A stretch of 64,000 nt of DNA from Catellatospora sp. KI3. Lineage in GTDB: Bacteria; Actinomycetota; Actinomycetes; Mycobacteriales; Micromonosporaceae. Every line of letters starts with the position of its first letter. Within the stretch, counting starts at the first letter, position 1. Location: contig NZ_JASAMB010000004.1 of assembly GCF_029948125.1 (NCBI RefSeq), positions 310,001 to 374,000 on the forward strand, written 5' to 3'. Both the position numbers and the translations under genes were made by a program. The notes under the pieces are model-generated. The model worked only from the letters and a program-made list of their open reading frames with translations. It was not told where the DNA came from and did not search any database. Below are positions 1 to 64,000 of the stretch, piece after piece.

Positions 1-1
1 C

Positions 2-3000
2 TTCTTCGGGGTGTCGCGCCGCGAGGCCGACGTCATGGATCCGCAGCACCGGCTGCTGCTGGAGGTGGCGTGGGAGGCGTTCGAGCACGCCGGCCTGCCG
101 CCCGAGCGCCTGGAGGGCAGCCGCACCGGCGTGTTCACCGGGATCTCCTACACCGACTACATGGAGCGCCTCGCCGAACACCCGGCCAGCCTGGAAGGGT
201 CGGTGCTCACCAACGGCGCGTGCCTGGCCCCGGGGCGCCTGTCGTACCTGCTGGGGCTGCGCGGCCCCAGCATCGCCGTCGACACGGCCTGCTCGTCGTC
301 GCTGATGGCGCTGCACCTGGCCGGGCAGGCGCTGCGCGAAGGCGACTGCGACGTCGCCCTGGCCGTCGGCGTGTCGCTGATGCTGTGGCCGCGGGCCGCG
401 CAGGCGTTCGCGCGGATGGGCATGCTGTCGCCCACCGCCCGCTGCCGCACCTTCGACGCGGCCGCCGACGGCTTCGTCCGGGGCGAAGGGTGCAGCGCGG
501 TGGTGCTCAAGCTGCTGCCCGACGCGCTGCGCGACGGCGACCGGATCCTGGCCGTCGTACGCGCCTCGGCCGCCAACCAGGACGGCCACTCCGACGGCAT
601 CGCCGCTCCGTCGCCGGACGCGCAGCGGGCGCTGCTGGCCGAGACCGTCGCCCGCGCCGGTATCGCCGCCGCCGACGTCGGCCTGGTCGAAGCGCACGGC
701 ACCGGCACCCCCGTCGGCGACCCGATCGAGTTCGGCGCGCTGGCCGACGTCTACGGCACCGGCGAGCACCGCTGCGCGCTCGGCTCGGTGAAGACCAACC
801 TCGGCCACCTCGAACCCGCCGCCGGGCTCACCGGCCTGATCAAGGCGGTGCTGTGCCTGCAGCACGGGCAGATCCCGGCCAACCTCCACTTCGACCGGTG
901 GAGCGGCGACATCGACGCCGCCGCGACCCGCTTCTTCGTACCCGGCGAACTCACCGCCTGGCCGGTGCCGGACCGGGAACGGCTGGCCGCCGTCTCCTCG
1001 TTCGGCTACGCCGGCACCAACGTGCACGTCATCCTCGAGCAGGCGCCGCCGCCGCGCGGCAACCGGCCCGACGTGCTCGCCCGCATCCCCGCCAGCCGCC
1101 GCCCCGAGCCCGGCGGCGCCCGGCCGCCCCATCCGGCGCCGGTGACGCTGCTGGTCGCCGCGGGCTCGGCCGCCGCCCTGCCGCGGGCGGCGACCCGGCT
1201 CGCCGACTGGCTGACCGGTCCCGGCCGGGGCAGCCCGCTGCACGACGTGGCCCACACCCTGGCCCGGCACCGGTCAGCCGGGCGGGGCCGGCTGGCCGTG
1301 ACCGCCGCCGACCGCGCCGGGCTGGTCGAGGCGCTGCGGGCGCACGCCGCCGGGCAGGCGCATCCGGCGGTGGTCGCCGGCGCCGTCGGCGCGGGTGTCA
1401 CCCGGGCGCCGGTGTTCGTGTTCTCCGGGCAGGGCTCGCAGTGGGCCGGCATGGGCCGTGCCCTGCTGCGCACCGAACCCGCCTTCGCGCACACCCTCAC
1501 CGAGCTGGACGGCCTGATCCGCGCCGAGGCCGGGTTCTCCCCGCTGGAGCTGATCGACTCCGGGCAGGACGTCACCGGACCGGGGCAGGTCCAGCCGACG
1601 CTGTTCGCCATCCAGGTCGCGCTCGCCGCGGCCTACGCCGCCTACGGGGTACGGCCCGCCGCGGTCATCGGCCACTCCATGGGCGAGGTGGCCGCGGCCG
1701 TGGTCGCCGAGGCGCTGAGCCCGGCCGACGGTGTCGCCGTCATCTGCCGCCGCTCGGCGCTGCTGGCCCGGATCGCCGGCACGGGCGGCATGGCCACCGT
1801 CAGCCTCGACCGCGCCCAGGTGCAGACCCGGCTGGTGGAGGCCGGGGTGAGCGGGTCGGTATCGGTGGCCGTGCTCGCCGGGCCGTCCTCTACCGTCATC
1901 GCCGGTGACGCCGGGCAGGTCCGGGCGCTGACCGAGGACTGGCAGTCGGCCGGAGTCCCCGCGCACCTCATCGCGGTCGATGTCGCGTCACACTCGCCGC
2001 AGGTCGAGTCGCTGCTGCCGGAGTTGGCGCAGTCGCTGGCCGGGCTGCGGCCGAGGCCGCCGCGGGTGCGGCTGTACTCCACCGCCGTCGCCGGGGACGA
2101 TCCCGCGCCGCTGATGGACGCCGCCTACTGGTGCGCGAACCTGCGCCAGCCGGTCCGCTTCGCCGACGCGGTCACCGCCGCGGCCGCCGACCGGCACAGC
2201 GTCTTCGTCGAGGTCGCCCCGCACCCGGTGGTCACCCACGCCGTGCACGGCTGCCTGCGCGGCCGCGCCGCCGACCCGGTCGTGCTGGGCACGCTGCGCC
2301 GCGACGCCGACGACCCGACCGGTTTCAGCCACGCGCTCGCCGCCCTGCACTGCCACGGCGTGCCGGTCGACTACAGCGCCCGCTACCCGGGCCGGGTCCT
2401 CACCGACGCCCCCGCCCTCACCTTCGACCGCCGCCGGCACTGGATCGATCCGCTCCCGGAGCGGGCCGCGGCGACCGGCGCCGGGCTGCCCGGGGCGCAC
2501 GTACCGCTGCCCGACGGCGACCTGTGGCACGGTGACGCCGGCACCGGCGCGCTGCCGTGGCTGGCCGACCACCGCGTCCACGGCGACCCGGTCCTGCCCG
2601 GGGCAGGCTTCGCCGCGCTGGCGCTGACCGCCGCCGCGGCCGCGTTCGGCACCGCGCCCGCCGACGTGCACATCACCGGCCTGCGCCTGGACCGCATGCT
2701 CACCCTCGGCGAGCACACCGCCGTCAGCACGCTCGTCGAACGGCGCGATCCGCGCCGGGCCACGGTGACGGTGTCCACCCGCGACGCCGACGGCGGCTGG
2801 GTACGCCACGCCGCCGCCGTCCTGCACTCCGGCAACCAGGACCCGGCCGAACCCGTCGCCGACCTGGCCGCGCTGCTCGACGCGCACCCGGTCGCGGGCG
2901 ACCCCGCCGAGCTGTACGCCTCGATGCGCCGCCGCGGCATCGAGCACGGCCCCGCCTTCGCCGCCGTACAGACCCTGCACCGCAGCGCCGACGGCACCGG

Positions 3001-6000
3001 CGCACTGGCCCGGCTGCGCCAGCCCGGCCAGGCCGGTGACCTCAGCCCGCACCCGGTCCTGCTCGACGCCGCCCTGCAGACCCTGGTCGCGACCCTGGAC
3101 ACCGTTGCGGGCACCGGCCTGGTGCTGCCGGTCGGCCTGGGCACGCTGCGCCTGCACGGCGACCCCGCCACGGCGGTGTACTGCCAAGCCCGGCGCACCG
3201 GCGCGGACGGCACCCGCCTGACCGGATCGCTGCGGCTGCTGGACGCCCACGGCCGGACCGTGCTCACCGCGGAGCGGATCGAACTGGCCCGCCGGCAGAG
3301 CCCCGTGCCCGACCCCGGCCGCTGGTTCCTGGAACCGCACTGGCGCCCCGCGGTACGACCGCCGGACGGATCAGACGCGGTGCGTACCGGACACTGGCTG
3401 GTCCTCGGCGAGCGTGACACCGCCTTCTGCGGCCTGGTCGCCCGCGGCCTGCGGCTCGTCGGCGCCAGCGCCAGCACGCTGTGCGTGAAACTCGGCGACG
3501 ATCCACTCGGGCCGATGGGCGACGCGCTGGCCGACCGCTGGGCCGCCCGCACCGTCGTCCCGCAGGCGGTGGTGCTGATCTGCGACGACCGACCCGCCGC
3601 CGACGCCGCCGCGACGGCGCTGGCCCGCGTCCGGCGGCTGCTCGACGCGGTGCAGGCGATGGTCGCGGCCTGGGCCGACCCGCCCCGGCTGTACGTGGTC
3701 ACCCGGGGCGCGCACCGCGTCGAGCCCGCCGACCGGGTCGACCTCGCGCTGGGCGCACTGCGCGGCGTGCTGCGGGCGCTGGCCTGGGAGCATCCGCGAC
3801 TGCGCGCCACCCAGATCGACGTGGCCGGCCAGGACGTGCCCGGACTGGTCGCCGAACTGCTCGCCGCAGTGGCCGACGACGAGGTGGCGCTGCGGGGCCC
3901 GCAGCGCTTCGCGGCGCGGCTCGCCTACGCGCCGGTGACGGCGCAGCACCGCCGGGCCGCCACCACCCGCACCGTGCGGTTCGGACAGGATGCGTTCCGG
4001 CTGCGCGCCGCGCAGCTCGGCGACCTGGAGAGCCTCGTGCTGACCGGCGCCGAGCGGCGGCCGCCCGGCGCCGGCGAGGTCGAGATCAGGGTGACCACCG
4101 CGGGCGTCAACTTCCGCGACGTGCTGACCACGCTCGGGCTGCTGCCGGGCCGCCACCCCGGCGACGACGTCGGTGCCCGGATCGGGTTCGAGTGCGCGGG
4201 GGTCGTCAGCGCCGTGGGCGAGCACGTCACCGACCTGCGACCCGGTGACGTGGTGGCCGCCGTGGACCTGCGCGGCGGCGCGTTCGGCTCGTTCGTCACC
4301 GTGCCCGCCGACATGGCCGTCCGCGTGCCGCGGCAGCTGGACCCGGCCGACGCCGCCGGGGTGCCCGCCGTGTTCCTGACCGCCTGGTACGCGCTGCACG
4401 ACGTGGCGCGGCTCGCCGAGGGCGAGCAGGTGCTGATCCACTCGGCGGCCGGCGGCACCGGCCTCGCCGCGATCGCCGTCGCCCGGCTGCTCGGCGCCCG
4501 GGTGCTCGCCACCGCCGGCACCGAGGAGAAGCGGGCGTACCTGCGCGGCCTGGGCATCGAGCACGTCATGGACTCGCGCGGGCTGGACTTCGCCGAGCAG
4601 ACCCGCGCCGCCAGCGGGGGCGGCGTGGACGTGGTGCTCAACTCCCTGTCCGGAGCCGCGGTACGGGCAGGGCTGGAGACGCTGCGCCCGTTCGGCCGGT
4701 TCGTGGAGCTCGGCGTACGCGACATCATCGCCGACGCGCCGCTGGGCCTGGCCCCGCTGCGGCACAACGTCACCATCAGCGCCGTCGACCTGATCGAGGT
4801 GCAGCGGCAGCGGCCGCAGCGCTTCGCCGCGATGCTGCGCGAACTCATGGCCCACATCGCCGCCGGGCGGCTCAGCCCGCCCCGGACCCGCCGCTTCCCG
4901 CTCCTGGCCGCGCCCGAGGCCATGCGGACGATGGCGGGCGGCCGGCACCTGGGCAAACTGGTGCTCACCGTGCCCGACAGCGGCACCGCCGAGGCGGTGT
5001 ACCCGGCGCGGAGCCCGGTCCGCGCCGACGGCGCGTACATCGTGTCCGGGGGCCTGCGCGGCGTGGGTCTGGCCACCGCCGAGTGGCTGGCCGCGGCCGG
5101 GGCGAGGCGGCTGGTCCTCAACGGCCGCGGCGAACCCGGACCGCAGGTCCGGCAACGACTCGCCGCGCTGGTCCAGGGCGGCACCGACGTGGTGGTCGTG
5201 CGCGGCGACATCTCCGAACCGGGGGTCGCCGAGCGGCTCGTGGCCGCCGCGGGCGCCGACGGGGCGGTACTGCGCGGGGTGGTGCACTCGGCGATGGTCC
5301 TCGCCGACGCGGCGGTGACCAACGTCGACGACGCGGACCTGTCGCGGGTCTGGGCGCCGAAGGTGACCGGAGCCTGGCGGCTGCACGAGGCCGTGGGCGA
5401 CCGGCCGCTCGACTGGTTCGTGGCCTACTCCTCGATGTCGGCGCTGATCGGCAACGGCGGGCAGGCCGGGTACGCGGCGGCGAACTCGTGGCTGGACACC
5501 TTCGCCGCGTGGCGCAGCGCGCAGGGGCAGCCCACCCTGGCCGTGGGCTGGGGGCCGTGGGGCCAGACCGGCGCCGCGACCGACTTCGCCGAGCGCGGGT
5601 ACGAGACCATCCCCACCGAGGAGGGCCTGCGGGCACTCGGCGAGCTGCTGACGCACGGCCGGGTCCATACCGGCGTGATCCCCGGTCCGCCGCAGAGCTG
5701 GCTGCGCGGCCCGGCCCGCGACTGCGCGCTGTTCGCCGAACTCGTCGACGCCGCCCCCGCAGCCGCGGGCACCGCGGACATCGTCGCCCGGCTGCGGGAG
5801 CTGCCCGGCGGCCCCGAGCGACAGGTCGCGCTGGAAGGGCACCTCGCCGAGCACATCCGCACCGTGCTGCAGCTGGGTGCGGCCACGCTCGACCCGCAGA
5901 CCCCGCTGCGGTCGCTGGGCTTCGACTCGCTGCTGACGCTGGAGCTGCGCAGCAGGCTCGAGAACGAGCTGAGGATCCGGCTGCACGCGAAGTTCGTCTG

Positions 6001-6082
6001 GCACTATCCGACGCTGGCCGCGCTGGCCGCCGCGATCGCCGAGCAACTGGACCTGGACCGCGAGCGGCCGACCAAGGACTGA
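2..6082 (+). CDS. Type I polyketide synthase, MAS-like single module KS-AT-DH-ER-KR-ACP (5' end missing)
   Basis: The frame is open from base 2, so the gene begins upstream and roughly the first 70 residues of the ketosynthase are absent. Domains in order: KS with active Cys in DTACSSS (codon 290-292) and His in EAHGTGT (695-697) and KTNLGH; AT with GHSMGE (Ser codon 1676-1678) and VASHSPQ; DH with [11 protein letters not shown] and the LLDAALQ Asp; ER with nucleotide motif AAGGTGLAA (about 4445); KR with GGLRGVGLA and catalytic Ser/Tyr/Asn in YSSMS...GYAAAN; ACP with GFDSLL (Ser 5927-5929). There is no thioesterase. Domain order and the AT and ACP signatures match mycocerosic-acid-synthase-like iterative PKSs, which build (methyl-)branched fully reduced chains; extender choice (VASH rather than HAFH or YASH) cannot be settled from motifs. 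All reductive residues look intact. The product is unknown. Confidence 0.95.
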
Positions 6083-6135
6083 GCACGGCCGACCCTGTCC
6101 ACGCCTGGCGAAGTCGGCCGCCTAGCGTACGGCGG

Positions 6136-6522
6136 GTGACTGAACGACGTGTGATCCTCAGCGGTTCGACCTTCGAGGAGCAGATCGGCTATGCCCGTGC
6201 CGTGGTCGACGGCGACCGCGTGTACGTGTCCGGGACGACCGGCTTCGACTACGCCACCATGACGATCTCCGACGACGTGGTGGAGCAGGCCGAGCAGTGC
6301 CTGCGCAACATAGGTGCCGCGCTGGCCGAGGCGGGCTGCACGTTCGCCGACGTGGTGCGGGTGCGCTACCTGCTGCCCGACGCCGCCGACTTCGAGCCCT
6401 GCTGGCCGGTGCTGCGCCGCTACTTCGGCGACGTCCGCCCGGCCGCGACGATGCTGGTGTGCGGGCTCTCCTCCCCCACCATGAAGATCGAGATCGAAGT
6501 CGACGCGCATCTGCCGAGATAG
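6136..6522 (+). CDS. RidA/YjgF-family protein
   Basis: This 128-aa protein has the Rid fold signature (VYVSGTTGFDY near residue 35, ending KIEIEVDAHLPR), full length for the family. Canonical RidA deaminates reactive enamine/imine intermediates and needs an Arg before the final strands. Here the equivalent stretch reads RPAATMLVCG, so that Arg seems absent and the protein probably belongs to a Rid subfamily without 2-aminoacrylate deaminase activity. The GTG start is chosen because homologues begin just before the RRVILSGS block; no clear Shine-Dalgarno is visible. It lies 53 bp after the PKS stop on the same strand and may be co-transcribed, but a link to polyketide synthesis is only a guess. 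Confidence 0.85.
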   Translation: MTERRVILSGSTFEEQIGYARAVVDGDRVYVSGTTGFDYATMTISDDVVEQAEQCLRNIGAALAEAGCTFADVVRVRYLLPDAADFEPCWPVLRRYFGDVRPAATMLVCGLSSPTMKIEIEVDAHLPR

Positions 6523-6530
6523 GCCGCTGA

Positions 6531-6560
6531 CGGCCCGGCGACGGTGCTGCCGCCGGGCCG
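6531..6560. terminator. Hairpin between convergent genes
   Basis: A perfect 10-bp stem (CGGCCCGGCG / CGCCGGGCCG) with a 10-nt loop sits directly after the RidA stop and before the convergent pentapeptide gene. No U-tract follows, as is usual in actinomycetes. It probably serves both strands. Confidence 0.65.
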
Positions 6561-6581
6561 CTTCCTGGTCCGCCTGCTCGG

Positions 6582-8054
6582 TCAGCAGCCGCCGTCGCCC
6601 TGGCGCCGGAGCTCCGATGTAGCCCGCTGGGCTGGCTTCGGCAGGCTGGACACGGCTCCGTAGGCGTTCTTCTTCGCCGCGGCGACCAGGTCATCGCCCT
6701 GCTTGCGAGTGAGCAGCAGCGCCTGGACCGCATAACGCGTGCCGTCGGGGGTCGAGTCGTCGCCCAGGATGACGTAGGACACCGACCAGCCACCCGATTT
6801 GTCCGGTACGGCGGGAAGCCACGACGGGAAGTACGGGTTGTCGCCGGCCACCAGGATCACCACCATCCCGGGCGGGATGTACCCCTTGCCCCGGACCGTA
6901 CCGCACCTGGGCAGTTGCTGACCGGAGTTGATACTGATCTTCGCGCGTACCACCGGCGTCGGCGGCGGAGGCGGCGGCGGCGCGGACACGTCCGGGCTCG
7001 GCGTGCCTGCCGCACCGGTCGGCGGCAGCGGGCTGACCACCGCCGACGGCGCCGGTGTCGGCGCCGGCGAGGACTCGGGCCCGGTGACTCTCGGGCACGG
7101 TGCGGGATCCGGCTTGTCCGACTTCCAAGCGGTATGACCGGCGCCGAAGCTCTCGGGAGACGTCGCCGACGCCTCGAACTCCAGCGCCTCCCCTTCGGGC
7201 AGGTCGACCACCTTTTCGATCCGCGCACCCTGCCAGATCGCGCCGCCCAGGTCCGCCTCCAGCGTGAAAGGCCGGTCCGCGCGGTGTACGAAGTGCGCGT
7301 TGGTGAAGTCCGCGCCGCGCATGTCGACCCGGGTCAACGGCGCGTCGCCGCCGGCCACCTTGAAGACCGCGCCCGCCAGGTAGGCACCGCGCACCCGGGC
7401 CCCGGCGAACCTGGTGTCCTGCAGGAACGCCGAGTTCATCAGGGCGCAGTCAAGGTTCGCGCCGGTCAGATCGGTGGCCAGCAGCCAGGAGCCCGACAGG
7501 TCCGCGTAGCTGAGATCCTTGCCCGCCAGCTGGGCGAACGGCAGGCACAGGGCGGAGAGGTCGAGCCGGTGCCCGGTCGAGGCGCCCTTCTCCTCGGCGC
7601 GCTGCTGCCCGTACAGCTCGACCGCCGCCGCCAGCGCCGCCCGGACGTCTCGCTGTGCCGGGTCGTTCACCCACGCCGGCGAACACCCGGCCTGTGCGGG
7701 CCGGGGCACCGTGCCCGACAGGTACGCGGCCAGCAGATCGATCACCGCCGTGCGCTCCTCCGGGAACTCGTCGACGAGCTGCCGCAGCGCGCGCACCCCG
7801 GCGGTACGCGAGCCGGTGCTGGGCGCGGCGAGCAGCCCTGCTGCGGTCGCGAACCGATCGGCACGCTGCTGCTGCGTGGCGGCCCGATCCGAGTGCCAGG
7901 CGATCAGCAGCCCAGGAATGCTGACCACCAGCGCCACGATCGTCGCGATGACGATCGTCCACTCCCTGCCCTCCTTCGCCCTGTCCGACTTGCTCCCCGA
8001 CGTCGAGCGGTCGGACTCCGCCGAAGTCGATGGATCTTCATCACGCTTCGTCAT
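6582..8054 (-). CDS. Membrane-anchored pentapeptide-repeat protein with Pro-rich linker and C-terminal unknown domain
   Basis: The 490-aa product has a charged N-terminus, one transmembrane helix (about residues 33-53), then a helical stretch resembling the region before pentapeptide repeats in actinobacterial membrane proteins (LVDEFPEERTAVIDLLAAYL). Pentapeptide repeats of A(D/N)LxX type follow (about 175-255, e.g. YADLSGSWLLATDLTGANL). A Pro/Ser/Ala-rich linker (about 325-375) leads to a C-terminal domain with KISINSGQQLPRCGTVRGKGYIPPG. Pentapeptide coils are usually binding surfaces; no enzyme residues are evident. Function is unknown. Confidence 0.85.
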   Translation of the reverse strand: MTKRDEDPSTSAESDRSTSGSKSDRAKEGREWTIVIATIVALVVSIPGLLIAWHSDRAATQQQRADRFATAAGLLAAPSTGSRTAGVRALRQLVDEFPEERTAVIDLLAAYLSGTVPRPAQAGCSPAWVNDPAQRDVRAALAAAVELYGQQRAEEKGASTGHRLDLSALCLPFAQLAGKDLSYADLSGSWLLATDLTGANLDCALMNSAFLQDTRFAGARVRGAYLAGAVFKVAGGDAPLTRVDMRGADFTNAHFVHRADRPFTLEADLGGAIWQGARIEKVVDLPEGEALEFEASATSPESFGAGHTAWKSDKPDPAPCPRVTGPESSPAPTPAPSAVVSPLPPTGAAGTPSPDVSAPPPPPPPTPVVRAKISINSGQQLPRCGTVRGKGYIPPGMVVILVAGDNPYFPSWLPAVPDKSGGWSVSYVILGDDSTPDGTRYAVQALLLTRKQGDDLVAAAKKNAYGAVSSLPKPAQRATSELRRQGDGGC

Positions 8055-8107
8055 TGGTCGACCACATCACGTCAAGGCAAGCTCGACAATCGTCGAACCG
8101 ACGAGTG

Positions 8108-8129
8108 CACTCGCACCGAGAAGCGAGTG
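8108..8129. promoter_or_regulatory. Inverted repeat in divergent intergenic region
   Basis: CACTCGC and GCGAGTG form a perfect 7-bp inverted repeat with 8-nt spacing, inside the 227-bp region between the divergent pentapeptide gene and the 204-aa gene. It overlaps a 10-bp palindrome GAGTGCACTC. It could be an operator for either promoter. No clear -35/-10 pair was identified in this region. Confidence 0.3.
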
Positions 8130-8281
8130 TCCACATCGTACGTTCGACGCCACGGCACCGATCGCGGTCGGCCGACGCGCACATCGTCCATGACCCGCTG
8201 CCGACCGGGCCAGGCGCGATGGGACCAGGCAGAACCGGGAGGCCAGGTGCGCGGGAACCGGCGGCGAGGTAGCATCCGCGG

Positions 8282-8896
8282 ATGTTTTTCGGCGCCCGGA
8301 ACAAGATCGACAAATACTGCGATCAGCTGGAGGCGGCCGAAGACCCGGTAGCCTTCGAGCAGGCCGCGGTAGGACTGTGGAATGCCGCGCAGAAGGCCTC
8401 GCCCCGCGACGCCACCGCCGCCCTCGAACGGTGCGCCTGGCTGCTGAGCGGCCTGAGCATCGGCTCCGGCGGCCGGTTCTCCATCCTGTGCGGGGCGCTG
8501 GTCGAGCTCGGTGCGGAGCCTGACGCACTGGTCGTGCCGGTCGCCGACGGCCTGCTCCGGTCGCTCGGGCAGGCCGGCCGGTTCCGCGACGCCTGGATCA
8601 GGGCGAGCGCCGGGCAGAAGCTTCCCGATCCCGAGGCCGCCGACGAGCACCTGCAGGGCGCGGTCGCGCGGCTGGCGCCGGTGCTGGGCGGCGAGGCGGC
8701 ATACCGTGCCACGGAGGGCTGGTTCAGCGTCACGAACTGGGCCAGACCGGCGACCACGCTGCTGCGTCAGGCGCCGGAGCTGTGGGCGCCGTACCCTCGC
8801 CGGGCCGAGATCCACGCCGCGGCGGCCGCCCTGGTCGCCGACGTCCCCGACCTCGATGAGGTGCTCGAACTGCTCAACGGCCGCCGCCCGCGGTGA
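8282..8896 (+). CDS. Hypothetical protein, 204 aa
   Basis: A soluble, Ala/Leu-rich, mainly helical protein without signal peptide or membrane segment. It begins MFFGARNKIDKYC and carries RFSILCGALVELG in the middle. No catalytic motif is recognised and I do not know the family. It looks like a helical-repeat protein typical of uncharacterised actinobacterial genes. ATG start at 8282; a weak GAGG lies about 11 nt upstream. The next gene on the strand (MFS) starts 112 bp downstream. Confidence 0.75.
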   Translation: MFFGARNKIDKYCDQLEAAEDPVAFEQAAVGLWNAAQKASPRDATAALERCAWLLSGLSIGSGGRFSILCGALVELGAEPDALVVPVADGLLRSLGQAGRFRDAWIRASAGQKLPDPEAADEHLQGAVARLAPVLGGEAAYRATEGWFSVTNWARPATTLLRQAPELWAPYPRRAEIHAAAAALVADVPDLDEVLELLNGRRPR

Positions 8897-9008
8897 GGCC
8901 GGCCGCCGCTGACCGGCTCTCGCCGCAGGCGGCGCGTCGGCGACAGGGCGAGTTCACCGGAGTGTAAATGGGGCGACAAGCCTCGTACCGCCCGGACAGA
9001 ATCCGCGG

Positions 9009-10355
9009 GTGACGCTCTCCGCCCTCCTCGGCCGTGCCCGCCCGCCGTCGCCCCTGGCCGGCCGCCTCTCCGCGCAGTCGCTGCTCTTCGCGCTCGGCGA
9101 GGGCACGTTCATGACCGGGTCGGCGGTCTTCTTCACGAAGATCGTCGGACTGTCGGCCGCGCAGGTCGGCCTCGGCCTCACGCTCGCCGGCATCGCCGCC
9201 TTCCTCGCCGCCGTACCGATGGGCAAGCTGGTCGACCGGTTCGGGCCGAAGAAGATGTGGGCAGTGAGCGCGGCCGGACAGGCGGCGATGTTCGCGCTCT
9301 GGCCGTTCATCACCGACTTCAAGGGCTACGTCGCCATGGCTGTGGGCATGGAGGTGATCGGGGCGCTCGGCAACGCCGCGCACGGGGCGTACACGATCGA
9401 CGTGCTGCCGCTGGACGAGCGGGTGAAGTCCCGCGCCTACATGTACTCCGCGCTCAACCTGGGCTTCACCCTCGGCTCCGTGATGGGCGGCATCGCGCTC
9501 GCGTTCCACTCCGACGACGTGCTGCACGCCCTGCCCTGGTTCACCGCCGCGGTCTTCCTGGTCAACGCGGCGGCCGTCACCCGGCTGCCGCGGGCCTCGC
9601 ACGACGAGCGCAGCCCGGCGGAGCGCAAGGTGCGCATCCCCGGCCCCGGTCCGCTGCGCAACCCCGGCTGGCTGCTCACCATGTTCTTCACCGGCGTGTT
9701 CTGGACCAACCAGGTGCTGCTGAACGTCGTCATCCCGCTCTGGCTGGTCGAGCAGACCGACGCCCCGCGGGTGCTGCTCGCCTTCCTGTTCGGCACCAAC
9801 ACGGTGATGTGCATCTTCCTGCCGATGGTCACCTCCCGCGGCGTCAAGGACCTGCCGACCGCGCTCAAGGCGATCCGGCTGTCGTCGACCTTCTTCGTGC
9901 TCTCCTGCCTGATCACGCTCGCCACGCACGACACCGTCGGCTGGGTGACGATCGCGCTGGTCTGGCTGGGCCACGTCACCGTGACCGGGGCCGAGCTCTA
10001 CCTCTCGGCGGCGAGCTGGTCCTTCGAGGCCGAGCTGACGGATCCGCGCCAGCGCGGCGCCTACCAGGGCGCGGCCGAGCTCAGCGGCACCCTGGGCAAG
10101 GTATGGGCTCCGGCGGTGTACACCTTCCTGGCGCTGAACTGGGGCGCCGCGGGCTGGCTCGTGATCGCCGGCATCATCCTGGCGGCCACCTTCGGCATCC
10201 ACCGCTCGACCCGGCTCGCCCGGCGATTCCTCGAGCAGCACGTCCCTGCGGACGTGCTGGCCGACGCCCGCGCCTCCGGCGGCGACGCCGAAGAAGCCAC
10301 CGGTACGGCGACGCCGCACCAGGCCCAGGTGACGGCGGCGGCACCCACGGTCTAG
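9009..10355 (+). CDS. MFS transporter
   Basis: A 448-aa integral membrane protein with about twelve hydrophobic segments. The loop 2-3 signature is recognisable as GKLVDRFGPKKMWA (about residues 75-90), placing it in the major facilitator superfamily. Substrate cannot be deduced; the closest feel is a drug or metabolite exporter. GTG start at 9009. The C-terminal 40 residues are polar and Ala-rich. The gene is followed after 9 bp by a beta-lactamase-like hydrolase on the same strand, so the two are probably co-transcribed. Confidence 0.9.
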   Translation: MTLSALLGRARPPSPLAGRLSAQSLLFALGEGTFMTGSAVFFTKIVGLSAAQVGLGLTLAGIAAFLAAVPMGKLVDRFGPKKMWAVSAAGQAAMFALWPFITDFKGYVAMAVGMEVIGALGNAAHGAYTIDVLPLDERVKSRAYMYSALNLGFTLGSVMGGIALAFHSDDVLHALPWFTAAVFLVNAAAVTRLPRASHDERSPAERKVRIPGPGPLRNPGWLLTMFFTGVFWTNQVLLNVVIPLWLVEQTDAPRVLLAFLFGTNTVMCIFLPMVTSRGVKDLPTALKAIRLSSTFFVLSCLITLATHDTVGWVTIALVWLGHVTVTGAELYLSAASWSFEAELTDPRQRGAYQGAAELSGTLGKVWAPAVYTFLALNWGAAGWLVIAGIILAATFGIHRSTRLARRFLEQHVPADVLADARASGGDAEEATGTATPHQAQVTAAAPTV

Positions 10356-10364
10356 GGTCCAGGC

Positions 10365-11288
10365 ATGTCGACCATGCCGGAGTTCCGGGGCGCGCTGCTG
10401 GCCATGCAGGGTGAGACCGTGCTCGCCGAGGTCGCCGCCGCGGGCCACTCCGCCCGCACGCGCTTCCAGATCGCTTCGGTGAGCAAGCAGTTCACCGCCG
10501 TCGCGGTGCTGCTGCTGGCGCAGCGCGGCCTGCTGGGGCTGGACGACCCGATCGACCGCTGGGTCGACGACCGCCCCCCGTCCTGGGACGGCATCACGCT
10601 GCACCACCTGCTCACGCACACGTCGGGGCTCGGGCACTGGGGCGAGTATCCGATGATCGATCTGTTCCAGCCGGTGCCGCCGGGTGAGCTGCTGGCGGCG
10701 TTCCGCCAGGTGGAGCCGCTGTTCGCACCTGGCGGCGGCTGGCACTACAGCAGCCCGGGGTACGTGCTGCTGGCGCACGCGGTGGCGCGGGCCGCCGACC
10801 GGCCGTACCGCGACGTGCTCACCCAGGATATCTTCGAGCCGCTGGGGATGGCCGACACCTTCGTCGGGTCGCCCGGCGACCGGCCGGACATCGCCCGCGG
10901 CCACGGCGCCGACGGCGAACCGCTGCCCTCCTACGAGCTGGATGTCGTCGCGATGGGCGCCGGTGACCTCTGGTCGACCACCGGTGACCTGCTCCGCTGG
11001 CTCGACGGCCTGCGGACCGGGCAGCTGCTCGACGCCCGGCACCGTGAGCTGATGCTGACCGAGCACGCGGCGACCGGCCACGAACCGGATTCGCGCGGGT
11101 ACGGATACGGCTGCTTCGTCGGCCTGTTCGGCGACGAGGCGTGGTTCCACCACTCCGGTGGGAACTCCGGCTTCCGGTCGTTCGCGGCCTGCCTGCCCGC
11201 CTCGAACCGCCGGATCGTGGTGCTCAGCGACTCCGAGGCCACGAACATGGCGGTGCTCGACGAACTGCTCACCGCCACGCTCACCTGA
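10365..11288 (+). CDS. Serine hydrolase of the class C beta-lactamase/penicillin-binding family
   Basis: A 307-aa serine beta-lactamase-like protein (PF00144 type). The nucleophile motif SxxK is SVSK at residues 38-41. The second motif reads YSS (128-130) where YxN is usual. LLTHTSGL is typical of the family, and an HSGG block near residue 265 stands in for the third motif. There is no signal peptide, so it is probably a cytoplasmic esterase or peptidase rather than a resistance enzyme. The 3' end of this gene is partly duplicated at 17420-17524, 6 kb downstream (see repeats). Confidence 0.85.
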   Translation: MSTMPEFRGALLAMQGETVLAEVAAAGHSARTRFQIASVSKQFTAVAVLLLAQRGLLGLDDPIDRWVDDRPPSWDGITLHHLLTHTSGLGHWGEYPMIDLFQPVPPGELLAAFRQVEPLFAPGGGWHYSSPGYVLLAHAVARAADRPYRDVLTQDIFEPLGMADTFVGSPGDRPDIARGHGADGEPLPSYELDVVAMGAGDLWSTTGDLLRWLDGLRTGQLLDARHRELMLTEHAATGHEPDSRGYGYGCFVGLFGDEAWFHHSGGNSGFRSFAACLPASNRRIVVLSDSEATNMAVLDELLTATLT

Positions 11289-11437
11289 CCACCCCGGCAC
11301 CGGACGCGCCCGGGCGGCGGCATCCGCCGTACTGACCTGTGCGACCACTGCACCTGGCTGGCCGATACCCGCCGCTCCCACGACACCGTCGCCGACAGCT
11401 ACCACGAGGTGGTCCGCGACACGCTCGCGCAGACGCC
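11052..11437 (+). repeat. Direct repeat copy A (beta-lactamase 3' end plus methyltransferase 5' end)
   Basis: This segment contains the intact 3' end of the beta-lactamase gene, the intergenic spacer, and the first about 30 codons of a methyltransferase. The same order recurs at 17420-17711, where the beta-lactamase part is deleted internally and the methyltransferase is complete. The two copies flank about 6 kb of unrelated DNA. Confidence 0.85.
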
Positions 11438-11446
11438 ACTGCCGTA
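11339..11446 (+). pseudogene. Truncated 5' remnant of the SAM methyltransferase at 17614
   Basis: Bases from about 11350 to 11437 match the start of the methyltransferase at 17614 almost base for base (TWLADTRRS, then DTVADSYHEVVRD), with Y to H and M to T changes. The start codon is lost, and the frame runs off the homology into a TAG at 11444-11446. It is a dead fragment left by the rearrangement that separated the two copies. Confidence 0.8.
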
Positions 11447-11631
11447 GAGGAGCCGTTGTACGTCCTCAAGCGCACGGCCGTACAACCGGACGAGTTCCCG
11501 GAGCCGCAGTTCCGGTCGATTAGCGGCAGACCACGCCGCCGCCGTCAGACCACGGACGGAAACATACACTTATCAATGTTACATCGAGCGTTCGCATTGC
11601 GACCCTGAGTGTCCATGATGAAAATACATGG
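11447..11631 (+). promoter_or_regulatory. A+T-richer upstream region of the SARP gene
   Basis: No gene is seen here. The stretch from about 11560 to 11630 is notably A+T-rich for this genome (CATACACTTATCAATGTTAC) and immediately precedes the SARP gene, so it probably holds its promoter. A single TGTCCAT at 11610-11616 matches 6 of 7 bases of the heptamer found upstream of the peptide gene, which might indicate autoregulation, but one copy is weak evidence. Confidence 0.4.
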
Positions 11632-12375
11632 GTGCCGATATTTCAGGTCCTCGGGCCGGTCGAGGTGACGGGGCAGGGCGGACCCCCTGACCGCATGCTC
11701 CCCGCCAAACCCCGCACCCTCCTGGCGGCGCTGCTGCTGCGGCCGAACCAGTGGGTGCCGACGGCCCACCTCGTCGAAACCCTGTGGGAGCGCCCGCCCA
11801 GGTCGGCGCACGGCAACCTGCGCACCTACGTATGGCAGCTGCGGACGCTGCTCGCCGGCACGGCCGACACGGACCGACTGGACAGCCGGCTCGGGCTGTA
11901 CCGGCTCGCCGTGCAGCCCGGCGAGATCGACATGCAGGTCTTCACCGAGCTGTCCGACCTCGCCGCGGAGGCCCTGGCCGCCGGCGAGGCGGCGGCGGCA
12001 GAGCGGCTGCTCCTCACGGCGTTGCGGCTGTGGCGCGGCGACCCCTTCGAGGACGTGCCTGCGCTGCTGTCCCAGCCGAAGGTGGTCCGGCTGCGCGAGC
12101 AGCGGTGGTCGGCGTCGGAGATGCTGGCCGAGGCGCGGCTGATGCTCGGGCAGTCGCAGCGCGCCGTCGACGACCTGCGCCCGCTGCTGGCCGAGCAGCC
12201 GTTCCGTGAGCAGATGTGGATCCTGCTGATGCACGGCCTGACCCAGCTCGGCCGCCGCGCCGACGCCCTGGCGGCCTACCGCGAGGTGTCCCACCTGCTC
12301 AGCAGCGAGCTGGGCCTGGAGCCCGGACCACGGCTGCGCGACGCGCAGCGCATGATCCTGACCGGCGCGGCTTGA
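11632..12375 (+). CDS. SARP/AfsR-type transcriptional activator (OmpR-like DNA-binding plus BTAD)
   Basis: This 247-aa protein has the size and layout of small Streptomyces antibiotic regulatory proteins: a winged-helix Trans_reg_C domain (residues 1-90, FQVLGPVEV and LRTYVWQLR) and a bacterial transcriptional activation domain (about 95-240, ending ELGLEPGPRLRDAQRMI). SARPs activate secondary-metabolite promoters by binding heptamer direct repeats spaced 11 bp apart. Exactly such an array lies upstream of the peptide gene at 15712. GTG start at 11632. The gene converges with the TPR gene (15 bp between stops). I infer that it drives the peptide operon. Confidence 0.88.
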   Translation: MPIFQVLGPVEVTGQGGPPDRMLPAKPRTLLAALLLRPNQWVPTAHLVETLWERPPRSAHGNLRTYVWQLRTLLAGTADTDRLDSRLGLYRLAVQPGEIDMQVFTELSDLAAEALAAGEAAAAERLLLTALRLWRGDPFEDVPALLSQPKVVRLREQRWSASEMLAEARLMLGQSQRAVDDLRPLLAEQPFREQMWILLMHGLTQLGRRADALAAYREVSHLLSSELGLEPGPRLRDAQRMILTGAA

Positions 12376-12390
12376 TCGGCGCGGGCTGAC

Positions 12391-14454
12391 TCAGACAAGC
12401 TGCAGGACGGCGTCGCGCTCGGCCAGCACGTCCGGGTCGTCCGGTGCCAGCCGCAGCGCCTGTTCCAGATCGCGCAGCGCGTCGGCGGGTCGGCCCAGCG
12501 CCAGCAGGGCGGTGGCCCGGTTGTAGAGCAGCGCCGGATCGTCGCCCTGCGCCAGCGCCGCGTCGAGGTGCTCGGCGGCCGCCGCCGCGTCACCGGCCTC
12601 GAATGCCAGCACCGCCAGACCCGCCCACGCCGCCGGCAGCGCCGGATCGAGCTCCAGCGCCCGCCGGTAGCCGGCCGCGGCACCGGCCGCGTCACCGGCC
12701 GCGGCCGCCAGCTCGCCGAGCAGGCAGTGCAGGTGGGCGTGGCCGGGGTCCAGGGCGAGGCCCGCGTCGACGTCGGCTCGCGCGGCGGCGTGGTCACCCA
12801 TCGCCACCAGCACCCCGGCCCGGTTCACGTACGCGTCGAGCCAGTCCGGGTCGAGTTCCAGCACATAGCTGAAGTCGGCCAGGGCCGCCTCCAGCTCGCC
12901 CAGCCCGAACAGCACGTCGGCCCGGTTGTAGTAGACCTCCGGGAACGGCGGGCTGAGCCGGATCGCCTCGGCGTACTCGCGCAGGGCCTCCTCGTCGTGG
13001 CCCATCCGGTGCAGCAGATTCGCCATCTCGAACCGGTATTCGGGGTAGTTCGGGTCCTGCGCCACGACCGTGCGGTAGTCGGCGAGCGCCTCATCGAGCC
13101 GGCCCAGCCCCGACAGCACCCGGGCCCGGTTGTTGACCAGCACCGACCGGTGCAGCAGGTGCACCTGGTCGCCCAGGTCTCGGTCCAGCCGCTCGATACC
13201 GTCGTTGACCAGGCCCAGTGCGTTGGCCGGGTTGGCCAGGTGGGTCTCGATCAGTGCCAGCCCGTTCTGCTCGAAGACCAGCCCGAAGCTCTCCGAGTCC
13301 CCGTTGACCTTGGCAAGCAGCATGCTGAACGCCATCGCCTGGTTGATCCAGCCCTTGGCCTTCTGGTGGTCGCGGCGCTCCGGCTCGTGGTGGCGGGTGT
13401 AGAGCATCGCGGTGGCGTACGCGGCCTGCTGGTGCACCCGGGGGTTGGTGCTGACGGCCCGGCACTCGTCGTACAGGGCCTCGGCCTCCAGCGGCCTGCC
13501 CAGCGCGGCCAGCGAGGTGGTCATCTTGGTGGTGTACGTCCACCACAGGTCCTCGCGGACCTTCCAGTCGACCACGGCCCGGCCCCGGTGCCCGAAGTCG
13601 ACGGTGGCGTCGTAGAAGCCCATGTCCACGCAGTAGTCCAGCGCCGCGCGCAGCGCCTCACCGCCCAGCCCGGCCGGGTCCGACCCCCGCTCCAGGTGGT
13701 ACGGGATCGCGCCCAGGCGCAGCGACCAGTCACCGGACTCCAGCTCGGCCACCCGCGCGTCGTGCAGCGCGACCCGCTCCGCGTCGCCCAGCCGCTGATA
13801 GGCCTCGACCAGCTCGGCCACGTCGCTGGTGCAGTCGCTCTCGACATACCGCGCCGCCAGCGCCGCGTCGCCGCCGGTCACCACCGGTGCGGGCGCCCGC
13901 GTCACGGCCAGCTCCACGGTGTATCGCTCCAGCCCCGCCACCAGGTCCGGGTGCACCGGGGCCGCACCCCCGCACAGCACCAGCGTGAGCAGGGCCGGGT
14001 CCAGCCGCCGCAGCAGCACCGACAGCAGCTCGGCGTCGGTCGGGTCGGCGTGCTCGATGTTCTCGACCACCAGCACCCTGCCCGGTTCGGCGGTCTCGCG
14101 CAGGTAGTCGCGCAGCAGCTCGGTCAGCCCGTGCGCGATGCGCAGCGTCCGCTTGCGGGAGTAGAACCTGGTCCGCTCGGCCGGCCCGGCCAGCGAGGTC
14201 AGCGTGTGCTTCTCGGCCGGGATCAGGCGCTCCAGCTCGGGGGCGATGGTGAGCAGCTCGATGTCGCGCTGGTGCACCAACTCGGGCCGGGTCGCCATCA
14301 TGCGCTCGGCCAGCGGCCGGAACAGCTCCGACGCGCCGGTGTACGGCCCGCGCCGGCGCCGGTGGGCGTCCACCGTGGGCAGCAGCTCGGGGCGGCCGAG
14401 CGCGGTGGCGGCACGGTCGTGTCGGCGACCGCCGATGATCCTCAGATGCGACAT
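12391..14454 (-). CDS. TPR protein with degenerate STAND-like N-terminal region
   Basis: The 687-aa product contains a Walker-B-like block VLVVENIEHADPTDAELL (about residues 125-145) typical of AfsR/STAND ATPases, but no GxxxxGK[ST] P-loop anywhere before it, so nucleotide hydrolysis is doubtful. The C-terminal half (about 400-687) is a run of tetratricopeptide repeats (YNRADVLFGLGELEAALADF and similar). It reads like the back half of a large SARP regulator, with the SARP half encoded separately at 11632. The ATG at 14454 (GTG alternative at 14457) follows the M50 stop by about 13 bp, so translation is probably coupled. Possible roles: scaffold for peptide maturation, or peptide receptor. Confidence 0.8.
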   Translation of the reverse strand: MSHLRIIGGRRHDRAATALGRPELLPTVDAHRRRRGPYTGASELFRPLAERMMATRPELVHQRDIELLTIAPELERLIPAEKHTLTSLAGPAERTRFYSRKRTLRIAHGLTELLRDYLRETAEPGRVLVVENIEHADPTDAELLSVLLRRLDPALLTLVLCGGAAPVHPDLVAGLERYTVELAVTRAPAPVVTGGDAALAARYVESDCTSDVAELVEAYQRLGDAERVALHDARVAELESGDWSLRLGAIPYHLERGSDPAGLGGEALRAALDYCVDMGFYDATVDFGHRGRAVVDWKVREDLWWTYTTKMTTSLAALGRPLEAEALYDECRAVSTNPRVHQQAAYATAMLYTRHHEPERRDHQKAKGWINQAMAFSMLLAKVNGDSESFGLVFEQNGLALIETHLANPANALGLVNDGIERLDRDLGDQVHLLHRSVLVNNRARVLSGLGRLDEALADYRTVVAQDPNYPEYRFEMANLLHRMGHDEEALREYAEAIRLSPPFPEVYYNRADVLFGLGELEAALADFSYVLELDPDWLDAYVNRAGVLVAMGDHAAARADVDAGLALDPGHAHLHCLLGELAAAAGDAAGAAAGYRRALELDPALPAAWAGLAVLAFEAGDAAAAAEHLDAALAQGDDPALLYNRATALLALGRPADALRDLEQALRLAPDDPDVLAERDAVLQLV

Positions 14455-14467
14455 CACTGGCTACCTT

Positions 14468-15652
14468 TCAGCTGGTCAGATGGGTCGGGGCGGCGGGGCG
14501 GAGGCGGCGGGCGCGCATCGCGAGGTAACCGGCGAGTGCGAACTGGCCGAGCATCAGCGTCAGGAAGACCACCGAGTCGAGCACCTGCCCGCCGTCGCCG
14601 GCGGTCAGGCCGTGCCAGAGCATCGTCAGCAGCCGCCACAGCGCAGGCACCCCGAACAGCAGCAGCGTCGCGGTGGTGAGGACGTAGCCGAACAGCAGCA
14701 GCCACGAGTACCAGCGTCCGACCTCCCTGTCGCGCGGGTGCAGGCCGGTCAGGTCGAGCCCGGGGCGGCCGGCCAGTCTGCGGAACCTGTCGCGCAGGAT
14801 GCGCCGGGCGGCGGCCTGGAGGTCCTGGCAGCCCAGCACGGTCACCGCGACGACATACAGGTCGGTCTGCAGGTGGAAGTAGAACTGCCAGAGGAAGCGC
14901 AGGAACGTCGCGAAGGCCAGGGCCAGGCAGATCGCGCCGAGCAGGCCAACCTTGCCGTCCGGGCCGAGCGTCGCCGCGGCGACCAGCGTCAGCACCGCGA
15001 TCACCAGCAGGTCGGCCAGCATGCCGGCCAGGATCGGCAGGTAGCGGCGGCGGCGGGGGAACACCACCAGCCCGTCCAGGCTGGTCTCGAAGACCACGAA
15101 GTACAGCCGGCGGGAGATGCGCAGCCGCGAGTGCAGGCCGAGCCGGCGTCCGGCCAGGGCATGGAACGACTCGTGCACGAGGATCAGCGGGAACTGGCCC
15201 AGGAAGAAGGTCAGCGCGATCGCGGTCGTGTAGTCGGTGTAGAACAGGTTCGCCACCCGGGGGATCAGTTCCGGGGTGCTCGCCATCGCGACGGCCGCCG
15301 CCGCCAATAGGAGCCCGTGACAGACCCAGCCGACCGGCGAGAACAGCCAGCGCCCCAACCGCTGCCAGCGGGGCGGCTTCGGGTCCGCGATGACCTCGTC
15401 CTGCGCGGTGAACTCCAGCTCGGTCAGCACACCCAGGAACTCGTCGAGGTCGACGGGCTCGCCGTAGGTGCGGGCGTACCAGTCGGCGGCGGCGTGCGGC
15501 GGCACACCTGCCACGAGCTGCTGGAGCAGGGCCGCGCCGTCCGGCGGGAACACGCCGTAGGAGTCGATGTCGACCCGGCCGACCACGACGTCATCTCCGT
15601 CGGGCAGGAAGGTGAGATCGTGCAGCCGCAGCGGCTCGGAAAGCTGTGTCAT
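14468..15652 (-). CDS. M50-type membrane zinc metalloprotease with PqqD-like N-terminal domain
   Basis: A 394-aa protein. The N-terminal about 90 residues have the helical-wing pattern of a PqqD-like/RiPP recognition element (SYGVFPPDGAALLQQLVAG and DLDEFLGVLTELEF). Several membrane segments follow. The HExxH motif is HESFH at residues 160-164 inside a membrane segment (LILVHESFHALAGRRLG). Asp214 in AGMLADLL is a candidate third zinc ligand, as in site-2 proteases. The ATG at 15652 has GGAGG upstream and lies 59 bp after the stop of a 37-aa peptide gene. Such fusions occur in RiPP loci, where they are thought to bind the leader and cleave or export the peptide; that role is inferred here. Confidence 0.85.
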   Translation of the reverse strand: MTQLSEPLRLHDLTFLPDGDDVVVGRVDIDSYGVFPPDGAALLQQLVAGVPPHAAADWYARTYGEPVDLDEFLGVLTELEFTAQDEVIADPKPPRWQRLGRWLFSPVGWVCHGLLLAAAAVAMASTPELIPRVANLFYTDYTTAIALTFFLGQFPLILVHESFHALAGRRLGLHSRLRISRRLYFVVFETSLDGLVVFPRRRRYLPILAGMLADLLVIAVLTLVAAATLGPDGKVGLLGAICLALAFATFLRFLWQFYFHLQTDLYVVAVTVLGCQDLQAAARRILRDRFRRLAGRPGLDLTGLHPRDREVGRWYSWLLLFGYVLTTATLLLFGVPALWRLLTMLWHGLTAGDGGQVLDSVVFLTLMLGQFALAGYLAMRARRLRPAAPTHLTS

Positions 15653-15672
15653 CTGAGCCTCCGGGGGTAGGC

Positions 15673-15705
15673 GGCCCGGGATCCGCCGGCTGGCGGACCC
15701 GGGCC
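15673..15705 (-). terminator. Intercistronic hairpin after the peptide gene (attenuator)
   Basis: A 14-bp stem (GGCCCGGGTCCGCC with GGCGGATCCCGGGCC, one bulged A, loop AGCC) sits between the peptide stop and the M50 start. Partial terminators here typically make precursor-peptide transcript more abundant than downstream enzyme transcript. Confidence 0.65.
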
Positions 15706-15711
15706 GGTGCA

Positions 15712-15825
15712 TCAGGACGCGGCCGGGGCCGAGAACGGCCAGCACGGCGGCGGGTAGCCGTAGAGCTGGTCGGCGGCCGTGGTCAGGCGGACAGTGCCCG
15801 CCTTGCGAACGACGATCTTCTTCAT
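15712..15825 (-). CDS. Precursor-like 37-aa peptide
   Basis: This small gene encodes a basic leader-like start (MKKIVVRKAGTVRLTTAAD) and an aromatic, Pro-rich tail (LYGYPPPCWPF, then SAPAAS) with a single Cys. The Shine-Dalgarno GAGGAGG is 8-10 nt before the ATG at 15825, the best ribosome site in the neighbourhood. Upstream lie three SARP-type heptamers and a -10-like hexamer; downstream lie a strong hairpin and an M50 protease gene with a PqqD-like domain. This context is that of a RiPP or signal-peptide precursor. No modification enzyme other than the protease is present nearby, so maturation may be cleavage only or may use enzymes from elsewhere. I do not recognise a named family. Confidence 0.75.
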   Translation of the reverse strand: MKKIVVRKAGTVRLTTAADQLYGYPPPCWPFSAPAAS

Positions 15826-15856
15826 GGGAATCACCTCCTCGCCAGCGATGGGTCCG

Positions 15857-15900
15857 ATCCTGCCGGGTTCACGTCCATCAATCGTCCATCGTCAATCCAT
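15857..15900 (-). promoter_or_regulatory. SARP operator: three 11-bp-spaced heptamers plus -10-like hexamer
   Basis: Read on the minus strand: ATGGATT (15900-15894), ATGGACG (15889-15883) and ATGGACG (15878-15872), each separated by 4 bp, i.e. a strict 11-bp period. The hexamer CAGGAT (15862-15857) follows after 9 bp. This is the arrangement SARP activators bind, with repeats ending about 8 bp before the -10. It would direct transcription of the peptide operon with a short leader. Confidence 0.72.
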
Positions 15901-15973
15901 TCGCAGGTCGGCGCGCACCGCCGCGCGGCGTACCACCGACAACGGGTCACCCTGGACTTCTCGACCGTCGAGT

Positions 15974-16165
15974 CTGGTGCCCGCGCCGGAGCACTACGCC
16001 TTGCTGGTGAGCGAGGAGGAGTTCGACGCCGCCTTCGAGCGGATCGAGGAGTTCCATGTGACGTACTCGCCGACCCGCACGGCTGGCCGCCGGGCGAAAT
16101 CAACCACAACGACGGCGGGCGCGGCGTCTGCTTAACCGATCCGGACGGATACGGCATGGAGGACG
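15974..16165 (+). pseudogene. VOC-family (glyoxalase-like) gene remnant, frameshifted
   Basis: Two fragments in different frames give EHYALLVSEEEFDAAFERI and, after a one-base slip near 16066, DPHGWPPGEINHNDGGRG and DPDGYGMED. These match the middle and end of vicinal-oxygen-chelate family proteins. The N-terminus is missing and the 3' end runs directly into an IS5 transposase remnant. An in-frame TTA lies at about 16133. Confidence 0.7.
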
Positions 16166-16542
16166 TCGCCCTGGCGGAGGCCGACGGTGACATCGACTGG
16201 GACGCCCAGGTCGACGCCACGATCGTGCGGGTGCACCAGCATGCGGCTCGGCCGTCCGCGCAAGCGACCGGACCCGCTGACCGGCGACAAGGCGTACTCG
16301 TCGCGGGCCAACCGGAAGCGGCGCGGCCGAAACGGCGGCAGACCACCGAACTTCGACCGCGCCGCATACCGCAAATACAACAAGGTAGAACGCGGGTTCA
16401 ACCGGCGCAAGCACTGGCGCGGACTCGCCACCCGCTTCAACAAGCTGGCCAGCCACTACCAAGCCACACTCGACCTCGTCGAGATCCTGGACTGGCTACT
16501 CGCCGTACCCGACGACATGATCCGCGAGAGAGAACCTAGTCC
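16166..16542 (+). pseudogene. IS5-family transposase remnant (internally deleted)
   Basis: The start carries GDIDWDAQVDATIVRVHQ, typical of the first catalytic-Asp region of IS5 transposases. Near 16250 the frame changes and continues with TGDKAYSSRANRKRRGRNG and RAAYRKYNKVERGFNRRK, which are the end of the DDE core. The intervening catalytic part is gone, so the element is inactive. Terminal inverted repeats were not found. Confidence 0.75.
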
Positions 16543-17045
16543 ACCCAGGAGATGAGGAACTTCTCGTATGGGCCGGCGCCGTACTGGCAGTTCACGATCC
16601 CGCCGCCCCAGTGGTTCTCCGCGGTGAAGCTACTGGCGTCCATGCGCAGGAAGACGTTGGCGAACGTGATCGATTCGATGGTGAATCCGGAGGGGTCGTA
16701 GGCGAACTTGAACCGCTCGTGGTCGCCGTCGGGGCGGCCGTACTGGCAGTTCACGATCCCGCCGCCGGCGTCGGTGGCGGCGGTGACGTCGAAGGCGACC
16801 ATGCGCAGGAAGACGTTGGGGAAGCGGACGGATTCCACGGAGAACGACAGGTCGGGCTGCTTCCTCAGGATGAACCTCTCGAAGTTGCCAACATAGGTCT
16901 GGCAGTTCACCTCTCCGCCGCCGGGGCCCGAGAGCGTGGCGTACCCCTTGCTGTCCATGCGCAGGTAGCGGTTGAAGTGCTTCGACCGGATGGAAACCGG
17001 CCTTCCCGCGGTGTTGGTGGAGATGTCGGTGAGGCTCAGGTCCAT
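16536..17045 (-). CDS. Beta-trefoil (fascin/AbfB-like) protein, 169 aa
   Basis: Three repeats of about 43 residues share the pattern VFLRMD...GGGIVNCQYG...ERFKF (first copy NRYLRMDSKGY...GGGEVNCQTY), which is the layout of a three-fold beta-trefoil similar to fascin-like or arabinose-binding AbfB domains. These usually bind sugars or proteins. There is no signal peptide. The ATG at 17045 is chosen over an upstream in-frame start because AGAGAGGG lies 5 nt before it. It is a single-domain protein inside the island; partner and ligand are unknown. Confidence 0.7.
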   Translation of the reverse strand: MDLSLTDISTNTAGRPVSIRSKHFNRYLRMDSKGYATLSGPGGGEVNCQTYVGNFERFILRKQPDLSFSVESVRFPNVFLRMVAFDVTAATDAGGGIVNCQYGRPDGDHERFKFAYDPSGFTIESITFANVFLRMDASSFTAENHWGGGIVNCQYGAGPYEKFLISWVD

Positions 17046-17175
17046 GGGTGCCCTCTCTCGGCTCGGCGGCCGGTCGTTCACCGGCGCCAGCAATGACAAT
17101 CCGTCACCGCCCAGTCACATACTGCACGAGTAGGTGCGGGCGCACACCCCCCTTTTCATCGAGAGACATGACTGA

Positions 17176-17355
17176 AAGCTGGTCCGCTGCGAACTCAACG
17201 CGGCCAGCCTGGAAGCCCGAGGCGCCGACCCCATCCTCGGCGCCATCGCCGACGAGGCCCGCATCACCGACGAGTTCACCAGCCACGCCCTGCGCCACAC
17301 CATCGGCACCAGACTCATCCGCGAAGGACACGACATCCCTGCCCACCGACCACTG
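17176..17355 (+). pseudogene. Tyrosine recombinase (phage integrase) C-terminal fragment
   Basis: The frame following a TGA at 17173 reads ELNAASLEARGADPILGA then ITDEFTSHALRHTIGTRL and IREGHDI, the HxxR box region of XerC-like tyrosine recombinases. The N-terminal half, the first Arg box and the Tyr nucleophile are absent. It marks the right edge of the inserted island. Confidence 0.75.
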
Positions 17356-17419
17356 AACAGCCCACACCAAGCGACTGCGGCTTCCACAGTGTTCCGACCG
17401 GCCTCATGCCACGACAACG

Positions 17420-17524
17420 ATGCTGACCGAGCACGCGGCGACCGGCAGCGAACCGGATTCGCGCGACTCCGAGGCCACGAACATGGCGGTGCTCAACGAA
17501 CTGCTCACCGCCACGCTCGCCTGA
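17420..17524 (+). pseudogene. Remnant of beta-lactamase 3' end (copy B)
   Basis: The sequence matches the gene at 10365-11288 from its bases 11052 to 11098, then jumps about 130 bp to 11229-11288. A few substitutions are present (CTCGAC to CTCAAC near the end). It lacks the start and catalytic region. Confidence 0.85.
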
Positions 17525-17711
17525 CCACTCGTGGCGGCGGGTACGGTGCCCGGCGGCACCGGACCGATCGTGCGCGGGCGGCGGCACCCGCCGCCGTACT
17601 AACCTTTGCGGCCGTGGACTCCGACACCTGGCTGGCCGATACCCGCCGCTCCTACGACACCGTCGCCGACAGCTACCACGAGGTGGTCCGCGACATGCTC
17701 GCGCAGACGCC
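17420..17711 (+). repeat. Direct repeat copy B (beta-lactamase 3' remnant plus methyltransferase 5' end)
   Basis: Imperfect second copy of 11052-11437 in the same orientation. The methyltransferase is intact here and the beta-lactamase part is internally deleted, the mirror image of copy A. Confidence 0.85.
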
Positions 17712-18258
17712 CTACGAGCGGGCGGCGCTCGACCTGTTCGCCGCGCAGGTGCGAAAGCTCGGCGGCGGGCCGGTCGTCGAGGTGGGCTGCGGACCGGGCC
17801 GGATCGCGGGGTACCTGCACGGGTCGGGCATCGAGGTGTCCGGGCTCGACCTGTCCCCCGCCATGATCGAGATCGCCCATCGCGAGCATCCGGACCTGCG
17901 GTTCGAGGTGGGTTCGATGACCGACCTGGACCTGCCCGACGCCTCGCTGGCGGGTGTCGTCGCCTGGTACTCGCTGATCCACGTGCCCGACGCCGAGATC
18001 CCTTCGGTCCTGGCCCGGTTCCGTCAGGCGCTGCGTCCATCGGCCCCGCTGCTGGTCGCCTTCCACGCCGGAAACGAGACGACCCTCAAGACCGAAGGTT
18101 ACGGCGGGCATCCGATGCACGTCCATGTGCACCGCCGCCTGCCCGAGCAGGTCGCCGAGTCGCTGGAGCAGGCGGGGTTCACCGTCGAGGCGACGATGCG
18201 GCTGCGTTCGGCGGAGAGCCGCGACGGCGCGATCGTGTTCGCCCGTCGCGCCGATTGA
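17614..18258 (+). CDS. Class I SAM-dependent methyltransferase
   Basis: A 214-aa Rossmann-fold methyltransferase. Motif I is VVEVGCGPGRIAGYL; the acidic end of strand 2 is GLDLSPAMIEIA; motif III is around LRQALRPSAPLLVAFH. The GTG start at 17614 is placed where homology to the duplicated fragment at 11345 and the usual N-terminus (DTWLADTRRSYD) begin. The frame stays open upstream to 17176 only because remnants happen to be in phase. Substrate unknown. Its original neighbour was the beta-lactamase gene now 6 kb away. Confidence 0.85.
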   Translation: MDSDTWLADTRRSYDTVADSYHEVVRDMLAQTPYERAALDLFAAQVRKLGGGPVVEVGCGPGRIAGYLHGSGIEVSGLDLSPAMIEIAHREHPDLRFEVGSMTDLDLPDASLAGVVAWYSLIHVPDAEIPSVLARFRQALRPSAPLLVAFHAGNETTLKTEGYGGHPMHVHVHRRLPEQVAESLEQAGFTVEATMRLRSAESRDGAIVFARRAD

Positions 18259-18261
18259 CCG

Positions 18262-18297
18262 CTGCCGGGTGCCCGGCTCACGCGGGGCACCCGGCAG
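18262..18297. terminator. Hairpin between convergent genes
   Basis: A perfect 13-bp stem (CTGCCGGGTGCCC / GGGCACCCGGCAG) with a 10-nt loop, between the methyltransferase stop and the end of the convergent DUF4832 gene. Confidence 0.7.
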
Positions 18298-18310
18298 GTC
18301 CCTCCTCGGA

Positions 18311-18780
18311 CTACTGGAAGGTGATGTGGTCGATGGTGATGGTGGAGTTGCCGCCGTACCAGAAGCCCATGGCCAGCTGCGACGGCGAGTTGCGGTTGAT
18401 CCCGTTGGCGACCATCGGGATCTTGACGTCCTGGTATGACGTCGTGATCACCGGATGCGCGCCACCGTCCAGGGTGAAGTCCCCGAACACCTTCGTCGCC
18501 CCGCCCAGACCCAGGTTGAAGTGCGCCTGCTCGCCACCGGCGGCGCCCTTCACCCGCACCACCAGGTAGGTGTACGAGCTCAGATCCACGCCGACGTCAC
18601 TGCCGAACCAGCCGCAGTTGTTGTAGCGCAGGCTCAGCGCCCCGCCCACGACCACACCCGAACCGCCGCCGTCGAGGAAGCAGTTCGCCCCGGTCCACTT
18701 GCCCAGATCGTTCTGCGTGGAGGACGGGTAGGCCGGGGTGCCGTCGAAGTTGTCCAGCACCAGACCCGTCGGCGGCTGCG
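18311..18780 (-). repeat. Near-identical C-terminal module, copy 1
   Basis: The 3' 470 bp of this gene and bases 20895-21360 of the neighbour differ at only scattered positions, including silent sites, over the binding module and end of the FN3 linker. This points to recent duplication or gene conversion. Confidence 0.8.
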
Positions 18781-20827
18781 GCGCCGCGTCCGTGGTCACC
18801 GCGATCGCGTTGCTGGCCGCCGACCGGTTGCCCGCCGCGTCCCGGGCCTTCACCGTGTACGAGTACGCCGTACTCGCCGTCAGCCCGGTGTCCGTGAACG
18901 ACGTGCCTGTCGGGCTGCCGACCAGCGCCGACCCCCGGAACACTTCATACCCGGTCACCCCGACGTTGTCGGTCGACGCCGTCCACGACAGCGACACCGT
19001 CGTGTCGGACTTGCCGGTGGTCGAGAGCGTGGGTGCCGACGGCGCGGTGCAGTCGCCCGAGCAGCCCGTCGTCGTCGCCGACACGGCCGCCGACGTCCCG
19101 GAGACGTTCCCGGCGGCGTCCACGGCCCGGACGGTGTACTGGTAGGTCGTGCCCGCGCTGCGGCCGGTGTCGGTGTACGAGGTACCGGTCGCGACAGCGA
19201 TCTGCACCCCGTTGCGCAGCACCTGGTAGCCGGTCACGCCTACGTTGTCCGTCGAGGCCGACCAGGACAGCGACACGCTGCTGCTGGTCACCCCGGTCAC
19301 CGCCAGATTCGACGGCACCGACGGCGCCGTGCAGTCACCGGTGCAGGTGCCGACGGTGACGGCGGTGGACAGGACGTTGTAGCCGCTGGCCGCGTCCCAG
19401 GTGCCGGTGTTGGCCAGGCGGATCGAGTACTCCGGCCGGGCCTGCAGCGCGGCGGTCGGGTCGGGCAGCCACAGGGCCAGCTTGTACGTTCCCGATGCCG
19501 CGTTGCCGGGCACGGCGACGTTCGCGGTGACCGTGCTCGCCCCGGCCAGCCAGCTCCGGGGGTCGACCGAGGCCAGCGGCAGGTTGTAGCGGTTGGTGCC
19601 GTTCTGCAGGACCAGGTAGACGGGCCGGTTCTTGATCAGGCCGGACCAGCCGTCGTTGTTCAGGTGCGCGGTGAAGCTCAGGTTCGTCCCTGGGGTGACG
19701 CTGGTCGGGAACGTCGCATCGAGCAGCCTCAGCCGGTAGCCGAGCTTGCGCTTGATCCGTACGAAGCAGGTCTCGGCCGGGTCGTTGCCGGCGGCGGCGA
19801 GGTTCGAGGCCTTCCACTTGTCGGTGTTGACCGCCGCGTAGTCCTCGTTGATCTCGGTGAAGTTGAGCCGGTTCATCTCGGTCTGCGCGTTGACGCAGGC
19901 GGCGTCGTTGTAGCCGTCGGCGCCGCAGGTCTCACCGCCGACCATCTTGTTGAACCCGGTCGAGGTGGCCAGGTCGTACATCCACTGCTTCTTCTGCTCG
20001 ATGTAGTACCAGCCCATCCACGACGGGTTGTCGTAGGTGCCCATGTCGTTGGCGTCGGCCAGGAAGCAGTCGTTGTGGAAGCCGATCCGGTCCTTCTGCG
20101 CCTGCGTCAGCGCGCAGCCCTCGGGCACCACGCACGAGGTCGGGTCGACGACCTCCTTGATGTAGATCGGGTAGCGCATGACGAGCGGGATCGTCGCCGG
20201 GGTGGTGTCGACGATCTTCTTGACGATGCGGTACCGGGCGGGCGCCTCCTCGACCGAGGACGAGTTGGTGAGGGTGCCGGTGTGCCACTCGCCCCACGCG
20301 CCCAGGTAGCCGGTCTCCAGGTGCAGGACGACGTCGGCGTTGGCGGTCACGACCGCGTCGATCTGGGCGATGTGGGCCAGGATCTGCGACTCGGCGACGC
20401 TGGCGTACCCGTCCCAGGTGTAGGCGGGGCGCAGCACGATCTTCATACCGGCGGCGCGGACCGCGGCCAGGCCCGAGGCGAGGTTGTTCAGCAGCGCCTG
20501 CGGCAGGGCCTCGGTCTTGTACTTGTCCAGGTGCAGGTAGCTGTGCACGATCGTGTCGCCGTCGGCCTTGGCGCGGGCGAAGGTCCGGTCGAGCAGGTCG
20601 GGGTTGAATCCGGGGATGGTGGCGGCGTTGACGTAGTCGTTGACCGCCGGGTCGTTGACGATCTCGTACCGGTTGTGGAAACCGCGCTCGGGATTGGCGA
20701 ACGCGGTGGCCAGGTCGGCCGCGTAGGTGACGGTGGCGGCCTGGGCGGGCGCGGCGTCGACCGCCGCGGTGCCGAGCGCCGCCAGCAGCGCTGTCACGGT
20801 GAACACGCGCAGTGAACGGAGTTTCAT
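18311..20827 (-). CDS. Secreted DUF4874/DUF4832 glycoside-hydrolase-like protein with two FN3 and a C-terminal binding module
   Basis: An 838-aa protein with a Sec signal peptide (cleavage near AQA-A, residue 30). Residues about 35-210 (NPERGFHNRYEIVND) match DUF4874 and about 210-480 match DUF4832, a TIM-barrel-like region with a conserved Glu in LGAWGEWHT that is a candidate acid. Two fibronectin-III domains follow (about 495-680, each with TVSLSWTASTDNVGVTGYE-type strands). A galactose-binding-like C-terminal module completes it (690-838). Part of a four-gene set divergent from a sugar ABC transporter, so a role in extracellular polysaccharide breakdown is likely but unproven. The last about 150 codons are nearly identical to the next gene. 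Confidence 0.82.
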   Translation of the reverse strand: MKLRSLRVFTVTALLAALGTAAVDAAPAQAATVTYAADLATAFANPERGFHNRYEIVNDPAVNDYVNAATIPGFNPDLLDRTFARAKADGDTIVHSYLHLDKYKTEALPQALLNNLASGLAAVRAAGMKIVLRPAYTWDGYASVAESQILAHIAQIDAVVTANADVVLHLETGYLGAWGEWHTGTLTNSSSVEEAPARYRIVKKIVDTTPATIPLVMRYPIYIKEVVDPTSCVVPEGCALTQAQKDRIGFHNDCFLADANDMGTYDNPSWMGWYYIEQKKQWMYDLATSTGFNKMVGGETCGADGYNDAACVNAQTEMNRLNFTEINEDYAAVNTDKWKASNLAAAGNDPAETCFVRIKRKLGYRLRLLDATFPTSVTPGTNLSFTAHLNNDGWSGLIKNRPVYLVLQNGTNRYNLPLASVDPRSWLAGASTVTANVAVPGNAASGTYKLALWLPDPTAALQARPEYSIRLANTGTWDAASGYNVLSTAVTVGTCTGDCTAPSVPSNLAVTGVTSSSVSLSWSASTDNVGVTGYQVLRNGVQIAVATGTSYTDTGRSAGTTYQYTVRAVDAAGNVSGTSAAVSATTTGCSGDCTAPSAPTLSTTGKSDTTVSLSWTASTDNVGVTGYEVFRGSALVGSPTGTSFTDTGLTASTAYSYTVKARDAAGNRSAASNAIAVTTDAAPQPPTGLVLDNFDGTPAYPSSTQNDLGKWTGANCFLDGGGSGVVVGGALSLRYNNCGWFGSDVGVDLSSYTYLVVRVKGAAGGEQAHFNLGLGGATKVFGDFTLDGGAHPVITTSYQDVKIPMVANGINRNSPSQLAMGFWYGGNSTITIDHITFQ

Positions 20828-20854
20828 TGGCGCCTTCCTGTCGTGGGACGGGAA

Positions 20855-20887
20855 GCCGCCTGACCGGATAGCGCCCGGCCAGGCGGC
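20855..20887 (-). terminator. Intercistronic hairpin between DUF4832 genes
   Basis: GCCGCCTG and CAGGCGGC form a perfect 8-bp stem after the stop of the upstream gene (20895-23567), suggesting each DUF4832 gene has its own transcript end. Confidence 0.5.
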
Positions 20888-20894
20888 CGGACTG

Positions 20895-21360
20895 CTACTG
20901 GAAGGTGATGTGGTCGATGGTGATGGTGGAGCTGCCGCCGTACCAGAAGCCCATGGCCAGCTGCGACGGCGAGTTGCGGTTGATCCCGTTGGCGACCATC
21001 GGGATCTTGACGTCCTGGTACGACGTCGTGATCACCGGATGCGCGCCACCGTCCAGGGTGAAGTCCCCGAACACCTTCGTCGCCCCGCCCAGACCCAGGT
21101 TGAAGTGCGCCTGCTCGCCACCTGCCGCACCCTTCACCCGCACCACCAGATAGGTGTACGAGCTCAGATCCACGCCGACGTCACTGCCGAACCAGCCGCA
21201 GTTGTTGTAGCGCAGGCTCAGCGCGCCCCCCGTGACGACACCGGAGCCGCCGCCGTCGAGGAAGCAGTTCGCCCCGGTCCACTTGCCCAGGTCGTTCAGG
21301 TTCGACGACGGGTACGCCGGGGTGCCGTCGAAGTTGTCCAGGACCAGACCCGTGGGCGGC
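20895..21360 (-). repeat. Near-identical C-terminal module, copy 2
   Basis: Partner of 18311-18780; same orientation and frame. Homologous recombination between the copies would swap whole binding modules between enzymes or delete one gene. Confidence 0.8.
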
Positions 21361-23567
21361 TGGGGTGCGGTGTTCGTGGTCACGGCAACCGTGTTGCTGG
21401 CGGCCGACCGGTTCCCGGCCGCGTCACGAGCTTTGACCGTGTACGAGTACGCCGTGCTCGCCGTCAGCCCGGAGTCGGTGAACGTGGTACCCGTCGGGCT
21501 GCCGACCAGCGTCGAGCCCCGGAACACCTCGTACCCGGTCACGCCGACGTTGTCGGTCGACGCCGTCCACGACAGCGACACCGTCGTGTCGGACCTGCCG
21601 GTGGTCGAGAGCGTCGGCGCGGACGGGGCGGTGCAGTCGCCGGTGCAGCCGGTGGTGGTCGCCGACACCGCTGCGGACTGGCCGGACACGTTGCCGGCGG
21701 CGTCCACCGCCCGGACCGTGTACTGGTACGTCGTACCCGGGCCGCGGCCGGTGTCGGTGAAGGTCGTGCCGGTCGGCGAACCGACCACCGCGCCGTCGCG
21801 CAGCACCTGGTAGCCGGTCACGCCGACGTTGTCGGTCGACGCCGACCAGGACAGCGACACGCTGGTGTCGGTCCGCCCGGTCACCGCCAGGTTCGACGGC
21901 ACCGACGGCGCCGTGCAGTCACCGGTGCACGCGTTGGTGCTGACCGCGCCCAGGTTGACCCACCCGTCGGCGCCCTGGGTGCTGTTGGCGAACGACAGCG
22001 GCAGGCGCGGCCGCCACTGGTCGATGATCCAGTCGGTGAGCCGGCTGGCCGCCGGACGGGCGCGCAGCACGTCGGCGGTGACCGTCTCCAGCGGGTTGCG
22101 CACCTTCAGGACCAGGCTGTAGCTGCCCGCGGGCACGCCTGCGGTGCTGACCGTGGCCGAGAAGTTCACCGGGCGGCCGAAGTCGAGGTACTTCGGGTCG
22201 GCGCCGACGTTCCAGTCGGGAAAGGCCCGGATCTGCAGGGGCTGCACGGTACGCAGGTCCCAGCTGGTGTCCCAGGTCTTCACCACGTTGCCGGCGCTGT
22301 CGCGCAGGCCGAGCTGGACCGTCCACGGGTAGTAGAACGGCGCCACGCCGTTGTTCTGCACGGTCACGCCGACCTTGAAGCTGCCCGAGGCGACGGCGTT
22401 GAAGTTGGCCTGCGGGATGTGCAGGTTGTAGCCCATCTTGCGGACCCCGGCCGACACCTTCGGGTCGGTGGGGCTGTAGCCGCCCGCCCCGGTCTGGTTG
22501 ATCATCCAGCTGATGTGGGTGAGCTCGGTCGCGGCCAGGACGTTGTCGACCTGGTTGGCGCCGTTGGGCCAGTCGGTGTAGAGGCTGCCCTGGATCTCGG
22601 GGCGGGCCTCGCCGCCGATGGACTGGGTGATCCACCGGTTCTCGGTGCCGGTGTTGAGCTGGAGCTGCAGGAACGCGTCGTCCCAGCCGTTCATCGACAT
22701 CGGCAGGGTCATGCCCTTGAGCTGCCCGTTGCGGATCTCCTTGTACGGCCACGAGTCGTCGTGGAACCCGATGTTCGCCGTGCCCTCCGTACCCGCGAGC
22801 GGGTAGCGGACCTCGACCTGGATGTTGGCGAACGCCGCGTCGGCCGCCCCGATCAGGGTGCGGATCGTCGCGTCGGTCGGCATCAGGTTCGGGTAGCCGT
22901 CGGCGGTGTCGCGGTCGTAGGGCCAGGTGTGCCACTCGCCCCACAGGCCGACCAGGCCCAGGGTCATGAACCCGATGCGCGGATCGGCGGTGCCGCCGGG
23001 ACCGGCGTGGTCGTACTTCGCGGCGAACGCGTTGATGAACGTGGTCAGCGCGGCGATCACGTCGGGGTCGTCGTAGTCGGGGCTGACCGTGCCCCAGAAC
23101 CCGTTGGTACGCAGCGCCATCTTGCCGTTGAGGCACGGCGGGATGCCGTTGCCCGGGTGGGTGCCGCTGCCGCCCGGGTACTCGAGGTAGAACCGGAACG
23201 CGACCTGGCGGCTCCAGACCGCGGCCTCGTCCAGGGCCTTCTCGAACACGCTCCAGTCGATGTTCGCGCAGTTGGCCGGGTCCTTCATCACCTCGTTGAG
23301 CGCGAAGTAACTCCAGACCAGACCGCCGGGGTACTTGGTCGACAGGTTGTCACCCGGGAACAGGTACGGGGCGAACCCCTTCAGCGGCTGGCCGACCGGG
23401 GCGTCGGCGTAGGCGTAGGTGTGGGTGGTGAGGCTGGTGTCGGCGGCGGGTCCGGCCGCCGGTCGCGGGGGCGGGCCCGCCGGTGCCGCCGCGGCCGGTG
23501 CGGCCGCGGTCAGCGTGAGCGTCAGCGCTGCCGCGGTGGCCGCGAGCAGTCTGCGTAGCTGGGGCAT
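20895..23567 (-). CDS. Secreted DUF4832 glycoside-hydrolase-like protein with two FN3 and a C-terminal binding module
   Basis: An 890-aa protein with an Ala-rich signal peptide (about 1-28) and a short Pro-rich spacer. The catalytic-like part runs to about residue 540 (PLKGFAPY near the start; GLVGLWGEWHTWPYD; DWNVGADPKYLDFG). Two FN3 domains and the same about 140-residue binding module as its downstream neighbour follow. The GEWHTWPYD block is shared with the genes at 23619 and 25056 but differs in the gene at 18311, so these three form one subfamily. Target polysaccharide unknown. Confidence 0.82.
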   Translation of the reverse strand: MPQLRRLLAATAAALTLTLTAAAPAAAAPAGPPPRPAAGPAADTSLTTHTYAYADAPVGQPLKGFAPYLFPGDNLSTKYPGGLVWSYFALNEVMKDPANCANIDWSVFEKALDEAAVWSRQVAFRFYLEYPGGSGTHPGNGIPPCLNGKMALRTNGFWGTVSPDYDDPDVIAALTTFINAFAAKYDHAGPGGTADPRIGFMTLGLVGLWGEWHTWPYDRDTADGYPNLMPTDATIRTLIGAADAAFANIQVEVRYPLAGTEGTANIGFHDDSWPYKEIRNGQLKGMTLPMSMNGWDDAFLQLQLNTGTENRWITQSIGGEARPEIQGSLYTDWPNGANQVDNVLAATELTHISWMINQTGAGGYSPTDPKVSAGVRKMGYNLHIPQANFNAVASGSFKVGVTVQNNGVAPFYYPWTVQLGLRDSAGNVVKTWDTSWDLRTVQPLQIRAFPDWNVGADPKYLDFGRPVNFSATVSTAGVPAGSYSLVLKVRNPLETVTADVLRARPAASRLTDWIIDQWRPRLPLSFANSTQGADGWVNLGAVSTNACTGDCTAPSVPSNLAVTGRTDTSVSLSWSASTDNVGVTGYQVLRDGAVVGSPTGTTFTDTGRGPGTTYQYTVRAVDAAGNVSGQSAAVSATTTGCTGDCTAPSAPTLSTTGRSDTTVSLSWTASTDNVGVTGYEVFRGSTLVGSPTGTTFTDSGLTASTAYSYTVKARDAAGNRSAASNTVAVTTNTAPQPPTGLVLDNFDGTPAYPSSNLNDLGKWTGANCFLDGGGSGVVTGGALSLRYNNCGWFGSDVGVDLSSYTYLVVRVKGAAGGEQAHFNLGLGGATKVFGDFTLDGGAHPVITTSYQDVKIPMVANGINRNSPSQLAMGFWYGGSSTITIDHITFQ

Positions 23568-23618
23568 GTGCTGGTGTTCCTTTCGTGGACGGAAGGGCAG
23601 GAACAGTTCCCGGGCGGG

Positions 23619-24983
23619 TCAGCGGGTGGTGACGGTGCCCAGGTGCAGCCAGCCGGTGTGGGTGTCCTGGCTGGTGTTGGCGAAGCGCAGCGCGGCGCCC
23701 TGCGGCAGCGGGTTGGGCACCCGCAGGACGATGTCGTAGCTGCCGCGCCGCAGGCCGCGGCTGTTGATCGCGGTGGACAGCTCGGTGGGGTCGGCGCCGG
23801 GCTGGATGCCGGTGACGGTCCAGCCGGTCTGCCAGCGGGCGGCGACGCGGCCCTGGTCGTCGACGGCGGCGAGCTCCGCGCGCCACGGGTAGTAGAAGGG
23901 CGCGGTGCCCCGGTTGGCGACGCGTACCGAGACGCGCTGGGCGCTGACGGCGGCCTCGGTGACGGTCAGCTCGTAGCCCAGGGACTTGGCCGCCTCGACG
24001 GCGCGGAAGTACTCGTCGCCGGTGTAGCCGGTCGGCGCGAACGCGGCGTGGTTGATGAGCCAGGAGGCGTGCGTCTGGTCGACCGAGGCGGTGTAGTCCT
24101 CGTACTGGCCGCAGCTGACGGGCTGCTCGAACACGCAGGCCTGGATCTCGGGGCGCAGCTCGCCGCCGACGGGTTCGGTGCGCCACTTGTCGGTGACGCC
24201 CTCGTCGATCAGGCGCTGCACGAAGTGCCACGAGGTCGGCGGCAGGGTCTCGAACGCGAACGAGTCGTCGTGGTAGCCGATGTTCAGGTCCTTGTTCTGC
24301 GGGCTCGGGTAGCGGGCCAGCAGCCGGGTCCGGTCGAACGCGGTGTCGTAGTCGGTGAGGATGCGGGTGAGGATCGCGGTGTCGGGCATCCAGTTCTCGG
24401 GGTTGGTCCAGCCGTCGTACGGCCAGGTGTGCCACTCGCCCCAGAAGCCGATCAGGCCGAGGGTGAGGAACCCGATGCGCGGATCGCCGTCGTAGCGGCG
24501 GCCGAACGCGCCGATGAACTCCTCCAGCGCCGAGACCAGGCGCGGGTCGCTGTAGTCGGGGGCGACGCTGACGCCGTTGTTGCCGAAGTCGTCGTAGGCG
24601 TGCGTGGCCAGGCCCTGGTCCAGCAGGTACTGCGGGACGCCGGTGGGCTTGCCCGGGTAGTCGAGGTAGAAGCGGAACACGGCCTGGTGGCCGCGCGCGG
24701 CGATGTCGTTGAGCTGCTTCTCCAGGGCGGTCCAGCGGAACTGGTGCGGGCCGGTCATCACGGCGTTCAGCGGCAGGTAGAACCATTCCATGCTGTACGG
24801 GAAGGTCTGGTAGCTGCCCGCGTACGGGATGAAGCCCTTGAGGGGGTTGTCGGCCGGCGCCGAGGTGTAGGCCAGCGGGGTCCACTGCGGGGCGCTCGGC
24901 GTCGACCCGGCCACGGCGGGGGTCCCGGCGGCGAGCGTGAGCGTCGCCAGGAGGGCGACGGCGATTCGTACTGTTCGTCTCAT
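23619..24983 (-). CDS. Secreted DUF4832 glycoside-hydrolase-like protein, single domain
   Basis: A 454-aa protein with a signal peptide (about 1-26, MRRTVRIAVALLATLTL) and only the catalytic-like region: DNPLKGFIPYAGSY, FYLDYPGKPTG, LGLIGFWGEWHTWPYDG, NIGYHDDSFAFE. It lacks the FN3 and binding modules of its three neighbours, ending shortly after the immunoglobulin-like C-terminal part of the DUF4832 unit. It may act on soluble products while the modular relatives attack the polymer (inference). Confidence 0.82.
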   Translation of the reverse strand: MRRTVRIAVALLATLTLAAGTPAVAGSTPSAPQWTPLAYTSAPADNPLKGFIPYAGSYQTFPYSMEWFYLPLNAVMTGPHQFRWTALEKQLNDIAARGHQAVFRFYLDYPGKPTGVPQYLLDQGLATHAYDDFGNNGVSVAPDYSDPRLVSALEEFIGAFGRRYDGDPRIGFLTLGLIGFWGEWHTWPYDGWTNPENWMPDTAILTRILTDYDTAFDRTRLLARYPSPQNKDLNIGYHDDSFAFETLPPTSWHFVQRLIDEGVTDKWRTEPVGGELRPEIQACVFEQPVSCGQYEDYTASVDQTHASWLINHAAFAPTGYTGDEYFRAVEAAKSLGYELTVTEAAVSAQRVSVRVANRGTAPFYYPWRAELAAVDDQGRVAARWQTGWTVTGIQPGADPTELSTAINSRGLRRGSYDIVLRVPNPLPQGAALRFANTSQDTHTGWLHLGTVTTR

Positions 24984-25012
24984 TCGAACCTTCTTGGGGG
25001 CAGGGTGGATGA

Positions 25013-25038
25013 CCGGCCGGGCAGGTTCGCCCGGCCGG
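25013..25038 (-). terminator. Hairpin after the 25056-27944 gene
   Basis: A perfect 10-bp stem (CCGGCCGGGC / GCCCGGCCGG) with loop of 6, directly after the stop on the minus strand. Confidence 0.6.
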
Positions 25039-25055
25039 GGCTCAGCGCGGATGGA

Positions 25056-27944
25056 TCAGCCGACCGTGATGCGGTCGAGATCGGGTGCCCAGCCGCTGGG
25101 GTTGGTCACCGTGATGGTGTTCGTTCCGCTGGAGAGGTTGAGCGTGAAGGTGGTGGAGCCGACGGTGTTCCAGTCGGCGGTGGCCGGGAAGCTGACCGTC
25201 TGCCCGTTGAACACGGCGGTCCGGGCCACGGCCGAGGCGTAGTACACGGTGATCGTCTTCGCCCCGCCGGTGCCGCCGGCGATCCCGTTGAAGGCCAGGG
25301 TGCCGCTGTTGTTGCCGACGTAGCCGACCTTCGCCCCACCCGAGCACGCCGCGCACGACGCCACCGCCGCACCACCGGCCAGGCTGTTGCCTGACGCCTC
25401 GGCCTCGTAACTGACAGACCCGCCGCCGCTCGCGCTGGTCGAAACGCTGAGCTGCGACGACGCCGCCGAGTAGTTACCCGCCGCGTCGTAGGCCTTGACG
25501 GTGTAGGTGTACGCCGTCGACGCGGTCAGGCCCGAGTCGGTGAACGAGGTGCCGGTCGAGGTGCCGACCGGGCTGCCGCCGCGCAGGATCTGGTACCCGG
25601 TCACCCCGGTGTTGTCGGTCGACGCGGTCCAGGTCAGCGACACCGACGACGAGGTCTTGCCGGGCGACGCCAGACCGGTCGGGGTGCTCGGCGCGGTGGT
25701 GTCGCCGCCGCCGGAGGTGCCGACGGTGATCCGGTCCAGGTCGGGTGCCCAGCCGCTGGGGTTGGTCACCGTGATGGTGTTGGTGCCGGAGGCCAGGTTG
25801 AGGGTGAAGGAGACCGATCCGAGGGTGTCCCAGTTCGCGGTGGCCGGGAAGCTGACCGGCTGCCCGTTGAACACGGCGGTCCGGGCCAGCGCCGAGGCGT
25901 AGTACACCGTGATCGTCTTCGCCCCGCCGGTGCCGCCCGCGATCCCGTTGAAGGCCAGCGTGCCGCTGTTGTTGCCGACGTAACCGACCTTCGCCCCACC
26001 GGAGCAGGCCGCGCACGACGCCACTGCCGCACCACCGGCCAGGCTGTTGCCTGACGCCTCGGCCTCGTAGCTGGCCGCCCCGCCACCGCCACCGGCCGTG
26101 GTCGAAACGCTGAGCTGCGACGACGCCGCCGAGTAGTTACCCGCCGCGTCATAGGCCTTGACCGTGTACGAGTACGCCGTCGACGCCGTCAGGCCCGAGT
26201 CGGTGAACGAGGTGCCGGTCGAGGTACCGACCGCGCTGCCGCCGCGCAGGATCTGGTACCCGGTCACCCCGGTGTTGTCGGTCGACGCGGTCCAGGTCAG
26301 CGACACCGACGACGGGGTCTGCCCGGTCGAGACCAGCCCGGAAGGGGTGCTCGGCGCGGTGGTGTCGCCGCCGCCGGTGCCGATGGTCGCCGCCCCGAGG
26401 TGCAGCCAGCCGTCGGCCTGCTGGGTGGCGTTGGCGAAGCGCAGCTTCTTCGCGTTGGCGTTCACGCTCTCCAGCGGGTTCTTGACTCGCAGCACCCACT
26501 GGTAGGAGCCCTGCGCCAGGCCGGTGAGGTCGGCGGAGGTCTGGAAGTACTGCGCGTAGCCGTAGTCGCGGTAGCTCGGGTCGGCGCCGGTGTTCCAGTC
26601 CGGGAAGTTGCGGATCGTGCGCGGCTGCACGGTACGCAGGTCCCAGGGGGTGTCGAAGGTCCGCACCACGGTGCCGGAGCTGTTCTTGAGCCCGAGGGTC
26701 ATCGTCCAGGGGTAGTAGAACGGGGCGACACCGGTGTTGCTGATCTGCACGCCCACGTTGGTCGTACCGGATGCGGTGTTCTTGAAGTACGCGTTGTCGA
26801 CGGTGAGGTTGTAGCCCATGAGCCGCACTCCGGCCGAGACGTTGGCGTCGGTCGGCGAGTAGGCGGCACTCCCCTCGTCGATCATCCAGGTGGCGTGGGA
26901 GAGCTCGATGCACGCCTTCAGGTTGTCGACCGTACCGGAGCCGTTGGGCCAGGACTGGAACGCCGAGACCTGGATCTCGGGCCGCAGCTCGCCGCCGATC
27001 GAGCTGTTGATCCACTTGTTCTCGGTGCCGGTGGCGATGTTGCGCTGCAGCTGCGCGTAGGAGGCGCCGCCCAGCGACGCGGGCAGGGTCACGCCCTGCA
27101 GCGGCGAGCCCTCACGGAAGCAGAACGAGTCGTCGTGGTAGCCGATGTCGCGGGAGTTGGCCGCGCCGCCGGCGGCGTCGGGGTACCGGATCTCGACCTT
27201 CGTCCGGTTGAACGCGGTGTCGAACGCGGCCACGATCTGGGCGCCGTTGGCGTCGGTGGGCATGTAGTTGGGCAGCCCGTCGCCGGTGTCGGTGTCGTAG
27301 GGCCAGGTGTGCCACTCGCCCCACAGCCCGACCAGGCCGAGGTGGATGAACCCGATGCGCGGGTCGCCGTCGTAGCGGGCGCCGAACGCCGCGACGAAGT
27401 TCTTCAGCGCGTTGATCAGGAACGGGCTGTCGTAGTCGGGGTGGACGACGTTCCAGGTGGCGTCGGCGCGGGTGGCGACGTTGCCGTTGAAGCAGGCCGG
27501 GATCGCGTTGGCCGGGTGGCTGCCGGTGCCGCCGGGGTAGGTCAGGTAGATCCGGATGGCGGCCTGGTTGCCGTAGCCGGCGGTCTCGGCCAGCATGCTG
27601 TCCAGGATCGCCCAGTTGTAGCTGCCGCAGTTCGAGGCATTGGTCATGATCTCGGAGAGACCGAAGTAGCCCCAGGTCAGCGAGTGCGGGAAGCCGTTGT
27701 TCTGGTCGCCGCCGGGTGAGTAGAACCGGGCCCAGCCCTTCAGCGGGTTGTCCACCGGCCCGGGTGCGGAGCTCAGCGGGTGGGCCTGCAGGGTCGGATC
27801 GGGACTGGCGGGTGCCGCGGGGCGGGGCGGCGGACCGGCGGGCGCGGCCTGGGCGCCGGCCGGGACGGTCAGGACGAGGGCCGCGCCGAGCGCGGCGGCG
27901 CCCAGTGCGGCGAGCAGTGTCCGGCCGCGTTTACGTGAATTCAT
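25056..27944 (-). CDS. Secreted DUF4832 glycoside-hydrolase-like protein with two FN3-CBM35 units
   Basis: A 962-aa protein with a signal peptide (about 1-33, ending AQA-A). The catalytic-like region extends to about 520 (PLKGWARFYSPGG; LGLVGLWGEWHTWPYDT; IGYHDDSFCF). It is followed by FN3-CBM-FN3-CBM. Each CBM starts SYEAEASGNSLAGGA and ends APDLDRITVG, the pattern of family 6/35 modules that bind galacto-configured or uronic sugars. It is the first gene of the minus-strand set and faces the ABC transporter operon across a 259-bp promoter region. Confidence 0.85.
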   Translation of the reverse strand: MNSRKRGRTLLAALGAAALGAALVLTVPAGAQAAPAGPPPRPAAPASPDPTLQAHPLSSAPGPVDNPLKGWARFYSPGGDQNNGFPHSLTWGYFGLSEIMTNASNCGSYNWAILDSMLAETAGYGNQAAIRIYLTYPGGTGSHPANAIPACFNGNVATRADATWNVVHPDYDSPFLINALKNFVAAFGARYDGDPRIGFIHLGLVGLWGEWHTWPYDTDTGDGLPNYMPTDANGAQIVAAFDTAFNRTKVEIRYPDAAGGAANSRDIGYHDDSFCFREGSPLQGVTLPASLGGASYAQLQRNIATGTENKWINSSIGGELRPEIQVSAFQSWPNGSGTVDNLKACIELSHATWMIDEGSAAYSPTDANVSAGVRLMGYNLTVDNAYFKNTASGTTNVGVQISNTGVAPFYYPWTMTLGLKNSSGTVVRTFDTPWDLRTVQPRTIRNFPDWNTGADPSYRDYGYAQYFQTSADLTGLAQGSYQWVLRVKNPLESVNANAKKLRFANATQQADGWLHLGAATIGTGGGDTTAPSTPSGLVSTGQTPSSVSLTWTASTDNTGVTGYQILRGGSAVGTSTGTSFTDSGLTASTAYSYTVKAYDAAGNYSAASSQLSVSTTAGGGGGAASYEAEASGNSLAGGAAVASCAACSGGAKVGYVGNNSGTLAFNGIAGGTGGAKTITVYYASALARTAVFNGQPVSFPATANWDTLGSVSFTLNLASGTNTITVTNPSGWAPDLDRITVGTSGGGDTTAPSTPTGLASPGKTSSSVSLTWTASTDNTGVTGYQILRGGSPVGTSTGTSFTDSGLTASTAYTYTVKAYDAAGNYSAASSQLSVSTSASGGGSVSYEAEASGNSLAGGAAVASCAACSGGAKVGYVGNNSGTLAFNGIAGGTGGAKTITVYYASAVARTAVFNGQTVSFPATADWNTVGSTTFTLNLSSGTNTITVTNPSGWAPDLDRITVG
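25058..25717 (-). repeat. Tandem FN3-CBM35 unit, distal copy
   Basis: One of two about 660-bp units within one gene; aligned positions such as CCCAGCCGCTGGGGTTGGTC recur exactly 660 bp apart. It encodes one FN3 plus one CBM35-like domain. Confidence 0.85.
25718..26370 (-). repeat. Tandem FN3-CBM35 unit, proximal copy
   Basis: Second copy of the unit at 25058-25717, very similar at the DNA level, so unequal exchange could change the number of units. Confidence 0.85.
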
Positions 27945-28118
27945 GTCGCTCTCCGGTGCAAGAGTTCGGGCAGATCTCCTGGCGGTGCAGCGCTCGCGCA
28001 GCGGGCTACGCGGCGTTCGTGCGGTGGTGCGACGTTCGATGTGCAGGTCAGGACGCGGGTACGGTGCATCGCGCCCCCACCCCGTCGGGCTCCGTTACCG
28101 AAGCAATACGAAGAGGTG

Positions 28119-28149
28119 TTGACAAAATTTCGAAGGTCTACATCATTAT
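28119..28149 (+). promoter_or_regulatory. Promoter of the sugar ABC transporter operon
   Basis: A consensus -35 TTGACA (28119-28124) is followed 19 bp later by CATTAT (28144-28149), in the most A+T-rich stretch of the 259-bp divergent region. ACAAAAT (28122-28128) overlaps the -35 and recurs inverted upstream of the ROK gene (ATTTTGT, 33018-33024), a possible operator. The remaining 27945-28118 shows nothing else clear, though it must hold the promoter of the divergent DUF4832 gene. Confidence 0.5.
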
Positions 28150-28203
28150 TCGAGAGCGGGGCGGCTGGCAAGAGCCGACCGAGAGATGGATCTGAGGACG
28201 TGG

Positions 28204-29085
28204 ATGAGCTCGACAAAACAGCGCGACGACCGGCGGGCGGCATGGTGGTTCCTGCTGCCGGTGCTGGTCGGATTCGCCGTCTTCTACGGCTACCCCGCCG
28301 CCCGGGGCATCTGGTACTCGGTCACCGACTACACGATGCTCAACACGCCGACCTACGTCGGCGCGGAGAACTACACCAAGCTCCTGGCCGATGACCAGTT
28401 CTGGAACTCGATGCTGGTCACCGCCTGGTACGTGGTGCTCAACATCGGCTCGCAGACGCTGCTGGCCCTGGGCATCGCCACGCTGATGCACCGCCTGACC
28501 CGCTCGGTGGCGCTGCGGGCGATGCTGCTGCTGCCGTGGCTGGTCCCCAACGTGACCGTCGGCCTGCTGTGGATGTGGCTGCTCGACACCAACCTCGGCT
28601 TCGTCAACCACCTGCTCGACGCCATCGGGGTGGGGCCGGTCGGCTTCTTCACCGACGAGAGCTGGGCGATGCCGTCGGTGGCCGCCGTCAACACCTGGGC
28701 CTACACCGGCTACACCGCGCTGCTGCTCTACGCCGGGATGCTGCAGATCCCGCATTACCTGTACGAGAGCGCCGCCATCGACGGCGCCCCCGAGTGGCGG
28801 ATGTTCCGCGGGATCACGCTGCCGCTGCTGCGCCCCGTACTGGCGCTGGTGCTGGTGGTGTCCCTGATCGGCTCGTTCCAGATCTTCGACACCATCGCGG
28901 TCACCACCAAGGGCGGCCCGGTCGCGGCCACCCGGGTCATCTACTACTTCATCTACCAGCAGGCGTTCAAGTTCTTCCACCTGAGCTACGCCGCGGCCGC
29001 GGCCATCTGCCTGGCCCTGGTGCTCGGCGTGCTCACCGCGATCCAGATGCGCCTGCTGCGCGCGTCCCGCTCGGACCTGGCGTGA
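28204..29085 (+). CDS. Sugar ABC transporter permease (MalF/UgpA type)
   Basis: A 293-aa integral membrane protein with six predicted helices (first at WWFLLPVLVGFAVFYGYPA). The cytoplasmic EAA loop is visible as YESAAIDGAPEWRMFRGITLP. It pairs with the next gene to form the channel of a CUT1 carbohydrate importer. The ATG at 28204 is preferred over 28186 because GAGGA lies 5 nt upstream of it. No ATPase gene is in the operon; actinomycetes commonly use a shared MsiK-type ATPase encoded elsewhere. Confidence 0.9.
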   Translation: MSSTKQRDDRRAAWWFLLPVLVGFAVFYGYPAARGIWYSVTDYTMLNTPTYVGAENYTKLLADDQFWNSMLVTAWYVVLNIGSQTLLALGIATLMHRLTRSVALRAMLLLPWLVPNVTVGLLWMWLLDTNLGFVNHLLDAIGVGPVGFFTDESWAMPSVAAVNTWAYTGYTALLLYAGMLQIPHYLYESAAIDGAPEWRMFRGITLPLLRPVLALVLVVSLIGSFQIFDTIAVTTKGGPVAATRVIYYFIYQQAFKFFHLSYAAAAAICLALVLGVLTAIQMRLLRASRSDLA

Positions 29086-29099
29086 AGGGGCGACAGACG

Positions 29100-29981
29100 A
29101 TGAAGCGAAAGTTCAGCCCCGGCCGCGTGCTGGCGTGGGCCGCGATGGCCCTGGTCGTCCTGGTGACGCTGTTCCCGTTCTGGTGGATGGTCCGCACCGC
29201 GCTGACCCCCGCCGCCGACCTGTACGGCGACAACTCCAGCCTGCTCCCCCACCACCCGACCCTGATCAACTTCATCCGGGTGCTGGGCCTGACCACCGAG
29301 GCCGAGGCGCGTGCCGCCGGCGGCTCCGGCGCCCAGATCGACTTCGCGGCGTACCTGTGGAACTCGATCGTCTACTGCGGCCTGATCGCGGTGCTGCAGA
29401 CCCTGTTCTGCGCGATGGCCGGCTACGCCTTCGCCCGCCTGCGCTTCCCCGGCCGCGACCTGGTCTTCGGGATCGTGATCGCGGCGCTGATGGTGCCGCC
29501 GATCTTCACGCTGCTGCCCAACTTCATCCTGGTCAAGGACCTCGGCCTGATGAACACCATGGCCGGCATGGTCGCCCCGACCATCCTGATGACGCCGTTC
29601 GCGGTGTTCTTCCTGCGCCAGTTCTTCCTGTCGCTGCCGCGCGACGTGGAGGAGGCGGCCATCCTCGACGGCAACGGGCCCTGGGGCATCTTCTGGCGCA
29701 TCGCGCTGCCGATGAGCCGCGGGCCGCTGATCACCATCGGGATGACCACCACGGTGTGGGCCTGGAAGGACTTCCTGTGGCCGCTGCTGGTGGGCCGCGA
29801 CGAGGACAACCGGCTGGTCACGGTCGCGCTCGGCGTGTTCCTGCAGCAGTCCCCCAACACCCAACCCGACTGGACCGGCCTGATGGCCGCCTCGACGCTG
29901 TCGGTCCTGCCCGTCCTGCTGCTGCTGATCCTCATGGGCAAGCGGCTGGTCCAGTCCCTGAACTTCACCGGAAGCAAGTAG
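29100..29981 (+). CDS. Sugar ABC transporter permease (MalG/UgpE type)
   Basis: A 293-aa membrane protein with six helices. The N-terminal block LVTLFPFWWMVRTALTP and the EAA loop VEEAAILDGNGPWGIFWRI are typical of the second permease of CUT1 importers. It begins 14 bp after the first permease stop, with AAGGGG upstream. The first periplasmic loop contains an insertion (AEARAAGGSGAQIDF), a common variation in actinobacterial permeases. Confidence 0.9.
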   Translation: MKRKFSPGRVLAWAAMALVVLVTLFPFWWMVRTALTPAADLYGDNSSLLPHHPTLINFIRVLGLTTEAEARAAGGSGAQIDFAAYLWNSIVYCGLIAVLQTLFCAMAGYAFARLRFPGRDLVFGIVIAALMVPPIFTLLPNFILVKDLGLMNTMAGMVAPTILMTPFAVFFLRQFFLSLPRDVEEAAILDGNGPWGIFWRIALPMSRGPLITIGMTTTVWAWKDFLWPLLVGRDEDNRLVTVALGVFLQQSPNTQPDWTGLMAASTLSVLPVLLLLILMGKRLVQSLNFTGSK

Positions 29982-30012
29982 CAACACCCATCCCTCAAGA
30001 GAGAAGGAACCG

Positions 30013-31356
30013 ATGAACCGCAGATCACGGGCCGGGGCTGCACTGCTGGCTCTGGCTGTCGCGGGCGGCCTGGCCGCGTGCACCAAGGCCGACGACGAGG
30101 CCGCCGGCCCCGTCACGCTCAACTACTGGCTCTGGGACGACAACCAGAAGGCGTCCTACCAGCAGTGCGCCGACGCGTTCCACACCGCCAACCCGGACGT
30201 CACCATCAAGATCAGCCAGTCGGCGTGGAACGAGTACTGGCAGAACCTCACCACCCAGATCGCGGCCGGGGACGCCCCCGACGTGTGGACCAACCAGGGC
30301 TCGTACTACCCCCAGTTCGTCAGCTCCGGGCAGATCCTCGACATCCAGCCGTACGTCACCGCCGACAAGGTCGACCTGTCGCAGTACTCCGGCGGCCTGG
30401 CCGACCTGTTCACCAAGGGCGACCAGCGCTTCGGCCTGCCGAAGGACTGGGACACGATGGCCCTGGTCTACAACACCGAGCACTTCACCAAGCAGGGCAT
30501 CGACCCGGCCAGCCTGCAGAACCTGACCTGGAACCCCACCGACGGGGGCACGTTCGAGCAGGTGATCGCCAAGGCGACCGTCGACGCGAACGGCAGGAAC
30601 GGCCTCGACCCGGCCTTCGACAAGACCAAGGTCAAGGTCTTCGGCTTCCTGCCGGAGTGGGCGGACGGCTCGCAGGGCCAGAACGGCTGGGGCGAGCTGG
30701 CCGCCAGCAACGGGTTCACCTACCTGGACAAGAACCCGTGGGGCACCCAGTACAAGTACGACGACCCGAAGCTGGCCGAGACCATCGACTGGTTCAAGCA
30801 CCTGATCGCCAAGGGCTACAGCCCCGCGCTGGACAAGGCGTCCACGCTCAGCCGCGACGCGCTGCTCAACGCGGGCACCGGCGCCCTGACGGTGTCGGGT
30901 TCCTGGATGATCAACAGCTACCTGGGTGAGGGCGCGAAGCTCAAGTTCGCGTTCGCGCCGCTGCCGGCCGGTCCGCAGGGCCGCAAGACGGCGATCAACG
31001 GCCTGTCCGACGCCATCTGGGCCGGCACCAAGCACAAGGACGAGGCCTGGAAGTGGGTCAAGTACCTGGCCTCGGCCGACTGCCAGAACGTCGTCGGCGG
31101 CAACGGCGTGGTCTTCCCGGCCATCAAGTCGGCCAGCGAGAAGGCACTGGCCGCGCACCAGAGCAAGGGCCGTGACGTCCAGGTCTTCGTCAGCGAGGCG
31201 ACCGCCCCGGGCGGCACGTACTTCCTGCCGATCACCGAGCACGGCAACGAGGTCAGCCAGATCGTGCAGGACGCCATCCAGGCGGCGGTGCTCGGCGCCG
31301 ACACCGCTACCACCCTGAAGAAGGCCAACGAGCAGGTCAACGCCCTGTTCAAGTAA
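30013..31356 (+). CDS. Extracellular sugar-binding lipoprotein
   Basis: A 447-aa family 1 solute-binding protein. The lipobox is LAAC with Cys at residue 23, preceded by a basic hydrophobic signal, so it is membrane-tethered. Typical blocks are LNYWLWDDNQ, GDAPDVWTNQGSYYP and AWKWVKYLASADCQ. It delivers sugar, probably an alpha-galactoside or a galactose-containing oligomer judging from the downstream enzyme, to the two permeases encoded just upstream. AGAGAAGGAACC provides the ribosome site. Confidence 0.92.
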   Translation: MNRRSRAGAALLALAVAGGLAACTKADDEAAGPVTLNYWLWDDNQKASYQQCADAFHTANPDVTIKISQSAWNEYWQNLTTQIAAGDAPDVWTNQGSYYPQFVSSGQILDIQPYVTADKVDLSQYSGGLADLFTKGDQRFGLPKDWDTMALVYNTEHFTKQGIDPASLQNLTWNPTDGGTFEQVIAKATVDANGRNGLDPAFDKTKVKVFGFLPEWADGSQGQNGWGELAASNGFTYLDKNPWGTQYKYDDPKLAETIDWFKHLIAKGYSPALDKASTLSRDALLNAGTGALTVSGSWMINSYLGEGAKLKFAFAPLPAGPQGRKTAINGLSDAIWAGTKHKDEAWKWVKYLASADCQNVVGGNGVVFPAIKSASEKALAAHQSKGRDVQVFVSEATAPGGTYFLPITEHGNEVSQIVQDAIQAAVLGADTATTLKKANEQVNALFK

Positions 31357-31374
31357 GCGTCCGCCGTACCAGGC

Positions 31375-31406
31375 GCGGCGGGTCCGGCACGAGTCGGACC
31401 CGCCGC
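31375..31406 (+). terminator. Stem-loop between binding protein and alpha-galactosidase
   Basis: A perfect 12-bp stem (GCGGCGGGTCCG / CGGACCCGCCGC, loop 8) in the 87-bp gap. Such hairpins after binding-protein genes usually lower downstream expression relative to the abundant binding protein. Confidence 0.6.
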
Positions 31407-31443
31407 ACCCGCCCTCGCCGCATCGCACCTGTCTAGGAGAACC

Positions 31444-32940
31444 ATGGCACTGCTCATCGAGCTCGCCGGCCACACCCTCGCCCTCGAACATGACGGACCC
31501 GGCAGCCCGCTCGCAGCCGACGGGGGCCTGATTCTTCCACCGGGACGCGTCGCCCTGCTGCACGGACTCGGGGACGCGCCGTTCTACCGGCACGGGTACA
31601 ACTCGTGGAGCCCCTGCGGCTGGCGGCGGCTGTCCGAACCCCCACTGCGCATCGCCAACCCGCAACGGCGCGTCACCGCCGACGACGACGTGTGGGACGA
31701 CCCGGCCCGGCACCACTCCTCCGCGGTGGCCGCGCTGGAGGCCGAGAACGGCGACGTCCTGCTGCTGGGCGCGCTCGGCCTGGGCGTGGGCCGCCTGTCG
31801 GCCGACCGGGACACCCTGTCCGGCTGGTACGAGACCGGCGCGCAGCCCTGGTTCCTCGCCTTCGGGCCCGAGGACGAGGTCTTCGCGGCGTACACCCGGC
31901 AGCTCGCGGCCCGGCTGGGCAGCAGCGGCCGCCGCGCCGGCAACGTCTGGTGCTCCTGGTACGCCTACTACGAGACCATCACCGAGCAGCAGCTGGCCAA
32001 GGACGTCGACTCGCTGCGCGGCCTGCCCTTCGACGTGGTGCAGGTCGACGACGGCTGGGAGCGCCTCGTCGGCGACTGGGAGCCCAACCACAAGTTCCCC
32101 TCCGGCATGAAGGCGCTGGCCGAGCGCATCACCGACGCCGGGATGACCGCCGGCCTGTGGCTGGCGCCGTTCATCGCGCTGCCCGACTCGCAGCTGGCCC
32201 GGCAGCGCCCGGAGCTGCTGCTGCGCGACGCGCGCGGCGAGCTGGTGATCGCCGGGCACAACTGGGGCACCGGCTACCACGCGCTGGACCTGTCCACCCC
32301 GGCCGCGCACGAGTACCTCGCCGAGCTGACGCACCGGGTGGTGCACGAGTGGGGCTTCAAGTACCTGAAGCTCGACTTCGTCAACGCCGGTGCCGCGCCG
32401 GGCGCGCGGGCGGGCGGCGACGAGCGGGAGCAGTGCTACCGCGACGCGCTGGCCGTCGTCCGCCGGACCGCCGGGGACGATGTGTACCTGCTGGGCAGCG
32501 GCGCCATGCTGCTGCCGTCGCTGGGCATCCTCGACGGGCTGCGCAGCGGCCCGGACGTCGCGCCGATGTGGCAGAACTACGCCAGCGACGACCCGTCCGA
32601 CGCGATGGCGCGCAACGCGGTCGTCAACACCCTGCACCGGCTGTGGCAGCAGCCGCTGGCCGAGGTCGATCCCGATGTCATCTACTTCCGCAGCCGCCTC
32701 AACCTGCTCACCGAGCAGCAGCTGGCGTGGCTGCGGGACCTGGCCGACATCAGCCGGTTCCGGGCGGTGTCCGACCCGCCCAGCTGGCTGACCACCGTCG
32801 AGCTGGAGGCGATGAGCGCGTACCTGACGGCCCGCCCGGACGTCCGGCGCATCAGCCGCTACCGGTACTCGATCGACGGCAGGTCCACCGACTTCGGCCC
32901 GGCGGTCGTTCCGGCCGACCAGGCGTACCCGATCTCCTGA
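31444..32940 (+). CDS. Alpha-galactosidase-like glycoside hydrolase (GH36, clan GH-D)
   Basis: A 498-aa cytoplasmic enzyme without signal peptide. The N-terminal beta domain carries GYNSWSPCGW. The (beta/alpha)8 barrel shows NVWCSWYAYYETI and VQVDDGWERLVGDW. The likely nucleophile is Asp in KYLKLDFVNA and the likely acid/base is Asp in LRSGPDVAP. At 498 aa it is shorter than classic GH36 enzymes of about 720 aa. It probably hydrolyses the imported sugar. AGGAGAACC precedes the ATG at 31444. Confidence 0.85.
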   Translation: MALLIELAGHTLALEHDGPGSPLAADGGLILPPGRVALLHGLGDAPFYRHGYNSWSPCGWRRLSEPPLRIANPQRRVTADDDVWDDPARHHSSAVAALEAENGDVLLLGALGLGVGRLSADRDTLSGWYETGAQPWFLAFGPEDEVFAAYTRQLAARLGSSGRRAGNVWCSWYAYYETITEQQLAKDVDSLRGLPFDVVQVDDGWERLVGDWEPNHKFPSGMKALAERITDAGMTAGLWLAPFIALPDSQLARQRPELLLRDARGELVIAGHNWGTGYHALDLSTPAAHEYLAELTHRVVHEWGFKYLKLDFVNAGAAPGARAGGDEREQCYRDALAVVRRTAGDDVYLLGSGAMLLPSLGILDGLRSGPDVAPMWQNYASDDPSDAMARNAVVNTLHRLWQQPLAEVDPDVIYFRSRLNLLTEQQLAWLRDLADISRFRAVSDPPSWLTTVELEAMSAYLTARPDVRRISRYRYSIDGRSTDFGPAVVPADQAYPIS

Positions 32941-32950
32941 TCCGGCCCGG

Positions 32951-32994
32951 CACGCCTGCTGACCGGCGGCATCGCCCGCGGGTCGGCAGGCGTG
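32951..32994 (+). terminator. Hairpin after the alpha-galactosidase gene
   Basis: CACGCCTGCTGACC and GGTCGGCAGGCGTG pair over 13 of 14 positions around a 16-nt loop, before the separate A+T-rich promoter region of the ROK gene (33010-33060). Confidence 0.5.
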
Positions 32995-33077
32995 GGCCTA
33001 CTTGCCATGACCCCACTATTTTGTAAAGATCGTAGCGTATTCATCATGTGTATTCACGCGCTCTCAAGGGACAAACC

Positions 33078-34247
33078 GTGACAGACCTGGCCACCACCGG
33101 AACGGATCTGCCGCGGCTGCGCGAACTCAACTCCCTGAGCATCGTGCGTGCCCTGCGCAACCAGCCGCCCTCCACGGTCACCGAACTGTCGCAGCGCACC
33201 GGCCTGTCCCGCCCCGCCGTCGACGTGATCGCCCAGGGCCTGGTCGCCGACGGCTGGGCCGTCGTGCTGGAGCCCGGCGCCAACAGCGCCGTCGGGCGCC
33301 CCGCCCGCCGCTACCAGTTCCGGGCCACCGCCGGACACGTGCTCGGCATCGACGTCGGCGTACACAAGATCCTCGCGCTGCTGTGCGACCTCGACGGCAA
33401 CATCGTGCAGACCGTACGGCAGAGCGTCGCCGCCGACGCCCCGCCGGCCGACCGCCTCGCCGAACTCGACAAGGTCGTCAGCGACTGCCTGGCCGGCGCC
33501 GCCATGACGCCCGCCGACATCTGGGCCGTCACCGTCGCGGTCACCGGCGCCGTCGACGCCACCGGCCGGACCAGCTTCTTCAGTCCGCTGCCCGGCTGGA
33601 AGAGCGTCAACCTGACCGGACACCTCAGCACCCGGTTCGCCTGCCCGGTCGTCGTGGAGAACGACTGCAAGCTGGCCGCCGTCGCCGAGCAGTGGAAGGG
33701 CGCCGCCAGCGACGCCAACGACATCGTGTACCTGCTCGCGGGTATGCGTACCGGCGCGGGCCTGATCCTCGACGGCGTGCTGCGCCGCGGCTTCGGCGGC
33801 GCCGCCGGTGAGATCGGCGCCCTCAAGCACGTCCGCTGGCTGAACGCGCCCGAGCACCTGCAGAACTGCCCCGGCGTGCCCGACACAGTCGGGCCCGACG
33901 ACGCCGCCGCCTGGGTGTTCACCGCCGCCCGCCAGGGCGACAAGGCCGCCCGCCTGGCCGTCAGCCGCTACGTCAAGGACCTCGCCGTCGGCGCGGCCGC
34001 CCTGGTGCTCACCCTCGACCCGCAGGTGGTCGTCCTGGGCGGCGGCTTCTCCCGCTCGGCCGACCTGATCCTCGACCCGCTGCGGCACGAGCTCCAGCGC
34101 CTGTGCCTGCGCATGCCCGAGGTCCGCGCCTCCACCCTCGGCGCCGACTCCGTCGCCCTCGGCGCGCTCAAACTGTCCCTGAACGAGGTCGACGACCGGC
34201 TGTTCAGCGCCGGACTCTCCGCCCCGGTCGCACCCCGCCGCAACTGA
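33078..34247 (+). CDS. ROK-family transcriptional regulator
   Basis: A 389-aa protein with an N-terminal winged helix (STVTELSQRTGLSRPAV, about residues 30-60) and a ROK sugar-kinase-like domain: LGIDVGVHKILALLCDLDG, AVTGAVD, VVVENDCKLAAVAE, GAAGEIGALKH. The zinc-binding CxCGxxGC motif is reduced to a single Cys in LQNCPGV, so it is probably a regulator only. The GTG at 33078 is preferred over 33048 since AAGGGA lies 7 nt before it. Position suggests it represses the transporter and perhaps the DUF4832 genes in response to an intracellular sugar. Confidence 0.85.
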   Translation: MTDLATTGTDLPRLRELNSLSIVRALRNQPPSTVTELSQRTGLSRPAVDVIAQGLVADGWAVVLEPGANSAVGRPARRYQFRATAGHVLGIDVGVHKILALLCDLDGNIVQTVRQSVAADAPPADRLAELDKVVSDCLAGAAMTPADIWAVTVAVTGAVDATGRTSFFSPLPGWKSVNLTGHLSTRFACPVVVENDCKLAAVAEQWKGAASDANDIVYLLAGMRTGAGLILDGVLRRGFGGAAGEIGALKHVRWLNAPEHLQNCPGVPDTVGPDDAAAWVFTAARQGDKAARLAVSRYVKDLAVGAAALVLTLDPQVVVLGGGFSRSADLILDPLRHELQRLCLRMPEVRASTLGADSVALGALKLSLNEVDDRLFSAGLSAPVAPRRN

Positions 34248-34258
34248 ACAGGTTCCCC

Positions 34259-35437
34259 ATGCACGACCTCAGACTCGGCGTCATCGGCTACGGCCTGCGC
34301 GCCAGCCTCGCCGTCACCGCCCACCGCCCCGGCCGCGGCTCCCGCGTCGTCGCCGTCGCCGATCCCGACCCCGCCGCGCGGGCCCGCGCCGCCGCCGACC
34401 TGCCCGGCGCCGACCTCGTCGCCGACCATCACCGGCTGCTCGAACGCGGCGACGTCGACGCCGTCGTCGTGCTGACCCCCGACCACACCCACGAGCAAGT
34501 CGCCACCGACACGCTGCGCGCGGGCAGGGCCGCGTTCGTGGAGAAGCCGCTCGGCATCAGCACGCAGGAGTGCGACCGCATCCTGGCCGTCGCGCACGAG
34601 ACCGGCTCCCGGCTCTACGTCGGGCACAACATGCGGCACATGGGCGTGGTCCGGCTCATGCGCGACATCATCGCCCGCGGCGAGATCGGCCAGGTCCAGA
34701 CCGTCTGGGTACGGCACTTCGTCGGCCACGGCGGCGACTACTACTTCAAGGACTGGCACGCCCAGCGCCGCCACACCACGTCGCTGCTGCTGCAGAAGGC
34801 CGCGCACGACATCGACGTGCTGCACTGGCTCGCGGGCGGGTACACCGAGGTCGCCAGCGCCTTCGGCGACCTGCGCGTCTACGGCCGGGTCACCGACCGG
34901 CTCGCACCCGGCGAAGCCAAGCGCGACGACTGGTTCGACCCGGCCCGGAACTGGCCGCCGCTGGCCCAGACCGGTCTGGACGCCGAGCTCGACGTCGAGG
35001 ACGTGTCGGTGGTCAACCTGCGCCTGGACAACGGGGTGCTGGCCGCCTACCAGCAGTGCCACTTCACGCCCGACTACTGGCGCAACTACACCGTCATCGG
35101 CGACGCGGGCCGGCTGGAGAACTTCGGCGACCAGCCCGGCGCCGTGGTGAAGGTGTGGAACGCCCGGCGCTCGGACTACCGCGCCGACGCCGACGCCGAG
35201 TACCCGGTGCCGGTCGCCGAGGGCGGGCACGGCGGGGCCGACTCCCTGATCATGGACGAGTTCTGCCGGTTCGTCCGCGAGGGCGGCCACACCGACACCT
35301 CGCCCGTCGCCGCCCGGATGTCGGTGGCGGCCGGGGTCGCCGCGACCGCCTCGCTGCGCGCCGGCGGCGCACCCCAGTCCGTGCCGGAGCTCGCCGGAGA
35401 GCTGGCCGCCTACTTCGCCGCAGGTCAGCGCCGCTGA
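34259..35437 (+). CDS. Gfo/Idh/MocA-family oxidoreductase
   Basis: A 392-aa NAD(P)-dependent sugar or inositol dehydrogenase-like enzyme. The Rossmann start is LRLGVIGYGLRASLAV; the conserved EKP is in AFVEKPLGIS; the catalytic-region His/Asp pair lies in LQKAAHDIDVLHW. It starts 11 bp after the ROK stop and is probably co-transcribed. It likely oxidises or epimerises the sugar released by the GH36 enzyme; the exact substrate is not determinable. Confidence 0.88.
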   Translation: MHDLRLGVIGYGLRASLAVTAHRPGRGSRVVAVADPDPAARARAAADLPGADLVADHHRLLERGDVDAVVVLTPDHTHEQVATDTLRAGRAAFVEKPLGISTQECDRILAVAHETGSRLYVGHNMRHMGVVRLMRDIIARGEIGQVQTVWVRHFVGHGGDYYFKDWHAQRRHTTSLLLQKAAHDIDVLHWLAGGYTEVASAFGDLRVYGRVTDRLAPGEAKRDDWFDPARNWPPLAQTGLDAELDVEDVSVVNLRLDNGVLAAYQQCHFTPDYWRNYTVIGDAGRLENFGDQPGAVVKVWNARRSDYRADADAEYPVPVAEGGHGGADSLIMDEFCRFVREGGHTDTSPVAARMSVAAGVAATASLRAGGAPQSVPELAGELAAYFAAGQRR

Positions 35438-35579
35438 GGTCGGCCGGACCCCCTTTTCGGGACATGCTCGCGGCCCGCCGCCGAGCACGCGCACCGGTCA
35501 CCGTTTTCCAGCCGCAGCGGGGTTGATCATTACCGACCGGTGCCCGATACTCGGTCATGCCAACGGGGAGGCCGAGTCG

Positions 35580-36551
35580 ATGTTGTCGACATTGGGAATT
35601 AGTGAGTTCACCGAATCCGTCTACCGCGCCATGCTGGCCGACCACACCTGGAGTGTGCAGCAGCTCGCGTTGAGGCTCGGCGCGACCGAGAAGCAGATCA
35701 GGCAGGCCCTGGACCAGCTGGCCGAACTCGCCCTGCTGACCGACGACGGGTCGAGCGGTGGGATGAAGGCGGTCGGACCGTCGGTCGGGCTGTCAGCGCT
35801 GCTGGCACAGGCCGAGACCGAGATGGCCGAACGGCAGCGGCAGATCGCCGCGACCCGCGAGGCGATCGCGGCCATCGCCTTCGAGCAGGAGCGGCAGGCC
35901 CAGCGGGAGAGCTCCATCCGGCTGGAGGGCCTCGACGCGGTCCGGGCCCGGATCGAGGAGCTGAGCCGCACGGTCCGCACCGAGTGCCTCTCGCTCAACC
36001 CGCGCAGCGCGCAGACTCCGGACGCCAAGGCGGCCAGCACCCCGCTCAACCAGCAGATGGTCGAGCGCGGTGTCGCACTGCGCTGCATCTACCAGGAGAG
36101 CTACCGCAACGACCCGGCCCTGGTCGCGTACGCGAACTGGCTGACCGGTCTCGGCGGCAGGCTCCGGACCGCGTCCACGATCCCCATGCTGACCATCGTG
36201 TACGACCGGGAGATCGCGCTGCTGCCGCTCGACCCGGCCAACAGCAGGCTGGGCGCGGTCGAGGTGCGCAGTCCGGCCCTGGTGGCCGCCGTCTACGCCC
36301 TCTTCGAGCAGATCTGGGCCGGTGCCGTTCCCTTCGGCGAGACGGCTCCGCTCGACGCCAACGGGCTACAGCCGCAGGAGAAGCAGCTGCTGGAGCTGCT
36401 GTCCTCCGGGCAGACCGACGAGTTGGCGGCCCGCAAGCTGGGCGTCTCGCTGCGTACCGTACGGCGGATCGCCGCCGACCTGATGGAACGCCTCGGGGCG
36501 CGCAGCCGGTTCCAGGCAGGGTTGGAAGCCGGCCGCCGCGGCTGGCTCTGA
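35580..36551 (+). CDS. LuxR-type regulator with TrmB-like N-terminal helix-turn-helix
   Basis: A 323-aa protein. Residues 1-60 form a TrmB-like winged helix (YRAMLADHTWSVQQLALRLG); a coiled-coil stretch follows (ERQRQIAATREAIAAIAFEQ); a phospholipase-D-like sensor core lies in the middle; a LuxR/GerE helix-turn-helix closes the protein (ELAARKLGVSLRTVRRIAAD). This is a common orphan actinomycete regulator design. The ATG at 35580 is chosen for GGGGAGG 8 nt upstream; an upstream in-frame start at 35523 has no ribosome site. Target unknown. Confidence 0.82.
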   Translation: MLSTLGISEFTESVYRAMLADHTWSVQQLALRLGATEKQIRQALDQLAELALLTDDGSSGGMKAVGPSVGLSALLAQAETEMAERQRQIAATREAIAAIAFEQERQAQRESSIRLEGLDAVRARIEELSRTVRTECLSLNPRSAQTPDAKAASTPLNQQMVERGVALRCIYQESYRNDPALVAYANWLTGLGGRLRTASTIPMLTIVYDREIALLPLDPANSRLGAVEVRSPALVAAVYALFEQIWAGAVPFGETAPLDANGLQPQEKQLLELLSSGQTDELAARKLGVSLRTVRRIAADLMERLGARSRFQAGLEAGRRGWL

Positions 36552-36563
36552 TCCGCTGCCCGC

Positions 36564-36605
36564 ACAGGGGGAGGGCCCCGGGAGTTCCCGGGGCCCTCGC
36601 CCTGT
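36564..36605. terminator. Strong bidirectional terminator hairpin
   Basis: The stem ACAGGG-g-GAGGGCCCCGGGA pairs with TCCCGGGGCCCTC-g-CCCTGT: 19 bp with a single mismatch and a GT loop. It lies between the LuxR-type gene and the convergent CHAP gene. Confidence 0.8.
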
Positions 36606-36628
36606 CCATCGCCGTCAGCCGGGAGGTG

Positions 36629-38044
36629 TCACCAGCCGGAGGAGCCGATCTCGATCCGGGCGCCGAAGTAGCCGCCCGCGGTGACGCCGGGGTAGAGCCA
36701 CAGCTTGGTGGTGGGGTCCTCGACCACGAGCAGGTCGTCGTAGGCGTCGCCGCGGTTGAAGTCGCCCGCGGTGAGGTCGCTCATCGCCGTCCAGCCGCTC
36801 GAGCCGACCACCACCCGGGCGCCGAACGAGCCGCCGGTGCTGGTTCCGGGGTAGAGCCAGAGCGTACCGGTCGCCTTCTCGACCACCAGCAGGTCCTCGT
36901 AGCTGTCCCGGTTGAACTCGCCGGCGACGTAGGACTGCATGGTGCCCCAGTTGGTACCGATGTTGACGCGGGCGCCGAAGCCGCCGCCTGCGGGCAGGCC
37001 GGGGTAGAGCCACAGCTTCCCGGTGGCGGTCTCCAGCAGGAGGAGGTCGTCGTAGTCGTCGCCGCGGTTGAAGTCGCCGGACGTCAGTTCGGTCACGGCG
37101 TTCCAGCCGGTGCCGAGCTCGATCCGGGCGCCCAGGCCGCCACCGGTGGCGAGGCCCGGGTAGAGCCACAGCTTCCCGGTCGCCTTCTCGACCGCCATCA
37201 GGTCGTCGATCCCGTCGCGGGTGAACTCGCCCGTCACCAGGCTCTGCATGGCGTTCCAGTTGAAACCGATGTTGATGCGGGCGCCGAAGCTACCGCCGGT
37301 GCTCGTGCCGGGGTACAGCCAGAGCCGGCCGGTGATGCTGTCCAGGGCGATGAGATCGGCGTACGTGTCGTTGGTGAACTCCCCCTGCACCAGCTCGGTC
37401 ATGTGGACCGCGGTCGAGGGCGCCGTCCCGGTGCCGATGGGCGAGCTGTAGCCGACGATGTCGGAGTTGGACAGCGAGTACGTGTGCGCCGACACCTTGT
37501 TGCCGGAGTTGCCCTCGATCGTGCTGACGTTGCCGCCGGAGGAGCTGACGACGATGCCGACGTGGTCGATCGGGTGCGCGTCGTTCGGCGACGAGTCCCA
37601 GTCGAACACGATGGCGTCGCCCGGCTGCGGCGTGTACGAGCCCGCCGCGTGCCAGGTGCCGTTGTCGGCGCCGTAGTCCTCGAACGACTGCGCCCAGGTG
37701 GTGAGGCTGGAGTAGTCGGTCACCCCGGCCTCGCGCCAGACGTACTTCGAGAAGTTGGCGCACCAGGCGTACACGTCGTCGTTGGCGGTGGTCCCGCCGC
37801 GCCATCCGGTGGGCCCGCACGCGGGCCAGTTGGTGACCTGTCCGCTGTAGTACGTGCAGTTGTCACTGCCCCGGTACTCGTAGTTGCGGCTGTTGTCGTT
37901 CAGTTCCCGCTGGGCGATCGACACGATGCTTTCGCGTAGTGTGGCCGCGCTGGCGCCCGGTGGTGCGGCCAGTACGCCGATCACGCCACTGGCCGCGACC
38001 GTAGCGGCGACCAGAGCCGTCCTGAGGGCAGCGATCTTGTTCAT
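36629..38044 (-). CDS. Secreted CHAP-domain peptidase/amidase with VCBS (FG-GAP) repeats
   Basis: A 471-aa protein beginning MNKIAALRTALVAAT with a signal peptide of about 35 residues. The CHAP domain (about 40-200) has its catalytic Cys in DVYAWCANFSKYVW and His in HPIDHVGIVV. Five VCBS/FG-GAP-like repeats follow (about 220-471), each with GEFNRDSYEDLLVVEKATG-type and LWLYPG blocks, forming a likely beta-propeller. It probably cleaves peptidoglycan or another cell-surface amide. ATG 38050 is an equally possible start. Confidence 0.85.
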   Translation of the reverse strand: MNKIAALRTALVAATVAASGVIGVLAAPPGASAATLRESIVSIAQRELNDNSRNYEYRGSDNCTYYSGQVTNWPACGPTGWRGGTTANDDVYAWCANFSKYVWREAGVTDYSSLTTWAQSFEDYGADNGTWHAAGSYTPQPGDAIVFDWDSSPNDAHPIDHVGIVVSSSGGNVSTIEGNSGNKVSAHTYSLSNSDIVGYSSPIGTGTAPSTAVHMTELVQGEFTNDTYADLIALDSITGRLWLYPGTSTGGSFGARINIGFNWNAMQSLVTGEFTRDGIDDLMAVEKATGKLWLYPGLATGGGLGARIELGTGWNAVTELTSGDFNRGDDYDDLLLLETATGKLWLYPGLPAGGGFGARVNIGTNWGTMQSYVAGEFNRDSYEDLLVVEKATGTLWLYPGTSTGGSFGARVVVGSSGWTAMSDLTAGDFNRGDAYDDLLVVEDPTTKLWLYPGVTAGGYFGARIEIGSSGW

Positions 38045-38190
38045 CAGCATTCCATTCGTCAGATAAGGGGTGATTCGGAGGTAGATCGGGCGCAGACCAT
38101 CCACGTATGAGCTGCTTGGCCTGGAGGCGACGGAACTCGGCCCGTCGATTCAGCGGCACGCAGGTGCCACCACCCGAGTCATCGGGGACT

Positions 38191-38454
38191 TCAGGGGGAG
38201 ATTTGCCAGCCGCGCATTGCGGGAGCCGCTGCCGCGCGTTTCATGAGTTCCGCGGCGATCACCCGCGCATGTGTCTCATGGGCTGTTCGAATGAAGAGGA
38301 CGACCGTCATGGAGTCCGGCTCCACCCGGGTGACGACGTGCTCGACGCCGTCCTGCGCAAGAGCGTGTGCCCAGATCAGATCGGAGACGACCGCGCTGTC
38401 GACCAGCGTGCGGTCAGGGGCGACGCCTACCAGGCGCATCTTGACAAGATGCAT
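38191..38454 (-). CDS. Hypothetical 87-aa protein, second gene of a small operon
   Basis: A small soluble protein (starts MHLVKMRLVGVAPDR; contains EHVVTRVEPDSMTVVLFIR) with an alternating strand/helix pattern suggestive of a small alpha/beta fold. Its ATG lies one base after the TGA of the upstream secreted peptide gene (TGACATG), indicating translational coupling. No family is recognised. Confidence 0.6.
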   Translation of the reverse strand: MHLVKMRLVGVAPDRTLVDSAVVSDLIWAHALAQDGVEHVVTRVEPDSMTVVLFIRTAHETHARVIAAELMKRAAAAPAMRGWQISP

Positions 38455-38455
38455 G

Positions 38456-38593
38456 TCACCCCCATTCGTTACCGCCGTTGGTGGAGACGGACGCCGAAGC
38501 GGAGGTGCTCACGAAACCCGTCTGCGCCAGCGCACCGACGACGGTCACCGACATCATCGCGATGACAATTAGAATTCGCGCTCTCCGCTTCAT
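38456..38593 (-). CDS. Small secreted peptide, 45 aa
   Basis: It begins MKRRARILIVIAMMSVTVV, a clear signal sequence, followed by a short mature part rich in Ser/Thr and ending STNGGNEWG. The ATG at 38593 is chosen because the signal peptide starts there; AGGGAA is immediately upstream. Coupled to an 87-aa gene. It could be a signalling peptide, a surface peptide or a precursor; function unknown. The gene-free 38594-38867 upstream contains an A+T-rich stretch (GATCAATTGGCACC near 38680) that may be its promoter. Confidence 0.55.
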   Translation of the reverse strand: MKRRARILIVIAMMSVTVVGALAQTGFVSTSASASVSTNGGNEWG

Positions 38594-38841
38594 TTCCCTG
38601 CTCTCCCTCATCGTTTCTCCGAGCCTTTCCGGCTCGCCTGAAACAAGGATGGAGCAGCTCTCGGGAGAAGTCATCAGAGATCAATTGGCACCAACGTGCA
38701 TGGCAGCTTGATGCCACCTCCGCCGAGCCGACCGGGCCATATCGCGCCAGTTCGAAGGGCATGCGCGGGATGAAGCCGAGTAATGCCCCAGACGCTGCAA
38801 ACCGCGCTTTCGGTACAAGCCTCAACCGCCTAATCCACGGG

Positions 38842-38863
38842 CGCCCGGCCCGCGGGCCGGGCG
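38842..38863 (-). terminator. Palindromic terminator after the FAD monooxygenase
   Basis: CGCCCGGCCCGCGGGCCGGGCG is a perfect 22-bp palindrome just downstream of the monooxygenase stop. Confidence 0.55.
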
Positions 38864-38867
38864 GGTC

Positions 38868-40259
38868 TCACCGCACGGTCGGCGGCACCGGGTCACCGGC
38901 CAGGCCCGGCCTGCCCGCTACCGGCCTCGTCGCGGCTCCGCCGCGCCAGAAGCCGCGCAGCACCCGCAGCACGGTTCCCGGCCGCAGCAGGGCCGTCGGC
39001 GGCTCCAGCAGGTTGAGCACCCGCAGGAACGCCGCGCCCAGCTCCGGATCGGCCGTCGCCGCGATGTGCAGCCGGTGCACGTACGCGTTGACGAACCGGA
39101 CCCGCAGTGACCGGGGCCCTTCCACTTCAGGGAAGCGCAGGTCGGTGCCGACGGCGATCGACCACGGCCCGTCGATGACGGCCGAACTGCCCCGGAAGAA
39201 GCGGCGGCTCAGCTCCGGCTCCCCCTCGGCGAGCAGTCGGCGCAGCAGCAGCGCCTCCAGCGCGGCGACCGTCATACCCTGGCCGTAGATCGGGTTGAAG
39301 CTGCACATCGCGTCGGCGACGACCAGGTAGCCCGCCGGGAACCGGCGCAACCGCTCGTACCGCCTGCGCACGCTCGCCGGGAAGCGCATGCGGACCCCGT
39401 CGGTCACCGCCGCCCCGGACCTGACGATCTCGGCGATTCCCGGCGCCGTCAGGGTCTGGGCGAAGGTCAGCATCTCGTCGTCGTCGACCGGCGGCTGCTC
39501 GCCGTGCATCCCGCTGAACCCGATCGCGATCAGGCCGTTCTCCTGCACCAGTGCCAGCCCCGCGCGGGGCGCGCCCGGCACCGCGTTGCCCAGCGTCCCG
39601 AGCAGTCCGTCGAGGTGGTGCGGCTCGTGCCGGTACACCCGGGTCACGTAGGTGACGTCGACCTGGACGCGCTCCTCCTCCGGCGGCGCGTAGCCCAGTT
39701 CACCCAGCCACAGCGGCGTACGCGAAGCCCGGCCGGCGGAGTCCACGACCAGGTCGGCCGCGACGGTCCGCTCTGCGCCGTCGCGGTCGCGCAGCCGCAC
39801 ACCGGTGACCCGGCCCCGGTCGGCGGTCGCGGTGAGCCCGAGCACCTCCGTGCCGGAGGCGAACTCGACCCCGGGCAGCTCGGCGACCCGCGCGCGGACC
39901 GCGTGCTCGAGCAGCGGACGGCTCACCCCGGCCGCGACCAGCTCCGTCGACGGCCGCAGGGCCATCGGGTAGCCGTCGTTGAACCAGGACATCCGGCCGT
40001 GCAGGTCCACCAGCGGCACCGCCGAATCGGTCAGCTCCTGCGACAGCCCGGGGAACAGCTCCTCCAGCGCGTGGCGGCCCCGGGCGAGCATGACGTGCAG
40101 CTGGCGGCCCTGCGGCACGCCGCGGCGCGGGGCGGGCTCGGCGGGCAGGTCGTCGCGGTCCACCAGCAGGATCCGGGGGTAGGAGTCGCTGAGGGCGCGG
40201 GCGGTGAGCAGCCCGCCCATGCTGGCGCCGATCACCACGGCCGTACGGTCGGAGGGCAT
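38868..40259 (-). CDS. FAD-dependent monooxygenase/oxidoreductase
   Basis: A 463-aa flavoprotein of the PHBH/geranylgeranyl-reductase-like group. The dinucleotide fold is AVVIGASMGGLLTARAL (residues 7-23), with the acidic ribose-binding residue in ILLVDRDD. The mid-motif is VVDSAGRASRTPLWL and the second FAD contact is VVADAMCSFNPIYGQGM. No signal peptide. Such enzymes act on lipids, terpenes or polyketides; the substrate here is unknown. Flanking genes give no pathway context. Confidence 0.85.
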   Translation of the reverse strand: MPSDRTAVVIGASMGGLLTARALSDSYPRILLVDRDDLPAEPAPRRGVPQGRQLHVMLARGRHALEELFPGLSQELTDSAVPLVDLHGRMSWFNDGYPMALRPSTELVAAGVSRPLLEHAVRARVAELPGVEFASGTEVLGLTATADRGRVTGVRLRDRDGAERTVAADLVVDSAGRASRTPLWLGELGYAPPEEERVQVDVTYVTRVYRHEPHHLDGLLGTLGNAVPGAPRAGLALVQENGLIAIGFSGMHGEQPPVDDDEMLTFAQTLTAPGIAEIVRSGAAVTDGVRMRFPASVRRRYERLRRFPAGYLVVADAMCSFNPIYGQGMTVAALEALLLRRLLAEGEPELSRRFFRGSSAVIDGPWSIAVGTDLRFPEVEGPRSLRVRFVNAYVHRLHIAATADPELGAAFLRVLNLLEPPTALLRPGTVLRVLRGFWRGGAATRPVAGRPGLAGDPVPPTVR

Positions 40260-40340
40260 GTCAAACCCTAGCTACGCCCGCCCCCCGCCCACGTCTTCCT
40301 GCGTGCGCAAGTCGACGTGGACGGGTGGTCACCGGCCAGG

Positions 40341-42044
40341 TCAGGGGGTGGGCGGGGGCAGGGTGAGGTGGAGGATCTGGGTTTCGGGGCCGGCTGGAGT
40401 GGTGGTGCGGGTGGTGAGCCAGAGGGTGCCGTCTCGGCCGGGCTCGGCCTCGACCAGCGGGCCGTACGCGCCGACCAGCAGCGGCTTCATCTCGGTGAGC
40501 CCCTCGTCGGTGATCGGCACCCGGTAGAGCCGGGCGCCGCCCGCGCAGGCGACGTAGCCGATGTCGCGCACGATCGCCATCCCGGTGCAGAGCCCCTCGG
40601 CGGGCTTCAGCGTGACGAACGGGGCCTCGAACCCGTGGGTGTCGCAGCCGGTGCCGGACTTCGAGTCGGTGCCCTCGCACAGCGGCCAGCCGTAGTTGCC
40701 GCCCTTGGCGATGTAGTTCGTCTCGTCCACCGAGCCGTCGCCCGACTCCTGCGACCACAGCCAGCCCCGCGAATCGAAGGCCAGGCCGTGCGGGTTGCGG
40801 TGGCCCAGGCTCCAGATGTAGCCGCCGAACGGGTTGCCCGCCGGGATCCTGCCGTCGGGGTTGAAGCGCAGGATCTTGCCCGCGAGGCTGTTGTTGTCCT
40901 GGGCGAGCTTCGGGTTCTGGGCGTCGCCGGTGGCGGCGTACAGCTTGCCGTCGGGTCCGAAGCGCAGCCGCCCGCCGTTGTGGAACTTCGCCTTGGGGAT
41001 GCCGACCAGCAGCGACTCCATCGACCCGGTGTCCAGCGAGTCGCCGCGCAGCCGCAACCGCGCGATCCGGTTGTCCCGCGCGGTCGTGTAGAAGACGTAC
41101 AGCCAGCGGTCCTTGGCGAAGCCCGGACCGACGGTCAGGCCCAGCAGGCCGCCGTCGCCGCCGGTGCTCACCGCGCCGGGCAGCTGGCCCAGCGACGTCG
41201 CCTGGCCGGTCTTCGGATCCAGGCGGACGATCTCGCGCTTGTCGCGCCGGCCGTAGAGCACCGAGCCGTCGGGCAGCTCGACCAGCCCCCACACGAGGTC
41301 GGTGTCCTTGGCCACGGGGGTGACCGAGCACAGCAGCGTGCACTTGTCGCCCGCGGTGACCTCGGCGACGACGCTGCGCGCCGACGCGTTGCCCTGGCTG
41401 TCGCGGGCGCTGACCTGGTAGCCGTGGCTGCTTCCGGCGGGCACGCCGAAGTCGAGGAAGGTGAACTGCTTCGCCTCGCCGGTGCTCGCGACGGTGCCCA
41501 CCCGGTTGCCGTCGCGGAACACGTCGTACGCGGCGACGCCGGTGTCGTCGGTGGCCGCGTCCCAGGCCGCGGTGACGGTGGTGCCGTCGGCGGTGGCCTT
41601 GACGCCGCCCGGGGCGCTGGGCGCCTTGGCGTCCGAACCGCACTGCGGCGGGGTGACCGCGACCGCCGCGCTGGCCGGCGACACGTTGCCCGCCTGGTCG
41701 TGGGCGGTGACGTGGACGTTCCAGGTGGTGCCCGGCTCGCCCGCGACGACCGCGTCCAGCTTGTCCCCGGCCACCCCGGTCACCCGCTGTCCGTCGTGAT
41801 AGACGTCGTAGCCGGTGACGTCGGTGTCGTCGGTCGACTTTCCCCAGCTGAGCGCGATCGACCGGCAGGTCGTCTCGCCGACGCTGACAGCGCCGGGGGC
41901 GGTGGGCTGCCGCGTGTCCGGTGGCGGCTCGGGCCACTGCGTCACGACGACCACCAGGCCCACGAGCGCGAGCACCAACAGGCCGCCGAGCATGCGGGAG
42001 CCGCCGGAGGCCGAGGCGATCGGCGACGGTGTGACGGGGGTCAT
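40341..42044 (-). CDS. PQQ-dependent sugar dehydrogenase-like protein with two N-terminal FN3 domains
   Basis: A 567-aa protein with an N-terminal membrane anchor (about residues 20-38, MLGGLLVLALVGLVVVVTQW). Two FN3 domains (about 45-230) precede a GdhB/Hedgehog-interacting-like six-bladed propeller (about 235-560): VELPDGSVLYGRRDKREI, FGPDGKLYAATGDAQNP, WSLGHRNPHGLAFD, ESGDGSVDETNYIAKGGNYG. Soluble aldose dehydrogenases with this fold oxidise sugars using PQQ. The ATG at 42044 starts at the natural N-terminus; the longer open frame upstream is an artefact. Confidence 0.85.
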   Translation of the reverse strand: MTPVTPSPIASASGGSRMLGGLLVLALVGLVVVVTQWPEPPPDTRQPTAPGAVSVGETTCRSIALSWGKSTDDTDVTGYDVYHDGQRVTGVAGDKLDAVVAGEPGTTWNVHVTAHDQAGNVSPASAAVAVTPPQCGSDAKAPSAPGGVKATADGTTVTAAWDAATDDTGVAAYDVFRDGNRVGTVASTGEAKQFTFLDFGVPAGSSHGYQVSARDSQGNASARSVVAEVTAGDKCTLLCSVTPVAKDTDLVWGLVELPDGSVLYGRRDKREIVRLDPKTGQATSLGQLPGAVSTGGDGGLLGLTVGPGFAKDRWLYVFYTTARDNRIARLRLRGDSLDTGSMESLLVGIPKAKFHNGGRLRFGPDGKLYAATGDAQNPKLAQDNNSLAGKILRFNPDGRIPAGNPFGGYIWSLGHRNPHGLAFDSRGWLWSQESGDGSVDETNYIAKGGNYGWPLCEGTDSKSGTGCDTHGFEAPFVTLKPAEGLCTGMAIVRDIGYVACAGGARLYRVPITDEGLTEMKPLLVGAYGPLVEAEPGRDGTLWLTTRTTTPAGPETQILHLTLPPPTP

Positions 42045-42112
42045 GGCGGAAAGGTATCCAGCCGCAACGCCGAGCACCAGCCCCTCCGTGCGAAGGACTG
42101 CCGAGAATGACC

Positions 42113-43099
42113 TCAGCGGTCGGCGGCACCCACTGTGGACATCGACCGCTCCCGTCGAGAGCCGGCGGCGAACAGCAGCGCCAGCAGGACCGGGAACTCC
42201 AGGTACGCGTGGTAGCTGGCGAAGGCCTGGTAGAAGGCGCGGCCCTGGAGGTAGTCGGCGACGAACAGCACGCCCAGCACCGCCGCCGCCCCGAGGCCCA
42301 GTGCCCACGGGCGCCAGCCGCGCAGCCACGGCACCCGCGCCTCGAACGCCGCCACCGCCTCCGGTGCCTGCCACGGCAGGAAGCCGAGCCAGACCACGTA
42401 GTGCATGGCCTGCAGGAACGCGAACGCGGCCAGGAAGCGCAGCCCCGCCTCGGCGCCGGGCGGCACCACGGGCGCGGCCAGGGCCGCCGGCGCGCCCGCG
42501 AACGCGGTCACCGCCGCGCTGCCGCGCACCAGCAGGCCGTCGAGCAGCCCGGACAGCAGCAGCGCGGGCACGGCCAGCACCCAACCGAGCTGAACCGCCC
42601 GGAACACCAGGCGGGACCGGTCGGGCAGCCGCCGCGACCACTCCCACAGGAAGAACAGCGGCACGACGTTGTGCAGATGGGCCAGGACCACGAAGTGGTA
42701 CGCGGGCCAGCGCAGCGACACCGCCGCCGCCACCCCCAGCCCGGCCAGCGCCGGCAGCAGCCAGCGGCGGGGCACCGCGAACCACACCCCGACCGCGAGC
42801 ACCCCGTAGCCGAGCAGGATCTCCGGCGTACGCAGGGTCAGCAGGCGGCAGGCGGCGATGCCGGTGACCGCGGCCGCCGACCAGAGCAGCAGCGGGCCGC
42901 GCAGCACGTCGGCGAAGCGCCCGGCGACGTAGCGCAGCTCCAGCACGTTGTGCAGCACCCCGAACGCCATCAGCCCGAGCACCATGGCCGCCAGCGGGGC
43001 GCGCAGCGCGGCGGCCAGGGCCACGGCGGCGCAGCACGCCAGGGCGAGGCTGGCCGGCAGCGCCCGGTCGCGGGCGGTCGCGGCGGCGGCTACCGTCAC
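42113..43099 (-). CDS. Polytopic membrane protein of unknown function
   Basis: A 328-aa, very hydrophobic protein with about nine membrane segments and several intramembrane His (FGVLHNVLELRY, LAHLHNVVPLFFLWEW, AMHYVVWLGFLPW). Conserved membrane His can bind haem or metal, but no family is identified. GTG start at 43099; its start codon and that of the divergent gene at 43103 are only three bases apart, so one or both transcripts must be leaderless or the starts lie further in. Confidence 0.7.
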   Translation of the reverse strand: MTVAAAATARDRALPASLALACCAAVALAAALRAPLAAMVLGLMAFGVLHNVLELRYVAGRFADVLRGPLLLWSAAAVTGIAACRLLTLRTPEILLGYGVLAVGVWFAVPRRWLLPALAGLGVAAAVSLRWPAYHFVVLAHLHNVVPLFFLWEWSRRLPDRSRLVFRAVQLGWVLAVPALLLSGLLDGLLVRGSAAVTAFAGAPAALAAPVVPPGAEAGLRFLAAFAFLQAMHYVVWLGFLPWQAPEAVAAFEARVPWLRGWRPWALGLGAAAVLGVLFVADYLQGRAFYQAFASYHAYLEFPVLLALLFAAGSRRERSMSTVGAADR

Positions 43100-43102
43100 C
43101 GG

Positions 43103-43444
43103 ATGCCCCCGTACCCGGCCGCGCTGGCCCTGACCCTGGCGGTGGAGGTCCCGCTGTACGCCGTGGCACTGCGGGCGGGCTGGCGGGTGCCGTGGCCGCG
43201 CGCCGCGACGGTGGCCGTCGCGGTCAACCTGGTGACCCATCCGGTGCTGTGGAGTGTGCTGTGGCAGGTCCGGGGCGCGGGGTCGTACCCGGTGCTGCTG
43301 GCGGCGGCCGAGGTCGCGGTGTGCGCGGCGGAGGCGGCGCTGCTGGCCTGGTGGCTGCGCCGCCCCGACCGGCTGCTGGCGGTGCTGGCGGTCGGAGTCA
43401 ACGCGGTGTCGGTGCTCGCCGGGTTCATCAGCGCGAGCGTCTGA
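43103..43444 (+). CDS. Small membrane protein, 113 aa
   Basis: Four hydrophobic segments (MPPYPAALALTLAVEVPLY to LAVGVNAVSVLAGF), no soluble domain. Divergent from the gene at 42113-43099 with which it may function. The 3' end overlaps by 17 bp a tiny minus-strand ORF. Confidence 0.65.
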   Translation: MPPYPAALALTLAVEVPLYAVALRAGWRVPWPRAATVAVAVNLVTHPVLWSVLWQVRGAGSYPVLLAAAEVAVCAAEAALLAWWLRRPDRLLAVLAVGVNAVSVLAGFISASV

Positions 43445-43556
43445 CCAGGACGACCACCACCACGACCACGGCGATGACGGCCAGGCACCCCAGTCCGACC
43501 AGGACGAAGGGGGCGGCGACCTCGGTGGGATCGGGGGCGACATCGGCGAGCGGCAT
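43428..43556 (-). CDS. Putative single-pass membrane micro-protein, 42 aa
   Basis: Reads MPLADVAPDPTEVAAPFVLV, then a valine-rich helix and VRRSR at the end: a short acidic N-terminus, one transmembrane helix and a basic tail, the positive-inside layout of a small membrane protein. Only a weak ribosome site (TGGA) is seen, and it overlaps the gene on the other strand. Confidence 0.45.
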   Translation of the reverse strand: MPLADVAPDPTEVAAPFVLVGLGCLAVIAVVVVVVVLVRRSR

Positions 43557-43645
43557 CGGTCCAGTATGAGCATCGCCGCGCACGGCCACCAGACTCGCGG
43601 CGAGCGGCTGATGCGTACCGGACCGGAATTTGTGATCATAGGCAC

Positions 43646-44422
43646 GTGGCCGACACTCCCTGGCGACCCGTGACCCTGGCCGAGGCCGACTGGCTCGCCG
43701 AACTCGACCCCGACGGCGCCGATCGGGGCTACGACCCCGGCGCCCGGCCCGACGCGGTCTGGATCCTGCACGCCATGTACGAGTGGGAGTCCGGCCCGAC
43801 CCGCACCACCCATCAGGACCTGCGGCGCAGCCTGCTGGAGGCGGGCATCGTGGAGCCGAACGTGGTCGGCGGCATCGACGTCGACGCCTGGGGCGTGATC
43901 GAGACCGGCGGCCAGGTCGGGCGCTCGCAGCATCCGGGGCCGGGCTGGCGGCGGCTGCGCTGGCACGAGCTGGCCGAGCGGCTGGGCGAGCCGGTGGTGG
44001 CCGAGGGCGAGCAGCCGTGCTTCCGCAGCCTGGCCGGGGCGCACCCGGACGGCAGCTGGCCGGCCAGCGTCGAGCCGCCCGCCGAAGGCTCCCTGGACCG
44101 GGAGAGCTGGTCGCGGCTGGTCGAGCTGCTGCTGCAGAGCTCCCCGATGGGCGCGGCGACCCCGTGCCTGGCGTACCTGAGCCCCGGGCACTCCCCCGAC
44201 GACCGGGCGCGGGTGCTGACGGGCCCGCTGGGTGCGGCGGCGGCGCTGTACGACCACGACTTCGGCGACGGGTCCCCGGCGAACCTGTGGCCGGTGGACC
44301 GGGCCTGGGTGACCTGGTCGGACTGGGACCTGTGGGGCACCAAGGTCAGCGGCCCGCCGCAGCTGGTCGAGGCGATACTCGCCGACGGAGGGTTGGAGGC
44401 GGTGCGGCTGCCCTGGTGCTGA
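43646..44422 (+). CDS. Hypothetical protein, 258 aa
   Basis: A soluble protein starting GTG at 43646 (ADTPWRPVTLAEADW), rich in Trp and acidic residues (VTWSDWDLWGTKVSGPPQLV). No catalytic motif or membrane segment. The pattern recalls immunity-like or SUKH-type actinobacterial proteins, but I cannot assign a family. Followed 170 bp later by a repeat protein on the same strand. Confidence 0.7.
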   Translation: MADTPWRPVTLAEADWLAELDPDGADRGYDPGARPDAVWILHAMYEWESGPTRTTHQDLRRSLLEAGIVEPNVVGGIDVDAWGVIETGGQVGRSQHPGPGWRRLRWHELAERLGEPVVAEGEQPCFRSLAGAHPDGSWPASVEPPAEGSLDRESWSRLVELLLQSSPMGAATPCLAYLSPGHSPDDRARVLTGPLGAAAALYDHDFGDGSPANLWPVDRAWVTWSDWDLWGTKVSGPPQLVEAILADGGLEAVRLPWC

Positions 44423-44592
44423 ACGGGCGGAGATCCGCCGCCGACCCGGCAGCGGGTGGCGACCGGGTGTCCGCCGCGGGTACGACAACGCTCCACCGCT
44501 GCACGCCCGAAGGCGTGGAGCGCTACCACCGATCGTGTGAGTTCTATTCATGGGACGAGCCTGTGCGCAATACGTTGGGTAGCCTCGCCACA

Positions 44593-45816
44593 ATGCGTGA
44601 TCTCTGGCTGCGCGGACTGGCCGCCAATCCGGCGGCCCCTGCCGATGTCCTCGTGCGGCTGTTGTACCCGTCGGCGGCAGCGGCCTGGCCGGTGCTGTGC
44701 GCGCAGCGGCCGCTGCCGCAGCCCGTCGTCGACGCGGTCATGCGCCATCCCGAGGGGCAGCCCCGCAGCCTGCTGGCGGACAACCCGCACGTGCCGGCGT
44801 CGCAGTGGGCGCACGCGCCGGTCGACGAGCGGGGGCTGAAGCGCCTGGCCCGCAACCCGCGCGAGCTGCTGCGCGGCAAGCTGCTGCCCGACGCCGCGCT
44901 GCGGTACCTGCTGGACCGGGACCGGCCGGAGATCTTCGAGGAGCTGGTCTACTCCGCGCACGCCCGACGCACGTACGAGCTGGCCGCCGTGCATCCGAAG
45001 CCGTACGCGCGCACCTGGGCGTGCCGGTTCTGGACCTCGCTGAGCGACCAGGCGCGGGCCGCGCTGCGCGAGGACCCCGATGCGGGGGTACGGGCCGCCG
45101 CGCTGTCCGCGCACACCCGGCACACCACCGCGCTGGAGGTCGACGACCTGCCGGACCGGCACGACCCCGCCTACCACGACGCGATCATGAACCGGCGCCT
45201 GTCGACGGCGGTCGTCGCCCGCGCGCTGGCCGGCGGCGACCCGTCGGACCTGCACATGCTGGCGTACAACCCGAGCACGCCGCCGGAGGCCGTGGCCCGG
45301 CTCGCCCGGCACCCTTCGTCGTCCATCCGGGCGCAGCTGGCCGCCCGCACCGACCTCGACCCGGAGCTGATCGGGCTGCTCGCCGCCGACCCGGACATCG
45401 AGGTGCGGCTGGTGCTCAGCCGGCACCACCCGCAGACCCCCGCCGAGGCGCTGCTGCGCACGTTCCTGGAGGACCCCGGTCCGCACCGGTGGCCGCTGAC
45501 CGCCCACCCGAACTTCCCGGTCACCGGACTGGCCCGGTTCGGCCAGCACGGTGATCCGCAGGTGCGGCGGCTGGCCACGCTGGACCCGCAGGCCGATCCG
45601 CTGCTGATCGAGCGGTTGACCTTCGACAACGACCCGGACGTGCGTGACGCGGCGGCGGCCTGCCCGCGACTGCCCGCCGACCGCCTGGCGTTCCTGCTGG
45701 AGGACGAGGACCTGGCGCAGGCCGCGGCCACGAACACGGCGCTGAGCTCGGCGCGGATGCACGAGCTGCTGGACCAGGCCGGTGTCCCGGCGACACGCTC
45801 CCCGGTGGTGCGCTGA
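44593..45816 (+). CDS. HEAT/leucine-rich-variant repeat protein
   Basis: A 407-aa all-helical repeat protein. Repeats of about 24 residues with the pattern LAANPAAPADVLVRLL, LAYNPSTPPEAVARLARHP, LAADPDIEVRLVLSRHHPQT resemble leucine-rich-repeat-variant or HEAT arrays used for protein binding. No signal peptide. The ATG at 44593 begins the first repeat (MRDLWLRGLAANP); the frame is open further upstream without support. Confidence 0.75.
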   Translation: MRDLWLRGLAANPAAPADVLVRLLYPSAAAAWPVLCAQRPLPQPVVDAVMRHPEGQPRSLLADNPHVPASQWAHAPVDERGLKRLARNPRELLRGKLLPDAALRYLLDRDRPEIFEELVYSAHARRTYELAAVHPKPYARTWACRFWTSLSDQARAALREDPDAGVRAAALSAHTRHTTALEVDDLPDRHDPAYHDAIMNRRLSTAVVARALAGGDPSDLHMLAYNPSTPPEAVARLARHPSSSIRAQLAARTDLDPELIGLLAADPDIEVRLVLSRHHPQTPAEALLRTFLEDPGPHRWPLTAHPNFPVTGLARFGQHGDPQVRRLATLDPQADPLLIERLTFDNDPDVRDAAAACPRLPADRLAFLLEDEDLAQAAATNTALSSARMHELLDQAGVPATRSPVVR

Positions 45817-45845
45817 CCCGTCGGCGGCTGCCCTACCGTGTCGTG

Positions 45846-46634
45846 ATGACACCTCCCACCTTCGCCGACCCGGCGGCCTACGAGAGGTACGTCGGCCGCT
45901 GGAGCCGATCGGTCGCGCCGGAGTTCCTGGCCTGGCTGGGTGTGCCCGCGCACCGGCGCTGGCTGGACGTCGGCTGCGGCACCGGCGCGCTCACCGAGAC
46001 GGTGCTCGCGCTGTCGGATCCGGAGGCCGTCACCGGCGTGGACCCGTCGGCCTCGTTCGTCGCCGACGCGGCCGCCCGCGTCACCGACCCGCGTGCCGGG
46101 TTCCGCGTCGGTGACGCGCGTGCGCTGCCCCTGGCCGACAGCACGGTCGACGCCGTGGTCAGCGCGCTGGTGCTCAACTTCGTACCGGAGCCGGCCGTGG
46201 CCGTGGCCGAGTTCGCGCGGGTGACCCGCCCCGGCGGGCTGGCCGCCGCGTACGTGTGGGACTACGCGCAGGGCATGGGCCTGATCCGGCACTTCTGGGA
46301 CGCGGCGGTGCTGCTGGACCCGGCCGCGGCCGAACTCGACGAGGGCCGCCGCATGCCGGTCTGCGCCCCCGACCCGCTGCGGGCCCTGTGGACCGACGCC
46401 GGGTTCACCGAGGTGCGGACCGAGGCGCTGGTGATCCAGACCCCGTTCGCGGACTTCGCGGACTACTGGGAACCGTTCCTCGGCGGGCAGGGCCCGGCGC
46501 CCGGGTACGTCCGCTCGCTGGGCGACGTACACCGGTCGCGGCTGCGCGACCTGCTCGCCTCGCGGCTGCCGGTGGGGCCGGACGGGACGATCCCGCTGAC
46601 CGCCAGGGCGTGGGCGGTGCGCGGGCGGCGGTAA
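45846..46634 (+). CDS. Class I SAM-dependent methyltransferase
   Basis: A 262-aa UbiE/Methyltransf_11-type enzyme: motif I LDVGCGTGALTETVL, strand-2 end VTGVDPSASFVADA, motif II region VDAVVSALVLNFVP, motif III RVTRPGGLAAAYVW. Substrate unknown. The ATG at 45846 directly follows an alternative in-frame GTG. Confidence 0.85.
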   Translation: MTPPTFADPAAYERYVGRWSRSVAPEFLAWLGVPAHRRWLDVGCGTGALTETVLALSDPEAVTGVDPSASFVADAAARVTDPRAGFRVGDARALPLADSTVDAVVSALVLNFVPEPAVAVAEFARVTRPGGLAAAYVWDYAQGMGLIRHFWDAAVLLDPAAAELDEGRRMPVCAPDPLRALWTDAGFTEVRTEALVIQTPFADFADYWEPFLGGQGPAPGYVRSLGDVHRSRLRDLLASRLPVGPDGTIPLTARAWAVRGRR

Positions 46635-46777
46635 TGCGATTGCGGCAGCCGAAGGCAGCGGTTAACCTGCGGCGATCATTGGCTCCGGTATGGAAGCAGG
46701 TGTTTTGATGCGTGTCGTTGTGGCTCGTCAGCTCCCCTTTTCGACGACCCGACAAACACACGTGAGGAAGCAAGACA

Positions 46778-47524
46778 TTGGATCTGCCTCGTAGTTACTC
46801 CATCCGGGAAGACAGCCACCGGGTCCTGAACCCGATCGACACCGCCAAGCTCGCCCTGCTGGGCGAGGTGATCGGCCTGCGGGCCGGCATGTCCATGCTC
46901 GACCTGTGCTGCGGCAAGGGCGAGGCGCTGGCCACCTGGGCCCGCGACCACGGCATCGGCGGCGTCGGCGTGGACATCAGCACCGTCTCACTGGCGGTCG
47001 CCCGCGAGCGCGTCGCCGAGTTCGGCGTCGCCGACCGGGTGTCGTTCGTGCACGGCGACGCGAGCACGTACGTGTCCGCCGAGCCGGTGGACGTGGCCGC
47101 GTGCATCGGGGCGACCTGGATCGGCGACGGCGTGGACGGGACTGTGGCGCTGCTGCGGCAGAGCCTGAAGCCCGGCGGCCTGATGCTGATCGGGGAGCCC
47201 TTCTGGCGTGACGAGGTGCCCGACGCCGAGACGGCTCGGGCCTGCCACGCGAACTCGCCCAACGAGTGGGACACCTTGCCGGACCTGGTCAACCGGTTCG
47301 GGCGGCTCGGCTACGACCTGGTGGAGATGGTGCTGGCCAGTGAGGACAGCTGGGACCGCTACCGGGCGGCGCAGTGGCTCAACCTCCGCCGGTTCCTGGA
47401 CGCCAACCCTGGCGACGAGCTGGCCCCCGAATTGCGGGCCGAGCTCGACCGGTCCCCGCTGGAGTACGTCCGCTTCCAGCGGCGCCTGCTGGGCTGGGGT
47501 GTGTTCGCGCTGATGGAGCGCTGA
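46778..47524 (+). CDS. Class I SAM-dependent methyltransferase (TTG start)
   Basis: A 248-aa methyltransferase: motif I MLDLCCGKGEALATWA, strand 2 GVGVDISTVSLAVA, later LKPGGLMLIGEPFW. Similar to small-molecule methyltransferases with a C-terminal lid (WDRYRAAQWLNLRRFLDANP). The TTG start at 46778 is supported by GAGGAAG 8 nt upstream. The preceding 46635-46777 is non-coding, locally A+T-rich around 46675-46760, and probably holds its promoter. Confidence 0.85.
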   Translation: MDLPRSYSIREDSHRVLNPIDTAKLALLGEVIGLRAGMSMLDLCCGKGEALATWARDHGIGGVGVDISTVSLAVARERVAEFGVADRVSFVHGDASTYVSAEPVDVAACIGATWIGDGVDGTVALLRQSLKPGGLMLIGEPFWRDEVPDAETARACHANSPNEWDTLPDLVNRFGRLGYDLVEMVLASEDSWDRYRAAQWLNLRRFLDANPGDELAPELRAELDRSPLEYVRFQRRLLGWGVFALMER

Positions 47525-47530
47525 GCACGA

Positions 47531-47566
47531 CCGGGGCCGGCCGGTGCGAACACCGGCCGGCCCCGG
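47531..47566. terminator. Strong bidirectional terminator hairpin
   Basis: A perfect 16-bp stem (CCGGGGCCGGCCGGTG / CACCGGCCGGCCCCGG) with a CGAA tetraloop between the methyltransferase and the convergent HAF-repeat gene. Confidence 0.85.
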
Positions 47567-47572
47567 GCCGGA

Positions 47573-48622
47573 TCACGAGGTGGGCTGCCAGAGCACCGCA
47601 CGGTAGGTGCCGTCGGCGGCGTGCGCCCAGCCCACGACCTGGCTGCGGTTGTTCAGCCGCATCGCGCCGCTCTGGCCGCCCGAGACCAGGCTCGGCAGCC
47701 GGTGCACGACGCCGGTCTCCGACCAGTAGACGGCCCGCGAGACGGCGATGTCGCCGGTGTTCGCGATCCCGACCGCCTTGCCGAGGTCGTTGATCCCGGT
47801 CGGCGACACCCGGTCCGTCCCGACGGGCACCTGCAGCGCCACGGTGGTGCCGTCAGCCCGCCAGACGTACGAGCCGTAGGGCGCGAAGTCGCCGGAGACG
47901 GTGACGTCGCCCGCGGCGTTGACCCCGCCGGACGTGGCACCCGGCTGGCCCACCACCGTGACGGTCCCGTTCACCCAGCGGGCGGCCTGCTCCTGGTTGT
48001 CACCGGCGATGAGCCCGCTGTTGTTGATCTGCGTGGGCAGGAACTTGCGCCACTCGGGGTCCGGCGGGACCGCCGCGTTCTCAATCATGGTCAGCACGCC
48101 GTTCTTCCAGCGGAAGCCCCGGATGCCCAGCTCCGGGTCGGAGTAGTAGCCGACCACGACACCGGAGTCGTTCACGTCGCGGGCGACGCTGTGGGTGCCC
48201 GCGGGGCCGATGTCGACCATGCCCAGCCCGGGGCGCCACAGGAACGCGTGGTGGATGTTGCTCCCACTCGTCAGGTTGCTCGACCCGACGATCCAGCCCT
48301 TGTTGTTGATCCCGTTGGCGGCCACGATCGGCCCGCCCAGGGACCCGAGGTCGGCCATGACGCCGTTCTCCCAGCGAAACGCACGGGAGTACTGCCCGGG
48401 ACCGTTCGGGGTGAAGCTGTGGCCGACCACGACGCCGAACTCGTTGACGTCGGTCGCGGCGCTGCCCGTGGTGCCGGGCAGCAGTCCCAGCTCGATGATC
48501 TGCGGGCTGGCCGCGGACGCCGGTGACGCCGCCAGCGGCGCGGCGACCGCCGCGACCACGGCGGAAGCGCCGAGGGACAGGATTCTGCGACGATCTGCCT
48601 TCACTGGCTCTCGCTCTCTCAT
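47573..48622 (-). CDS. Secreted HAF-repeat protein
   Basis: A 349-aa protein with a twin-Arg-like signal (DRRRILSLGASAVVAAVAA) and cleavage near residue 36. The rest is a series of about 40-60-residue repeats with GINNKGWIVGSS, DVNDSGVVVGYY, INDLGKAVGIA and HAFLWRPGLG blocks, the extracellular HAF repeat family; a beta-propeller is likely. Function unknown. The ATG at 48622 lies only 4 bases after a 32-bp palindrome; an internal GTG at 48604 (start KADRRRIL) may be the true start and would leave room for a ribosome site. Confidence 0.78.
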   Translation of the reverse strand: MREREPVKADRRRILSLGASAVVAAVAAPLAASPASAASPQIIELGLLPGTTGSAATDVNEFGVVVGHSFTPNGPGQYSRAFRWENGVMADLGSLGGPIVAANGINNKGWIVGSSNLTSGSNIHHAFLWRPGLGMVDIGPAGTHSVARDVNDSGVVVGYYSDPELGIRGFRWKNGVLTMIENAAVPPDPEWRKFLPTQINNSGLIAGDNQEQAARWVNGTVTVVGQPGATSGGVNAAGDVTVSGDFAPYGSYVWRADGTTVALQVPVGTDRVSPTGINDLGKAVGIANTGDIAVSRAVYWSETGVVHRLPSLVSGGQSGAMRLNNRSQVVGWAHAADGTYRAVLWQPTS

Positions 48623-48626
48623 CGCT

Positions 48627-48658
48627 CGGTGATCGTGCCCACGTGGGCACGATCACCG
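48627..48658. promoter_or_regulatory. Perfect 32-bp palindrome upstream of the HAF-repeat gene
   Basis: CGGTGATCGTGCCCAC and GTGGGCACGATCACCG are exact reverse complements with no spacer, centred at 48642/48643. It could be an operator for a dimeric or tetrameric repressor, or an RNA hairpin masking the start region. Confidence 0.6.
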
Positions 48659-48730
48659 CAGTATGCCCGCAGCCGGCACGCCTGCCATCGACGTTCGGAA
48701 CCGACCCGACAGTCCATTGCCGACTCCGGC

Positions 48731-49378
48731 TCACCGGTGGGGAGGTATCTCACCCGCCTGGCTGTCCTGGACCGGTCCCGCGCTGCCGCCGGACGCGGGT
48801 GCGGCAGCCGGCCCGGTGCCGGTCGGCGCACCGTAGGCGCTCGGGTGGTAGTAGAGCGGATAGCCGCCGTACGGCATGGGGTACGGCGGCTGGACGGCCG
48901 CCGGACGCGGGGCGTACCAGCGGTTCGACGGCGGCACCAGCAGCAGCGCGAACGCCGCGATCAGCAGCAGGACCAGGAGCAGTCCGAGCGTCGGCCCGGC
49001 CAGGTCCGTCCAGTGCGTGTCGCTGCCGGAGAGCTCGAAGAGCCGCTCGCTGAACGGGCTGCCCCGCCACATCGGCAGCAGCGTCGCGCCGAACCACAGC
49101 GCGGTCAGCCCGAGCAGCACCGTCGCCACGATCGTCATGCCCTGGTCCCAGGCGCGCTCGCCGGCGACGGCGGCCGGGTCGGCGCCGGGGACCTCGCGGC
49201 GGGCCTGGTCGATCAGGTCCAGCCAGTGCAGGTGGGTTGCCCAGGCGACTGCGGTCAGGAGCAGGCTGAACAGCACCGCCACACCCTGCAGCGGCACCGC
49301 CACGGCGACTGTGGCGGGCCGCGGGCCGCGGGTCTCGGTCGGCGGAGGCGGGAAGGGCGAGGCGACGGGGTGGGTCAT
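48731..49378 (-). CDS. Membrane protein with Tyr/Pro-rich tail
   Basis: A 215-aa protein with a short Pro-rich N-terminus, three membrane helices (about residues 25-50, 83-105, 128-150) and a cytosolic or surface tail rich in Pro, Tyr and Gly (YPMPYGGYPLYYHPSAYG). No enzyme motif. Such tails occur in actinobacterial envelope proteins; function unknown. Confidence 0.7.
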   Translation of the reverse strand: MTHPVASPFPPPPTETRGPRPATVAVAVPLQGVAVLFSLLLTAVAWATHLHWLDLIDQARREVPGADPAAVAGERAWDQGMTIVATVLLGLTALWFGATLLPMWRGSPFSERLFELSGSDTHWTDLAGPTLGLLLVLLLIAAFALLLVPPSNRWYAPRPAAVQPPYPMPYGGYPLYYHPSAYGAPTGTGPAAAPASGGSAGPVQDSQAGEIPPHR

Positions 49379-49514
49379 GGCCCGGCATGTTACGGACGTC
49401 TGGCCACGGGCGATGTCCCCGAGCCAGGCTGCGGACGAATATGGCCGTGCCGGGCGGGGTGGTCGACCGCACGGCTGCTGACGCGCCGCGTCCGGCCACC
49501 CCGCCCTCAGACGT

Positions 49515-50624
49515 TCACCCGACGGTGAACTGGTGCTCGTCCAGCGCCTGGATCGAGCTGTCGTCAGGCGAGTAATAGAAGCCCTCTACCGAGTACTTCC
49601 CCGCCGGTAGCGCCGGTGTGCGCACCGTGGCGGCGCCCTGGCTGGGTGGGCCCGCGTCCAGGTTCACCGACCGGTCGAACACGATCTTCCCGGCGGCGTC
49701 GCGGACCCGTACGCGCATGGTCGCCTCGTACACGATCCCGGCCACCTTGATCGTGACCGGACCTTTCGCGACCACGGCGTTCTGCTGCGGGTCGATGACC
49801 CAGACCGGGGCGAGCACGTCCACGGCCGGGCCGCGGCGCAGCGGGCCGCGCACCGGGAACTGGTTCCACAGCTTGTCGACCTGCTTGCCGTCGAGCAGCA
49901 GCACCATCGCGTCGGTGTCGCTAGCGGCGGTCGCGGTCCAGATGAGCTGCTGCAGCGCGGCCCTGTTCGACGGCGGGTCGTAGCCGTTGACCGCCGCACC
50001 GCTCAGGTCGACCGTCACCGTCGCCCCGTCGACCTTCACCCCGCGCAGCCTGGCGCTGGCGGGCCAGGTGCTGATGTAGTCGGGGTCGTAGGCGGTCCGC
50101 CCGTCGAGCATGGCGGTGACGGCGGCCTTCGCTCGGGCCGCCTTTCCGCCGTCGCCCACCGCGAGCCGGTGGTACTCGCGGTACAGCTTCGGCACGCCCT
50201 TCAGTTCGCCCTGGTAGTAGATCGGCACGTTGGCCGAGACGGTGCTCGGCGACCCGGGGCTGCTGGGCGTGCCGCCGGGCGTGGGCGAGGTGGCCGGGTC
50301 CGGCGCCGGGCTGGCGGAGGTGCTGCTGCCTGGGGCGGCCGACGAGTTCGCGGGGTCGGGGGTGGTCGGCGGGGCGCAGCTGCCGACACCGAAGACGACG
50401 GCGGCCACGGTGGCGGCGACCGCGGACGCGGTGCCGGTGGTGAACACGAGCGGCATGTTCCCTCCTCGGAGACGGTGCCACCAGGTGCGTTCCCGCACCC
50501 GGGTCCTGATGGCCGAGAGTGCTCCGGCGTCGGCTCCCACGGTCGCCGCGTACGCCTCCAGGGTCTGGCGCAGCAGCTGCTCGGTCACCTCGTCGCCGGT
50601 GCCCCGGCCGTGGTGCGTGGTCAT
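49515..50624 (-). CDS. GerMN and Gmad2 domain membrane protein, partner of the ECF sigma factor
   Basis: A 369-aa protein. Residues 1-50 are cytoplasmic (EVTEQLLRQTLEAYAATVG), then one membrane helix (about 58-80, LVFTTGTASAVAATVAAVV), a Pro/Ser-rich spacer, a GerMN domain (about 130-250, IYYQGELKGVPKLYREYHRL) and an immunoglobulin-like Gmad2 domain (about 265-365). The ATG at 50624 overlaps the sigma factor stop by 4 bp (ATGA) and has GGGAGGAG upstream. Its position suggests an anti-sigma or sensor role, but no zinc HxxxCxxC motif is present. Confidence 0.82.
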   Translation of the reverse strand: MTTHHGRGTGDEVTEQLLRQTLEAYAATVGADAGALSAIRTRVRERTWWHRLRGGNMPLVFTTGTASAVAATVAAVVFGVGSCAPPTTPDPANSSAAPGSSTSASPAPDPATSPTPGGTPSSPGSPSTVSANVPIYYQGELKGVPKLYREYHRLAVGDGGKAARAKAAVTAMLDGRTAYDPDYISTWPASARLRGVKVDGATVTVDLSGAAVNGYDPPSNRAALQQLIWTATAASDTDAMVLLLDGKQVDKLWNQFPVRGPLRRGPAVDVLAPVWVIDPQQNAVVAKGPVTIKVAGIVYEATMRVRVRDAAGKIVFDRSVNLDAGPPSQGAATVRTPALPAGKYSVEGFYYSPDDSSIQALDEHQFTVG

Positions 50625-51163
50625 GACTCCTCCCGGTGGGCCCACTGCTCGGACTGGCGCAGTGCGGCCAGGCCCCGTGAGGTGTGGCTCTTGACCGCGC
50701 CGCGGCTGACGCCCATGGCGTCGGCGACGTCGGCCTCGGACAGGTCGAGGTAGTAGCGCAGGACCAGGGCCTCGCGCTGGCGGGCGGGCAGGGTGCGCAG
50801 TGCCGCGAGCATGCGCGTCTGGGCGATCGAGTCCAGGGCGAGGTGCTCGGCCGAGGCGATGGTCGGCGGGGGCGGCTGCGCGGCGAGGTAGCGGTCGGCG
50901 ACCAGCCTGCGGCGCAGGGTGGAGCGGGACCGGTTGACAAGGCTCTGGCGCAGGTACGCCAAAGCCTTGTCGGTGTCGCGCAGGCGGCTCCAGCGGGCGT
51001 GCAGCTGCACGTACGCGTCCTGGACCAGCTCCTCGGCGCGGGCCGGGTCGCCGCAGAGCATCGCGCCCAGCCGCACCAGGATGCGGTAGTGGGCCCGGAA
51101 CAGGTGGGTGACCGCGGCGTCGGCGTCCCAGTCGCCGGGTTCGCCGGAGTCGGTGCCGATCAT
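50621..51163 (-). CDS. ECF RNA polymerase sigma factor (SigE-like)
   Basis: Region 2 (VTHLFRAHYRILVRLGAMLC, EELVQDAYVQLH) and region 4 (LPARQREALVLRYYLDLS, DVADAMGVSRGAVKSHTSRG) are clear; about 180 aa from the ATG at 51163. An in-frame upstream start at 51247 would add a Pro-rich leader. Co-transcribed and translationally coupled with the GerMN/Gmad2 gene. The target regulon is unknown. Confidence 0.85.
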   Translation of the reverse strand: MIGTDSGEPGDWDADAAVTHLFRAHYRILVRLGAMLCGDPARAEELVQDAYVQLHARWSRLRDTDKALAYLRQSLVNRSRSTLRRRLVADRYLAAQPPPPTIASAEHLALDSIAQTRMLAALRTLPARQREALVLRYYLDLSEADVADAMGVSRGAVKSHTSRGLAALRQSEQWAHREES

Positions 51164-51480
51164 CGCGAGGTGGCTCCCCGGTGTCCCGGGGCGCACGGGA
51201 ACGCCCGCGGCGGGGGCGGGCGGGTCGGCGGCGGGGCGCGGGGTCACGCCGCTTCGACGCTTCGACCTTGATATCGGTTTACCGTCCTGACCTGCCTCTT
51301 TTCCGACAGCGCGGCCGCTGTGCGGCGGTGGGGAGTGCTCGAAGCGGCCACGGGCGCCGACGGGCGGCGATACAGTTCCGGTAAGTGCGTTATGCCACGA
51401 AATGACGGACAGCTGAAGCGTGCCCGGCGGCGCGAGCCCGCGTGCCCGCCGTACCGGGCGGATCGGGGCGGGAGCAGGTC

Positions 51481-53397
51481 ATGGCAAAGGCAGTCGGTAT
51501 CGACCTCGGCACCACCAACTCGGTGATCGCGGTGTTCGAAGGCGGTCAGGCGAGCGTCATCCCCAACGCCGAGGGCGCCCGCACCACCCCGTCGGTGGTG
51601 GCGTTCACCGACGCCGGGGAGCGCCTGGTCGGCCAGCTCGCCCGGCGGCAGGCGATCCTGAACCCGAAGGGCACGATCTACTCGGCCAAGCGGTTCATCG
51701 GCCGCCACTTCGACGAGATCAGCTCCGAGGCCAGAGCGGTCGCGTTCGACGTGGTCGCCGGGCCGGACGACCTGGTGCGCTTCGACGTCAAGGGCAAGCT
51801 CTACTCCCCCGAGGAGATCAGCGCGCTGGTGCTGCGCAAGCTGGTCGAGGACGCGGGCAGGTTCCTGGGCGAGAAGGTCACCCAGGCGGTGATCACCGTC
51901 CCGGCGTACTTCAACGACGCGCAGCGGCAGGCGACCAAGGACGCCGGGCGCATCGCCGGGCTGGAGGTCCTGCGGATCATCAACGAGCCGACCGCGGCCG
52001 CGCTGGCGTACGGCCTGGACAAGCAGGGCCACGAGACCGTCCTCGTGTTCGACCTGGGCGGCGGCACCTTCGACGTCAGCATCCTCGACGTCGGCGACGG
52101 CGTCGTGGAGGTACGCGCCACCGCCGGCGACTCGCACCTGGGCGGCGACGACTTCGACAAGCGGCTGGTCGACTACCTGGCCGACGAGTTCCGCAACGAG
52201 CAGGGCATCGACCTGCGCGCCGACCCGCAGGCGCTGCAGCGGCTGTTCGAGGCGGCCGAGAAGGCGAAGGTGGAGCTGAGCTCGGTCACCCAGACCCAGG
52301 TCAGCCTGCCGTTCATCACCGCCGACGCGGCCGGGCCCAAGCACCTGACCACCACCCTGACCCGGTCGAAGTTCGAGGACCTGACCAAGGACCTGGTGCA
52401 GCGCTGCCTCGGCCCGGTCGAGCAGGCGATGAGCGACGCGAAGACCACCGCCAACGACCTGGACGAGGTGATCCTGGTCGGCGGCTCGACCCGCATCCCG
52501 GCGGTGCAGGCGCTGGTCCGGCGGCTGACCGGCGGCAAGGACCCGAACATGAGCGTCAACCCCGACGAGGTCGTGGCCATGGGCGCCGCGATCCAGGCGG
52601 GCGTGCTCACCGGCGAGGGCCCGGACGTGCTGCTGCTCGACGTGACCCCGCTGTCGCTGGGCCTGGAGACCCTCGGCGGCCGGATGACCAAGGTGATCGA
52701 GCGCAACACCACCATCCCGGCCCGCCGGTCCGAGACGTTCACCACGGCCGAGGACAACCAGCCCGCCGTGGACATCGCGGTGCTGCAGGGCGAGCGGGAG
52801 CTGGCCGCCGACAACCGGGTGCTGGGCCGGTTCCGGCTGGAGAACATCCGGCCCGCCCCGCGCAGCGTGCCGCAGATCGACGTCACCTTCGACGTCGACG
52901 CCAACGGCATCCTCAACGTGTCCGCCAAGGACAAGGAGACCGGCGCGGAGCAGGCCATCACCATCTCCGACAGCGGCAACCTGGACCGTACCGAGGTGGA
53001 CCGGATGGTCGCCGACGCCGACACCCACCGCGAGGAGGACGCCCGCGCCCGGCAGGCCATCGACGCCCGCAACGAGCTGGAGTCGCTGACGTACCAGGTG
53101 GAGCACCGGCTGTCGGAGCTGGGCGAGTCGGCGCCGCAGCACGAGAAGGCGCGGGCGGAGCTGCTGGCGAACGACGCCCGGCAGGCGATCAAGGAGAACG
53201 CGCCGCTGGACCGGCTGCGTTCGCTCATCGGCGACCTGCAGCAGGTCGCGCAGGGCCTGATGGCCCGGCCGTCCGGCCCGCCGCCCGGCGGTGGGCAGCC
53301 CGGCGGCCCGTCCGGCCCGAGCGCGGGCGCCGGGGCCGGGGCGCGCACCGGGCAGGGCGACGACGACGTCATCGACGCCGAGTTCTCCCCGAGCTGA
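51481..53397 (+). CDS. dnaK: Chaperone DnaK (Hsp70)
   Basis: A 638-aa Hsp70, full length. ATPase signatures are [36 protein letters not shown] and [14 protein letters not shown]; the interdomain linker is [18 protein letters not shown]; the conserved C-terminus is DDDVIDAEF. The ATG at 51481 has GGGAG upstream. It heads a tight dnaK-grpE-dnaJ-cbpM-clpB-trx operon. The 230-bp upstream region shows no HAIR inverted repeat (CTTGAGT-N7-ACTCAAG) or CIRCE element, so regulation differs from the usual actinobacterial dnaK operon. Confidence 0.97.
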
Positions 53398-53399
53398 CC

Positions 53400-53915
53400 A
53401 TGACCGAGCCGCACGCCCACCCCGCGCACCAGGCCGACGTCGAGGTGGATGAGCCCGCGCAGCCGGCCGCTGCGGCGCCGGCTGCGGCCGAGCAGGTGGC
53501 CGAGCTGGAGAACCGGCTGCGGCGGGCGCTGGCCGACCAGGAGAACCTGCGCAAACGGTACGAGCGGCAGCTGGCCACCGAGCGCGAGGCCGAGCGGGCC
53601 CGTACCGCCGCGGTGTTCCTGCCGGTCGTGGACAACCTGGACCTGGCCCTGCAGCACGCCGACGCCGACCCCGGCACCCTGGCCGACGGCGTGCGCGCGG
53701 TCCGCGACCAGGCCGTGTCCACGCTGGCGATGCTCGGCTACCCGCGCCGGGAGCAGGCCGGGATCCCGTTCGATCCGATGTGGCACGAGGCGGTCAGCGT
53801 GCTGCCCGCCGGGGACGCCGCGCCGGGCACCGTGCTGGCGGTGGTGCGGCCCGGCTACGGCGAGGCCGACCGGACGCTGCGCCCGGCGTCGGTCGTGGTC
53901 GCGGGCAACGACTGA
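53400..53915 (+). CDS. grpE: Nucleotide exchange factor GrpE
   Basis: A 171-aa GrpE: coiled-coil region ([20 protein letters not shown]), then [17 protein letters not shown] and the beta domain ending [17 protein letters not shown]. It stimulates ADP release from DnaK. ATG is 2 bp after the dnaK stop, and its own stop overlaps the dnaJ start (TGATG). Confidence 0.93.
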
Positions 53916-54898
53916 TGGCCCGCGACTTCTACGAGGTGCTCGGTGTCGCCCGGGACGCCACCGCCGACGACATCCAGCGGGCGTTCCGCACCCTGGCCAG
54001 GAAGTACCACCCGGACGTCAACAAGTCGCCGGAGGCCGAGGAGCGCTTCAAGGAGATCAACGAGGCGTACCACGTGCTGCACGATCCACAGCAGCGCGCC
54101 CGCTACGACCGCTTCGGCGCGGACTTCCGCCGGATCCCCGAGGGCTACGAGGACATGGCCGGCGCCGGCGGCTTCGGCCCCGGCGGCCGGGGCGGCTTCC
54201 CCGGCGGCGGGTTCCGGGGCGCGGGCGGGCAGGGCGAGCCGTTCAGCTGGTCCTACGAGGGCGGCGACGTCGACCTCGACGACCTGCTCGGCGGGCTGTT
54301 CGCCGGGCGCGGCGCGGGGCGGGCGCGCGGGCCGATGGGCCCGATCCCGGGCGCCGACCAGGAGGCGGAGCTGGAGTTGAGCGTGGCGGAGGCGTACCGG
54401 GGCGGCCCGCGGTCGATCACCCTGTCCGGCCCGGAGGGTCCGCGCGGCTACGACGTGAACATCCCGGCCGGGGTGACCGACGGGCAGCGCATCCGGCTGG
54501 CCGGGCAGGGCGGCCGGGCCCGCGGCGGCGCCCAGCACGGGGACCTGTACCTGGTGGTGCGGCTGCGCCCCGATCCGCGCTTCCGGGTCGAGGGCCGCGA
54601 CATCCACGTACGCCTGCCGGTGACCCCGGCCGAGGCGGCGCTGGGCGCGACGGTGCCGGTGACCACGCCCGCAGGTGAGGCGTCGGTGCACGTTCCGGCC
54701 GGTACGGGCAGCGGACGGCGGCTGCGGCTGCGCGGGCAGGGCATGCCGTCGCGGCGGGGCGAGCCCGGCGACCTCTACGCCGAGGTGCGCGTCATGGTGC
54801 CCGACCACCTGAGCGACCGCGAGAAGGAGCTGTACGAGGAGCTGGCCCGGGTGTCGGTGTTCGACCCGAGGCGGGAGCGGGAGAGGGCCGGACGATGA
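53915..54898 (+). CDS. DnaJ/CbpA-type J-domain co-chaperone (no zinc fingers)
   Basis: A 327-aa protein: J-domain (residues 1-68) with HPD in [10 protein letters not shown], Gly/Phe-rich linker (about 75-145), two C-terminal substrate-binding beta domains (about 165-315) and a dimerisation tail. The cysteine zinc-finger domain of classical DnaJ is absent, which fits CbpA-type proteins and the CbpM-like modulator encoded next. Starts inside the grpE stop; ends overlapping the next gene by 4 bp. Confidence 0.93.
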
Positions 54899-55183
54899 GG
54901 ACGTACGCGATCGCCGTACCGGTGCGGCTCGATCTCGACCGTTTCGCCCGGCAGGCCGGACTGCACCCGGTGCTGGTGCAGCGGTTCGTGGCCCTGGGCC
55001 TGGTGGACGCCGAGCGCGACGGGTACGGGCGGCTGTGGTTCCACGCGGCCGCGCTGCACCAGGTCGCGCGGGTGCAGCGGCTGCGCACGGACCTGTGCCT
55101 CAACTACACCGCGATCGGGCTGGTCGTCGACCTGCTCGACCGCATCGACGACCTGCAGGCGGCGCTACGAAGGAGTGAGCACG

Positions 55184-57825
<2,642 letters not shown>

Positions 57826-57829
<4 letters not shown>

Positions 57830-58275
57830 TGGCCGACGACAGTGGCATCACCGCCTGCCCGCACTGCGGCACGCGCAACCGCGTACCGGCCGCCGCCAAG
57901 GGGCTGCCCCGCTGCGGCAGGTGCAAGGAGCTGCTGCCCTGGCTGACCGAGGCCACCGACGCCGACTTCGCCGAGGTCGTCGCGGAGTCGGCGCTGCCGG
58001 TGCTGGTCGACCTGTGGGCGCCGTGGTGCGGCCCGTGCCGCATGGTGGCGCCGGGCGTGGCCAAGGCGGCCGAGGTGTTCGCGGGCAGGCTGAAGGTCGT
58101 GAAGGTCAACGTGGACATCGCCCAGAGCACGGCGGTCCGCTACCAGGCCCAGTCGATCCCGCTGCTGCTCCTGCTGGACCGGGGCGCGGTCCGCGCCCGG
58201 CAGGTCGGCGCCGTCCCCACCGACGCCGTCCTCCGCTGGGTCGACCAGTCGCTGGCGCTGCCGGCCGCCGCCTGA
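57826..58275 (+). CDS. Thioredoxin with N-terminal zinc-ribbon (Trx2-like)
   Basis: A 149-aa protein. [10 protein letters not shown] and [10 protein letters not shown] form a Cys4 zinc ribbon, as in thioredoxin 2, followed by a thioredoxin fold with active site [14 protein letters not shown] and the cis-Pro in [10 protein letters not shown]. Its ATG overlaps the clpB stop (ATGATG; 57826 or 57829). As last gene of the chaperone operon it probably protects or reduces proteins under oxidative or heat stress. Confidence 0.92.
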
Positions 58276-58281
58276 CTCGGC

Positions 58282-60474
58282 TCAGAGTCGCGGCAGCCGC
58301 CGCTCCAGCAGCGGTGCCAGCAGCCGCGAGTAGGTCGCGGTGAGATGGCTGTCGTCCAGGTAGACGAGCGTGTCGCCGACGATCGGCGGGCACAGGTCGG
58401 TGCACAGCCAGGCCGTCGGGTCGATCACCGTGGCGCCGACCGCCGCCGCGGCCGCCGCCGCCCGTTCCCGCCGGGGCCGGTTGAGCAGAGCCTCCCCCAC
58501 GGGCCGTACGCAGCGGGTCACCTGCTCGGCGTTGGTCGACAGGCAGGCCGGGGCGTTGCCCTTGGGCCACGACGTGTCGCTGATGAACGCGAGCCGGGTG
58601 CCGGGGATGACGAGTCGGCGCAGCGTGGTCTGCCAGCCTTCGGTCCAGACCGCCTCGACGTCGGTCGGCGCGCCGGCCAGCCCGGCGCCGTCGCCGTCGC
58701 TGGAGGACGTCACCACCAGCGCGGGCCGCAGCCGCCCGATCTCGTCGAGGGTGCTCTCGCGCCAGGTTGAGCACTCATGGTATGCCCGCTTGTAGGTCTT
58801 GCTGTCCGGCAGCACCGACGCGGCCGAGCAGCCGCTCTTGGTCCGGGACAGCAGCCGCCAGCCGCGCTCGCCCGCGATCCGCTCCAGCGCGGGCAGCCAC
58901 TGGGCGGCGTGGGAGTCGCCGAAGAGCACCACCGTCCGGTCCCCGCCCGGGTCGCCGTAGGCGCATGCGCCGGGGGCGGTGACCGCGGTGAAGACCAGGT
59001 GGCATCCGTCGTCGTACGACCGCGGCCGGTCGTCGACCGCCTTCGTGACCGACGGCGTCAGGTTGGCGGGGATCAGCTGGTAGGCGGTACTGTCGGCGAG
59101 CAGCCGGGCCAGCTCGGCCTCCTGATCCGACACGCCGGTGAGGCTCGACGCCAGGTCGACCGCGTCCTCGCCCACCTTGACCACCGGCGGCGTGAACGAG
59201 ATGCCGAAGGCCGCCACCGCGGTCACCGCGGACAGGGACAGGCCGAGCGCGATGCCGCGGACCGGGCGGCTGTGCAGCGAGCGGCGGCGCCGGACCGGCT
59301 TCTCCACCAGGGCGTACGACGCGGCGGCCGCGGCCAGCCCGACCAGGCTCAGCGCCAGCATCAGCGGGACGCTCGGCTCGCGTCCCAGCGCCGTCGGCGC
59401 GATCATCAGGATGGGCCAGTGCCACAGGTACCAGCCGTAGGAGAGCTTGCCCAACCACTGCATCGGCGCCCGGTCCAGCAGCAGCCTCGCGCCCAGGCGC
59501 GGGGCGGCGCAGCCGCCGGCGATCAGCAGGACGGTCCCGCCGACGGGCAGCAGCGCCGCGTAGCCGGGGAACGGCGTGGCGTTGTCGAACAGCAGTGCGG
59601 CGCTCACCACCGCCGCCAGCCCGACCCAGGTCAGCAACGTCGCCACCCCGGCGGGCAGGCGGGACAGGCGCGCGGCGGCGAACGCGAGCAGGGCGCCGGC
59701 GGCCAGCTCCCACACCCGGGTGTGCGCACCGAAGTAGGCCCAGGTCGCCGAGCGCTGCGTCTCGGACACGCTCAGCGCGAACGACACGGCGGCCAGGACG
59801 GCGATGACGACCGCGGCCGACGCGCCCAGGTGCGGCAGCCGGCGCCGCCGCCGATACCACGCGAGCAGGAGCAGCGTCAGGGGCCAGACCACGTAGAACT
59901 GCTCCTCGACCGCCAGCGACCAGAAGTGCTGGAAGGGTGAGGGGTCGGCGGTGGCGTGCAGGTAGTCGGTGCCGATGACGGCGAGCCTGATGTTCACGGC
60001 GTAGACGGTGCTGGCCAGCGCGTCGCCGACGTACTCGGCGAACCTGGCCGGGGGCAGCCACAGCCAGGCGCCCGCGAGCGTCGCCAGCACCACCACGGTC
60101 GAGGCCGGCAGCAGCCGGGTCATCCGCCGAGCGTAGAACCGGGCCACGGACAGAGTGCCCGTCGCCGTCAGCTCCGCGAACAGCAGCGAGGTGATCAGGA
60201 AGCCGGAGATCACGAAGAACACGTCGACGCCGACGTAACCGCCGGCCAGGGCCGACAGGCCGGTATGGCTCAGCACGACCAGCAGGACGGCGATCGCCCG
60301 GATGCCCTCGATGTCGGCGCGGAAGGCGAGCGTGCGGTGGCCGGCGCGGGGGCGGTCGCCCCCGTCAGGCTGGCGGGGCAGCGGCACTGCCCGGTCCGGC
60401 TCGACCGGCGACGGCGGACACTCGATCGCCGTACGGTGATCGGGCAGGGCTGGGGTGCGGTCAGATCTGGTCAT
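58282..60474 (-). CDS. Acyltransferase-3 (OafA/YrhL type) with C-terminal SGNH domain
   Basis: A 730-aa membrane protein. The first about 400 residues hold ten membrane helices of the AT3 family (FRADIEGIRAIAVLLVVLSH with key His; DVFFVISGFLITSLLF; FWSLAVEEQFYVVWPL). The extracytoplasmic C-terminal SGNH hydrolase-like domain has VVLFGDSHAAQWLPALE and YLDDSHLTATYS as the Ser and Asp/His blocks. Such proteins O-acetylate cell-surface polysaccharide or secreted glycans. It converges with the thioredoxin gene, 6 bp between the ends. Confidence 0.9.
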   Translation of the reverse strand: MTRSDRTPALPDHRTAIECPPSPVEPDRAVPLPRQPDGGDRPRAGHRTLAFRADIEGIRAIAVLLVVLSHTGLSALAGGYVGVDVFFVISGFLITSLLFAELTATGTLSVARFYARRMTRLLPASTVVVLATLAGAWLWLPPARFAEYVGDALASTVYAVNIRLAVIGTDYLHATADPSPFQHFWSLAVEEQFYVVWPLTLLLLAWYRRRRRLPHLGASAAVVIAVLAAVSFALSVSETQRSATWAYFGAHTRVWELAAGALLAFAAARLSRLPAGVATLLTWVGLAAVVSAALLFDNATPFPGYAALLPVGGTVLLIAGGCAAPRLGARLLLDRAPMQWLGKLSYGWYLWHWPILMIAPTALGREPSVPLMLALSLVGLAAAAASYALVEKPVRRRRSLHSRPVRGIALGLSLSAVTAVAAFGISFTPPVVKVGEDAVDLASSLTGVSDQEAELARLLADSTAYQLIPANLTPSVTKAVDDRPRSYDDGCHLVFTAVTAPGACAYGDPGGDRTVVLFGDSHAAQWLPALERIAGERGWRLLSRTKSGCSAASVLPDSKTYKRAYHECSTWRESTLDEIGRLRPALVVTSSSDGDGAGLAGAPTDVEAVWTEGWQTTLRRLVIPGTRLAFISDTSWPKGNAPACLSTNAEQVTRCVRPVGEALLNRPRRERAAAAAAAVGATVIDPTAWLCTDLCPPIVGDTLVYLDDSHLTATYSRLLAPLLERRLPRL

Positions 60475-60625
60475 GGTCCCACTGAGCTCGAGGGGTTGAG
60501 CCGGGCCAGCCTACCTGATCATGCTCGGCGCGGCTTGCCCCACGTTGCGCACCCAAGATCCCCGGCGACCAGTATCGGCCACCCGGCCGGTGTTGTCGCG
60601 CGGAGCTCGAACCGATGCTGGTCCG

Positions 60626-61777
60626 ATGGTGGAACCGATCATGCTCAGCGCCGTGATGGTGCTCTTCAAAGCCGCCTTCGCCGGTGAGGACCTGGACCGC
60701 AAGGTGGGCGCCGACGTCATGTCGACGCTGCTGGGCGGCCTGCTGCGCACCACCTCGCCCACCGACCCGGTGCTGCTCAAGGTGTATGAGATCGTCAAGA
60801 GCCTCGACAGCCGGGCCTACCAGCAGGCCATGGCGGCCGGGAACCGCTACCTCGCCGAGGCGCGGCTCAGCACCGGCGTCCGTACCGAGCGGCTCAAACT
60901 GGCCCGGGAGCGCCTCGTCGACGCGGCCTCGGCCGCCGAGAGCATGAACGTGCCGATGCTGATCGCCAACGCCGAGTTCGCCGTGGCCAAATGCGACGCG
61001 CTGCTGGCGGCGCCGGCGCACGCCGCGATGGCGCTCGACCGGGCGGCGGCGGCCCTGGAGTCGGCCATCGAGAAGCTGGACGTCCACGGCGCCGGGGCCC
61101 GGTGGCGCGGCATGCGCGACGCGAGATACCTCCAGAACGACTCCGTGTCCCACTGGCTGACCCGGGCGACCAGCGGTGACCTGGTCAGACAGCGTGACCT
61201 CGACGCCCTCGGGCGGACCGTCGCCGACATGCAGGCCGAGCTGGGCGACCTGACCGCGCTGTACAGCGAGGTGCAGACCGCCGAGCTCGGCAGCGCCGGC
61301 CACGGGCAGCCGGTGGTGTGGGCGATGCCGGCGGGCCAGACCATCCAGTCCGGCCTGGACGCCAAGGCCGTGGCGACGGTGACCGGCTCGGCCCCGGTCC
61401 GCGGCTTCGGCCTGACCGTGCAGGTGGAGCAGCAGCAGGTCAGGGGGCCGCTGGAGCAGGGCGTCCTGGTGGAGCTGCTGCTGCGGATCACCCTGGAGGA
61501 CGACCGGCGGCTGTACTTCCGGGGCTCGGCCGCACCGGCGGCGCGACCCGCGGCCGTCCGGCCGCTGCTGCCCAGGCTGTCCGCGCTGCACCCGCTGCTC
61601 AACCCGGACGGTGCCACCACCCTTCACCTGCGCAAGGGCAGGTATCACCACGTCCTGAACCTTCCGGTCGAGGGGCAGGCCGTCGACCTGGTGAAGATCC
61701 GCATCTCCCGGCCGACCGGCGGCGGCCGCTACGCCGAGACGGGCGCCTGCGTGTACGTCCCGATCGTCACGGGTTGA
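60626..61777 (+). CDS. Hypothetical protein, 383 aa
   Basis: A helical N-terminal half ([37 protein letters not shown]) is followed by a beta-rich C-terminal half ([34 protein letters not shown]). No signal peptide, membrane segment or catalytic motif. ATG 60626 is taken because the upstream open frame has no conserved-looking sequence. Divergent from the acyltransferase gene across 151 bp. Function unknown. Confidence 0.65.
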
Positions 61778-61856
61778 GCGCTCGACCCGTCGCCGCGTCC
61801 ACCGGGTTTCGGGGGCGGCGGCGGGGGCGGGCGGCGATGATGGCGGTGTGTCCTCG

Positions 61857-62846
61857 ATGCGTGCCTGGCAGGTGGTCCGGCCCGGCCCGATGGCGAGCCG
61901 CCCGCTGCGGCAGGTCGAGCTGCCCGTGCCGGAACCGGCCCCGGGCGAGCTGCTGGTACGGGTCCGCGCCTGCGGCGTCTGCCGCACCGACCTGCACGTG
62001 GCCGAGGGCGACCTGCCCGTGCACCGGCCGCACGTCGTACCCGGGCACGAGATCGTCGGCGAGGTCGTCACCGGCGCCGAGGGCTTCGACGCCGGGGAGC
62101 GCGTCGGCATCGCCTGGCTGCGCCACACCGACGGCACGTGCGCCTACTGCCGCCGCGGCCGGGAGAACCTGTGCCCGGACTCCCGCTACACCGGCTGGGA
62201 CGCCGACGGCGGTTACGCCGACTACGCCGTCGCCCCGGCCGCCTACGCCTACCGCCTGCCCGACTGCTACTCCGACGAGCAGGTCGCGCCGCTGCTGTGC
62301 GCCGGGATCATCGGCTACCGGGCGCTGAAACTGGCCTCGCTGCCGCCCGGCGGCCGGCTCGGCGTGTACGGCTTCGGCGCCTCGGCGCACCTGGCCGCCC
62401 AGCTCGCCGCCGCGCAGGGCGCGCAGGTGTACGTGATGACCCGCTCCCCGGCCGCCCGGCGGCTCGGCCTGGACCTGGGCGCGGCCTGGGCGGGCGGCGC
62501 CGACGAGCCGCCGCCGGTGCCGCTGGACTCGGCGATCCTGTTCGCCCCGGTGGGCACCCTGGTGCCGACCGCGCTGCGGGCCCTGGACCGGGGCGGCACC
62601 CTGGCCGTGGCGGGCATCCACCTCAGCGACGTCCCACCGCTGGACTACCAGGCCGACCTGTTCCAGGAGCGGATCCTGCGCAGCGTCACCGCCAACACCC
62701 GCGCCGACGGCCGGGAACTCCTCGACCTGGCCGACCTGCACCGGCTGTCGGTGACGACCACGCCGTACCCGCTGGTAGCAGCCGAGGCCGCGCTGACGGA
62801 CCTGGCCGCCGACCGGGTCAACGGGGCGGCTGTGCTGATCCCGTGA
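61857..62846 (+). CDS. Zinc-dependent alcohol dehydrogenase
   Basis: A 329-aa MDR-family alcohol dehydrogenase. Catalytic zinc ligands: Cys in [10 protein letters not shown], His-Glu in [10 protein letters not shown]. The structural-zinc loop reads [17 protein letters not shown], with Asp replacing the first of the usual four Cys. The nucleotide-binding turn is [16 protein letters not shown]. It belongs to the AdhA-like group that carries FGASAH. ATG 61857 is used; GTG 61848 is an in-frame alternative. Confidence 0.88.
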
Positions 62847-62883
62847 CCCGGATTACCGCGATTTCCCCGAACCCGCGCCCAGG

Positions 62884-63417
62884 TCAGCCCCGCGAAGACG
62901 GCTTGCGCGACGAGCCCGAACCGGTGCGGCGGGGTCCGCTGGAGACGCGGACGTTGAAGACGGACTTCTTAGTACCCTTGGGCGCCGCGCTCTTGCGCGC
63001 GGCCGGCTTGGCGGGCTTGGCGGGTGCGGCGGCCTCCTGCTCGGCCTCCGCCCGGCGCGACTCCAGCCGCCGCTGCTCCCGCAGCGCCTCGGCGTGCTTC
63101 TCGCGCTCGAGGACGAGCCACTCCGGCGGGTCGGCGGCCAGCGCCGTGATCTGCGCCGTCGTCAGCGCCTCGGTCACACCGGCACGGGCCAGCCCGCTGT
63201 TGGACACCCGCAGGCGGGCGGCGACCACGTTGCGCGGGTGCGGACCGTCGCGGCGCAGGTCCGACAGCCACTGCGGGGGGTTGCGCTGGAGCTCGTCGAG
63301 CTCCTCGCGCGAGATCTCGCCCTCCTGGAACTCCCGGGGCGTGGCCGGCAGGTAGACATCGAGCTTCACTGCCGCCGTGGCCGGCTTCATCACCTGGGAC
63401 TTCTTGGGCTTGCTCAT
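62884..63417 (-). CDS. DUF5997 family protein
   Basis: A 177-aa basic protein starting MSKPKKSQVMKPATAAVKL, with LPATPREFQEGEISREEL, GLARAGVTEALTT and DPPEWLVLEREKHAEALR, and an Ala/Lys/Arg-rich tail. DUF5997 genes in actinobacteria are often next to a LysR-type substrate-binding gene, as here. Possibly nucleic-acid associated because of the basic tail; function unknown. ATG at 63417. Confidence 0.85.
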   Translation of the reverse strand: MSKPKKSQVMKPATAAVKLDVYLPATPREFQEGEISREELDELQRNPPQWLSDLRRDGPHPRNVVAARLRVSNSGLARAGVTEALTTAQITALAADPPEWLVLEREKHAEALREQRRLESRRAEAEQEAAAPAKPAKPAARKSAAPKGTKKSVFNVRVSSGPRRTGSGSSRKPSSRG

Positions 63418-63583
63418 CCCGTCAGGGTACCGGCCCGACCCCCGGCGGGACCGGTCGCCCCGGCCGGGGTGCCCGCCACCACCGGCCGGGCATCCCGCCC
63501 CCGGTACCCTGACCAGGTTGCGTGTGCTCGCCCGCAGCATCCCGTTCGCCGGTATGTGGCCGGTAGACCCGCCGGAGGCAGCC

Positions 63584-64000
63584 GTGTCCGACACCGAGGA
63601 GCGTCCGACGTTCCGCCTGCTCGTCGTACCGGGCGTCGTCATCGACCGCTGGGCGCGCACCTGGTCGGAGCGGCTGCCCGACGTCGACCTGGCCCTGGTC
63701 CCGGTCGAGGCGGCCGAGGCCGCCGGGCAGCTCGCCCAGGCCGACGCGGGACTCGTCCGGCTGCCCGTCGACCAGGACACCTGCCACGCCATCCCGCTCT
63801 ACACCGAGGCCACGGTCGTGGTGTTCCCGATCGAGCACCTGCTCGCCGCGGCCGACGAGGTCACCCTCGCCGACCTGGCCGACGAGACGCTGACCCAGCC
63901 GCTGGACGACGTGCTGGCCTGGACGGGAACCTCAGGCGTGGCGGTGACCGCGGACCGGCCCGGCACCACCGCCGAGGCCGTCGAGCTGGTGGCCGCGAGC
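63584..64000 (+). CDS. LysR-type substrate-binding-domain protein (3' end beyond window)
   Basis: The frame is open to the window edge (139 codons). It begins GTG at 63584 with GGAGG 5 nt upstream. It lacks the LysR helix-turn-helix and goes straight into the periplasmic-binding-like domain (FRLLVVPGVVIDRWARTW; AGLVRLPVDQDTCHAIPLY; EATVVVFPIEHLLAAADEV). Divergent from the DUF5997 gene across 166 bp, a conserved pairing. Role unknown. Confidence 0.8.
   Translation, partial: MSDTEERPTFRLLVVPGVVIDRWARTWSERLPDVDLALVPVEAAEAAGQLAQADAGLVRLPVDQDTCHAIPLYTEATVVVFPIEHLLAAADEVTLADLADETLTQPLDDVLAWTGTSGVAVTADRPGTTAEAVELVAAS

Follow-up and report, generated by a model that had tools for sequence, protein, structure and literature searches.

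A widespread actinobacterial operon for a small peptide, a predicted M50-type protease and a TPR protein points to a possible new peptide family

Organization of the locus

The window analyzed here is a 64,000-nucleotide stretch of the Catellatospora sp. KI3 genome (contig NZ_JASAMB010000004.1, positions 310,001–374,000). It contains a cassette in which the genes for a short peptide, a predicted M50-type metalloprotease and a TPR protein are transcribed in the same direction, while a small SARP gene is convergent with the TPR gene (Table 1). The original prediction, made from the sequence alone, had proposed all these parts, and all of them were confirmed, including the strong Shine-Dalgarno sequence of the peptide gene located 8 nt 5' of the ATG. 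The start codon of the TPR gene is either GTG 14457 or ATG 14454.

Table 1. Features of the peptide cassette and its surroundings in window coordinates
Feature	Position	Strand	Basis
Peptide gene, 37 aa, precursor-like	15712..15825	(-)	ORF, leader profile, comparison of loci
M50-type intramembrane metalloprotease, RRE-fused, 394 aa, predicted	14468..15652	(-)	motif, alignment, predicted fold
TPR protein, degenerate STAND/AAA-like N-terminal domain, ~687 aa	12391..14457	(-)	Pfam, alignment
Small SARP, Trans_reg_C + BTAD, convergent with TPR gene	11632..12375	(+)	domain scan
Triple 7-bp direct repeats, proposed SARP operator	15873..15901	(-)	spacing-specific, tied to SARP-bearing loci
CAGGAT, -10-like hexamer, 10 nt past last repeat	15857..15862	(-)	read from sequence
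Shine-Dalgarno AGGAGG	15834..15839	(-)	read from sequence
Strong hairpin in the gap separating the peptide and M50 genes	15672..15706	(-)	folding
Imperfect direct repeat bracketing cassette, left copy	11227..11437	(+)	sequence comparison
Imperfect direct repeat bracketing cassette, right copy	17463..17711	(+)	sequence comparison

Three other readings of the region were rejected: an RNA family, since Rfam gave no match in the window at gathering scores; a defence system, since PADLOC revealed only a weak match of the TPR protein to PrimPol; and plasmid carriage, since 23 records contained distant relatives only (best 41 percent).

A conserved leader and variable tails

The window peptide, MKKIVVRKAGTVRLTTAADQLYGYPPPCWPFSAPAAS, is composed of the leader MKKIVVRKAGTVRLT (15781–15825) and the tail TAADQLYGYPPPCWPFSAPAAS, which includes the stretch TTAADQLYGYPPPCWPF. 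Pfam and NCBIfam scans of the peptide gave no match. Peptides with the leader consensus KKIxVRKxGxVRLT were found 5' of the M50 gene in 119 of 121 homologous neighbourhoods (about 110 distinct), all from Actinomycetota apart from two from Ktedonobacter; in the two neighbourhoods devoid of the peptide the TPR gene was missing too. The loci were collected by M50 similarity, with the best 80 of 183 retained, so the counts describe a close group; among more distant M50 loci, 39 of 57 were without a peptide of the same pattern. The original prediction expected a conserved leader and a variable tail, and would have been abandoned if homologous M50/TPR pairs lacked a conserved small ORF; such an ORF, with both parts, was present at each pair examined. 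The motif did not occur elsewhere in the six-frame translation of the same loci (4.23 Mnt, both strands counted), the single match filed as a control being the own peptide of locus L074, where the M50 start was mis-called.

A search of 397 genomes of the order with the peptide profile revealed 27 loci at E<=6.1e-7 (not counting a second peptide match in G430), and all 27 contained an M50 gene; eight of them were already known through M50. Matches at E<=0.1 were found in 92 of the 397 genomes and were mostly weak; below about E=7e-4 true relatives (G229, G293, G829, G202, G151) are mixed with chance matches.

Judging by the coding sequences, purifying selection is acting on the leader: its dN/dS was 0.26 when pooled over 111 pairs of tandem paralogues (0.19–0.56 by locus) and 0.27 among 97 distinct single-copy sequences. 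A chance ORF was rejected on the basis of these values and of the recurrence of the motif at the homologous place. The tails are variable and differ widely in length and end. All 116 distinct peptides contain Tyr, located exactly seven residues past the leader Thr in 99 of them, and all but one (L132) contain Cys. Both residues occur together in 163 of 164 tails and neither lies within the 14-residue leader, which is partly fixed by the search pattern. Five distinct loci carry tandem arrays of 6–10 peptide copies whose C-termini are mostly different; the array of Phytomonospora endophytica (L148) comprises ten. By sequence, the peptides thus have the conserved leader and variable core of a ribosomal precursor from a RiPP cluster.

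The hairpin predicted downstream of the peptide gene is real: the 80 nt past the stop codon fold with -43.6 kcal/mol (z -3.8), and 93 of the 110 loci have a strong hairpin at the corresponding 3' position. It may act as a partial terminator or an mRNA stabiliser. A hairpin behind the ORF in most loci would also fit a non-functional leader or uORF conserved for RNA regulation, a reading that we consider extremely improbable in view of the leader dN/dS of about 0.26, the multi-copy arrays and the blank Rfam result for the window at gathering scores.

Promoter repeats occur mainly in SARP loci

The three heptamers predicted upstream of the peptide gene (AATGGAT, GATGGAC and GATGGAC, 11 bp apart) are also real; dinucleotide shuffling of the 300 nt upstream yielded a triplet at least as good in 8 of 1000 cases. 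Comparison of loci revealed a triplet score >=15 in 42 of 53 SARP loci vs 13 of 57 others (p=1.4e-10), and in 35 of 45 vs 13 of 44 clustered representatives (p=1.3e-7); these values, like the other multi-locus statistics, are without tree correction. There was no comparable effect at spacings of 9, 10, 12 or 13. The exceptions are the 13 SARP-less loci that have such a triplet and the 11 SARP loci that do not. A -10-like CAGNNT at a comparable distance was seen by eye, uncounted, in the Lentzea loci, L037 and L039. The proposed SARP control of the peptide operon is therefore supported at the sequence level by 11-bp repeats that track the presence of the SARP gene and lie near a -10 element recognized by eye only.

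According to PMC5930380, the pimM target of PimR is preceded by three heptamers with 4-nt spacers in 11-bp units. The arrangement found here is similar, but the PimR target is a pathway regulator gene, whereas here it would be a peptide-protease operon. Other regulators near the loci include big SARPs (22 of 112) and LuxR-AAA proteins (10 of 112); the regulator type varies by clade and the peptide gene is retained.

An M50-type protease fused to a predicted RRE

The protease contains an RRE-like region at about residues 10–80, followed by HESFH (160–164) and a conserved TD(264)xY motif. HExxH and T263-D264-x-Y266, including H160, E161, H164 and D264, are invariant in all 58 aligned M50 sequences; alignments for structural analysis comprised M50 proteins from 57 and TPR proteins from 56 of the 80 loci with organism names (L077–L156). 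The predicted structure has long helices, with HExxH inside the helix 142–170, and D264 is proposed to be the third zinc ligand. By sequence and model, the protein has the intramembrane HExxH with a distal Asp that is typical of site-2 proteases. Scans against Pfam and NCBIfam gave no meaningful match, and PF02163 did not match the window protein; of two relatives scanned, one reached 17.4 bits (cut-off 27.2) and the other did not match. Because curated families are silent, the protein is assigned to M50 from its HExxH motif, its predicted fold and the sub-threshold PF02163 match of one relative.

The N-terminus (residues 14–78) is predicted to form three strands and three helices. Foldseek searches with the AlphaFold model matched 5v1u, TbiB1 with leader (probability 1.00), 6jx3, TfuB1 (0.99), 8vpo, TigE (0.98), and the site-2 protease 3b4r (0.82). 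All matches had E-values of 0.041 or worse, the top two by E being unrelated potassium channels (TM 0.11–0.15), and RREs are favoured only by the Foldseek probabilities and target-normalised TM-scores of 0.66–0.71. The sequence profile match to TfuB1 was weak (E=0.73). The model thus bears out a PqqD/RRE-like N-terminus, and the suggestion that this domain binds the leader is supported by fold and weakly by sequence; a leader-recognition domain characteristic of RiPP systems is probably present.

In lasso systems, RREs bind the leader as a strand. The lasso proteins TbiB1 and TfuB1 share the predicted fold of the M50 N-terminus, with a weak sequence match; unlike them, the RRE here is fused to M50, and no lasso cyclase was found among the named recurrent neighbours. 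Lasso leaders have a Thr near their end, as stated in PMC10885120, and so has the leader described here. The same source describes EpeP (epipeptides) and TglG/TmoG (pearlins), which are membrane M50 metalloproteases serving small precursor peptides. The enzyme studied here resembles them in being a membrane M50 metalloprotease with a small precursor peptide, but it bears its own RRE and is paired with a TPR protein, and among the partly identified neighbours neither a radical SAM gene of the epimerase type nor a PEARL gene was seen to recur.

The TPR protein and the possibility of signalling

Residues 80–155 of the TPR protein match AAA_16 below the threshold (20.9 bits, cut-off 32.6), which agrees with the description of this protein as STAND-like without a P-loop. 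Pfam revealed no DNA-binding domain or HTH, only a sub-threshold BTAD match within the TPR part; by sequence, the protein appears to lack the N-terminal HTH or catalytic regulator domain that accompanies the TPRs of RRNPP receptors. M50-peptide pairs without the TPR gene exist, and at two loci the TPR gene and the peptide occur without M50, which is therefore not always needed.

The SHP/Eep/RRNPP systems of Firmicutes combine a short peptide, an M50 site-2 protease and a TPR protein. By analogy, M50 could free a short Cys/Tyr pheromone that re-enters the cell to be recognized by a TPR domain, either of the TPR protein or of the NB-ARC/TPR part of big SARPs, with feedback on the operon. The same three components share one operon here, regulators with STAND-type or TPR modules are common (the big SARPs and LuxR-AAA proteins mentioned above), and feedback might act through the 11-bp repeats in SARP loci. 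However, the leader is charged and not of the signal-peptide type, the protease carries an RRE, and the regulators are SARP or LuxR and change between clades while the peptide remains. Pfam shows no DNA-binding domain in the TPR protein, arrays of 6–10 mostly different tails per cell fit products better than a single cue, and it is hard to see what a flavin enzyme would do in a circuit. We regard such signalling as rather unlikely, though a serious competitor of the maturation system proposed below.

Neighbouring genes

In 48 of 112 loci the TPR gene has a flavin reductase gene beside it, which in most cases follows at a short distance and in the same orientation; the flavin-reductase alignment covered 17 of 34. 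An old-yellow-enzyme gene takes this place in seven loci. No flavin reductase is adjacent to the window operon; the corresponding profile has five matches elsewhere in the genome. The suggested protease-only makeup does not apply throughout, since the reductase is present in these 48 loci and the old-yellow-enzyme gene in seven. As a core part the reductase was rejected, being found in less than half of the loci. The neighbour clusters were partly named by HMM, the rest by eye from their first residues. No class-defining RiPP modifying enzyme was seen among the recurrent clusters, only some of which were named by Pfam/NCBIfam, and no PEARL ligase or EpeE-type radical SAM among those clusters, identified in part.

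PQQ, mycofactocin and pearlins are made on peptides. Similarly, the peptide might serve as the scaffold on which a small product with a redox or metal-binding function is built for adjacent flavoenzymes, with M50 trimming the scaffold. The fixed Tyr position in 99 of 116 distinct peptides and the flavin reductase, old-yellow-enzyme or HFCD flavoprotein genes by many loci are consistent with this, as is the release of pearlins by the M50 proteases TglG and TmoG (PMC10885120). Yet neither radical SAM nor peptide aminoacyl-tRNA ligase genes were seen to recur among the partly identified neighbours, cofactor precursors do not show the wide variation in tail length and end found here, and translational coupling concerns only the reductase, in less than half of the loci. 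This reading seems improbable, more so than signalling.

Proposed maturation system

We favour, with some confidence based on sequence comparison and structural models, a RiPP-like maturation system in which a SARP-switched precursor is bound by its leader and cut by the RRE-fused intramembrane protease, the TPR protein being a partner of the Tyr tail. As the promoter comparison suggests, the small SARP would bind the triple repeats and turn the operon on. The peptide gene would be transcribed most, and the precursor would outnumber the protease since the hairpin may lower read-through or stabilise a short mRNA. The leader, with its alternating strand-forming pattern, would dock on the predicted RRE fold, and the intramembrane zinc site may cut near the leader-tail junction, in the LTxAA region, freeing a Tyr/Cys tail of about 10–25 residues. 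The TPR protein might hold or sense the tail via Tyr, because Tyr is near-obligatory only where the TPR protein is present. Where present, the flavin enzyme could, speculatively, perform a redox step on Cys/Tyr or thiol upkeep. The mature peptide would act outside the cell or as a cue. Several observations speak against this system: no class-defining modifying enzyme was seen to recur among the clusters named in part, the Foldseek E-values of the M50 model are poor, the peptide occurs with TPR but not M50 at two loci, the L132 peptide has no Cys, and the association of repeats with SARP genes has exceptions in both directions.

No prior account of a peptide-M50-TPR system was found in the open-licence PMC literature, which was also searched for the peptide strings; the operon is widespread in actinobacteria and apparently undescribed, and its peptides may form a new bacterial family that is processed into products or signals. 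If so, this widely spread family is invisible to Pfam and NCBIfam, with 116 distinct peptides in hand; the self-contained leader-binding protease would be a useful tool, and the SARP a handle to turn on silent clusters. It would also make testable what part a TPR protein lacking a DNA-binding domain plays for a Tyr/Cys peptide.

More tentatively, and with considerable doubt, the loci may represent a widespread RiPP-like class of a new kind. In it, the RRE-protease and the pseudo-STAND TPR protein, together with a flavin enzyme recruited from elsewhere, would convert the fixed Tyr and a Cys located three residues ahead of it or four behind it into a pair that is linked or redox-active, and tandem arrays would give a combinatorial peptide set in one cell.

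A B12-type radical SAM gene was located upstream in three loci. BluB genes by the Dactylosporangium loci and HFCD genes in the Micromonosporaceae loci may be plain neighbours.

Organization and Distribution of the Cassette

The cassette consists of a gene for a small precursor-like peptide, a gene for an M50 intramembrane protease fused to a predicted RiPP recognition element (RRE) and a gene for a TPR protein, with a SARP regulator gene beside them (see table; L-numbers denote homologous neighbourhoods gathered for comparison). In the source genome (8.2 Mb, 96 contigs), the M50 protein and the profiles of the peptide and of TPR gave one match each, and M50 matches were found in none of ten other genomes of the genus. 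Across the family, 99 of 354 genomes have some M50 homologue. Of 396 genomes drawn from the phylum, only two gave strong peptide-profile matches, the window's own and a second one from the same family; the distribution of the peptide family therefore seems patchy. Outside Actinomycetota we revealed two cases, both in Ktedonobacter (Chloroflexota; L122 and L137).

The whole cassette is surrounded by imperfect direct repeats, pieces of which match at 80–98 percent and comprise the end of a beta-lactamase-fold gene and the start of a methyltransferase gene, as if the cassette had been inserted with duplication of its target. Given these repeats, the transposase remnant and the absence of the M50 gene from ten genus-mates, acquisition by transfer is likely.

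Features of the cassette, its surroundings and related loci
Feature	Location	Strand or orientation
Triple 7-bp repeats, 37-aa peptide gene, hairpin, RRE-M50 gene, TPR gene	15901 to 12391	-
Small SARP gene		convergent with cassette, from opposite side
Imperfect direct repeats	pieces of 11051-11437 and 17419-17711	
Transposase remnant (DDE_Tnp_1_2 match under cut-off), adjoining cassette just upstream of peptide promoter	16241-16555	
Reducing type I polyketide synthase module	35-6079	
M50-less version: peptide MKKMTIRRTGALRLVSGARRLWIEWCW or near copy, directly 5' of TPR gene	L218, about 7950-8030; L225, about 6455-6540	
Sister loci with MKKLxVRRLExVKTSA..C peptide	L215, L226, L258, L261, L262, L264, L274, L277, L279 and others	
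d11/d8 gene pair	L079, L080, L081, L083, L106, L130, L143	one side or other of cassette

Recurrence and Structure of the Peptide

In total we compared 121 loci including the window (about 110 once duplicates between the two sets were removed): 40 M50 homologues with neighbourhoods of up to 20 kb each, and the best 80 of 183 named homologues with up to 17 kb. A leader motif search revealed 164 peptides in 118 loci, on the same strand as the M50 gene and upstream of it. With L074, which the search passed over solely owing to a mis-called M50 start, the peptide is present in 119 of the 121 neighbourhoods, in agreement with the original prediction of a conserved small orf next to M50/TPR homologues. 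The leader motif search found none in L075 and L076, whose M50 proteins, at 35 and 31 percent, are more distant than any others compared, and which also lack TPR. Six-frame translation of all loci (4.23 Mnt, both strands counted) gave no further leader-motif matches. In the reverse search, using the peptide profile alone against 397 genomes of the order, all 27 loci fetched at E ≤ 6.1e-7 contained M50; eight of them had previously been found via M50.

The leader follows the pattern K-K-I-x-[VI]-R-K-x-[GE]-x-[VI]-R-L-T. Thr14 is present in all 164 copies, though the search pattern permitted Ser too; Arg6 was demanded by this pattern, so its constancy among these copies carries no weight, and it is also constant in an alignment of 33 chosen peptides. 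The tails vary from 5 to 25 residues, and the predicted combination of a conserved leader with a variable tail was recovered. Neither Cys nor Tyr occurs within the leader, part of which was fixed by the search pattern. All 116 distinct peptides contain Tyr, and in 99 of them the first Tyr lies exactly at +7 from Thr; Cys first appears at +11 in 43 and at +4 in 27, i.e., Tyr+4 and Tyr-3 where Tyr sits at +7.

The peptide gene is multicopy in seven distinct loci (duplicate records counted once): Phytomonospora endophytica has 10 copies, four other loci have 7, 6, 6 and 6, and the last two have two each. Tails of copies within one locus are mostly, not always, different. Substitutions in the peptide are mainly synonymous. 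The leader dN/dS was 0.26 pooled among paralogues (0.19–0.56 by locus) and 0.27 across species; it was 0.30 for the next eight codons among paralogues (0.70 in one locus), and across species the first four codons of the tail gave 0.59.

The M50 Protease and the TPR Protein

The predicted M50 structure (mean pLDDT 88.9) has a three-strand, three-helix RRE fold at residues 14–78, which bears out the PqqD-like N-terminus proposed earlier. The high-probability Foldseek matches were either RREs from lasso and radical-SAM RiPP enzymes, in some cases solved together with a leader peptide, or a site-2 protease; E-values were 0.041 or worse throughout, the two lowest belonging to unrelated potassium channels (TM 0.11–0.15). 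The motifs HExxH (160–164) and T-D-x-Y (263–266) are invariant in 58 aligned sequences. We infer both the binding of the leader by the RRE and the place of cleavage by the protease. M50 enzymes that act on a small peptide have their nearest precedents in EpeP, TglG and TmoG (PMC10885120); searches of open-licence PMC papers returned no description of an RRE-M50 fusion paired with a TPR protein of this kind.

TPR was called in 112 of 112 de-duplicated peptide loci (the pair L050/L148 still counted twice). Among 56 TPR-less, more distant M50 loci, 17 carry sister peptides such as MKKLTVRRLESVKTSAVAAACVVS; of these, 12 are distinct, 10 having Cys and only one Tyr. Tyr was present in 117 of 119 distinct peptides with TPR versus 1 of 12 without (Fisher p=3e-13, shared ancestry uncorrected). 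Tyr therefore goes with TPR, which suggests that the Tyr-bearing tail has the TPR protein as its partner. Two loci hold peptide and TPR without M50 within 13–14 kb; their peptide ends in LWIEWCW, with Trp where Tyr stands elsewhere. L217, from another class, combines M50 and TPR with a peptide containing Tyr and Cys. The TPR model (pLDDT 96.0) matches superhelical TPR proteins, e.g., O-GlcNAc transferase, and predicts nothing specific on function.

It should be added that one TPR-less sister family combines an RRE-M50 gene with a one-Cys peptide (see table), and a second has the peptide MKxEIRKVENxRLT.

Promoter Repeats and Hairpin

Both the three 11-bp-spaced heptamers and the hairpin noted earlier around the peptide gene proved to recur. 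In many SARP loci, such triplets, of the form published for SARP operators (PMC5930380), lie ~75–90 nt 5' of the first peptide gene, farther in others, and their heptamers differ among genera. After de-duplication, the mean best triplet score was 15.9 in 53 SARP loci vs 12.7 in 57 without SARP, with scores ≥15 in 42 and 13 loci, respectively; among clustered representatives (45 vs 44) the difference had p=1.3e-7. Neighbouring spacings gave no comparable difference, the largest being at spacing 9 (p=0.01). The window triplet scores 17/21, slightly over the group mean, and was matched or exceeded in 8 of 1000 shuffles.

Downstream of the last peptide stop, the first 80 nt fold with a mean z of -3.2 (under -2 in 93 of 110 loci), compared with -0.7 (16 of 110) for the 80 nt preceding the peptide gene. 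A fold of this strength is usual where a precursor is produced in excess of the enzyme that processes it, which may apply here.

Flavin Enzymes and Other Neighbours

A flavin reductase gene (PF01613) was called beside TPR in 48 of 112 loci. Before duplicate removal there were 51 such loci, 49 with the gene co-directional behind TPR (18 with an ATGA overlap) and two facing the opposite way. In seven loci, all from Streptosporangium-kind genera, an old-yellow-enzyme gene takes its place behind TPR. Seven Micromonosporaceae loci, all with peptide MKKITIRKTGSIKLTTSAPLYCTDCC, have a divergent HFCD flavoprotein gene upstream. Any redox step would be putative.

In L061, L062 and L063, a separate RiPP-type gene group ends immediately 5' of the peptide gene; in L063, the only one scanned, YcaO was above cut-off, while the matches to an NHLP-like precursor and to a B12-type radical SAM protein were both under theirs. 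In L040 and L041, ABC-transporter-like genes (by eye) precede the peptide gene, and a histidine kinase (Pfam, L041) and response regulator (by eye) follow the flavin reductase; these neighbours possibly serve export, immunity or sensing. In the Streptomyces/Kitasatospora loci listed in the table, a gene with a sub-cut-off HTH_31 match (d11) recurs with a partner of unknown family (d8). Beyond its polyketide synthase module, the window encodes a RidA-like protein as well as an MFS transporter.
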